This document shows positions 1 to 29,169 of a DNA stretch of 29,169 nt, piece after piece (positions within the stretch are counted from its first letter, which is position 1; every line of letters begins with the position of its first letter). The translations under genes and the position numbers were made by a program. A model generated the notes under the pieces. It saw nothing but the letters and a program-made list of their open reading frames with translations. It was not told where the DNA came from and ran no database searches. The DNA lies in the IMG/VR virus record IMGVR_UViG_3300025913_000090, positions 1 through 29,169 of that record; one strand, given 5' to 3'. Source of the stretch: a virus.

Positions 1-177
1 TGGGTCGACCCGCAACAGGGCTCCAGCGGTTTCCTCGCTCGGATTGGTGCCATAGGCCGCAAGAGCCGACTTCGTATCGTATTCCTGGCGCATGGCCTTG
101 CCGCGCTCGAAACCATTCGTCAGCGCGCCGCCAACGTCTACAGGGGCAGCAAGGCCCCAATTGATGTCAAAGCCCAT
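1..177 (-). CDS. Phage late protein, N-terminal fragment (cut by window edge)
   Basis: Only the first 59 codons are inside the window; the frame stays open to base 1. It starts with an ATG at 177 that shares one base with the stop of the gene before it (TGATG), so it belongs to the same leftward late operon. The visible part begins MGFDINWGLAAPVDVGGAL and is rich in Gly and Ala. Its place after the ejection-type protein suggests another internal or tail protein delivered with the DNA, but I recognise no domain. Confidence 0.7.
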   Translation of the reverse strand, partial: MGFDINWGLAAPVDVGGALTNGFERGKAMRQEYDTKSALAAYGTNPSEETAGALLRVDP

Positions 178-1082
178 CAGTAGACCCCGCTTCCATCACC
201 GCCAACGATTCCATAGGTATTGCGCGGAATTCCGCCCGCCGGTGCGCCATACGAACTGATCAGCGCCCCGCCGATCTGCCCCACGGCGCCGGCTGCGGTG
301 CCCCAAAGGTTGGCGTTGGCTTGGCCTTGCGCCAGCGCGCTATTAGCTGCCACCGACGCGTTGGCGTTGTTGTTGTTGCTCACCGAGTTTGCGTAGTTGC
401 TGCCAACCCCAGCCAGCGCTCCGCCGGCCTGGAGCCCGACGTTCTGCTGCCCCGACAGATAGCCCATATAATTGCCGAACTCGTTCGAGGCGTAATCCTG
501 CCCGTACTTCAGAGCCGCCTTCGCCGCCGCGCCCGAATTGAGCAATCCGCGCGCCGCCCAATTGGTATTCAGAGCCTTCGATCCCTCGCCAAGGCGGAAC
601 TGATACCCGGTCGAATTGAGGTAATTCTGGAACGCGGATTGGGCACCACCCGTTGCCGGGGACGTCACCGTTCCGTTGGGAGCATTGCCACCGAGCGGCG
701 CGATCTGATCGACGGTGTTCATGGGTTGGCCGAACTGGCCGTAACCCGGCGTGCCGAATGCACCGTTCTGCTGCCCGCCGTATTGGCCAAGCGCTCCGGC
801 CTGCCCCGTGCCGACAGGATTGGTTGCGCCGTTGTCGTTCGATGGCAAGCCGAGCAATTCGTTGATCGCGTGATTGGCCTGGTAGCCTGAATTCACATAC
901 GGCGACAGCACATTGTAATTGCTGTTGTAGATATCGCGCTGAAGCTGGTTGTTCGTGTCGGTCGCGTGCTGCGCAGCCTGAGACGCCTTATTGGCTGCGC
1001 TCTTTTGCGCCCCGGCACCAATAGCAGCCGCGCCGATCGAGCCAGCCGCAGCAACACCAGCCGCGATAATTGCTACAGGCAT
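177..1082 (-). CDS. DNA ejection/internal virion-type protein
   Basis: A 301-residue protein. The open frame runs further upstream, but the ATG at 1082 is preferred because it overlaps the preceding gene by only 10 bases and starts a hydrophobic Ala/Gly segment (about residues 1-30) typical of podovirus ejection proteins. The middle is a low-complexity Gly/Gln/Asn/Pro stretch. A later stretch reading GYQFRLGEGSKAL, then AARGLLNSG and YASNEFGNYM, resembles a segment common in phage DNA-transfer/ejection proteins. The likely role is leaving the particle with the genome to help it cross the cell envelope. The family call is from memory of this motif and from gene order; a tail protein is the alternative. 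Confidence 0.6.
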   Translation of the reverse strand: MPVAIIAAGVAAAGSIGAAAIGAGAQKSAANKASQAAQHATDTNNQLQRDIYNSNYNVLSPYVNSGYQANHAINELLGLPSNDNGATNPVGTGQAGALGQYGGQQNGAFGTPGYGQFGQPMNTVDQIAPLGGNAPNGTVTSPATGGAQSAFQNYLNSTGYQFRLGEGSKALNTNWAARGLLNSGAAAKAALKYGQDYASNEFGNYMGYLSGQQNVGLQAGGALAGVGSNYANSVSNNNNANASVAANSALAQGQANANLWGTAAGAVGQIGGALISSYGAPAGGIPRNTYGIVGGDGSGVY

Positions 1083-1507
1083 TCCGGCCTCCAATCGTAC
1101 AAATCGTAGGTCACAGGCCCCACTCCTAGATCCAATGTCTGTTGCCCCGCCGGAAGGAACCCAGCAGCCAAGGTGAAGCGGCGCACGTTCCCAGCGTCGG
1201 TCGGAACGCGGGTCCAAAGGTGCGTAGCGCCCTCACTCGTCATGAAGGCCCGCGCTTCCATCGCCAGTGCGTAAGCCGCATGCCCCCTGCCCTCCGGCAG
1301 AATGAAGGTATGCACCTCGTAGGTTCCCGGAGCCGTCCAGACGAAACCGAACCCGCCATGTTCTCCGAGCATCCAGTAATTGTCAGGGTTATTGACCGCA
1401 GCGGTCAGGTCCAGCGGCTGCTCGGGATCGCCGCCGACATGCGGGCGGATAGAGGGGTCGTTTACAAGGGTGTTCAGTCGGTCGGCGTCTGTCGTGCGCT
1501 CGATCAT
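1073..1507 (-). CDS. GNAT-like protein in the virion operon
   Basis: A 144-residue protein. The segment around residues 65-115 (HTFILPEGRGHAAYALAMEA, then a strand-turn with WTRVP, then NVRRFTLAAGF) looks like the acetyl-CoA-binding part of GNAT acetyltransferases, with an RGHAA pyrophosphate-loop-like motif and a late N..xxxAAGF element. GNAT-like proteins of this size occur among late genes of T7-like phages (DUF2833, the gp13 type), where they need not be active enzymes. It overlaps the previous gene by ATGA and the next by 10 bases, so it is translated with the structural genes. Whether it acetylates anything is unknown. Confidence 0.55.
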   Translation of the reverse strand: MIERTTDADRLNTLVNDPSIRPHVGGDPEQPLDLTAAVNNPDNYWMLGEHGGFGFVWTAPGTYEVHTFILPEGRGHAAYALAMEARAFMTSEGATHLWTRVPTDAGNVRRFTLAAGFLPAGQQTLDLGVGPVTYDLYDWRPECL

Positions 1508-2286
1508 GCTAGCTGCATCTGCTGCCAGGGCGGCAGCGTCGTTGTGCCAACCGTGCCGGCGCCGGTGCTGGCTGGCGTGTCGACCGAGCCGACAAAATGG
1601 CGGTACGGAATGTCTGAAGTGGCAACGGCTTGGTCCCCGTTGATCGTTAGCACGTAATTGACCGCTCCACCAGCAAGCGCCGGATCGTCGTAATAGACGT
1701 AGAGTGTCGTTGCGGTAGGCTGGCCAGTGAAAGTTGCGCCATCAACCGGGACGTCGGCGATCGGCGCGAGATAGTGCCGCGTATGGTCCGCGATCGTGAC
1801 CGTGGCCGAACCGCCGACATTCTCCGCCGTCAGAGTTCCGAAGTCGACGTAGCTATCGCGGACTCGCGTCATCTGGGCCTGCTGGTCCGTGGACGTCTGA
1901 AGTGTCGCGACCTGCGTTACCGCCTCCCCAGCGGCTTGCTCGGCCGCTACAAGCCGGTTGACGATCTCCTGAAGGCTCGCAACGTTGCTGCTCAGCGAAT
2001 TGATCGACGCTTCCGTAAGTTCGACGTTGGCCTGATAGTCGCGATGGAATTTAAGCGACGCTTTGCCGGTACCCTTGTCGACCAGCGAATCCGATAGCGA
2101 TAGGCGATTGAGCCGACGTCGCGCCGATGCGTTTGCGACAGGCGGCACGACATAATTGCTGGTGAAGGCGACGTTAGGCCGCCCCACCGCCACCGACGCC
2201 GTATCGAGCCGAATCCGTCCGGGCGCGAAGCCAACCGCCGGAAGGCCGGCGGGAATCACATTGACGGAAACGGCGAACGTCGTCAT
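1504..2286 (-). CDS. Fibre/tail-associated structural protein with coiled coil
   Basis: A 260-residue protein. An N-terminal beta-rich part (about 1-85) is followed by a heptad-like helical stretch (about 88-135, with LTEASINSLSSNVASLQEIV and many Ala/Gln), and then a beta-rich C-terminal part with TLYVYYDD. A trimerising coiled coil between beta domains is the usual plan of small phage fibres or tail appendages. It begins with an ATGA overlap with the gene before it. No family is recognised with certainty, and a neck whisker is the main alternative. Confidence 0.5.
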   Translation of the reverse strand: MTTFAVSVNVIPAGLPAVGFAPGRIRLDTASVAVGRPNVAFTSNYVVPPVANASARRRLNRLSLSDSLVDKGTGKASLKFHRDYQANVELTEASINSLSSNVASLQEIVNRLVAAEQAAGEAVTQVATLQTSTDQQAQMTRVRDSYVDFGTLTAENVGGSATVTIADHTRHYLAPIADVPVDGATFTGQPTATTLYVYYDDPALAGGAVNYVLTINGDQAVATSDIPYRHFVGSVDTPASTGAGTVGTTTLPPWQQMQLA

Positions 2287-2702
2287 CCGAGCGTCAGCAC
2301 GCCAGCCGAGCCGTCGAAGTCAACTTGGAAGGACTGCCCCGAGGTGATCGTGAAGTTCACGCCATAGTCGGCATAGCCAATCAACCGATCGCCGCTGGAA
2401 GTGTCGTTGTACAGAATGGGGTAGCGGAACGGGCCAATCGAGCCGCCTGACGCGGTGAAGGTCACATCGGCGAGAATGAGTTTGTAAACGCCCGCCGTTT
2501 GAGCAGATGACGTCGTTGTTGCTGCTGTGCCGCCGGCTGTGTAGCCGTTGCCCGCCGCGATCTCGACAATATCGGCGAAGCCGGCGTCGGTAAGCGCTGG
2601 CGCGGTGTTCGACAGGCACACCTTGAGCGTGTCCGAGCCGAGATTATGGACCTTCTCGGCCAAATCTTCGGTGAAGGCGTAGAATAGGGTCAAACCGGCC
2701 AT
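2283..2702 (-). CDS. Conserved phage structural protein, beta-rich
   Basis: A 139-residue protein starting MAGLTLFYAFTEDLAEKVHN, followed by LGSDTLKVCLSNTAP and IVEIAAGNGYTAGGTA. This pattern (short N-terminal helix, then 'Dxxkv.LsntaP' and 'eia.gnGYtaGG') is widespread in small tail or head proteins of many phages and is usually annotated only as hypothetical. Start and previous stop overlap as TAATG. It lies between the gp10-like neck protein and the coiled-coil protein, so a tail-tip or fibre-base role is plausible but unproven. Confidence 0.6.
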   Translation of the reverse strand: MAGLTLFYAFTEDLAEKVHNLGSDTLKVCLSNTAPALTDAGFADIVEIAAGNGYTAGGTAATTTSSAQTAGVYKLILADVTFTASGGSIGPFRYPILYNDTSSGDRLIGYADYGVNFTITSGQSFQVDFDGSAGVLTLG

Positions 2703-4069
2703 TAGCGGCTCCTGCCTCCACTCATTTCGTTTACCTTTGCGGCGCTCACCCGGAACGGAACCGGGTCAGTGCAGCGGAATTCCGCCAGCATCCCCGGATC
2801 ATCAAACATTCCGCAACGCCGCCACTCGGTGCGGGTGCGATACTCGCCCTGTTGCCCCATCGGTGCTTGTCGCCAGCCGCCCCACGATCGGCCGCCATCG
2901 CGCGACGTCCGCATTTCAACCACGGGATCGGCATATCCGCCGCTCAGGTACGATGTTTCGCCGACGTTGACCGTCAACCGGACGTTATTGATCGGGAACG
3001 CGCCGCCAGACAGCGGAGCGCCAGCGCGAAACCGGCGTTCGAGAACGGTATCGGCGTCGGTATAGCCGGAGCCAAGCGTCCAGATTTGCCCCGTCTCATC
3101 GTCTCCCAAAGCCGCGCCGTGCTGGGCAGCGCACTGCGCCCGCCAGTTGTCACGGCCATAGCTCTGAAATTCGCACCATTGCCGGGTCTGGGCGTCGAAC
3201 AGCCAGGTTCCCTGATCAAGGCGAACGGCTAGGAATTCATGACCCTCGAAAAAGAACGTCCACAGCGCGTAGGTCGTGCTTTGCGCCAACCGCTCTTCAA
3301 TGCCACTGTCCGAGATACGCTGGGGAATATCAGCCCCAACATAGACCAACCCGTTCGGTGCGATCCATGCGAAGGTGTTGTCGAACCGGCATGCGGCGCC
3401 GGAGCCCGTCACGCCCTTTTGGAACACTCGCCCGACGATCGGCGCAAAGGGTGCATCCGGGTCGCCAGTCGTCTGCCAGAATTCGACCGTCTGCGACCCA
3501 AGTAAGGCCAGCATGTCATTCACGACGATCATATCGCGTAGTGGGTCGGGCTCCTTCTCCGCGCTTTCAAAGTCGAGCGCGTCCCAACTGGAGCCGTCCA
3601 GAACGGCCGAGAAATAGAGTTGCTCGGTGTCCGACCGTAGCGCTAGGAAGTACCCCGCAAGCGACGCGACCCGACAGACGTCCGCGCTGTCGGGAAACGC
3701 CACTGCTGCGAACGCCACGCCATCGGTGCGGTAGATCGGGCCGCCGGCATTGATCAGTAATTCACTCTCGGATGCCGCAAAGGACACAGCGCTGTCCCCT
3801 GCGATCGTCCCCAGGAGTGTGGCGCCCTTGTAGACCTCGTTACCGCTTACCGCGACTAGCGCCCCGCCAAGCACGCCGTCAGCCTGAAACAGGCCGCGAA
3901 TAGGGCCATCCCCCACGGTCGTTGAGGCTTGCAGCCCCGGACGGCTCTGAAGCACGACGCCCAATTGCTGGGAGGGCGTGTTTTCGACAAACAGGTTGAT
4001 GACAGGAAGTTCGGGGAGATTGCCCCTCTGTCGGGAATAAGCGGACGTGCCGAACGTCAGATCAGCCAT
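2702..4069 (-). CDS. Packaged-DNA stabilisation protein, P22 gp10-like
   Basis: A 455-residue protein, close to the roughly 470 residues of P22 gp10. The frame opens at 4114, but the ATG at 4069 is chosen because MADLTFGTSAYSRQRGNLPE looks like a real N-terminus and the overlap with the gp4-like gene is then only 8 bases. Features shared with the gp10 family are the early 'NLFVE' and 'qSRPGL' motifs, repeated short beta segments of propeller type and a late WGGWRQAPMGQ stretch. In P22 this protein plugs the head-tail channel after packaging, between gp4 and the tail needle. The gp4-like gene immediately upstream supports the assignment. Confidence 0.75.
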   Translation of the reverse strand: MADLTFGTSAYSRQRGNLPELPVINLFVENTPSQQLGVVLQSRPGLQASTTVGDGPIRGLFQADGVLGGALVAVSGNEVYKGATLLGTIAGDSAVSFAASESELLINAGGPIYRTDGVAFAAVAFPDSADVCRVASLAGYFLALRSDTEQLYFSAVLDGSSWDALDFESAEKEPDPLRDMIVVNDMLALLGSQTVEFWQTTGDPDAPFAPIVGRVFQKGVTGSGAACRFDNTFAWIAPNGLVYVGADIPQRISDSGIEERLAQSTTYALWTFFFEGHEFLAVRLDQGTWLFDAQTRQWCEFQSYGRDNWRAQCAAQHGAALGDDETGQIWTLGSGYTDADTVLERRFRAGAPLSGGAFPINNVRLTVNVGETSYLSGGYADPVVEMRTSRDGGRSWGGWRQAPMGQQGEYRTRTEWRRCGMFDDPGMLAEFRCTDPVPFRVSAAKVNEMSGGRSR

Positions 4070-4727
4070 TCCACGAACCCATAAAATAGGCCGCCGGACG
4101 ATCTTGCTCGTCAATCTCGCGCTGTAGAAGCTGCGCCCTCATTGCCAGCTCAGCCGGCACCGGAGAGCCGAACATGCCGCAAATCCGGACAGCCAAGAGG
4201 ACGTAGACCGTTTCCTGCCAATCCGGTGGAATATCGACCGTCTGAGAGGCGTCGGTGACCGTCTCGATCTTGCGCAGATAGTCGATCTGGACCGTCGAAT
4301 TCTCAGCCGGCACGGGCCACAGATGGAGGTCCACATTGTCGCGCTGGCGGTTCGAGTAATAGATGCTCGGGTTGCCGGTCTGCGCCTTATTCGGGAGGAT
4401 CTGATAATTGTCGCGGTCGTAGGCCGTCAGGGGGCGCTCATTGGTCGCTGACACGACAAAGCGCACCGCCTGGACATCATACACGTCGTCATCAAGAGCC
4501 GTGGGGTTGGTCGCCGCCAATACAGCGACGGTAGCCGTCTCTTCGCGCCAGAGAGTATAGCCGCGTGTCTCCCAGCTTTTCAGCAGGGCATTCAGCCGGA
4601 CAAGGCTATCCGAAAGCTCATCGGCTGTCGGCTCGGTGCCAGCCGGGATGATGGCAGCCTCCTGCATCGCGATCTTGATCAGGTCGCGGGCAGTCAAGGA
4701 CCAGTCAGTTTCACCCGATGTCGTCAT
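4062..4727 (-). CDS. Head-tail adaptor, P22 gp4-like
   Basis: A 221-residue protein. The N-terminal helical part has the pattern seen in gp4-type adaptors (LTARDLIKIAMQEAAII, then TADELSDSLVRLNALLKSWE). A 'LWPVP' motif follows near residues 136-140, and then a helical C-terminal half. P22 gp4 binds below the portal ring and helps close the filled head. This one precedes the gp10-like gene, as in P22. The start overlaps the zinc-ribbon gene by ATGA. Family membership is inferred from motif and order. Confidence 0.7.
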   Translation of the reverse strand: MTTSGETDWSLTARDLIKIAMQEAAIIPAGTEPTADELSDSLVRLNALLKSWETRGYTLWREETATVAVLAATNPTALDDDVYDVQAVRFVVSATNERPLTAYDRDNYQILPNKAQTGNPSIYYSNRQRDNVDLHLWPVPAENSTVQIDYLRKIETVTDASQTVDIPPDWQETVYVLLAVRICGMFGSPVPAELAMRAQLLQREIDEQDRPAAYFMGSWNG

Positions 4728-4942
4728 AGGTCATCCGCCGTGATCTCGTTGACATCAAGGAAGCGATCGGGCGGGTACGGTCGCGCATCCTTGCGCGGCA
4801 GTCCTTCCGGTCCGAGGCGTGGGGGCGAGTGGTCGGGCGGGCGCAGATCGAAGTCGTCGTCGCACACCAAAAGTCCGGTCCACTCGCGACGAAGGCGCGG
4901 GTAGCGAAAGCCACACCGATCGCAAATGAACGCTCCGTCCAT
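4724..4942 (-). CDS. Small zinc-ribbon protein of the head operon
   Basis: A 72-residue protein. It begins with a Cys-x2-Cys-Gly pair (residues 7-10, CDRCGF), followed by an aromatic-basic stretch RYPRLRREWTGLLVCDDDFD. Short rubredoxin-like ribbons with a conserved W-x-G-x-x-V-C segment are common next to capsid and neck genes in phages. The second Cys pair is reduced here to a single Cys (VCDDDF), so metal binding may be incomplete. The role is unknown. It overlaps the gp4-like gene by ATGA. Confidence 0.6.
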   Translation of the reverse strand: MDGAFICDRCGFRYPRLRREWTGLLVCDDDFDLRPPDHSPPRLGPEGLPRKDARPYPPDRFLDVNEITADDL

Positions 4943-4967
4943 GTGCGTACCTCCGTGATGGAAATGT

Positions 4968-4990
4968 ACCCCGCCTTTTGGGCACGGGGT
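4968..4990 (-). other. Intergenic hairpin after the capsid gene
   Basis: Between the capsid stop (5003) and the zinc-ribbon start (4942) the strand can fold as ACCCC-GT-GCC / loop / GGC-GGGGT, an 8-bp GC-rich stem with a 2-base bulge. No T-run follows on the minus strand, so it is not a classical intrinsic terminator. It could be an RNA-stability or attenuation element setting capsid mRNA level above that of the neck genes. Confidence 0.4.
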
Positions 4991-5002
4991 CTTCCCTGCC
5001 GA

Positions 5003-5911
5003 TTAGGCTCCGGCCGATCCGTAGATCGCGCGGAAGTCACCCCAGCCGTTCGAGAAGCGCATCGTGGCTTTCGCCTTCGCGTTCTCGGTATCGAAGTCGG
5101 CGTCTTTCGACAGTTCGACTTCGCGACGCCAGAACGACAGCATCCCTTCGGGAGCGTCGGTCTGAACGAACCACGCGTCATTGTCCGTGAAGAAGCGGTT
5201 GGACGTGATCTCAGGGATCGTGCCCAACACCTTCATGGCGTTGACGTCGTTATTCGCCGTGCCCTGGCGAAGGTCCGACTTGAAGATGCGCGTCGCGTTG
5301 AACGTGTCATCGGTGTGGATCAGCAGGCGAACCGGCTGGATCATCACCTTCAGACCACGGGCGTTGGTCGCCTGCATGATCGTCTTGACGGCATCTTCGA
5401 CCGCGCTTTCCGAAAGGTCGGCAGCGGTCAGGAGGTTGGACTGATTGCCCGAACGCGTCGGATGGGCAGCCGAGCAAAGCTCAACCGCGTCACCGCCGAC
5501 ATACGAACTGTTGAAAGCCCGGTTGAAGGTGTTAGCGTGGACGATCTCCGCCGTCTGCTTCATCGAATAAGCCAGGCCACGGGCGCGGCGGTTCGAGACT
5601 TCCGAGTACAGATTGTCCTCGATCTCTTCCTTCGTCACCTGATAGCCGAGGCCGTAGACGACGTGGTTGAAAGTGTTGGTGACACCCTCGCCCTCGCTGT
5701 CGTAGCCGACCGACTGGCTTTCGCCCTTGACGCCGGCCAGGCCAAAGCCGGTGACTTCCACCACCTTCTCATAAGCCTTGTCGGAATCGCGCTTCTCGAA
5801 CATCTGCGACCACTGCGCAGGAACGTCCGTGTACTTATGCCCAAAGAGGGCCTTGACACCCGGCCAAAGAAGGCTCGGATGTGCCGAACGGGTAATGATA
5901 CCGCCAGACAT
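5003..5911 (-). CDS. Major capsid protein, Mu gpT-like
   Basis: A 302-residue protein. The N-terminal region (LLWPGVKALFGHKYTD..., followed by FEKRDSDKAYEKVVEVTGFG and then KGESQSVGYDS) and the central GLGYQVTKEEIEDNLY plus 'AVELCSAAHPTRSG' are typical of the Mu gpT / HK97-fold major head protein family. The C-terminal half has 'QPVRLLIHTDD' and 'TDNDAWFVQTDAPEGM'. It would form the icosahedral shell. A Shine-Dalgarno sequence GGAAGG lies about 8 bases before the ATG. The decoration-like gene is just upstream and the scaffold-type genes further upstream. Confidence 0.8.
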   Translation of the reverse strand: MSGGIITRSAHPSLLWPGVKALFGHKYTDVPAQWSQMFEKRDSDKAYEKVVEVTGFGLAGVKGESQSVGYDSEGEGVTNTFNHVVYGLGYQVTKEEIEDNLYSEVSNRRARGLAYSMKQTAEIVHANTFNRAFNSSYVGGDAVELCSAAHPTRSGNQSNLLTAADLSESAVEDAVKTIMQATNARGLKVMIQPVRLLIHTDDTFNATRIFKSDLRQGTANNDVNAMKVLGTIPEITSNRFFTDNDAWFVQTDAPEGMLSFWRREVELSKDADFDTENAKAKATMRFSNGWGDFRAIYGSAGA

Positions 5912-5926
5912 CTGTCAGTCCTTCCG

Positions 5927-6508
5927 TTAAACGCCGGTCGAGCCGGCGGCGCCGGTTTCGGTCGGGAGGTTGAAACGCACCAAAACCTTGGCATTGGCGC
6001 CGATCGCATTGTTCGGACGCTGTGCGAATCCGAAGATGCGAAGCTGAAGCGTCGCGGTCGTGGCCTTGGTCGAGGTGTCGAGCTGCCACGCGGACAAGCC
6101 GGTCACAGTCGAGCCGGAACCCGCGATCATGTCCGCATTCAGACCGACGTCGACAGCGGCGAGAGCGCCACCAACTGCGTCTTCCTGGCATTCGAACAGA
6201 AGATCGGGATCGTCCGCCACGAGAATATAGCAAGCGGTCGACGCCGGCCGATACTTCGTCGTGATGGTCGGGCTGGGCACGATGCCCACGACGACGCCAG
6301 TCGCACGAGCGCCACCGGCCGCCGTAGCGATGGTGGCAGTCGGGATGCCGTCAGCATCGGCGGAGCCAGCCACAATGACCGGATCGCCGATGTAAAGAGC
6401 GGTGCTGTCGGTAGCCGGAACGAAATACGTGTTCGCGGCACCGTTGTAGGGCGCACCACTCTTGTACCGGACGGGCTTGAAGCCGACCGGCGCATTTGAG
6501 TTCGCCAT
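5927..6508 (-). CDS. Capsid decoration / accessory head protein
   Basis: A 193-residue beta-rich protein beginning MANSNAPVGFKPVRYKSGAP. Its Gly/Ala/Thr-rich strands, the motif ALYIGDPVIVAGS and ATGVVVGIVPSPT fit head-decoration or capsid-accessory proteins encoded next to major capsid genes. It ends 15 bases before the capsid start, so the two are co-transcribed and were probably selected for high expression together. No exact family is recognised. Confidence 0.6.
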   Translation of the reverse strand: MANSNAPVGFKPVRYKSGAPYNGAANTYFVPATDSTALYIGDPVIVAGSADADGIPTATIATAAGGARATGVVVGIVPSPTITTKYRPASTACYILVADDPDLLFECQEDAVGGALAAVDVGLNADMIAGSGSTVTGLSAWQLDTSTKATTATLQLRIFGFAQRPNNAIGANAKVLVRFNLPTETGAAGSTGV

Positions 6509-6527
6509 TTGAAGAATTCCTTAGTCG

Positions 6528-6971
6528 CTAGGTCGCGCCAACGCGGCCAATGCGGTTGCGGGTGTTTTCAGGGACATATGATTTGCCCTGAAGCTCGGAC
6601 TCCTGGGTTGCGCCCGCGATAATACCCTTCTCGATGTCCACCAGATTCCTGTCACGTGCCGCCCTGTCCTCACGGACAAATTCCTTTGGCTTGATGCAGA
6701 GATAGGCTTTGATCGGGTTCTTATCGTCGTCCACGCCAACCGTGAGCGGGTCGACGTCCGGCACTTTCTGCCAGGTGTCGAATTCCGTCTTGTTGTGGAG
6801 CCTCATGCCGACGTCGTTGATCCAGCGGAACTCGTACAGATCCCCGTACTCCTGACGAGCCTTTTCGGGGATCGCCATTTTGAGTTCTTGCATCCGGTCG
6901 ATCGTGCCGGCGTTGCGAGTGCGGCGTTCGCGCAGCTCGTCAATTGAGCGCAGTTCGCGCGTCGTAGCCAT
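6528..6971 (-). CDS. Uncharacterised protein of the capsid module
   Basis: A 147-residue protein. The ATG at 6971 is chosen over one 18 bases upstream because it shares a base with the previous stop (TGATG) and has an AAGGAAAA ribosome-binding site. It is charged and mainly helical (RELRSIDELRERRTRNAGT near the start), with a central beta segment (EFRWINDVGMRLHNKTEFDTWQKVP) and KAYLCIKPKEFVREDR. The position between scaffold and decoration genes suggests a head-assembly role, but I do not recognise the family. Confidence 0.6.
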   Translation of the reverse strand: MATTRELRSIDELRERRTRNAGTIDRMQELKMAIPEKARQEYGDLYEFRWINDVGMRLHNKTEFDTWQKVPDVDPLTVGVDDDKNPIKAYLCIKPKEFVREDRAARDRNLVDIEKGIIAGATQESELQGKSYVPENTRNRIGRVGAT

Positions 6972-7777
6972 CAGGCGTTTTCCTTCCAATATTCGGTGGC
7001 AAAAGACTCTTTCGGAACACCCTGTTTTTCGTATTTCAGGGCGATAGCCTTGGCGTCCGCCGGTAGATCGGCGTACCCCTTGACCCGGTTAGAGGTGCCA
7101 GTGCGGGCCGTCCGGCCCTGTTGCTCGTTGACCGCCGCCGGGCCCTTGGTCCGTTGCGATGCTGCGAAATGCTCCGGAAAACGCTTGCGCATCTCCGTCT
7201 CGGCCCGCTCAAGCTGTTCGTCCGTCGATAGACCTTGCTGCGCCAGCGTCGCGGTCAGATTAACCGCATACTGCGTGGCGAAGGGGTCGACGTTGAACCA
7301 CGACTTGTTGCGTTCCACGAAATCCTGAACCGCCGGGTCAGCCCCGCCGGTCGATCGATCAAGCGTATCGAGGGCCTTGGAAGCGCGACGGGCGCGCTCC
7401 TGGTCACCCTCTTCGACAGCGGTGTTGAATTCCGCTTCCACCTTGCGGCGCTCATCCTCGCGAGTGCGGGCAACGATGGTGTCCGTCGCGCGCTCAAGCC
7501 GAGTGAGCTTGTCCTTGATCGTCTTGTTCTCTTTGCGCTGCGATTTGTTGATCGCGACGGTTTCCTTGAGGAACGTGGCCGCTGGCTTCCACTCATCGGG
7601 ATCGCCGCGCCACTTGTCCTTAGGCGCCCAGCCAAGCTCGGAGGCGAGGTCTTCGGGCGTTACCGGTTCGTCATGCGCTTCGGCGACGGTATCGGCCGCC
7701 ACCGCATCCAGGGCGCCATCCTGAAGCTCAGGCGCGTCCGTCACCGCCCCGTCAGGAGCGTTGTTCTCATCTGCCAT
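6971..7777 (-). CDS. Capsid scaffold-type protein
   Basis: A 268-residue protein with the usual composition of a scaffold. It has an acidic, disordered N-terminus (about 1-55), a segment LGWAPKDKWRGDPDEWKPA common in podovirus scaffolding-region proteins, a charged coiled-coil stretch (about 73-140) and a C-terminal helical part (ADLPADAKAIALKYEKQGV). The AVQDFVERNKSWFN motif near 147-160 is also typical. It lies upstream of the capsid gene. It would guide procapsid assembly and then leave. The stop overlaps the next start as TGATG. Confidence 0.65.
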   Translation of the reverse strand: MADENNAPDGAVTDAPELQDGALDAVAADTVAEAHDEPVTPEDLASELGWAPKDKWRGDPDEWKPAATFLKETVAINKSQRKENKTIKDKLTRLERATDTIVARTREDERRKVEAEFNTAVEEGDQERARRASKALDTLDRSTGGADPAVQDFVERNKSWFNVDPFATQYAVNLTATLAQQGLSTDEQLERAETEMRKRFPEHFAASQRTKGPAAVNEQQGRTARTGTSNRVKGYADLPADAKAIALKYEKQGVPKESFATEYWKENA

Positions 7778-7799
7778 TCGTGGCCTCTTGTTGCCCAGG

Positions 7800-7830
7800 A
7801 GAGCGGGCCGCTCTTATCCCGTCGTCGGGA
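7800..7830 (-). other. Two tandem perfect hairpins between spike-base and scaffold genes
   Basis: In the 54-base gap between two late genes there are two perfect inverted repeats. One at 7817-7830 has a 5-bp stem TCCCG/CGGGA with a 4-base loop and starts right after the upstream stop codon. The other at 7800-7814 has a 6-bp stem AGAGCG/CGCTCT with a GGC loop. No T-run follows either. They could mark an RNase III processing site or a partial terminator before the scaffold and capsid genes. Confidence 0.45.
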
Positions 7831-7831
7831 A

Positions 7832-8083
7832 TTACCAGAGGGCGACCAACAGCGTTGCGGTCGTGCCCGTCTTGTAGATTTTGCTCGGCTGCACCATCAG
7901 ATAGGTGCCAGCCGCCATCGTAAACGTTGCGGTTCCACCTTCGCAGGCGTCCACTTTCACGTCACCGGCGCCGCCAACGAAGATGCTGCGTGGAATAGCG
8001 CCGCCCGAATAGGTTGCATCGGTCGAAGAGAGGTCGACCGACGCAATGTTCCGCGCGGTCGATACGTCGTTATAGGTCGCCAT
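7832..8083 (-). CDS. Spike-base-like small structural protein
   Basis: An 83-residue beta-rich protein. The arrangement SGGAIPRSIFVGGAGDVKVD, then GGTATFTMAAGTYLMVQPSKIY and a terminal TGTTATLLVALW, is the same plan as small 'spike base' proteins (RCAP_rcc01079 type) of gene-transfer agents and many alphaproteobacterial phages. A strong ribosome-binding site, GGAGGAA, overlaps the preceding stop (GGAGGAATAAATG). The exact location in the particle is not known from the sequence. Confidence 0.6.
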   Translation of the reverse strand: MATYNDVSTARNIASVDLSSTDATYSGGAIPRSIFVGGAGDVKVDACEGGTATFTMAAGTYLMVQPSKIYKTGTTATLLVALW

Positions 8084-8425
8084 TTATTCCTCCAGAACCG
8101 CCGCAATATCTTTGTCCTTACAAAGTCTATACTCGCGGCCATCGGCGCCCTTCACGAGCGTACCGGCGTATTTTGCGAAGATTACGGGATCGCCAGGGCG
8201 CGGCATGTCGCCGTCCGGCCACTCGGCGTAGTTGAAGGCGTGCGGGCTCACCATGACCAGCCGACCGCGCATCGTCGCGATATCGTTCGCATCCTTGATC
8301 GACGTCGCGAGAATGATTCCGCCCTTGGTCACCTCTTCGGTGTCCTCCGGTGCGATCAGCACATTGTACTCGGCAAGCCGGCTAATGCCTGGCTTCAGGT
8401 CAGTCGTAGACGGGATCTTCCCCAT
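8084..8425 (-). CDS. GroES-like co-chaperonin
   Basis: A 113-residue protein using the ATG at 8425, which is preceded by GGGTGGG; in-frame ATGs up to 8476 are possible. It has the GroES/Cpn10 layout: a first strand with YNVLIAPEDTEEVTKGGIIL (about residues 20-40; GGIIL corresponds to the GroES mobile-loop contact GGIVL), a turn, then GRLVMVSP, GDPVIFAKYAGTLV and the closing strand DIAAVLEE. GroES caps GroEL; here it probably pairs with the host GroEL to fold capsid or portal protein, because no GroEL gene is visible. It overlaps the preceding gene by 26 bases. Confidence 0.75.
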   Translation of the reverse strand: MGKIPSTTDLKPGISRLAEYNVLIAPEDTEEVTKGGIILATSIKDANDIATMRGRLVMVSPHAFNYAEWPDGDMPRPGDPVIFAKYAGTLVKGADGREYRLCKDKDIAAVLEE

Positions 8426-8648
8426 GTGCTTCAGCCCACCCTTCATAGGTTGTTTCATCGATCGCCAGATACGCATCCGACCTGGCGAACAGTTCCGCCC
8501 TCAAGAGAGGGTCTACTTCACCCGCCCAGCTGCGGCGGAGCCAGTCCTGGCGGCATTCCTCCGCCGACATCTTGGCCGCCGCCCGGACCCATTGGGTCAC
8601 CGGATGGTCCTGCCATGCCTGGAATTCCTCCTGCGTCGGCGTTGCCAT
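8400..8648 (-). CDS. Small conserved phage protein overlapping the portal gene end
   Basis: An 82-residue protein. The ATG at 8648 has GGGAG seven bases upstream and gives an N-terminus FQAWQDHPVTQWVRAAAK that looks conserved ('HPvT.wv...'), so the long overlap is accepted: 131 bases of this gene lie in another frame inside the 3' end of the portal gene. The rest is helical and charged (AEECRQDWLRR...). The function is unknown. It may be a portal or co-chaperonin partner given its place between the two. Confidence 0.6.
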   Translation of the reverse strand: MATPTQEEFQAWQDHPVTQWVRAAAKMSAEECRQDWLRRSWAGEVDPLLRAELFARSDAYLAIDETTYEGWAEAHGEDPVYD

Positions 8649-10536
8649 CGATGGCTCCCATGTTCATGCCGTGGTCGTGCGCCGCGATGGCTGTTTCGAG
8701 GCCGGTTTTCTGCGCTGTCGCCATGTCCTTGGTCGCCGCTGCGTTCTCGCGCTGCGTTTTCGCGACCATGATCGGATCTGGCTGGGGCGGACCTTTCGGA
8801 AACAGCTCGTCAATGTCCTCGACGTCGGCCGCCTCAAGCATCCGACGCATGATCGCCTGGTCGTTGAGCCCTTTGCCCAGAAAGCTGCCGAGAAACTGAG
8901 CCCGGCCCATTTTCTGCATCTTCGTGACGCTGGTCGGGTCGCTGACAGGGCGAATGTCCATGTCGCGAAGGTCAAAGTCCTTCTCGAAATTGGCCGCTGG
9001 GTCGTCCAGCACGTTGAGATAATCCTGTGCCGTTTCTTCGCCGCCCCATTTGGACAGGCATTCAAATAGCAGCGTGAATTCGTCCTTGAGCGAGCGATAG
9101 ACCCGCTTGTAGATCGCGGTGAAAACCTGAAGCCCTTGCTCGATCAGGGCCATGGTCGTGCCCACTTGACCGTTGTTCGACGCGTCGCCGGTGATGACGT
9201 CCTTGATGGATGCAACATCCTTCGCGGCGCCAAGCATCATATCGAGCAACTGGAACGCCACGGTCGACGGCTGCGGGAATGTGCGCTCCACGATGCCTGC
9301 CCGAAGGTCCGACGCGTTCGTGTCAACTGTCCGATACTCGCCGGGGCGAAGGCGGATTGACGTCTGCCCCTTGGCCTGAAGCCGGACACCCGATGCGATA
9401 AAGCCGCCGCCGGCAATCTGAGCCGTGCCCGCGTCGATCATCTGGTTGATCGTGGTGTTGATGACTTCACTGATCTCGGTCAGCAGATGACCGAAGCCGA
9501 TGCCGTAGAAATTGCCATCCGGGTTCGGCAGGAAGTCGTACTTGATGTAATAGACCGACGCCTTGTCGATATCGCCGTCTTGGTCGTTCAACTGGTCCGG
9601 GCCGAAATTGGCCTCCAGCCGTAGAACTTCGCGCGATTCATGGTCGACCGTGACGATATAAGGCTCGGCCCGACCGTCCTTGTCCAGATCCATGTAGCGA
9701 TGCTGCTCAAGGATCGTGCGCGGCTTTTCATCGTCGCCGTCCGTATCGGAGGGCCAATGCACCTCACGATAGAAGCCAGACGCCATCTTCTGCTTGACCT
9801 GATACGTTGCCAGGTTGTCGATAACCTCCGTCAGCCGGGGTGCGGACTTGCAGTCGACGGCCCACATCGGAGCTACCAGTTTCAGACCGGAGACAAGGCG
9901 AACCTTGCACTCGCCACCGACCTTGTAGACCTTGCGGAACATGCAACCGACGATCGGCAGCATCATCAACAGTTGGTCGGTATCTAGCTCCCATCCCTTC
10001 ATGCGATAGAAGAGATAGACGTTCATGTAGTCGCGGACGCGCTCGGCCCGCAGCTTCTTGCCGCCGGGCGGAATCGCCCATACCGGCTGTGGCTCGGCGG
10101 GAAGCTGCGACGGGTCAGTCTGAGCCAGCACCGCCATCGGGACCGGCTGACCGTTCACAGTGAACACAGGATGCCCGTCAGGCCCCATCAGAGGCCGGCC
10201 GGTGTCCCTGCCCACAACCTTGACCGAAACCGCCTCATCGCCCTTGACAATCGCGGGGTATGCCCTGGCGTTGAACTGGTTGGCCGATACGGTGAGCATC
10301 GGGTATTTGACGTTCGAGGCGCCAGACCAAGGGTGATCCTTCTTGTCCGGCTTCTCTTGAGCGGCAGCCTTTACCGCCGCCTCCGCCTTGTCGCGCCAGT
10401 CTGCGCCATCGGTCAGGTCGCGTTCGTAATCCTCAACGACGTCCGCACCAATGCGCGCGAGTTCGCTTGGGTCTAGCTTATCCGTGATGTCGCCCTCAGA
10501 CGCCGCAATGTCGTCGCGACGCTGTTCGGGGTCCAT
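8518..10536 (-). CDS. Portal protein, P22-like
   Basis: A protein of about 672 residues (P22 portal is 725). The N-terminal part is acidic, followed by HPWSGASNVKYPMLTVSANQ and NARAYPAIVKGDEAV, which are typical of this portal group. Central motifs include YLFYRMKGWELDTDQLLMML, PYIVTVDHESREVLRLEANF and FYGIGFGHLL. A helical region FQLLDMMLGAAKDVASIKDV probably lines the channel, and the C-terminal tail is Gly/Met/Pro-rich and disordered. It forms the dodecameric ring through which DNA enters. The start may be this ATG or a GTG six bases upstream at 10542; neither has a strong ribosome-binding site. The last 131 bases also encode another protein. Confidence 0.85.
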   Translation of the reverse strand: MDPEQRRDDIAASEGDITDKLDPSELARIGADVVEDYERDLTDGADWRDKAEAAVKAAAQEKPDKKDHPWSGASNVKYPMLTVSANQFNARAYPAIVKGDEAVSVKVVGRDTGRPLMGPDGHPVFTVNGQPVPMAVLAQTDPSQLPAEPQPVWAIPPGGKKLRAERVRDYMNVYLFYRMKGWELDTDQLLMMLPIVGCMFRKVYKVGGECKVRLVSGLKLVAPMWAVDCKSAPRLTEVIDNLATYQVKQKMASGFYREVHWPSDTDGDDEKPRTILEQHRYMDLDKDGRAEPYIVTVDHESREVLRLEANFGPDQLNDQDGDIDKASVYYIKYDFLPNPDGNFYGIGFGHLLTEISEVINTTINQMIDAGTAQIAGGGFIASGVRLQAKGQTSIRLRPGEYRTVDTNASDLRAGIVERTFPQPSTVAFQLLDMMLGAAKDVASIKDVITGDASNNGQVGTTMALIEQGLQVFTAIYKRVYRSLKDEFTLLFECLSKWGGEETAQDYLNVLDDPAANFEKDFDLRDMDIRPVSDPTSVTKMQKMGRAQFLGSFLGKGLNDQAIMRRMLEAADVEDIDELFPKGPPQPDPIMVAKTQRENAAATKDMATAQKTGLETAIAAHDHGMNMGAIDGNADAGGIPGMAGPSGDPMGPGGGQDVGGGMPPGLAPPQLGG

Positions 10537-10550
10537 CTTCACGGCAGAGC

Positions 10551-10877
10551 TTACGAGCGAATCGCGACGATGGTGTAAGCCTCAGCCGCCGGGTCGATCG
10601 GCGAGGCCGTCAGGTTGCCGAACGTGACTGCCAGGGTGTTGGCAGCCGACACGCGGGCATTACCGATCACAAGGCCAGCGCTCAGGCTCGGCTTGATCAC
10701 GAACACCTTGTCAGCCGTCGTCAGGCCAGTGACGGTGAACGTCTGCTCAGCCGACGTATTGGCCGCGACAGACGCAACGTCGATCGACTGCGAATAGATG
10801 GTGATGCCCGTGATTGCCGTGCCCGACCCGGAGACGAACGCGTTGGCCGATACGGTGTCGAAATTGGTGGTGCCCAT
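10551..10877 (-). CDS. Small beta-rich structural protein
   Basis: A 108-residue protein. The motifs SVAANTSAEQTFTVTGLTTADKVFV and SLSAGLVIGNARVSAANTLAV, then ASPIDPAAEAYTIVAIR, form a repeating beta sandwich seen in many phage late operons between terminase and portal. The start has AGGAG seven bases upstream. Possible roles are head decoration or fibre tip; I cannot choose between them. Confidence 0.6.
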   Translation of the reverse strand: MGTTNFDTVSANAFVSGSGTAITGITIYSQSIDVASVAANTSAEQTFTVTGLTTADKVFVIKPSLSAGLVIGNARVSAANTLAVTFGNLTASPIDPAAEAYTIVAIRS

Positions 10878-10886
10878 GTGCTGCTC

Positions 10887-12473
10887 CTAATAGCCCGTCG
10901 AAGCCGATCGGCCGCGCGGTTCATCGTCCTCATCTTCGTGAATGTGCTGCGCGATCGGAACCGCAAACGTCAGTGCCGCCGCGTCGCCGAGGTCCGGCGA
11001 GAATCCCAACCGCTCCCGGATTTTGTCCTTCGGCTCGATCACCAGCTCATTGTTCGATTTGTGCCGCGTCGCACCAGGACCCCACACCGGGGATGCCAGG
11101 TCACCATGCAACGCATCGTCGTCAGGAATCTGCACGCCGGCAGGATCACCAAACCAATCGCGCATCGTATCCCACATTTCGGCACGCCGGTTTTCGTACA
11201 GATCGTCGCCGGTCGGCCCTCTCCCAACCGGATTGGACCCGAAGTTGACCGCGTTGACGATGCGACCGTAACCCATCTCAGCCAGGCGGTCATAAACACC
11301 GGCACCCAAGCCTCCGACGTCGATGTTGACGGCATCAGGTCGCCATTTGTTGATCAGTGAGACGACGTGTCCCGCGATCACCATCGTATCGTCAAAGTCC
11401 CAACGCTCGCACGCGATCTCGCCAATCCGGCGCCCCCGGCGTGAAACGATGCCCGTCTTATCTCCACCGCCACGCGCCGGGTCGACGCCGATAATCAGCG
11501 GCCCTTGCGCGATCACTGAAGCCTTGCGGGCCTTCGCGATGTCATCCGCAGCAATGAAGCTGTTGCCGGCCGTCTGGAACGCCTCGTCAGCGGTCGCCGG
11601 GTATTCCTGCCTGAACTTCCAGCACGGCTCGTCCGGGTTTGTCCCGGTGGCCGTCGCCATGTCGCGGTTCTTGCAAAACGCCCAATAGAGTTGATCCCAG
11701 GAAAGCTCGTATAGCTCACCATATTCGCGCCATGCTTTCGGCGCGTCCCAATCATCAGGGCATTCCCTGACATAATCCTCGCCCCAAAACCACGGGATGA
11801 AGATTGCCTCTTCGTCGCTGTCCCCACGCTGTGCGGCGGCGTAGCGGCGTTGAAATACATTCCCGATGCCGTTCGCGGTCGACTCGAACAGCCGCTCAGT
11901 TCCTTCGGCGTCCGCGATTGCCTGCAACACGCCGTCCACATGGTCTTCGGCGTTCGGCCAGAAGCCAACTTCCGAGCCATGGAACAACTGCAACGTCGCT
12001 GATCGACCGATGCCCTTCGTGCCCGCCGTGGCGACCGCGTAGGAGCAGTCGTTATCGGCGAACACCAATTCCTTCGCGTTCGCATTCTTCGTCGGTGGCC
12101 TGGCTTCGTCCGGCACGCCGTCATGAAACCTACGGGCCATCGCGAACAGGTTGTCCGTGGCCGCCTGCTCATGCGTCAGGATGTACGCCCTAAGCCCCTG
12201 CCCACCCCACAGGCGCCAGTAGAACCGACCCTGGATGTACGTGGACGCGCCGAGCTGCCGGCCCTTGACCAGAATTGCCCGCACTCTGCCTGACGCCGTG
12301 CGCTGCCGTTCCAGCCGATCATGCAAATGCCGCTGCGCCCGATTGAGCACGAACGGGACAATCTTGCCGTCCTTGCGGCGGATGAACAGACATTTGCGGG
12401 CGAAGAACAGGAAGTCAGACCGGAGCTTTTCGGATAGAGCGGATTGCTCTTGCTCGCTCAGTCCTCCAGCCAT
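10887..12473 (-). CDS. terL: Terminase large subunit
   Basis: A 528-residue packaging motor. The ATPase domain has a Walker A variant KGRQLGAST at about 70-78, a Walker B-like strand LQLFHGSEVGF at about 161-171, and a coupling motif FESTANG at about 196-202. The nuclease domain starts with GVDPARGGGDKTG (D331), then NIDVGGLGAGVYD (D385), and ends with DLGDAAALTFA near the C-terminus, giving the acidic RNase H-type metal site. It pumps DNA into the procapsid through the portal and cuts it. It overlaps terS by 16 bases. Confidence 0.92.
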   Translation of the reverse strand: MAGGLSEQEQSALSEKLRSDFLFFARKCLFIRRKDGKIVPFVLNRAQRHLHDRLERQRTASGRVRAILVKGRQLGASTYIQGRFYWRLWGGQGLRAYILTHEQAATDNLFAMARRFHDGVPDEARPPTKNANAKELVFADNDCSYAVATAGTKGIGRSATLQLFHGSEVGFWPNAEDHVDGVLQAIADAEGTERLFESTANGIGNVFQRRYAAAQRGDSDEEAIFIPWFWGEDYVRECPDDWDAPKAWREYGELYELSWDQLYWAFCKNRDMATATGTNPDEPCWKFRQEYPATADEAFQTAGNSFIAADDIAKARKASVIAQGPLIIGVDPARGGGDKTGIVSRRGRRIGEIACERWDFDDTMVIAGHVVSLINKWRPDAVNIDVGGLGAGVYDRLAEMGYGRIVNAVNFGSNPVGRGPTGDDLYENRRAEMWDTMRDWFGDPAGVQIPDDDALHGDLASPVWGPGATRHKSNNELVIEPKDKIRERLGFSPDLGDAAALTFAVPIAQHIHEDEDDEPRGRSASTGY

Positions 12474-12838
12474 CGCCGCAGGTTCGTTTCGTTCTTGGAT
12501 TCGCTCTTTTCGATCCAGAGCCCGGCTATCTTGGCAATGCGCTCGATCGTCTGAGACGCGGCCGCATGCTGCTTGTCAGCCTGTGCGTTCTTGACGATCT
12601 GCCACCCTGCCTCAATCAGGCTTTCAATGGTGGTGACGGTCGATTCCGCAGCGCGGTCTTGAAGCTCGGCTACTCGCGCTTGCACCTTAACATCGCTTAA
12701 CAGCCGGGACGCAGCGGCATCAGTTACGCTATCGCTGGATTGAGCATAGCCCGCCCCACGATACGCTTCCCTGCCCGACATTCCCTTTGCGATGCTACGG
12801 GCGAACGCTTCGTGCTTTGCGTTTGCCAGGATGGCCAT
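12458..12838 (-). CDS. terS: Terminase small subunit
   Basis: A 126-residue protein. The N-terminal HTH-like part (KHEAFARSIAKGMSGREAYR, GAGYAQSS, AASRLLSDVKVQARVAELQ) matches the Terminase_2-type DNA-recognition domain, and a helical oligomerisation region follows. It would bind the packaging site and load the large subunit. It lies directly upstream of terL with a short overlap. The start is supported by AAAGG upstream. Confidence 0.85.
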   Translation of the reverse strand: MAILANAKHEAFARSIAKGMSGREAYRGAGYAQSSDSVTDAAASRLLSDVKVQARVAELQDRAAESTVTTIESLIEAGWQIVKNAQADKQHAAASQTIERIAKIAGLWIEKSESKNETNLRRWLED

Positions 12839-12862
12839 TCATTGGCCTTTCAGTTGTGCGCC

Positions 12863-13276
12863 TTAAAGCGCGATAGAATGAACTTCCCCGCCGCTGTGTG
12901 TGTCGCGATCAATGGCCAGCTCGACAGCCTTACGAGGGCTCGCGCCGGCCAGCATTGCGCCAATGGCGAACTCACTCCCGCTACCAATGCCCGCCGGGGC
13001 ACGATATGGAAGCTCTACGAAATCCTTTTCGATGTAGCTGACGACGCCACTGGGATGCAGGATGAGTGCGCGGAACTCGTCGGACAGGTCGGGCTTATCA
13101 CCACCATTTATCATGAACTCGCGAAACTTCGCGCAGGAGATCGATGGCCCGCAGCATCCTATGATGCGCCCATCGTCCAAGCGGTGGACCTTTTGGGTGA
13201 ACGCCGTTATTTCTTGCCCGGCGGTAACTTGGCTATCGGCGGCCATGCTCTTGCCGTCCGTCGCTATCGTAGTCAC
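12863..13276 (-). CDS. HslV/proteasome-like Ntn hydrolase
   Basis: A 137-residue protein starting with GTG and reading MTTIATDGKSMAADSQ. After removal of Met it would expose Thr1, the nucleophile of HslV and proteasome beta subunits. The following AAD (Asp13 in mature numbering), the FTQKVHRL strand with a Lys at about 28, GRIIGCCG, and the late GIGSGSEFAIGAMLAGAS all match the HslV plan (IxxGDG.., KVRRL, AGFAGG, AIGSGGPYA). It is shorter than bacterial HslV (about 175). No HslU-type ATPase is seen. The place next to terminase suggests a head-maturation or host-interaction role. Start and preceding stop overlap as GTGA. Confidence 0.75.
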   Translation of the reverse strand: MTTIATDGKSMAADSQVTAGQEITAFTQKVHRLDDGRIIGCCGPSISCAKFREFMINGGDKPDLSDEFRALILHPSGVVSYIEKDFVELPYRAPAGIGSGSEFAIGAMLAGASPRKAVELAIDRDTHSGGEVHSIAL

Positions 13277-13383
13277 TTGCCAGCAATCCGCTCATGCCGA
13301 TCGCTGGCGCGCTGCGTAGCTTGGCGCGCTGCTTCCTTAAGGGCGGCGGATAGAGCGTGAAGTGCTATGAGAGGCCAGTCCAT
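13273..13383 (-). CDS. 36-residue protein coupled to the HslV-like gene
   Basis: A short gene with a strong GAGGTGA ribosome-binding site four bases before its ATG. Its stop overlaps the GTG start of the HslV-like gene (GTGA), the same coupling used throughout the phage. The peptide begins MDWPLIALHALSAALKEAAR and continues as a positively charged amphipathic helix (QRASDRHERIAGK end). Its function is unknown. It could simply couple translation into the protease gene, or be a bound partner. Confidence 0.55.
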   Translation of the reverse strand: MDWPLIALHALSAALKEAARQATQRASDRHERIAGK

Positions 13384-13386
13384 CGC

Positions 13387-13623
13387 TCACCTCTCGATTA
13401 ACCCAGCAAGCCACTCAGTGCCGGAACGCGATGCCAGCATAGGGAGGATGTGCTTGCGCCGGGTGGGCGCTTGCTGGTCGGGCCGAAGCCCAAAGAGTTG
13501 GCGGCGTGACTCTGTGGTCAAAACCCCGCCGCCTTCCACGCACCGCCACACAGGGAGCGCAGAAATGAAAAGAGCTGCAACCCTTTCAGGCGCAGCTCTA
13601 GTAATTACCGATTCACTTAGCAT
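13387..13623 (-). CDS. Possible small protein at the start of the late operon
   Basis: An open frame of up to 78 residues that ends 4 bases before the next gene. The first ATG (13623) lies upstream of the putative late promoter -10 and the frame crosses a terminator, so the true start is more likely a GTG near 13548 or 13537 (about 50 residues). The body TTESRRQLFGLRPDQQAPTR then RKHILPMLASRSGTEWLAGL has protein-like composition, but I recognise no family. It is equally possible that this stretch is untranslated late leader. Confidence 0.35.
   Translation of the reverse strand: MLSESVITRAAPERVAALFISALPVWRCVEGGGVLTTESRRQLFGLRPDQQAPTRRKHILPMLASRSGTEWLAGLIER
13560..13599 (-). terminator. Intrinsic terminator at the early/late boundary
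   Basis: Read leftward, a perfect 8-bp stem AGAGCTGC/GCAGCTCT (13599-13592 paired with 13578-13571) encloses a 13-base loop and is followed at once by TTTTCATTTCT. This is a good rho-independent terminator for the minus strand. It lies just downstream of the last early gene and in front of the late genes, so late expression needs read-through or antitermination. Confidence 0.75.
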
Positions 13624-13643
13624 GCGGGGTGGGGCATTGTCAA
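13614..13643 (-). promoter_or_regulatory. Putative leftward late promoter
   Basis: On the minus strand there is a perfect -35 TTGACA (13643-13638), 18 bases, and -10 TAAGTG (13619-13614) preceded by TGC, an extended -10 feature. Transcription would begin near 13607, only about 8 bases before the terminator stem. The -35 contains the stop codon of the gene before it. The half-operator ACCGATT (13607-13613, plus strand) sits at the expected start point. The -10 is weak by itself. Confidence 0.45.
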
Positions 13644-14176
13644 TAGCTCAATCGCTCTTTCATCGAAATAATATCCGCGACGAATTGAACGACTGTACGC
13701 GCAGCGCTCACCTGATCGTTCTTGCACTCAGTGAGCCGAGATCCCGCATATCCGGCAGGCTCATCGAACCGCACGACGTTCTCGTAGGTGTCCCAATATT
13801 TGGCCGGGAAATACCCCTTGATCCGGTGCAGATCATCCCGCGCCTCAATCTCGCGCAAATTGCCATCGCCAGGGCTGCCGAACACCGTGCGATTGAGGTT
13901 GGCCACCAAGCCGCCCGACGTGCTGATCGCATCCCATAGGGCGCTGCAGTGAGCGATGGCCGCATTCTGGCTGTCGGATAACAGGCCAGCGGTTTGCCAG
14001 CGCGCTATGGGTGTGCCCCCGCGATTGACGACCTTGGTTAAGTTGCGATCGTAGTCGCCATGGCGCGCAGCGAACTCGTTGACGAGCGGCTGTGCGTGAT
14101 CATTCGCAGCTTCCGCGTCCACCAGCTTTTGCAGCGGCCCGCGAGTGTCGATCTTCAGTTTCGTTCGCTTTGCCAT
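13640..14176 (-). CDS. Last early gene; candidate late regulator (unrecognised family)
   Basis: A 178-residue protein. The ATG at 14176 has a strong AAGGGGTAGGGG site; the longer frame to 14281 would run through the previous gene. It is basic at the N-terminus (MAKRTKLKIDTRGPLQKLVD), helical, and has ARWQTAGLLSDSQNAAIAHC, which resembles the 'W..G.l...Q..Aa' segment of some alphaproteobacterial regulator-like phage proteins. No metal or catalytic motif is visible. Being the last gene before a terminator and the late genes, it holds the position of lambda Q or P22 gp23. A regulatory role is inferred from position only. Confidence 0.6.
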   Translation of the reverse strand: MAKRTKLKIDTRGPLQKLVDAEAANDHAQPLVNEFAARHGDYDRNLTKVVNRGGTPIARWQTAGLLSDSQNAAIAHCSALWDAISTSGGLVANLNRTVFGSPGDGNLREIEARDDLHRIKGYFPAKYWDTYENVVRFDEPAGYAGSRLTECKNDQVSAARTVVQFVADIISMKERLSY

Positions 14177-14183
14177 GATACCC

Positions 14184-14423
14184 CTACCCCTTAAATGAGA
14201 GATTTGCCCTTGCCGCGCGTGGAAAATAGCTGTCGCTTGTCGTGGCGAGCGGTATCGAGACGCCGGTATTGAGCGTGCCAACGCGCATGCTCGGTCGCGG
14301 AAAGCGCTCCCTGTAATCTTTCAGGCAGGCGTCCGCGTATCGGGTGCAGTCAGGCGCTTTGGCGTTGAAGGTGCTCGCGACAGCCACCCAGGCGCGCATC
14401 CAAATCTCTTGATCGCTAATCAT
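14184..14423 (-). CDS. Small uncharacterised early protein
   Basis: A 79-residue protein beginning MISDQEIWMRAWVAVASTFN, with ADACLKDYRERFPR in the middle. It looks like a small helical protein; the C-terminal third is Ser/Thr/Ala-rich. AAGGAAG lies upstream of the ATG, and the start overlaps the previous stop (ATGA). The pattern 'W..A...va' followed by 'A...l..y..rF' is common in small phage ORFs of no known function. Confidence 0.6.
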   Translation of the reverse strand: MISDQEIWMRAWVAVASTFNAKAPDCTRYADACLKDYRERFPRPSMRVGTLNTGVSIPLATTSDSYFPRAARANLSFKG

Positions 14424-14614
14424 CTTGCTTCCTTCGGTTCCAATCCGCGCAGGCTGTCACTCATCCGCTTTCGGATAATTGCAGCCATTCGAGAGACGGA
14501 GACATCGCCGCGCATGCAGAAGAAAATCTCTTCATCCGCCTGCACGGGCGCTCCCGAATGATCTTCCTGAAGCGCCTCCACGATCGCGGCCTCGACCAAG
14601 CTCAGCTCTCTCAT
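14420..14614 (-). CDS. Small uncharacterised early protein
   Basis: A 64-residue acidic helical protein (MRELSLVEAAIVEALQEDHS, then VSRMAAIIRKRMSDSLRGLE). GGAGGAAG precedes the ATG at good spacing, and both ends overlap neighbours by ATGA. It has no recognised motif. Confidence 0.6.
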   Translation of the reverse strand: MRELSLVEAAIVEALQEDHSGAPVQADEEIFFCMRGDVSVSRMAAIIRKRMSDSLRGLEPKEAR

Positions 14615-14811
14615 CTCGCTTCCTCCAAATCGTCCTGTCCGTTAGTTCGCCAGAATGTCTTGATGTCGTGATCGTCGCCGCGAAGTCTCCAGATGAGCTG
14701 ACCAGCGGTGTAGGTGTGGCGGGATACCCGTCCGTTGGCCCAGCGGATGCCGAGCGGAACGTTGGGGTCGCGGGGCGGCCAACCCTTGTTCGGCCATTCA
14801 CGTTGATCCAT
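14611..14811 (-). CDS. Small uncharacterised early protein
   Basis: A 66-residue protein using the ATG at 14811 (AGGTGGG just upstream); a GTG three codons earlier is the alternative. Trp- and Arg-rich (REWPNKGWPPRDPNVPLGIR; later LIWRLRGDD), it may bind nucleic acid or protein, but no family is recognised. It overlaps the preceding gene by 14 bases. Confidence 0.55.
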   Translation of the reverse strand: MDQREWPNKGWPPRDPNVPLGIRWANGRVSRHTYTAGQLIWRLRGDDHDIKTFWRTNGQDDLEEAR

Positions 14812-15316
14812 TCTTCCCACCTAAAATCGTCTCCAGGTTGGGAGCGGTCGCGGCCATCCTTGCGAGCAGCGTAGCCATCGACTGGCTGACATTCGCCCGC
14901 TCTTCCGCGCTGATCTCTGGGGTTGGCGCCTCAAGCGTTTCGAGCGCCGGGCGGGTGGGCTTGGCGAACTTCTTGCGCCAGTCCCAATCGGCCCGAATTT
15001 CCTTGATGATCGTCGGGACAATCTTGCTCGGGTGATCGGCGGTCTTCATCGCCGCATCACAACCCCGCTTAAGCAAGGCTATCGGGATGCCGTCTAGGGC
15101 GCGGTAGGCGGCACTCAGCCACACCCGCTGGTCCGCTGCGGTCATCCCTACCCCGCTAGTCAGGGCTAGGCATGGTGTCATTTCATTGGCGAACTCTGCC
15201 CGGCTCACCGGGTCGAGGTCGTTGATGTCAGCCATCCGCAACGAAACGGACCGCTGCTCCGATTGAGCGAGAGTCGTTTGCTGCTGAGGGACCAATGGAT
15301 TTTGCGCGGTTGTCAT
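14798..15316 (-). CDS. Replication-region protein of unknown function
   Basis: A 172-residue protein. The first 27 residues are Gln/Ser-rich and likely disordered. The core (MADINDLDPVSRAEFANEMT, then QRVWLSAAYRALDGIPIALL, then HPSKIVPTIIKEIRADWDWR) is helical and conserved-looking. It follows a DUF1376-type gene, the slot where phages often place a helicase loader or its partner, so a replication role is possible. The start is ambiguous: the ATG at 15316 has a GGACGGAA site but gives an 89-base overlap, while the ATG at 15235 gives an 8-base overlap and a weak site. Confidence 0.55.
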   Translation of the reverse strand: MTTAQNPLVPQQQTTLAQSEQRSVSLRMADINDLDPVSRAEFANEMTPCLALTSGVGMTAADQRVWLSAAYRALDGIPIALLKRGCDAAMKTADHPSKIVPTIIKEIRADWDWRKKFAKPTRPALETLEAPTPEISAEERANVSQSMATLLARMAATAPNLETILGGKNGST

Positions 15317-16301
15317 AGTTTCCGTCCATCACTTTGTCGAAGCTGGTGGGGTTCACGATAAAGTCGAAGGTGAACCAGTGCGGCGGGTCTGTTCCGCCAA
15401 GCAGCGGCGATGCTCGCGCTCTGGCGATTGCCGCCACGAAACCGTCGAGCCCCTCGGCCCGCAACCGGTTCCGCAAATCGGTCAGCCGCTTTCCCGAGCA
15501 TCGGGTGACTGTCGGCCACCCGGCTTGGCGAGCATTCTCGTTCCAATGCCGTTGCGCCTCAGCGATCGGCAGAACGGCGCTTTTCGCAGACTGAGGCGTA
15601 GCCTCAGTTCTTTCTTCTTCTACTTGTGGAGGTGGAGGTGGAGGGGCAAGCGTTGGGCAGGCGTTCGGCAGGCGTTCGAACAAGTCATTACAAGCACTTA
15701 GCCGATAATCCGTTGCATCTGCACCCTTAGAAGAGTTGCACCGAATGCAGAGCGGTTGCAGGTTACTTAGCGCGTCACTACCGCCCAAATAGATCGGCAG
15801 GATGTGATCCTTAACCAGTTCGACTCCAGTGGCATGACACTTGACGCACTGGTTTCCTGTGATCGCTACGAGTGCGGCCCAATCATCCTTATCGTGCCTC
15901 CCCTTCTGCCTTGCCTCAGCAAGCCTTGCTGACCGCTTCCTAGCATCGGACAGGCCATCGCCCTTAGGTGGCGTTTCCCACTTGGCGTGTGCCTTTTGAC
16001 TTTGGGTTATCCGGCGCGTTTCAACGTAGCTACGCTCTTTGCTCAAACGGCCCTGAAACCACCGACCATTGTCGAGCGTCCAGAACGCCAAAACGACCGG
16101 TTTGAGCTTCGCCCACTTGGCCCTTGTGACGCCAAGGATCTTAGCCAGGCGCATGTCGTCGTCGGGCAGAGCGCAGCCATCCATGCGCCACGCGATCATA
16201 AGCAGCTTCAGGTATGCGCCGTGCTCTTCAAGCGTCAGGTGGTGCGTGTCCGCCAGATAGGCGTCACCGAACAGCGGAATGGCGGGCGCGGCCTTGCTCA
16301 C
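15228..16301 (-). CDS. DUF1376 replication-type protein with an internal HNH nuclease domain
   Basis: A 357-residue protein in three parts. Residues 1-105 match DUF1376 (MSKAAPAIPLFGDAYLADTH..., HGAYLKLLMIAWRMDGCALP, WFQGRLSKER), a winged-helix module common in phage replication initiators. Residues 142-195 are an HNH endonuclease core: Cys152-x2-Cys155, Asp165-His166-Ile, Asn180, Cys185-x2-Cys188-Asn189 and KG. Residues 245-332 return to the C-terminal part usual for DUF1376 proteins (RHWNENARQAGWPTVTRCSG..., ASPLLGG, FDFIVNPTSFDKVMDGNYD), joined by a Pro-rich linker (residues 217-225). The nuclease thus looks inserted into a two-part replication protein. Start and end overlap neighbours. 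Confidence 0.75.
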   Translation of the reverse strand: MSKAAPAIPLFGDAYLADTHHLTLEEHGAYLKLLMIAWRMDGCALPDDDMRLAKILGVTRAKWAKLKPVVLAFWTLDNGRWFQGRLSKERSYVETRRITQSQKAHAKWETPPKGDGLSDARKRSARLAEARQKGRHDKDDWAALVAITGNQCVKCHATGVELVKDHILPIYLGGSDALSNLQPLCIRCNSSKGADATDYRLSACNDLFERLPNACPTLAPPPPPPQVEEERTEATPQSAKSAVLPIAEAQRHWNENARQAGWPTVTRCSGKRLTDLRNRLRAEGLDGFVAAIARARASPLLGGTDPPHWFTFDFIVNPTSFDKVMDGNYDNRAKSIGPSAANDSRSIGAAVRFVADG

Positions 16302-16921
16302 GCGGCGGCCTCCGTGAATAGGTTGCCTTGACGTTGAGCGTCTTCAATGCGCTTGCAGGCTATGTCGAAATACTTGGGCTCGCGCTCGATGCCGATGAAT
16401 TGGCGCTGCATTTGTACGGCTGCGACGCCTGTGGTGCCGCTACCCATGAAGGGGTCGAGGATCGTATGAGCTGGGTCTGACAGATGGCTGATGCACCATT
16501 TCATCAGTGGCTCTGGCTTTTGCGTCGGGTGTTCTTTGGGATAAGAGGTAACCGATTGCCGGAACATCTTTGCGGGTTTCTTGAGCGTCGTCCACGCTGC
16601 TTCGATCATCGCGAGCGAAAAATCGTGAGGCTGCAATTTATCCCAAATCAGGAGACATTGCGCAGGGGGAAGGCTAAAGTAATTGCCGCCCCAAACGATG
16701 GCTTGTGGGGCCATCGCGACAACCAGCGCGATCAGATCGGCGGCAGGCGCGCTGGCATCCCAGTCCATGCGTTCATGAGCTTGACGCACGGGGTTCGATG
16801 CGATCCCAATCCCATAAGGAGGATCAGTAACGACAGCATCGAACTTGCCGAGCGTTGGGAGAATGTTACGGCAATCGCCAAGGTAAAGCGTGGCGTTACC
16901 GATGACCTCTACGCGGCTCAC
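16298..16921 (-). CDS. DNA amino-methyltransferase, beta-class
   Basis: A 207-residue protein. Motif IV TDPPYGIG lies near residues 32-39 and motif I LDPFMGSGTT near 155-164, with HPTQKP at 131-136 before motif I. The catalytic motif before the SAM-binding motif is the beta-class order of N4-cytosine / N6-adenine methyltransferases. The target-recognition region is short, as in solitary phage enzymes. It would methylate phage or host DNA against restriction or for timing. No partner endonuclease gene is adjacent, apart from the HNH domain in the next protein. It overlaps that gene by ATGA. Confidence 0.88.
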   Translation of the reverse strand: MSRVEVIGNATLYLGDCRNILPTLGKFDAVVTDPPYGIGIASNPVRQAHERMDWDASAPAADLIALVVAMAPQAIVWGGNYFSLPPAQCLLIWDKLQPHDFSLAMIEAAWTTLKKPAKMFRQSVTSYPKEHPTQKPEPLMKWCISHLSDPAHTILDPFMGSGTTGVAAVQMQRQFIGIEREPKYFDIACKRIEDAQRQGNLFTEAAA

Positions 16922-17103
16922 TCAGGCACCGCCTCAGGCCGAGCCCGGATGATGTCTTGATCGTCCAGATCCTTGATACGTGCTGCTATCCAGCCTTGGA
17001 CGGTATCGAGGGGGATAAGGGAGGTGCGTGCCCACCAACTTGCGTTGATAGCTGCTAGAGTGTCTCTGGAGGCAGATGAGATAAGGGCTTCGTAGCGGGT
17101 CAT
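16918..17103 (-). CDS. Small uncharacterised early protein
   Basis: A 61-residue protein from the ATG at 17103 (GGGAGG upstream); the longer frame lies inside the preceding gene. It reads MTRYEALISSASRDTLAAIN..., with WWARTSLIPLDTVQGWIAAR and an acidic KDLDDQDII end. It looks helical, with no recognised motif. Both ends overlap methyltransferase genes by ATGA, so it is expressed with them. Confidence 0.55.
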   Translation of the reverse strand: MTRYEALISSASRDTLAAINASWWARTSLIPLDTVQGWIAARIKDLDDQDIIRARPEAVPE

Positions 17104-17624
17104 GCGGCAAGCCTCCCGAAGAACAGCGCGGCTGCGTCGGAAGGCCGATCGAACAGGTGCCAGGCGCAATTGTCCTTGCCGGTCATTTTGCTGTCAGGAA
17201 TCCACTTGACCCGCCCGACGCTCACGATCTTGCGGAGGCGCGGCAGGTAGGGAGCAGACTGGCGGGTGTGCTGCCAGTCTGCATCGAACAGCAACCACGT
17301 CGGGTGCTGGTCGCTGAAATGCTCGATCATCGGATGCAGGACTCGCCGGTCCCACGGCGGATTGGTGATGAAGCAATCAATGTTGCCCACCAATCGCGTC
17401 AGGGCGTCGATCTGGTCGATATCCTCGCGCTGGGGCTCAATGTCCCATGCCCGTGCGCAAACGTGCCCTGCGGCGGTTAGGGCGTCCACTAGCGCCCCAT
17501 TGCCTGCGCATGGCTCTACGAACCGTGTGCGCGGCCATAGGTGCGGCAACAGCGGTAACACAGCCTCGCGCGGTGTCGGGTAGAAGTCGCGCGGGATGCG
17601 CTCGAATGACGACCGCTTACCCAT
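17100..17624 (-). CDS. DNA N6-adenine methyltransferase-like protein
   Basis: A 174-residue protein using the ATG at 17624, with GGGGAGGG upstream and an 8-base overlap with rusA. It has a PRDFYPTP N-terminal motif (residues 11-18), the SAM-binding motif FVEPCAGNGALV (35-46) and the catalytic NPPW motif at residues 88-91 (DCFITNPPWDR). The order SAM motif then NPPW is typical of gamma-class adenine methyltransferases. It is short and lacks a clear recognition domain, like many phage enzymes. The alternative is methylation of RNA or protein, since NPPW-type folds also occur there. Confidence 0.75.
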   Translation of the reverse strand: MGKRSSFERIPRDFYPTPREAVLPLLPHLWPRTRFVEPCAGNGALVDALTAAGHVCARAWDIEPQREDIDQIDALTRLVGNIDCFITNPPWDRRVLHPMIEHFSDQHPTWLLFDADWQHTRQSAPYLPRLRKIVSVGRVKWIPDSKMTGKDNCAWHLFDRPSDAAALFFGRLAA

Positions 17625-17985
17625 TAGCGCCCTCCCCGATCGACACGACAACGCGGCCACCTTTGCAGGGCTCGGCACGGCGAATGGTGAAGGCGAAGCG
17701 CTGGTCGTTGACGGCCATTGCGTCAGCGATTCCGTCTAAATAATTCTTGCTCGCGGCAAGCATGTTATCCAGGTCGCGCTTCCGCTTGTCGGGCGGATGA
17801 AACACGATCGCTAGGACGATCTCGCCATCGTCATTAGCGGGGCGCATATCGACGTGCTTGGTCAGCCAGTACGCTTCGGAGCGGGCGGCTTTCGCAGCAC
17901 CCGCCTTGGCGTGGAAATGCACGCGAGCGTTCGGGGACAGCTCTTTGGCTGGCCAGCTTAGCTCTACTGATTTGCCCCCCGCCAT
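17617..17985 (-). CDS. rusA: RusA-type Holliday-junction endonuclease
   Basis: A 122-residue protein, the usual RusA size. It shows LSPNARVHFHAKAG (15-28), the strand-loop IVFHPPDKRKRDLDNMLAAS (60-79, with the metal-binding pair Asp71/Asp73) and LDGIADAMAVNDQRF (83-97, with Asp84 and Asp94). RusA resolves Holliday junctions made during phage recombination and replication so the DNA can be packaged. Its partners here would be the annealing protein and NinB in the other operon. Confidence 0.85.
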   Translation of the reverse strand: MAGGKSVELSWPAKELSPNARVHFHAKAGAAKAARSEAYWLTKHVDMRPANDDGEIVLAIVFHPPDKRKRDLDNMLAASKNYLDGIADAMAVNDQRFAFTIRRAEPCKGGRVVVSIGEGANG

Positions 17986-17988
17986 GTG

Positions 17989-18348
17989 CTAGGCGGCCCG
18001 CTGAAGGCGATTGGCGTAGTATCGGTCCATCGCCTCCTTGAGCAGACGACAGCCGCGCTCTGCGTCGATCCTGCGGTTGCGTTCGTAGGCAGCGGCTTCC
18101 GCAGCGAGGCGGGCAACGCTCATGCGGTTCCGATATCCGCCGGGAACACCATCGTCCGTCCGTGGCTCGGGGATAAGCCCGTGCTTTCTACGGAGCTTAG
18201 AGAAGCGGCTTTCCACGGAGCAAAGGCTACGGCCGGGGAAATATGGCGCGATCTGCATAGCCCGCATGCCGGTGTGGATCAGGCGCAACAGCTCTGCGTC
18301 GTCTTCTGGCGACCATGGCTGGGCTTGGAGCATCGGGGCCACGTTCAT
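17989..18348 (-). CDS. Myb/GcrA-like DNA-binding protein
   Basis: A 119-residue protein. Residues 12-55 (WSPEDDAELLRLIHTGMRAM, FPGRSLCSVESRFSKLRRK) form a Myb/SANT-like three-helix DNA-binding unit, as in GcrA-type regulators of alphaproteobacteria and in many of their phages. The C-terminal half is charged and helical. It may regulate early genes or recognise an origin. It overlaps the preceding gene by ATGA. Confidence 0.65.
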   Translation of the reverse strand: MNVAPMLQAQPWSPEDDAELLRLIHTGMRAMQIAPYFPGRSLCSVESRFSKLRRKHGLIPEPRTDDGVPGGYRNRMSVARLAAEAAAYERNRRIDAERGCRLLKEAMDRYYANRLQRAA

Positions 18349-18767
18349 GCCGCAGCCCTCAACTGAACGAGTTTGCCGGTAAGCTTCGCAGCTTCACTCG
18401 GTCCGATGTCGCGGCCGGCCTCGCTATCGGGGTGATGCGTGGCGTTCTTGGTGGCGAGATAATCCGCAGCCAGCTCGGCAACCTTGTCGTGGTCGACGCC
18501 CTCGGGAACGCGCACGACTTGCCAGCCATTCGGCAGCAGCAGCGACAGCAGATCAGCGGGGAGCGCCCCGCCCTCGCAGAGTGCGTAGATTGCGCCGCCG
18601 GGGATTTGGGCGGGCTCGCGGCTTCCCTCTTGCGGGAAGTAGGTGAGCAGCGTTTCGTAGGGAATGCGGCTGTCAGCAGCTACCAGCTTCAGGGCGATGC
18701 CCCGGCGGTCTATCTCACGACGAATGCCGCACTGGCGCTCGCGGATGATCGCAACATTGTCAGGCAT
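18345..18767 (-). CDS. Predicted HTH regulator-like protein
   Basis: A 140-residue protein. The first 60 residues look like an HTH of the type used by phage immunity or replication proteins (IRREIDRRGIALKLVAADSR, IPYETLLTYFPQEG). The middle has AIYALCEGGALPADLLSLLL and the end is Lys/Ala-rich. A very good ribosome-binding site, GGGGAGGAA, precedes the ATG. Its position near the head of the leftward operon parallels lambda cII or O, but similarity is at the level of the fold pattern only. Confidence 0.5.
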   Translation of the reverse strand: MPDNVAIIRERQCGIRREIDRRGIALKLVAADSRIPYETLLTYFPQEGSREPAQIPGGAIYALCEGGALPADLLSLLLPNGWQVVRVPEGVDHDKVAELAADYLATKNATHHPDSEAGRDIGPSEAAKLTGKLVQLRAAA

Positions 18768-18787
18768 GATCTTATTCCTCCCCAGGA

Positions 18788-18940
18788 TTAATTGTTGCGG
18801 CCATGGAACGGAGAATTACCCCGATCGACCTTGGCGCTGCGGCGACGCGGGTAGTCGCGCGGCTGAAGCACGAACCCCAGGAAGCCCGTGATGCCGACGC
18901 CGAACGGGATCGCGATGGCGATCAGAAGCATGTCCTTCAT
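18788..18940 (-). CDS. 50-residue membrane peptide
   Basis: It starts at an ATG with GGGGAAG upstream that overlaps the previous stop (ATGA). Residues 4-24 (MLLIAIAIPFGVGITGFLGFV) form one membrane helix, followed by a basic tail (QPRDYPRRRSAK). Its topology is likely N-out with a cytoplasmic basic end. The function is unknown; small single-helix phage proteins often act on host envelope or superinfection. Confidence 0.6.
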   Translation of the reverse strand: MKDMLLIAIAIPFGVGITGFLGFVLQPRDYPRRRSAKVDRGNSPFHGRNN

Positions 18941-19107
18941 GAGGCTTCCCCATGTTGATTGGTTGGATTGTTGCGAGGCGAGATATCCGCAGGCGGTTGG
19001 CCGCGTTGCGCCGCCCGGTGGAACAGCTCGCGCTCCCAAGCGCGCGGTTCGGACACGTCATCGATCGTGACGGTCGCTCGTTTGAATGTGCCCCCCGGTT
19101 GCGTCAT
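18937..19107 (-). CDS. First gene of the leftward early operon, 56 residues
   Basis: A short gene that fits the operon pattern: its stop overlaps the next start by ATGA. It begins MTQPGGTFKRATVTIDDVSE and contains PRAWERELFHRAAQRGQPPA, a charged helical segment. The ribosome-binding site is weak. The family is unrecognised. Support is the reading frame, the coupling and the sensible composition. Confidence 0.5.
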   Translation of the reverse strand: MTQPGGTFKRATVTIDDVSEPRAWERELFHRAAQRGQPPADISPRNNPTNQHGEAS

Positions 19108-19280
19108 TCAGACGTGACCGATGGTAAACAGAGCGCTAGTGTCGTATCTTGTGCGAAACGACCTTTAAACAACGCGATAGGGCCGGAACGGGCGCTATCA
19201 ATTGTTGTGTTTTGACATATGACTAGATTAGTCTCTCCAGTTCCGCGCTTGTTCGCGCGGCACCACGGGGAGGGGTGTAA
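19108..19280. promoter_or_regulatory. Intergenic control region between divergent small genes
   Basis: This gene-free stretch separates the leftward 56-residue gene from a rightward 74-residue gene. On the plus strand there is a perfect -35 TTGACA at 19212-19217. The perfect inverted repeat GACTA-GAT-TAGTC (19221-19233) lies in what would be its spacer, but the -10 17 bases on (CTCCAG) is poor, so activation or another spacing may be needed. A second inverted repeat, GTCGT/ACGAC with a 12-base gap, lies at 19141-19162. The leftward promoter for the early operon is not obvious here, so it may be read from the cro promoter. Confidence 0.4.
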
Positions 19281-19505
19281 ATGCGTAGCGCCATATTGGT
19301 GGATTCTGTCCTCAACTTTGAGGTCAGAGGCGAACACGTCCACATTACCGACAGCGGAGGCGAGGTCCATTTGGCCCTCACTCGGCACACGTTCTTTACC
19401 AATCTCGCTCGGGCGCAATCCGTCGCAGTGGAGATGTGTGCGGCGGACGGGAGCAAGATTGCTCACCTGCCCGGCGGCAAGATCATCGTGGGCGGCCCGG
19501 TCTAG
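19281..19505 (+). CDS. 74-residue protein opposite the early leader
   Basis: The ATG has GGGGAGGGG eight bases upstream, one of the best sites in the window. The protein (MRSAILVDSVLNFEVRGEHV, HITDSGGEVHLALTRHTFF...) looks like an antiparallel beta sheet with an alternating pattern and no Cys. I recognise no family. Its stop codon overlaps that of the convergent Cro-like gene within the palindrome CTAG. A longer frame on the other strand is rejected in its favour. It could be a small regulator made in lysogeny or under its own activator. Confidence 0.6.
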   Translation: MRSAILVDSVLNFEVRGEHVHITDSGGEVHLALTRHTFFTNLARAQSVAVEMCAADGSKIAHLPGGKIIVGGPV

Positions 19506-19738
19506 CATCGGGCTTCCGGCGGCGTGCGGTCGCGCGACTGAAGGTATTTCAATGCCGATGCTGGCAGTTCGACGGAGTGCGCCTGGGCTGCCATCATCAC
19601 GCCAAGCCGTTGAGACGGTGGAATTTCGGGGGGCGTTCGTGACGTCCAATAGCTCGCAGTCTGCTGCGGGACGTTCGCCTTGTCGGCGATCGCGCTTGTG
19701 CCTCCGAACGCTTTGAAGATCGCGTGAACTACATGCAT
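19502..19738 (-). CDS. Cro-like HTH protein
   Basis: A 78-residue protein divergent from the repressor. Residues 5-45 (HAIFKAFGGTSAIADKANVP, QQTASYWTSRTPPEIPPSQR) form an HTH of the Cro/YdaS kind. The gene is the first under the leftward promoter at 19746-19774 and would compete with the repressor at the shared operator. Its ATG lies at the predicted transcription start, so the message may have no leader. It ends in a shared CTAG with the convergent gene. Confidence 0.7.
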   Translation of the reverse strand: MHVVHAIFKAFGGTSAIADKANVPQQTASYWTSRTPPEIPPSQRLGVMMAAQAHSVELPASALKYLQSRDRTPPEARC

Positions 19739-19745
19739 ACCGCTC

Positions 19746-19774
19746 TCATTACCGATTATCGGTACTCAATGCAA
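19746..19774 (-). promoter_or_regulatory. Leftward early promoter with embedded operator
   Basis: Minus strand: -35 TTGCAT (19774-19769), 17-base spacer, -10 TAATGA (19751-19746). The spacer ends in ACCGATAATCGG, part of the perfect inverted repeat TACCGA-TTA-TCGGTA (19750-19764). A repressor dimer here would block RNA polymerase. The same layout recurs at the rightward promoter near 20.8 kb. The -35 is a modest match. Confidence 0.6.
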
Positions 19775-19834
19775 GAGGCAGCGTTACCGTTTTTGGCGGA
19801 TTTCGGAATTCTGGACGAACGCCATAATCGGTCC

Positions 19835-20416
19835 ATGGCTGAACCTGCTTTCGATCTGGACCGAGTTAAGGAGGCGATGCGCGACCAGCGCGTCACTCAG
19901 GAAGCGCTGGCGAAGGCTATCGGGCTGACCCACAAGTCGGCGCTGGCCAAGATATTCAAGGGCGATCGGCGCGTTCAAATCGCCGAAGCCGCCAAGATCT
20001 ACGACTTCTTGCGCCTGGCTCCCGAGGGCGCCGTTGGCGTCCAGAGCGTGCCTGTAATAGGCATGGCGTCTGCCGGCCGTTGGCGCGAAGCTGTGGAAAT
20101 GCCAGGTCCGCGCATGACGATCCCCGCCGGCATTGCCAGCAATCGCGCGTTCGCGGTTGAGGTCGTCGGCGACAGCATGAATCTCTTGATCCGGGATGGC
20201 GGCTGGATCGTGATCGACCCCGGCCAAAAGTCGCTTATCGACAGCAAGTGCTACCTTATCCAAAACGGGGAGCACGAAGTCACAGTGAAGGCGTATCGTG
20301 CAAAGCCGCCCCGCTTTGAACCGATGTCAGACAACGAGGACCATCAGTCCTTCCTGGTGAGTGATTGTGATTTCATCGTGCTTGGCCGCGTCGTCTGGAC
20401 AGGTTCGCCACTTTGA
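19835..20416 (+). CDS. CI/LexA-type repressor with S24 autopeptidase domain
   Basis: A 193-residue protein. Residues 8-45 are an HTH (VKEAMRDQRVTQEALAKAIG, LTHKSALAKIF). Residues 72-190 are an S24 peptidase: cleavage site Ala80-Gly81 in GMASAGRW, the nucleophile Ser114 in VVGDSMN and the base Lys152 in EVTVKAYRA. RecA filaments should therefore trigger self-cleavage and induction. The ATG at 19835 is chosen because the HTH starts just after it and longer versions would be encoded through the operator. The ribosome-binding site is poor. It should bind the ACCGATTATCGGT operators. Confidence 0.85.
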   Translation: MAEPAFDLDRVKEAMRDQRVTQEALAKAIGLTHKSALAKIFKGDRRVQIAEAAKIYDFLRLAPEGAVGVQSVPVIGMASAGRWREAVEMPGPRMTIPAGIASNRAFAVEVVGDSMNLLIRDGGWIVIDPGQKSLIDSKCYLIQNGEHEVTVKAYRAKPPRFEPMSDNEDHQSFLVSDCDFIVLGRVVWTGSPL

Positions 20417-20775
20417 GGTTGGGGTGGTATGTCCGCCTCTGCGTAATCCTGTCACTGTGGTGGGTGCCGATTGGCGCCTATTGCTTTAAGCATAGCGAAG
20501 AGCGGGAGCGAACCGAGTTGGTCACCTCGTCTGCCGACCTCTGCTACCGCAGCGTGTACGGCGTCCCGATCGACAAGTTTAACGCAGAGTGGGACCGCTG
20601 CTACAACAAGTCGAAAGCTGGCTTCGAGCAGATAACCGCCACCGACCGTAATATGTGGGAATCGGGCTTCGGCATGGCGATCGCGCTATGCATCGCGGGT
20701 TGGGTCGTGGCGTTCCTGCTATACTGGTCAGCTCGCTTCATTCTGGCTGGGAAAGACGAGCCTGCCGGAAAATAA
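20413..20775 (+). CDS. Two-helix membrane protein co-expressed with the repressor
   Basis: A 120-residue protein starting with TTG inside the repressor stop (TTGA overlap); a second TTG six bases on is possible. Membrane helices are predicted at about 6-24 (YVRLCVILSLWWVPIGAYC) and 88-108 (GMAIALCIAGWVVAFLLYW...), with a charged loop between them holding two Cys (CYRSVYGVP...DRCYNKS). Being in the lysogenic transcript, it would be made in the prophage state. This is the usual place for superinfection-exclusion or lysogenic-conversion genes, but no family is recognised. Confidence 0.6.
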   Translation: MRLGWYVRLCVILSLWWVPIGAYCFKHSEERERTELVTSSADLCYRSVYGVPIDKFNAEWDRCYNKSKAGFEQITATDRNMWESGFGMAIALCIAGWVVAFLLYWSARFILAGKDEPAGK

Positions 20776-20817
20776 CCGAATTTCGGTATTGACGATATAA
20801 CCGATTATCGGTACTAC
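20775..20817 (+). promoter_or_regulatory. Rightward early promoter with two operators
   Basis: -35 TTGACG (20789-20794), 17-base spacer, -10 TACTAC (20812-20817). Operator one ACCGAATTTCGGT (20775-20787) ends just before the -35; operator two ACCGATTATCGGT (20800-20812) fills the spacer up to the -10. Their centres are 25 bp apart. Operator two is the same 13-mer found before the Cro-like gene, so one repressor should silence both early operons. The first gene starts about 28 bases after the expected transcription start. Confidence 0.65.
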
Positions 20818-20851
20818 CCCTCCATACACGATCAGAGTGTGGAGGCGGAAT

Positions 20852-21220
20852 ATGTTCAAGCAGTTTGGCGCGTCGGTTCCCGAACAGGCTCTCGCGGTTC
20901 CCGCCGAGCCCGCTCACGGTCTCGTCCCTTCGGGCTTCGATCCTTCGCGCGTTACCGTCGAGAGTTTCGCGGCGTGGGTGTCACGGCAGCAGCCATCCGA
21001 AGAGTACCGATATTTTGACGTCTTCGGCTGCGCGCTGTGTCTGTTCCTAAAAGATCATGGCATCGCTAGCCCGGCGGTAGGCGGCGACTATTGGCGTGAT
21101 CGGGATGCTGAAGCCCGCCAAGAATACCCGCTCCCCGCCGCTCTAGAGGGTGCGCTGGCTAGGCGCCCACACACTTTCGGCGCGCTTGCCGCTCGTCTCG
21201 CCGAGCAGGCTTCGGCATGA
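20852..21220 (+). CDS. First gene of the rightward operon, uncharacterised
   Basis: A 122-residue protein from the ATG at 20852, preceded by GGAGGCGGA. It has a Pro/Ala-rich N-terminus, a motif GLVPSGFDPSRV (about residues 25-36) shared with the next gene, a core FAAWVSRQQPSEEYRYFDVF and a helical C-terminus. The function is unknown. As the first product after induction it could act on the host or on gene control. Confidence 0.6.
   Translation: MFKQFGASVPEQALAVPAEPAHGLVPSGFDPSRVTVESFAAWVSRQQPSEEYRYFDVFGCALCLFLKDHGIASPAVGGDYWRDRDAEARQEYPLPAALEGALARRPHTFGALAARLAEQASA
20926..20952 (+). repeat. 27-bp direct repeat, copy 1
   Basis: Bases 20926-20952 match 21315-21341 at 26 of 27 positions. Both copies lie in the same frame and encode PSGFDPSR in neighbouring proteins. 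Confidence 0.75.
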
Positions 21221-21738
21221 CCGCTCACACTCACCTAGAAGAGGGGCAGGATGGTGGCGCGTCGCCTGATGGCGACCGGGCTCTCGTCTCCGATCAAGCC
21301 GCTCCGCGTCTTGCCCCTTCGGGCTTCGATCCCTCGCGCGTCTATCGGTCGCAGGGCTACGCGATGGCCACCTTCGATCAAGGGCGCGATGCCGATGGCG
21401 CTCCGCTCCATGAAGTGTGGGGCTTTGCTGACGAGGATAGTGGCAGCGAAGGCGACGGGTATCTGGAACTTCGCATCCACGAAATCGTGGAAACGCAGAA
21501 ATCTGGCACGTTAGCAGTCTATTATCGCCAGTGGTTCGCGCCCGATGGCGAGCCCGCTTTCGGCATGCAGCCAAAACGCCGCGTCGGTTCGCTGGCTAGT
21601 GTCAAGGCTCTGATCAATCGACGCAAAATGACCCCGCGCGATAGCGATGGAAGCGGCGAAGCCGACAAGACCGGAACGGGCTTGGCCGAAGGCGACAGCG
21701 CGGGTCCGAAGGACATCGCCCAAGGTCCGGCAGCATGA
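21217..21738 (+). CDS. Uncharacterised acidic protein
   Basis: A 173-residue protein that overlaps the previous gene by ATGA. It has a disordered acidic N-terminus, then LAPSGFDPSRVYRSQGYAMA (shared motif), then a compact beta-rich middle (about 60-125, with YLELRIHEIVETQKSGTLAV and YYRQWFAPDGEPAFG), and a disordered Gly/Ser/Asp/Lys-rich tail (MTPRDSDGSGEADKTGTG...). No family is recognised. The disordered ends suggest a binding protein. Confidence 0.6.
   Translation: MTAHTHLEEGQDGGASPDGDRALVSDQAAPRLAPSGFDPSRVYRSQGYAMATFDQGRDADGAPLHEVWGFADEDSGSEGDGYLELRIHEIVETQKSGTLAVYYRQWFAPDGEPAFGMQPKRRVGSLASVKALINRRKMTPRDSDGSGEADKTGTGLAEGDSAGPKDIAQGPAA
21315..21341 (+). repeat. 27-bp direct repeat, copy 2
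   Basis: The second copy of the repeat at 20926-20952, with one base different. It encodes the same PSGFDPSR peptide, 389 bases away from the first copy. Confidence 0.75.
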
Positions 21739-22043
21739 ACGCTCCCGCCACCCCATCGCGCGTATCTGACGTGCTTGACCGTGCTGCCGATCTAATCGAG
21801 CCGGAAGGCGCTTGGCACCAAGGCAACTATGTCGGTCCAACCGGCGACTGCTGGTGCGCTCTAGGCGCCATCATGCGGGTGGGAAACTTCGCCTCCGACA
21901 TCAACGCACCCTCGATTGTGCTGCGCAGGCTTATTGGTGAAGAGTTCGTCGCCGATTGGAATGATGACCCGGAGCGGACGCAGGCAGAGGTCGTCGCCAA
22001 GCTTCGCGAAGCCGCCGCCCTCGCTCGGGAGCAGGGCAAGTGA
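21735..22043 (+). CDS. DUF6197-like small protein
   Basis: A 102-residue protein. The pattern VLDRAADLIEPEGAWHQGNY, then GDCWCALGAIMRVG, resembles DUF6197 proteins, which are common in actinobacterial and phage genomes and have no known function. The start overlaps the previous stop (ATGA). It probably has a compact helical fold with a Cys pair (CWC). Confidence 0.6.
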   Translation: MNAPATPSRVSDVLDRAADLIEPEGAWHQGNYVGPTGDCWCALGAIMRVGNFASDINAPSIVLRRLIGEEFVADWNDDPERTQAEVVAKLREAAALAREQGK

Positions 22044-22261
22044 ACGCCCCCTCTCACATCAAGGCCCACAACGCTCTCCGTTACTGCCCTACCTGCACAG
22101 CAATGTCAGAGATGGCATCAGACGGAACGTGTCTTGAATGCCTCTCCATCATAGACCTTACCCTCTGGCAGGAAACCGAGGAAGCATGGGCTTCTGATGC
22201 TCGCGCAATGGAGGCCGAAGAATTGGCTCCGCGCGTCATCGTTTGGGATTTCACGAAATGA
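22040..22261 (+). CDS. Small zinc-ribbon-like protein
   Basis: A 73-residue protein from a GTG that overlaps the previous stop (GTGA). Cys-x2-Cys at residues 16-19 (CPTC) and Cys-x2-Cys at 31-34 (CLEC) make a probable zinc ribbon, followed by an acidic helical tail (ETEEAWASDARAMEAEELAP). It may bind nucleic acid or a polymerase subunit. No family is recognised. Confidence 0.6.
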   Translation: MNAPSHIKAHNALRYCPTCTAMSEMASDGTCLECLSIIDLTLWQETEEAWASDARAMEAEELAPRVIVWDFTK

Positions 22262-22584
22262 GCCGCGACGTTCACCCATACTGGCGCATCTTCGCCGAGG
22301 AGGTGCCCTGCGAATTGGGCATCACACTGACTGATGATCAGGTTACGGCGCTTGCGCACGCCATCGAAGGTGCTGCCGAGAACCAATCGACCGGGTGTGG
22401 CTGGGATCACATTCCCAATCCCGACCGAGCGGAGATCGAACGCCTTGAGCGGCAATTGAAAGGCGTGCGGGCTGAGGCTGAAGATGCCGAAGACGTGTGG
22501 CGCAACGCCTTTGCGTTCATCGGCGGCGTTCGTCCTAGCGAACTCTATCGCGATGGCAAGCGCATCAAGGTCGGAGGCTTCTGA
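22258..22584 (+). CDS. Uncharacterised protein of the rightward operon
   Basis: A 108-residue protein. The ATG at 22258 overlaps the previous stop; the open frame starts a little earlier. The N-terminal part reads RDVHPYWRIFAEEVPCELGI, then TLTDDQVTALAHAIEGAAEN, with DHIPNPDRAEIERLERQLKG forming a helix, and an aromatic-rich C-terminus. The alternation of helices suggests a compact regulator. The function is unknown. Confidence 0.55.
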   Translation: MSRDVHPYWRIFAEEVPCELGITLTDDQVTALAHAIEGAAENQSTGCGWDHIPNPDRAEIERLERQLKGVRAEAEDAEDVWRNAFAFIGGVRPSELYRDGKRIKVGGF

Positions 22585-22652
22585 TGGCCAGTCTCACCCC
22601 CTTCTTTGCGTCCGATCGGGCGCTCAACCGTGGATATGGGAGCGCGTCATGA
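22584..22652 (+). CDS. 22-residue putative microprotein
   Basis: The ATG shares a base with the previous stop (TGATG), has a GGAGG site just upstream and ends in ATGA with the next gene. The peptide starts MASLTPFFASDRALNRG. The chain of coupled starts and stops supports translation, but the peptide may serve only to deliver ribosomes to the next gene. Confidence 0.4.
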   Translation: MASLTPFFASDRALNRGYGSAS

Positions 22653-22966
22653 GTGCACCAACCGCAGCCGTTTTGTTGGCCGAACACGCTGGGCAAATGC
22701 TGATGGAGATCGGGCGTGAGCTCGGCCGTGATGGCTTGAATTACGTCCGCGTCCGGATCGAATATTCTTCCAGCACGACACAGCCGTTTCATGTTTGGAT
22801 CGATGAGGGCGGAACGAGCTTTCACGGCGAAGATACAGATGCTGGCCGCGCCCTGATGAATGCCAACAGCAAGCGGCAGGCCTTTCACGAACGCTGCAAG
22901 GCTGGACGAGATGAGCGCGCGGCACTCGAACTGCGTACGGGCTTTCGTGAGGAGGATTTCGCATGA
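22649..22966 (+). CDS. Uncharacterised small protein
   Basis: A 105-residue protein. The ATG at 22649 overlaps the stop of the microprotein. It has a helical N-terminus (VLLAEHAGQMLMEIGRELGR), then a beta hairpin (NYVRVRIEYSSSTTQPFHVW, IDEGGTSFHGEDTD) and a helical, charged C-terminus. No family is recognised. Confidence 0.55.
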   Translation: MSAPTAAVLLAEHAGQMLMEIGRELGRDGLNYVRVRIEYSSSTTQPFHVWIDEGGTSFHGEDTDAGRALMNANSKRQAFHERCKAGRDERAALELRTGFREEDFA

Positions 22967-23136
22967 TCCCCCTCCCCGAGATCAAGGTAACCGACAAGAC
23001 CATTCCCGTTCTGGAAAGCTTGGGGGTGTGCCTCAATAGGATGATTGAACTTCAGATGCAGGCTTACCCGAATTGTTGGGGTGATGTTGAGCGCCGCGAG
23101 GAAGCGGAGAAGTTTCTTTATGGAGGGGAGAGGTGA
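22963..23136 (+). CDS. 57-residue uncharacterised protein
   Basis: The start is an ATGA overlap with the preceding gene. It reads MIPLPEIKVTDKTIPVLESL, then GVCLNRMIELQMQAYPNCWG and a charged helix DVERREEAEKFLYG. The end contains the GGAGGGGAG site used by the next start. The composition is protein-like and the frame clean; the function is unknown. Confidence 0.55.
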   Translation: MIPLPEIKVTDKTIPVLESLGVCLNRMIELQMQAYPNCWGDVERREEAEKFLYGGER

Positions 23137-23249
23137 GCGAATACTTGGCGATGCGCTCGCTTTGCTCACGCCGTTCTGGCGGGTCTTCGACCCCGAGCCC
23201 TGCGGTCTCGGCCCTGCCGGGCGCCTGCCACTATCGCATGGAGAAATAG
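23133..23249 (+). CDS. 38-residue possible small protein before the RNA ligase
   Basis: A GTG start overlaps the previous stop (GTGA), with GGAGGGGAG upstream, and the frame ends one base before the RNA ligase ATG. The peptide begins MSEYLAMRSLCSRRSGGSST and is Ser/Arg-rich. Another frame in this stretch is also open, so coding is uncertain. Confidence 0.4.
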   Translation: MSEYLAMRSLCSRRSGGSSTPSPAVSALPGACHYRMEK

Positions 23250-23250
23250 T

Positions 23251-23787
23251 ATGGACTTCTTGGAATTTCCAAAGATGCCGCGCCTTGCCCGCGAGATCAT
23301 CATCACGGAGAAGATCGACGGCACCAACGGACAGATCGCGTTCGATGACGATGGCAAGATGTACGTCGGCTCGCGGTCGCGCTGGATCACTCCGGAAGCG
23401 GATAACCACGGCTTCGCGCGGTGGGCATTCGCGCACGAAGAGGAATTGCGTGAACTCGGCCCCGGTCGGCATTTCGGCGAGTGGTGGGGCTCTGGTATCC
23501 AGCGCGGCTACGGGCTGGCGAACGGCGACAAGCGCTTTTCGCTGTTCAATACGGCTCGTTGGTCAGACGCGCGGCCAGCGTGCTGCGGCGTAGTGCCAGT
23601 CCTTTACCAAGGACCGTTTCACACCGCCGCTGCGGAGGATGCGCTGGCGCATCTCAGCATGTGCGGAAGCGTCGCGGCTCCTGGGTTCATGAAGCCGGAG
23701 GGAATCGTCCTTTTCCACGTCGCCGGAAACTTCGGTTTCAAGCGCACGCTCGAAAAGGATGAGCAGCCGAAGAGTTTGGCAGCGTGA
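23251..23787 (+). CDS. RNA ligase (Rnl2-like nucleotidyltransferase)
   Basis: A 178-residue protein. Motif I is EKIDGTNG, with Lys21 as the AMP-accepting residue. A segment YVGSRSRWI follows (39-46). Motif III is HFGEWWGSG (74-82), motif IV EGIVLF (150-155) and motif V FGFKRT (161-166, Lys164). These match RNA_ligase (Rnl2-type) enzymes, which seal nicks in RNA such as those made by host tRNA-cleaving defences. It is shorter than T4 Rnl2 (334) and lacks the C-terminal domain, so it may be a minimal ligase. No end-repair kinase gene is seen nearby. It has GGAGAAA upstream. Confidence 0.82.
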   Translation: MDFLEFPKMPRLAREIIITEKIDGTNGQIAFDDDGKMYVGSRSRWITPEADNHGFARWAFAHEEELRELGPGRHFGEWWGSGIQRGYGLANGDKRFSLFNTARWSDARPACCGVVPVLYQGPFHTAAAEDALAHLSMCGSVAAPGFMKPEGIVLFHVAGNFGFKRTLEKDEQPKSLAA

Positions 23788-23900
23788 TCGCGTCAGTCGA
23801 CACTCGCCCGGAGGGTGGAGACAGCTTGCTGGCTCCATTCACGAGTGGCGCGGTGGCGCAGCCAGACGCCCAAACCACCCCATCGGAGAACCCCTCATGA
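23784..23900 (+). CDS. 38-residue possible small protein
   Basis: A GTG start overlaps the RNA ligase stop (GTGA), and the stop overlaps the next ATG (ATGA). The peptide is acidic and Pro/Ser-rich (VDTRPEGGDSLLAPFTSGAV). It may be a coupling frame rather than a functional protein. Confidence 0.4.
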   Translation: MIASVDTRPEGGDSLLAPFTSGAVAQPDAQTTPSENPS

Positions 23901-24163
23901 CAACCAAGGTGATCCAAGCGGATAGGGAAGCTGCTGAGCCATTTCGTCGCGGCAAAGGCGGGAAGTACGATCGCGACCAAGAAGCGCTGGCTTATGCCTT
24001 CGCCTCTCATGCTGATCCGTTGAGAAGGGCTCTGGAGGAAGTCAGTCGGCTGCGTCCGGCTGGCGACGTGGCGACATGCAAGAACCCTAGGGACCTGATC
24101 AGGCGCATCGAGAACATAGCTCTTGCCGCCCTTAGTAGTGGGGAGAACAACAATGGCGTGTGA
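23897..24163 (+). CDS. Uncharacterised small protein
   Basis: An 88-residue protein. The ATG at 23897 overlaps the previous stop. It reads MTTKVIQADREAAEPFRRGK, then KYDRDQEALAYAFASHADPL and a helical segment with RDLIRRIENIALAALS. It is charged and helical. 'DREAAEPFRRGK' style starts are common in short phage ORFs of unknown function. The next short gene overlaps its end by 11 bases. Confidence 0.55.
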   Translation: MTTKVIQADREAAEPFRRGKGGKYDRDQEALAYAFASHADPLRRALEEVSRLRPAGDVATCKNPRDLIRRIENIALAALSSGENNNGV

Positions 24164-24251
24164 AGCCCGGGAAGTTCGCGCGGAGGTCGCCGAATGGAAG
24201 GCCGATCAGCACCGCAACAATATCATGATGGAGGCATTCAATGGCGACTAA
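24153..24251 (+). CDS. 32-residue possible small protein
   Basis: The ATG has GGGGAG eight bases upstream. The peptide is charged and helical (MACEAREVRAEVAEWKADQH). It overlaps the genes on both sides by 11 bases, and the ribosome-binding site of the next gene (GGAGG) lies inside it. The function is unknown. Confidence 0.45.
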   Translation: MACEAREVRAEVAEWKADQHRNNIMMEAFNGD

Positions 24252-25062
24252 GCTAAAGGACGACGCGCCCGACCGCATGCGGATCTGGAACGCTGTCTCA
24301 AAGACGGACCCAGCCCATACGAAAGGCTTTAAGCGTGGCGGCGGCTTCACCGGCACGGCGATCAAGCCGATGTGGGTATGGCAACGCCTTACCGACTTCT
24401 TCGGGCCGTGCGGCACCGGTTGGGGCATGGAGAAGCCAGAGTATCAGGTCGTCCCCGGCGACAACCGCGAGGTGCTGGTATTCTGCACCGTGGCCGGTTG
24501 GTACACCGACAACGGCGAACGCAAGTTCGTGTTTGGCGAAGGCGGTGACAAGGTCGTCACACACATCAAGGCCAACGAACAATACAAGCGCCCCGAGCGC
24601 TGGGAGAACGATGACGAGGCGTTCAAGAAGGCGTTCACAGACGCTTTGATGAATGCGTTCAAGTTCATCGGTGTCGGCGCCGATGTGCACATGGGCCTGT
24701 TTGACGACAACAAATACGTCAACGACATGCGCAAGGAGTTCGCCGAGCCCGCGAACGATCAGCCGGCAGCAGACGCCAAGCCCAAGCGCGAGCCCCTGGC
24801 GGGCCCGTACACGTCCAAGACGGCACTCTGGCAGGCTGTGAAGCTCTATGACCGCGAAGTGCGCTCCTGCGGCGATATGGACAGCCTGGAGGCCTTTCTG
24901 GCGATGGATGAGAGTAAGGCACTCGTCACCCAGCTTGAGCGTGACGCACCGCAACTGCTCCACGGCGGAGAAGGCCTGCCCGACGAATACGAACCGTTGC
25001 TGGCGCTCCTGTCGCGTCGGCGCACCGAACTGAACGCCCCCACCTATCTCAACGCAGGATAA
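24241..25062 (+). CDS. Single-strand annealing protein, Rad52-like
   Basis: A 273-residue protein. The block GGGFTGTAIKPMWVWQRLTD (33-52), the strand GDNREVLVFCTVAGWY, and especially FKKAFTDALMNAFKFIGVGA followed by DVHMGLFDDNKYV (128-160) match phage Rad52/Sak-type annealing proteins. It pairs complementary single strands during recombination and DNA repair of the replicating genome. The C-terminal 100 residues are less conserved and include an acidic linker. It is followed by SSB, its usual partner. GGAGG lies six bases upstream. Confidence 0.72.
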   Translation: MATKLKDDAPDRMRIWNAVSKTDPAHTKGFKRGGGFTGTAIKPMWVWQRLTDFFGPCGTGWGMEKPEYQVVPGDNREVLVFCTVAGWYTDNGERKFVFGEGGDKVVTHIKANEQYKRPERWENDDEAFKKAFTDALMNAFKFIGVGADVHMGLFDDNKYVNDMRKEFAEPANDQPAADAKPKREPLAGPYTSKTALWQAVKLYDREVRSCGDMDSLEAFLAMDESKALVTQLERDAPQLLHGGEGLPDEYEPLLALLSRRRTELNAPTYLNAG

Positions 25063-25067
25063 TCGAC

Positions 25068-25439
25068 ATGCAGATTTTGACCGTAACCGGCAATTTGGGC
25101 CGCGACCCCGAACACCGCACCACGCAAGGCGGGGACGAAGTCTGTTCGTTCTCTGTCGGCGTCAAGCAAGGTTGGGGCGAGAAGTCTTCGACCAACTGGT
25201 TCCGCTGCACAGTGTGGGGAAAGCGTGCCCGCACCATCTCGGATCATCTGCGCAAGGGCAGCAAGGTCACCGTCAACGGCGAACTGTCGATCGGCGAATA
25301 CGAGGGCAAGCCGCAATACGAGATCCGGGTGTCCGACGTGGATTGGGCGCCGACTGGCCAGCGAGAAGCGGACAGCGGACGCAACCGCGCGCCGGCTGAT
25401 GGTGCGGACGACCTGGACGAGGACCGGATTCCGTTCTGA
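25068..25439 (+). CDS. ssb: Single-stranded DNA-binding protein
   Basis: A 123-residue SSB. The OB-fold is complete (LTVTGNLGRDPEHRTTQGG, CSFSVGVKQG, NWFRCTVWGKRARTISDHLR, KGSKVTVNGEL, YEIRVSDVDW). The C-terminal tip DLDEDRIPF is the acidic tail that recruits partner proteins. It would coat single-stranded DNA for the annealing protein. It is compact compared with cellular SSB (about 170). Confidence 0.9.
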   Translation: MQILTVTGNLGRDPEHRTTQGGDEVCSFSVGVKQGWGEKSSTNWFRCTVWGKRARTISDHLRKGSKVTVNGELSIGEYEGKPQYEIRVSDVDWAPTGQREADSGRNRAPADGADDLDEDRIPF

Positions 25440-25840
25440 TGCGCCGTCTGTCCGCCTCTGCGTTCCGGCCGCGCGTCGAGAACAGCCATCGCGCCGATGA
25501 TTGGAAGCGATGCGAACCATTCCTGAAATGGCTTCGCGGTCGCGCCTGCTTCATCTCCACGCAGAGCCGGGCGCACGTCTGCCAGGGCAAGGTGCGTGCG
25601 TGCCACTTCGACCCGTGGGGCGATAAAGGCATGGGAACGAAAGTTTCTGACAGTGCCGCCATGCCGATGTGTGACGCAGCGCATGCCGAGCAAACCGATG
25701 TTCTCGGCTGGCCAGAGTTTCAGCGGAAATATGCATTCGACGGGCGCGATGTCGTCACCGCCTACTGGCTGGAATGGCTGGAGGGCACGACGATGGGCCG
25801 CGCCTGGATGGGAAAGCAGGAGGCGGCAAGTCATGGCTAA
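25439..25840 (+). CDS. Ref/DUF968-like HNH nuclease
   Basis: A 133-residue protein. The motif RACHFDPWGDKGMGTKVSDS (53-72) followed by PMCDAAHAEQ (76-85) is the metal-binding core of Ref/DUF968-type HNH nucleases (an early His, GMGTK, Asp, and C-x3-H). P1 Ref cuts DNA in a RecA-dependent way. Here it sits in a recombination gene cluster and may process recombination intermediates. The start overlaps the ssb stop (TGATG). Confidence 0.7.
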   Translation: MRRLSASAFRPRVENSHRADDWKRCEPFLKWLRGRACFISTQSRAHVCQGKVRACHFDPWGDKGMGTKVSDSAAMPMCDAAHAEQTDVLGWPEFQRKYAFDGRDVVTAYWLEWLEGTTMGRAWMGKQEAASHG

Positions 25841-26222
25841 CGGGCAGACAGTGCGCCTCACGACCAAGCGGCAGCGCGAGCTAGGACACACGCTTGTGGA
25901 TCGCGCGCCCGAAGGTTCGGTGCTGAATATCCGGGAGGCAACCCGCTCCAATGAGCAAAATTCGCGCATGTGGGCGATGCTGTCGGATATCGCCCGCGCG
26001 AAGCCGCAGGGCCGCACGCTGTCGACCGATATCTGGAAGTGCCTCTTCATGGCAGCCTGTGGCCACAACGTGCGCTTTGAGCCCGCGATTGATGGCGAAG
26101 GCGTCGTGGCGATCGGCTTTCACAGCTCGAAGATGTCCAAGGACGAAATGTCCGACCTGATTAGCTGCATCGCGGCTTTCGGCGACGAACACGGCGTCGT
26201 CTGGTCGGAGACCAAGCAATGA
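25833..26222 (+). CDS. ninB: NinB-family recombination protein
   Basis: A 129-residue protein from the ATG at 25833, inside the end of the previous gene. The key motif RSNEQNSRMWAMLSDIARAK (43-62) and STDIWKCLFMAACGHNVRFE (69-88) match lambda NinB (Orf), which binds single-stranded DNA and SSB and stimulates recombination. The C-terminal segment VVAIGFHSSKMSKDEMSDLI is also typical. It probably works with the annealing protein and SSB. Confidence 0.85.
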   Translation: MANGQTVRLTTKRQRELGHTLVDRAPEGSVLNIREATRSNEQNSRMWAMLSDIARAKPQGRTLSTDIWKCLFMAACGHNVRFEPAIDGEGVVAIGFHSSKMSKDEMSDLISCIAAFGDEHGVVWSETKQ

Positions 26223-26266
26223 TTTCGAAGCGCAGCAATACCGCTAGCGCCAAGGGAGCTTAGACG

Positions 26267-26557
26267 ATGGGAAATCACTCTGTCGGCCGCGCAATGGTGG
26301 CCTGTGCAACGATCGCAGCGGATCGTCGCAAGGAGGGCGAAACAGCGCTAGACATTCTAGACCTTGCTGCCGAGCAAAGCGAAGTGCGCGGCATGGACGC
26401 AGAATTTGACGATGCCTTCATGCCCGGCGAGCCGATGTACAACCTTGTTATCGAGGCGTTTGGTGACGGCGGCGAATACCCTGACACCGAAGAAGGCGAG
26501 GAAGCTTTCTACGATGGCCCATATTCGCAATTCCGCAAGCGTTACGCGCTTTGCTGA
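26267..26557 (+). CDS. Uncharacterised acidic protein
   Basis: A 96-residue protein. GGGAG lies upstream of the ATG. It contains MVACATIAADRRKEGETALD and a very acidic C-terminal half (GEYPDTEEGEEAFYDGPYSQ). It lies between ninB and a 100-base leader. No family is recognised. Confidence 0.5.
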   Translation: MGNHSVGRAMVACATIAADRRKEGETALDILDLAAEQSEVRGMDAEFDDAFMPGEPMYNLVIEAFGDGGEYPDTEEGEEAFYDGPYSQFRKRYALC

Positions 26558-26658
26558 CCAGTTTCCACCAGGGAGCGGGAGGGCCCAATAAGCTCTCCCG
26601 TCGTCTCAACAAGGGCCGGGATATCGCCCCCGGTGTTCCGGCCCGGAAAGGTAGTGTG
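26558..26658 (+). promoter_or_regulatory. Structured leader with two perfect hairpins
   Basis: In an operon where most genes overlap, this 101-base gap stands out. It contains CGGGAG / CTCCCG (26576-26581 with 26595-26600) and GGGCCGG / CCGGCCC (26613-26619 with 26638-26644), plus the palindrome TTCCGG-C-CCGGAA (26636-26648) just before the AAAGG ribosome-binding site. It may control translation of the next gene, or it may be coding if that gene starts further up at a TTG (26551). Confidence 0.45.
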
Positions 26659-27141
26659 ATGGAAAATGCCAGCGATAACGGGCGCTTGGCTGACGCCACC
26701 GGGCTTTCGTCGGCTACGCCGATCGAGCCGGTTCCCGTCTCGCCCGTCCCGGCATCAATCCCTAGCGCGGGCGAAATCATGGCCGCTCTGTCGTTCGCAG
26801 AGAAAATGCAGATTATGGCTGGAAAGGCCCGCCTAGCAGAGAGGGCATATGACTGGCTGTCACAGTTCGCTTGGGGTGCTGCCGATCACAAATCGCAAGT
26901 CAGTTTCAAGCCGTCATTCGCTGGCTCAGTTTCAGGCGTAGCCGAAGCCGTGAAATATGTCGAACAAGCGATTACGGACAGCCTACCGGAGATATTGGAG
27001 AAGGCTACCAGGGCTGCGGCCGATGACCTGAGCCGTTTAGTTGCGCAAGCGATCGAAACGCAGAGCGCCAAGACCGAAGGGCTTGGTCCGAAGGATGAGA
27101 GCGCGGTGGCGGAGCCATGCGCCCAAGGAGAATCGGCATGA
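26659..27141 (+). CDS. Uncharacterised protein, possibly coiled coil
   Basis: A 160-residue protein. The ATG at 26659 is preferred (AAAGG upstream); a TTG 36 codons upstream would read through the leader hairpins. It has a Pro-rich disordered N-terminus (TPIEPVPVSPVPASIPSAGE), then helical stretches (SFAEKMQIMAGKARLAERAY; VAEAVKYVEQAITDSLPEIL; ATRAAADDLSRLVAQAIETQ) that look like coiled coils. No family is recognised. A role in complex assembly is possible. Confidence 0.5.
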   Translation: MENASDNGRLADATGLSSATPIEPVPVSPVPASIPSAGEIMAALSFAEKMQIMAGKARLAERAYDWLSQFAWGAADHKSQVSFKPSFAGSVSGVAEAVKYVEQAITDSLPEILEKATRAAADDLSRLVAQAIETQSAKTEGLGPKDESAVAEPCAQGESA

Positions 27142-27308
27142 CCGACCCCCGTATCAACGCCCCTGTAGCAGTCTCCTACCTGCCGCCGGATGAGCGCATT
27201 CGCGTGATGGTTGCTCGCGATAATGCACGTCGGCAAGCATTCATGGATACCTACCGCAATCCCCAACCATCCTGGTTACAGAGGATCAAGCGGAGGGCGG
27301 GGTTGTGA
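27138..27308 (+). CDS. Small basic protein
   Basis: A 56-residue protein. The ATG at 27138 overlaps the previous stop (ATGA). It begins MTDPRINAPVAVSYLPPDER and ends in a basic helix (WLQRIKRRAGL). It may bind nucleic acid. The function is unknown. Confidence 0.5.
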   Translation: MTDPRINAPVAVSYLPPDERIRVMVARDNARRQAFMDTYRNPQPSWLQRIKRRAGL

Positions 27309-27520
27309 CGCCCGAACTCGAAGCGCTGATCGAGCGCGCCCGCAATCACAAGATGACGCCGAACGAGAAATTCGAGCAACGGGTATCGTTCGTCTACGGT
27401 CAGCAAGACTGGTCGAGCGGGAATGCGCGATCGAAGGAGGAAATTCGGCAAGCCATTATAGGCATTTACGGATATCCATCCCCTCCCCCCAAGGACATTC
27501 AGGGAGACGATAAGCCATGA
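27305..27520 (+). CDS. Small conserved phage protein
   Basis: A 71-residue protein from a GTG overlapping the previous stop (GTGA). The start MTPELEALIERARNHKMTPN, then EKFEQRVSFVYGQQ, is a pattern often seen in alphaproteobacterial phages, usually hypothetical. A 13-base repeat (27493-27505) near its end recurs at the end of the next gene. Confidence 0.6.
   Translation: MTPELEALIERARNHKMTPNEKFEQRVSFVYGQQDWSSGNARSKEEIRQAIIGIYGYPSPPPKDIQGDDKP
27493..27505 (+). repeat. 13-bp direct repeat, copy 1
   Basis: GGACATTCAGGGA at 27493-27505 recurs exactly at 27708-27720. Each copy lies at the 3' end of a small gene, encodes DIQG and supplies part of the Shine-Dalgarno sequence for the next gene. Confidence 0.5.
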
Positions 27521-27723
27521 ATTGGCAGCCTATCGAGACGCTCAAAGAGGCGCACGACCGCATTCTGCTCTGGCTGGATGATGGCCGCGAACCGCGCGCG
27601 GTGTTCGGTCGATCCTGGCTATACGAAGATGGCGAACTGTCGATCCGTGGCGACCATATGACCGGTGACTGGACGTTCACGCACTGGATGCTGATCGACC
27701 CGCCGGGGGACATTCAGGGATGA
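27517..27723 (+). CDS. DUF551-like small protein
   Basis: A 68-residue protein. The opening NWQPIETLKEAHDRILLWLD and the WTFTHWMLIDPP end match the short DUF551-type phage proteins ('W.Pi.t.p.d...ill', '.thWmp.p'), which have no known function. The start overlaps the previous gene by ATGA. Confidence 0.6.
   Translation: MNWQPIETLKEAHDRILLWLDDGREPRAVFGRSWLYEDGELSIRGDHMTGDWTFTHWMLIDPPGDIQG
27708..27720 (+). repeat. 13-bp direct repeat, copy 2
   Basis: The exact second copy of GGACATTCAGGGA, 215 bases after the first. Its AGGGA is the likely ribosome-binding site for the excisionase-like gene. Confidence 0.5.
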
Positions 27724-28097
27724 CAGCGCCCGTCCCCACCAGCCCCTTGCTTGAGCGCAGCCGATCGCCCGAGGACTGGTGTGCGGCGTTCGTCGCTAAG
27801 GGTATATACATTTCCGAGCGCACGTTGCGCACGAAGGCTCGGCAGCTTGGCGCGTGCCATATCATCGGGAACGCCATGCTGATCACGCCCGAACAGATAG
27901 ACTTGATCCTGGAGGACAGCGCGTGCCGCTCGAAGCATATGCCCGTGGCAAAACATGGTGGGCCAAAGGGCGGGTCGAATACAACGGGCTCCCCATCACC
28001 GATTACATCCGGGAAAGCACTGGAGCATCTTCGAAGGCTGGCGCGCAACAATGGATCACCGACCGGACGGCGCTCGAAGAACGCCGCTACCTGTTAG
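27720..28097 (+). CDS. Excisionase-like HTH protein
   Basis: A 125-residue protein. Residues 15-68 (SPEDWCAAFVAKGIYISERT, LRTKARQLGACHIIGNAMLI, TPEQIDLIL) form a winged-HTH of the excisionase kind: a helix-turn-helix followed by a 'gac.iig.a.li' beta wing. The C-terminal 57 residues are basic and disordered and are encoded in the same bases as the start of the integrase, in another frame. Position just before int fits Xis, which directs the integrase to excise the prophage. Confidence 0.65.
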   Translation: MTAPVPTSPLLERSRSPEDWCAAFVAKGIYISERTLRTKARQLGACHIIGNAMLITPEQIDLILEDSACRSKHMPVAKHGGPKGGSNTTGSPSPITSGKALEHLRRLARNNGSPTGRRSKNAATC

Positions 28098-29026
28098 GCG
28101 ATGCCCATGAAGAACACGTCTTCACCTTCAATGACGCGGTCGTGCTGTACAAGCCAACGCCCGACATGGCGAAATATCTGATGCCGCTGGTCGCGCGCCT
28201 TGGGCCGATCCCGGTCAAACTGATCACACCGAAGGTCATCCGCGACCTTGGCCCCGAGCTGTACCCGAAGAACGCTACCGATAGCTGGCGCCGCTGGGTC
28301 ATCGCCCCGGCCCGCGCCGTCATCAACAATGCCCACGCACTAGGCCGGTGCGGCTATATTCGCGTTGACGGCTACCCCAAAGAGGAACGTATCAAGCAAG
28401 ACAAGCGGCGCGGGAAGCGCAGCCGCGTCGCGAAGGTGCCTGGAAGCTGGGAATGGCTGCTGAAATTCCGCCAGCATGCGAACAAGCGCAACCGGGCATT
28501 GGCCCTCTTGATGTTCACGACTGGCGCGCGGATCGGGCAGGCGATCGAGATGCACCCCACAGACCACCTGAAGCTTGACGAGGGCATGGTGTGCATTCCT
28601 GGCGCAAAGGGGCACGATGATCGTTGGCTTACCGTCCCCGAGGAATTGATTGCCGAGCTACGCGCACTCACACCGACCACCCCGCGCGGCTGGGATCGGC
28701 GCTACAAGGCCAACCTGCGGGTGTTCGGCTATGCGAGCAAGGACGGCCCCCGCAAGAACTGGATCACGGCGTGCAAGCGCGCTGGCATTCCTTACCTCCC
28801 GCCGCACTCTGCCGGCCGTCATGGCTTCGGGCAGGAAATGCGCGTGCGCCAGGGCGTCGACAAGAAGGCTGTCGAGAGCTTCGGCGGATGGTCCCCGCAG
28901 GGCGATATGGTCGACAAGATATACACGCATAGCGAGGACCACGACGGCAAGATTTTGGAGGCCTTCCGTACAGGTCTCGTACAAGCCGAAAAAAGCACTG
29001 GCCTCAAACTGGCAGAAATGCTATGA
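27923..29026 (+). CDS. int: Tyrosine-recombinase integrase
   Basis: A 367-residue protein. The GTG at 27923, with GGAGG seven bases upstream, is preferred over an ATG 69 bases further up. The arm-binding N-terminus has RGKTWWAKGRVEYNGLPITD and TGASSKAGAQQWI. Core-binding and catalytic domains follow, with Arg203 (TTGARIGQA), Lys229 (GAKGHDD), His295-x3-Arg299-His300 (HSAGRH), Trp323 (GGW) and the nucleophile Tyr334 (KIYTH). It inserts the phage DNA at a tRNA gene; the matching tRNA fragment starts 20 bases after the stop. It overlaps the xis-like gene by 175 bases. Confidence 0.88.
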   Translation: MPLEAYARGKTWWAKGRVEYNGLPITDYIRESTGASSKAGAQQWITDRTALEERRYLLGDAHEEHVFTFNDAVVLYKPTPDMAKYLMPLVARLGPIPVKLITPKVIRDLGPELYPKNATDSWRRWVIAPARAVINNAHALGRCGYIRVDGYPKEERIKQDKRRGKRSRVAKVPGSWEWLLKFRQHANKRNRALALLMFTTGARIGQAIEMHPTDHLKLDEGMVCIPGAKGHDDRWLTVPEELIAELRALTPTTPRGWDRRYKANLRVFGYASKDGPRKNWITACKRAGIPYLPPHSAGRHGFGQEMRVRQGVDKKAVESFGGWSPQGDMVDKIYTHSEDHDGKILEAFRTGLVQAEKSTGLKLAEML

Positions 29027-29046
29027 AAATTGAGGAAAGGGCAGAC

Positions 29047-29094
29047 GCCCTCCGAAGGCAGAGGCCACAGGTTCGAATCCTGTCGGGTGCGCCA
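29047..29094 (+). other. Attachment site: 3' half of tRNA-Arg(CCG)
   Basis: This looks like a tRNA from the anticodon to the CCA. The anticodon loop is CTCCGAA (29050-29056, anticodon CCG), followed by GGCAG, the variable loop AGGCC, the T arm ACAGG-TTCGAAT-CCTGT (29067-29083), the acceptor strand CGGGTGC, discriminator G and CCA (29092-29094). The 5' side of the anticodon stem keeps only three pairs, and no D arm or acceptor 5' strand precedes it. So it is an orphan fragment: the copy of the target sequence left at the integrase end of the prophage. Confidence 0.8.
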
Positions 29095-29169
29095 GTTTTC
29101 CCACGGCTTCACGTAGATTGGCCAGTTGGTACGGAAACCGTGCGGGCCTGCTGGGTGCGCCTCTCGTCA
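29095..29169. other. Probable host DNA flank
   Basis: The last 75 bases lie beyond the attachment core and are probably chromosome. I see no gene, tRNA or clear terminator in them. Confidence 0.45.

Follow-up and report, generated by a model that had tools for sequence, protein, structure and literature searches.

A candidate Q-type late-gene switch and its promoter–hairpin element in phages of sphingomonads

In this study, we describe a promoter–hairpin element at the early/late boundary of a phage genome, which is probably a late-gene switch operated by a 178-residue protein that acts as a Q-type processive antiterminator. In the best reading of the sequences, this is a new Q-type antitermination module: the system would work like Q, yet the protein is by sequence no member of a known Q family. 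Comparison of relatives established a conserved layout, a covarying hairpin, a pairing of protein and spacer types and a position before unrelated terminases. From these features we infer the start site, termination, loading of the protein and antitermination (read-through). In the proposed mechanism, the 178-residue protein would be the product of the last gene of the early operon. RNA polymerase would start at a promoter that overlaps the stop codon of this gene and, without the protein, would make a transcript of about 40 nt that ends at the hairpin. Once the protein had accumulated, its C-terminal helix-turn-helix would bind an element between the -35 and -10 and the protein would be loaded onto the polymerase near the promoter. 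The modified polymerase would then pass the hairpin, and terminase, portal and head genes would be transcribed.

Results

Layout of the window

The window, i.e. the whole stretch of DNA that was analysed (29,169 nucleotides), is the complete IMG/VR record. It carries an integrase gene (27854-29026) and a gene for a CI-like repressor (19724-20416), and leftward replication genes are followed by the 178-aa gene, the small and large terminase, portal and head genes. Integrase, repressor and this gene order therefore place the site in a temperate phage and at its early/late boundary, where an earlier note made from the sequence alone had put it. Direct reading also bore out the leftward TTGACA-18-TAAGTG promoter of that note, with TGC before the -10 and a predicted start about 7-8 bases before a perfect 8-bp stem with a T-rich tail. 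On the minus strand, TTGACA (13643-13638) is followed by an 18-nt spacer, TAAGTG (13619-13614), 14 nt, the hairpin (13599-13571) and the T-rich tail; 3' of TAAGTG the strand reads AATCGGTAATTACT, then AGAGCTGC-N13-GCAGCTCT, then TTTCATTTC. The features are:

13640..14176, minus strand: gene of the 178-residue Q-like protein, family A2/A7 (ATG at 14176, stop codon at 13642-13640)
13638..13643, minus strand: -35 element TTGACA, overlapping the TGA stop codon of the 178-aa gene
13620..13637, minus strand: promoter spacer ATGCCCCACCCCGCATGC, type B/C, putative binding element of the Q-like protein; the spacer type tracks the protein C-terminus
13614..13619, minus strand: weak -10-like hexamer TAAGTG with TGC before it, read from the sequence
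13606, minus strand: predicted transcription start (A), placed by spacing
13571..13599, minus strand: hairpin at about +8 to +36 with GNRA loop and one-base bulge, a putative tR'-like terminator judged by pairing and covariation
13562..13570, minus strand: T-rich tail TTTCATTTC
13403..13477, minus strand: late leader domain closed by CCAGCAAGC/GCTTGCTGG, after hairpin GGGCTTCGGCCC; conserved in relatives
13273..13383, minus strand: first late ORF, 36 aa (MDWPLIALHALSAALKEAARQ...), with its start codon after the leader

A generic sigma70 scan did not list the window promoter because TAAGTG is without T at position 6. In relatives the -35 is conserved as TTGAC/TTGCA, and the -10 position of L003, L034 and L011 holds TAAGGC or TAAAGC. 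No Rfam family reached its gathering score in the window; a match to Acido-1 on the other strand (E 1.4) was taken as chance. A 78-aa ORF (13387-13623, minus strand) is probably spurious, because relatives keep the DNA but the frames break.

Three other parts of the window were recorded, all on the minus strand. About 65 bp with their own GGCGGCG/CGCCGCC inverted repeat (13500-13562) lie between terminator and leader and are missing in relatives. The late operon holds a gene for an HslV-type peptidase (12863-13276, phrog_1040) directly before the terminase genes, and a DUF1376 primosomal protein (15228-16301) has an HNH endonuclease domain in its middle.

Recurrence of the element in relatives

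The window alone proves nothing, since an equal or better pair of TTGA[CT] and T-tailed hairpin occurred in 7 of 60 dinucleotide shuffles of the whole 29 kb. It is the conservation in relatives, as read from their sequences, that establishes the element. Scans for the protein family yielded 56 loci in viral contigs and 8 in bacterial genomes, all eight of them Sphingomonas. Under a strict rule (TTGAC, then a GC-rich hairpin beginning 37-56 nt later, with a T-containing tail), the element was found on the gene strand downstream of 178-aa homologues in 26 of 53 non-redundant loci. The reverse strand gave 0/53 and shuffled sets 0.1 each. Most loci that failed the rule have the element on inspection, some in versions with two hairpins, and it may adjoin the stop codon of the homologue or lie as far as 1.6 kb downstream. 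Inspection of the downstream DNA did not reveal it in L051, L055/L056 and L071. One further family member (L032, 259-696) has an in-frame stop inside the DNA-reading segment, and the promoter element was not found downstream; this module looks as if it had decayed.

When 200 genomes of the host family were searched as a held-out test, three further loci came to light. Two of them, L110 and L111, encode NRS proteins and have type A spacers (both terms are defined below); L112 is very divergent and has a different spacer, but its layout is preserved. In L046 and L047, which were classed later, DQ proteins accompany type B spacers. A large terminase lies about 0.5-2.1 kb downstream in nine of ten tested loci, and these terminases belong to four unrelated PHROGs (2, 9, 15, 38). 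Therefore, the element is associated with the regulator and the early/late boundary rather than with one packaging system.

A search of phage DNA gave no match to the region. The record L014 (PP496355), named Microcystis phage Mvi-Yong1342-1, has a near copy of its protein and element within a Sphingomonas-family genome (L110); its name may thus refer to the culture and not to the true host. In L062, a tRNA-Gly (TCC) gene (1929-2002) follows the late promoter element at a distance of about 270 nt.

Spacer motif and protein C-terminus

Going beyond the earlier note, sequence comparison indicates that the spacer motif is the key part of the element. There are two main motifs, type A (GGTGCGCA-N-CTAAGTG) and type B/C (CACCCCCGCA; window version CCCCACCCCGCAT), and type B sites have a conserved A at the predicted start position. 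The motif follows the C-terminal segment of the protein: proteins with about LAxNxRSAxDAA (NRS) have a type A spacer (23 loci) and those with about LTxCRNDQVxAAR (DQ) a type B spacer (16 loci), with no crossed pairings and six loci in neither class. The C-terminal helix-turn-helix of the window protein is of the DQ type (LTECKNDQVSAAR).

Because common descent inflates the P value of this pairing (2.7e-11), the weight is carried by domain swaps. L052, L053 and L054 have N-termini 94-98% identical to those of DQ-type proteins, but NRS C-termini and type A spacers. The N-termini of L035 and L065 lie close to the clade of the window, yet both are NRS with type A. On a tree of the N-termini each trait needs five changes; the two well-supported independent contrasts agree, a number that cannot reach significance in a sign test.

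In the reverse direction, the spacer motifs alone were searched against 2.9 million viral contigs and gave 13 matches (5 type A, 8 type B). Twelve of the 13 come from contigs with the protein family, eleven showing the protein in the fetched piece; one match, L121, is part of the L084 contig. The promoter match L120 from this search was judged chance. Thus read, the spacer is the putative binding element of the Q-like protein.

Two other sites were observed. The spacer ATGCGGGGTGTGGCAT of L011 (2081-2110) nearly equals the window's ATGCCCCACCCCGCAT in reverse complement; the site looks inverted, or it may be read as a palindrome. In L008/L009 (around 4344-5100), the Q position is occupied by a protein of 190 aa to which no relation could be detected, with a different spacer and the same leader; here the regulator was apparently exchanged together with its DNA element.

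The 178-residue protein

The earlier note had remarked that the 178-residue protein is not a recognised Q, and this held: no profile in Pfam or PHROGs that is named as a Q or antitermination family matched any of the 38 members. No Pfam family fits the 178-aa family, nor does a named PHROG family. A sequence search of solved structures returned nothing useful, and no match to the protein was found in plasmids. The AlphaFold model has a confident helical core. Compared with the PDB, the first model had sigma region 4 domains and Q21 among its top matches (Z about 7); the match to the Q21 loading complex (6p18, Z 6.9 over 91 residues) is middling, as a Z below 8 may mean a common arrangement. 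With the second model Q21 was not listed, and the only match above Z 5 was sigma28.

A link to the DUF6456 proteins GafZ (with GafY) of Caulobacter and GafA of Rhodobacter, which regulate gene transfer agents, is likely but unproven from models and sequences; all of these systems are alphaproteobacterial (PMC11150451). For its action as an antiterminator, GafZ depends on a palindromic element, ZBE, between -35 and -10 (PMC11150451). The element between -35 and -10 and the sigma-like helix-turn-helix are common to GafZ/GafA and the present system, antitermination being reported for GafZ. Structures and bridging sequences also connect the 178-aa family weakly to DUF6456: Foldseek against BFVD found DUF6456 phage proteins with E values of 3.6e-4 and 7.7e-4 (one per model; prob 1.00), and phrog_21451, which matches 12 of the 38 members (best 1e-5), also matches a protein passing the DUF6456 cut-off and has matches in Caulobacter too. 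However, none of the 38 members reaches the curated Pfam cut-off of DUF6456 (PF20057), and direct profile comparison of the family with DUF6456 by hhalign is weak (P 0.004-0.007, probability 5-9%). Unlike in GafZ, where the terminator follows the first gene, the terminator would here lie at +8 to +36.

The main rival explanation is an activator role without antitermination. The protein would recruit polymerase to the late promoter with a sigma-region-4-like domain, as proposed for GafA, and offset the weak -10 through its binding to the spacer, and the hairpin would only insulate or tune the leader. The -10 hexamers are indeed weak, especially in type A sites, the fold match is sigma-4-like, and RcGafA is reported to activate via RNA polymerase omega (PMC11150451). 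We nevertheless consider a pure activator unlikely, as diverse phages keep a GC-rich hairpin with a T tail 40-45 nt after the -35, and such a hairpin would block the activated transcript; moreover, GafZ, the closest studied candidate, antiterminates.

Hairpin

In the window, the stem first described as 8 bp and perfect is part of a full hairpin of about 12 pairs with a GAAA tetraloop and a one-base 3' bulge. Compared among relatives, the hairpin is a conserved structure and more than a stem, and it is followed by a conserved leader; neither was part of the earlier note. Across 26 aligned copies, standard pairs fill 96.5% of cells, and compensatory changes affect both partners in 8 of the 11 pairs. 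Not one shuffle out of 500 came near this pairing, nor did any shifted register.

The hairpin probably terminates transcription, judged by its pairing and its tail: T is enriched after it (3.6 of 8 vs 1.6 background). Several relatives have weak T tails. These need not rule out a terminator role, because tB of the AlpA system is a weak terminator that relies on NusA (PMC9371919).

Alternatively, the hairpin might be no terminator but a signal in the nascent RNA, as nut and put are, which aids loading or itself alters the polymerase. This would fit the recurring GNRA loop and bulge and the T-poor tails of L124, L123 and L053. We regard it as improbable, since T is enriched after the hairpin and since L035, L008, L074 and L063 carry other, unrelated hairpins with T tails, in some cases in second place, as a generic terminator would predict. 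A cos or pac packaging site, or a chance inverted repeat near the terminase gene, is highly improbable although the element adjoins the terminase and is not significant in the window alone: it recurs in dozens of loci and is tied to the C-terminus of the protein and not to terminase type, and this independence argues against a packaging site.

For the preferred reading, a terminator overridden by the Q-like protein, a pause signal near the start is of interest, as lambdoid Q proteins and AlpA need a sigma-pause element. The pause hexamer [TC]ANNNT was not enriched in the initial transcribed region (6 of 46 sites vs 11.8 expected from shuffles), where the start is a predicted one and the host consensus may differ; the outcome weighs against the preferred reading. 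Either the host sigma reads another sequence, or loading differs. It is tempting to speculate on a hybrid form of loading that would need two specific signals: the DNA spacer, read by the C-terminus, and the hairpin at +8 to +36, which would also serve in the RNA as a specific cue for pausing or loading. This idea, based on the GNRA loop and bulge that recur among the hairpins, is doubtful. If true, Q-type (DNA-loaded) and N/put-type (RNA-loaded) antitermination would be combined in about 80 bp, in a family sister to GafZ/GafA.

Late leader

The leader (about 13494-13381, minus strand) consists of a UUCG hairpin, the domain closed by CCAGCAAGC/GCTTGCTGG, TTAATCGAG and the ribosome site; at its end, TTAATYGAG precedes a Shine-Dalgarno site. 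In more distant phages, other stems close the domain in this position (CCCGCCAGC/GCTGGCGGG, CCCCTCCGA/TCGGAGGGG and CCCCGGTCACAC/GTGTGATCGGGG). A closing stem that changes its sequence but keeps its place suggests that selection maintains an RNA structure here. Covariation is scarce among the near-identical members, and for the window only, stem P1 is reached in 10 of 30 shuffles (modest significance). The leader may serve translation control of the late mRNA or be an aid to antitermination. By eye, L003 and L035 have short ORFs similar to the 36-aa ORF.

A boxA reading of GCTCTTTT was rejected, as it is gone in relatives with other stems. L021 and L023, found in a scan with the leader pattern, were judged chance matches.

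Discussion

The layout was compared in the earlier note to lambda PR'-tR', and the recurrence after the 178-aa family, the position before the terminase and the covariation of spacer and C-terminus, which is what a Q protein and its binding element would be expected to show, lend support to this comparison. Like Q of phage 21 and of lambda at PR'-tR', the system would be a late switch at the early/late boundary with a spacer element and a promoter-proximal terminator (PMC6606751); Q21 has a sigma-region-4-like fold, and its element, QBE, lies at the same place in the promoter spacer (PMC6606751). However, there is no sequence similarity to these Q proteins, the binding motifs differ, and a -10-like pause element was not found here by simple consensus. 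The leader before the hairpin is also very short here. In lambda, about 190 nt separate tR' from the start.

Pseudomonas AlpA at PalpB-tB has an element (ABE) between -35 and -10, a C-terminal helix-turn-helix and a weak downstream terminator, tB, as would the present system (PMC9371919). Unlike the latter, AlpA controls host lysis genes and needs a -10-like pause sequence, and no sequence relation was found. A third comparison is with antitermination signals in RNA. HK022 put and lambda nut are conserved RNA elements at the 5' end of a phage transcript. The conserved hairpin resembles them in its predicted place at the 5' end, but here the specificity would lie in promoter DNA and tracks a protein, and the hairpin has a T-rich tail.

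We found no publication on late control in sphingomonad phages in the literature searched. The possibility raised in the earlier note, an unstudied antitermination system of sphingomonad phages, is supported by the comparative data, from which we infer termination and its override by the protein. If this is true, sphingomonad phages gain a Q-type switch with a readable code between C-terminus and spacer. The code would already have been swapped more than once in nature, and the pairing of protein type and DNA word is visible across dozens of phages. The spacer motif would find late promoters in uncharacterised prophages through sequence search alone. Moreover, given the likeness to GafZ/GafA, the antiterminator of gene transfer agents may have come from phages.
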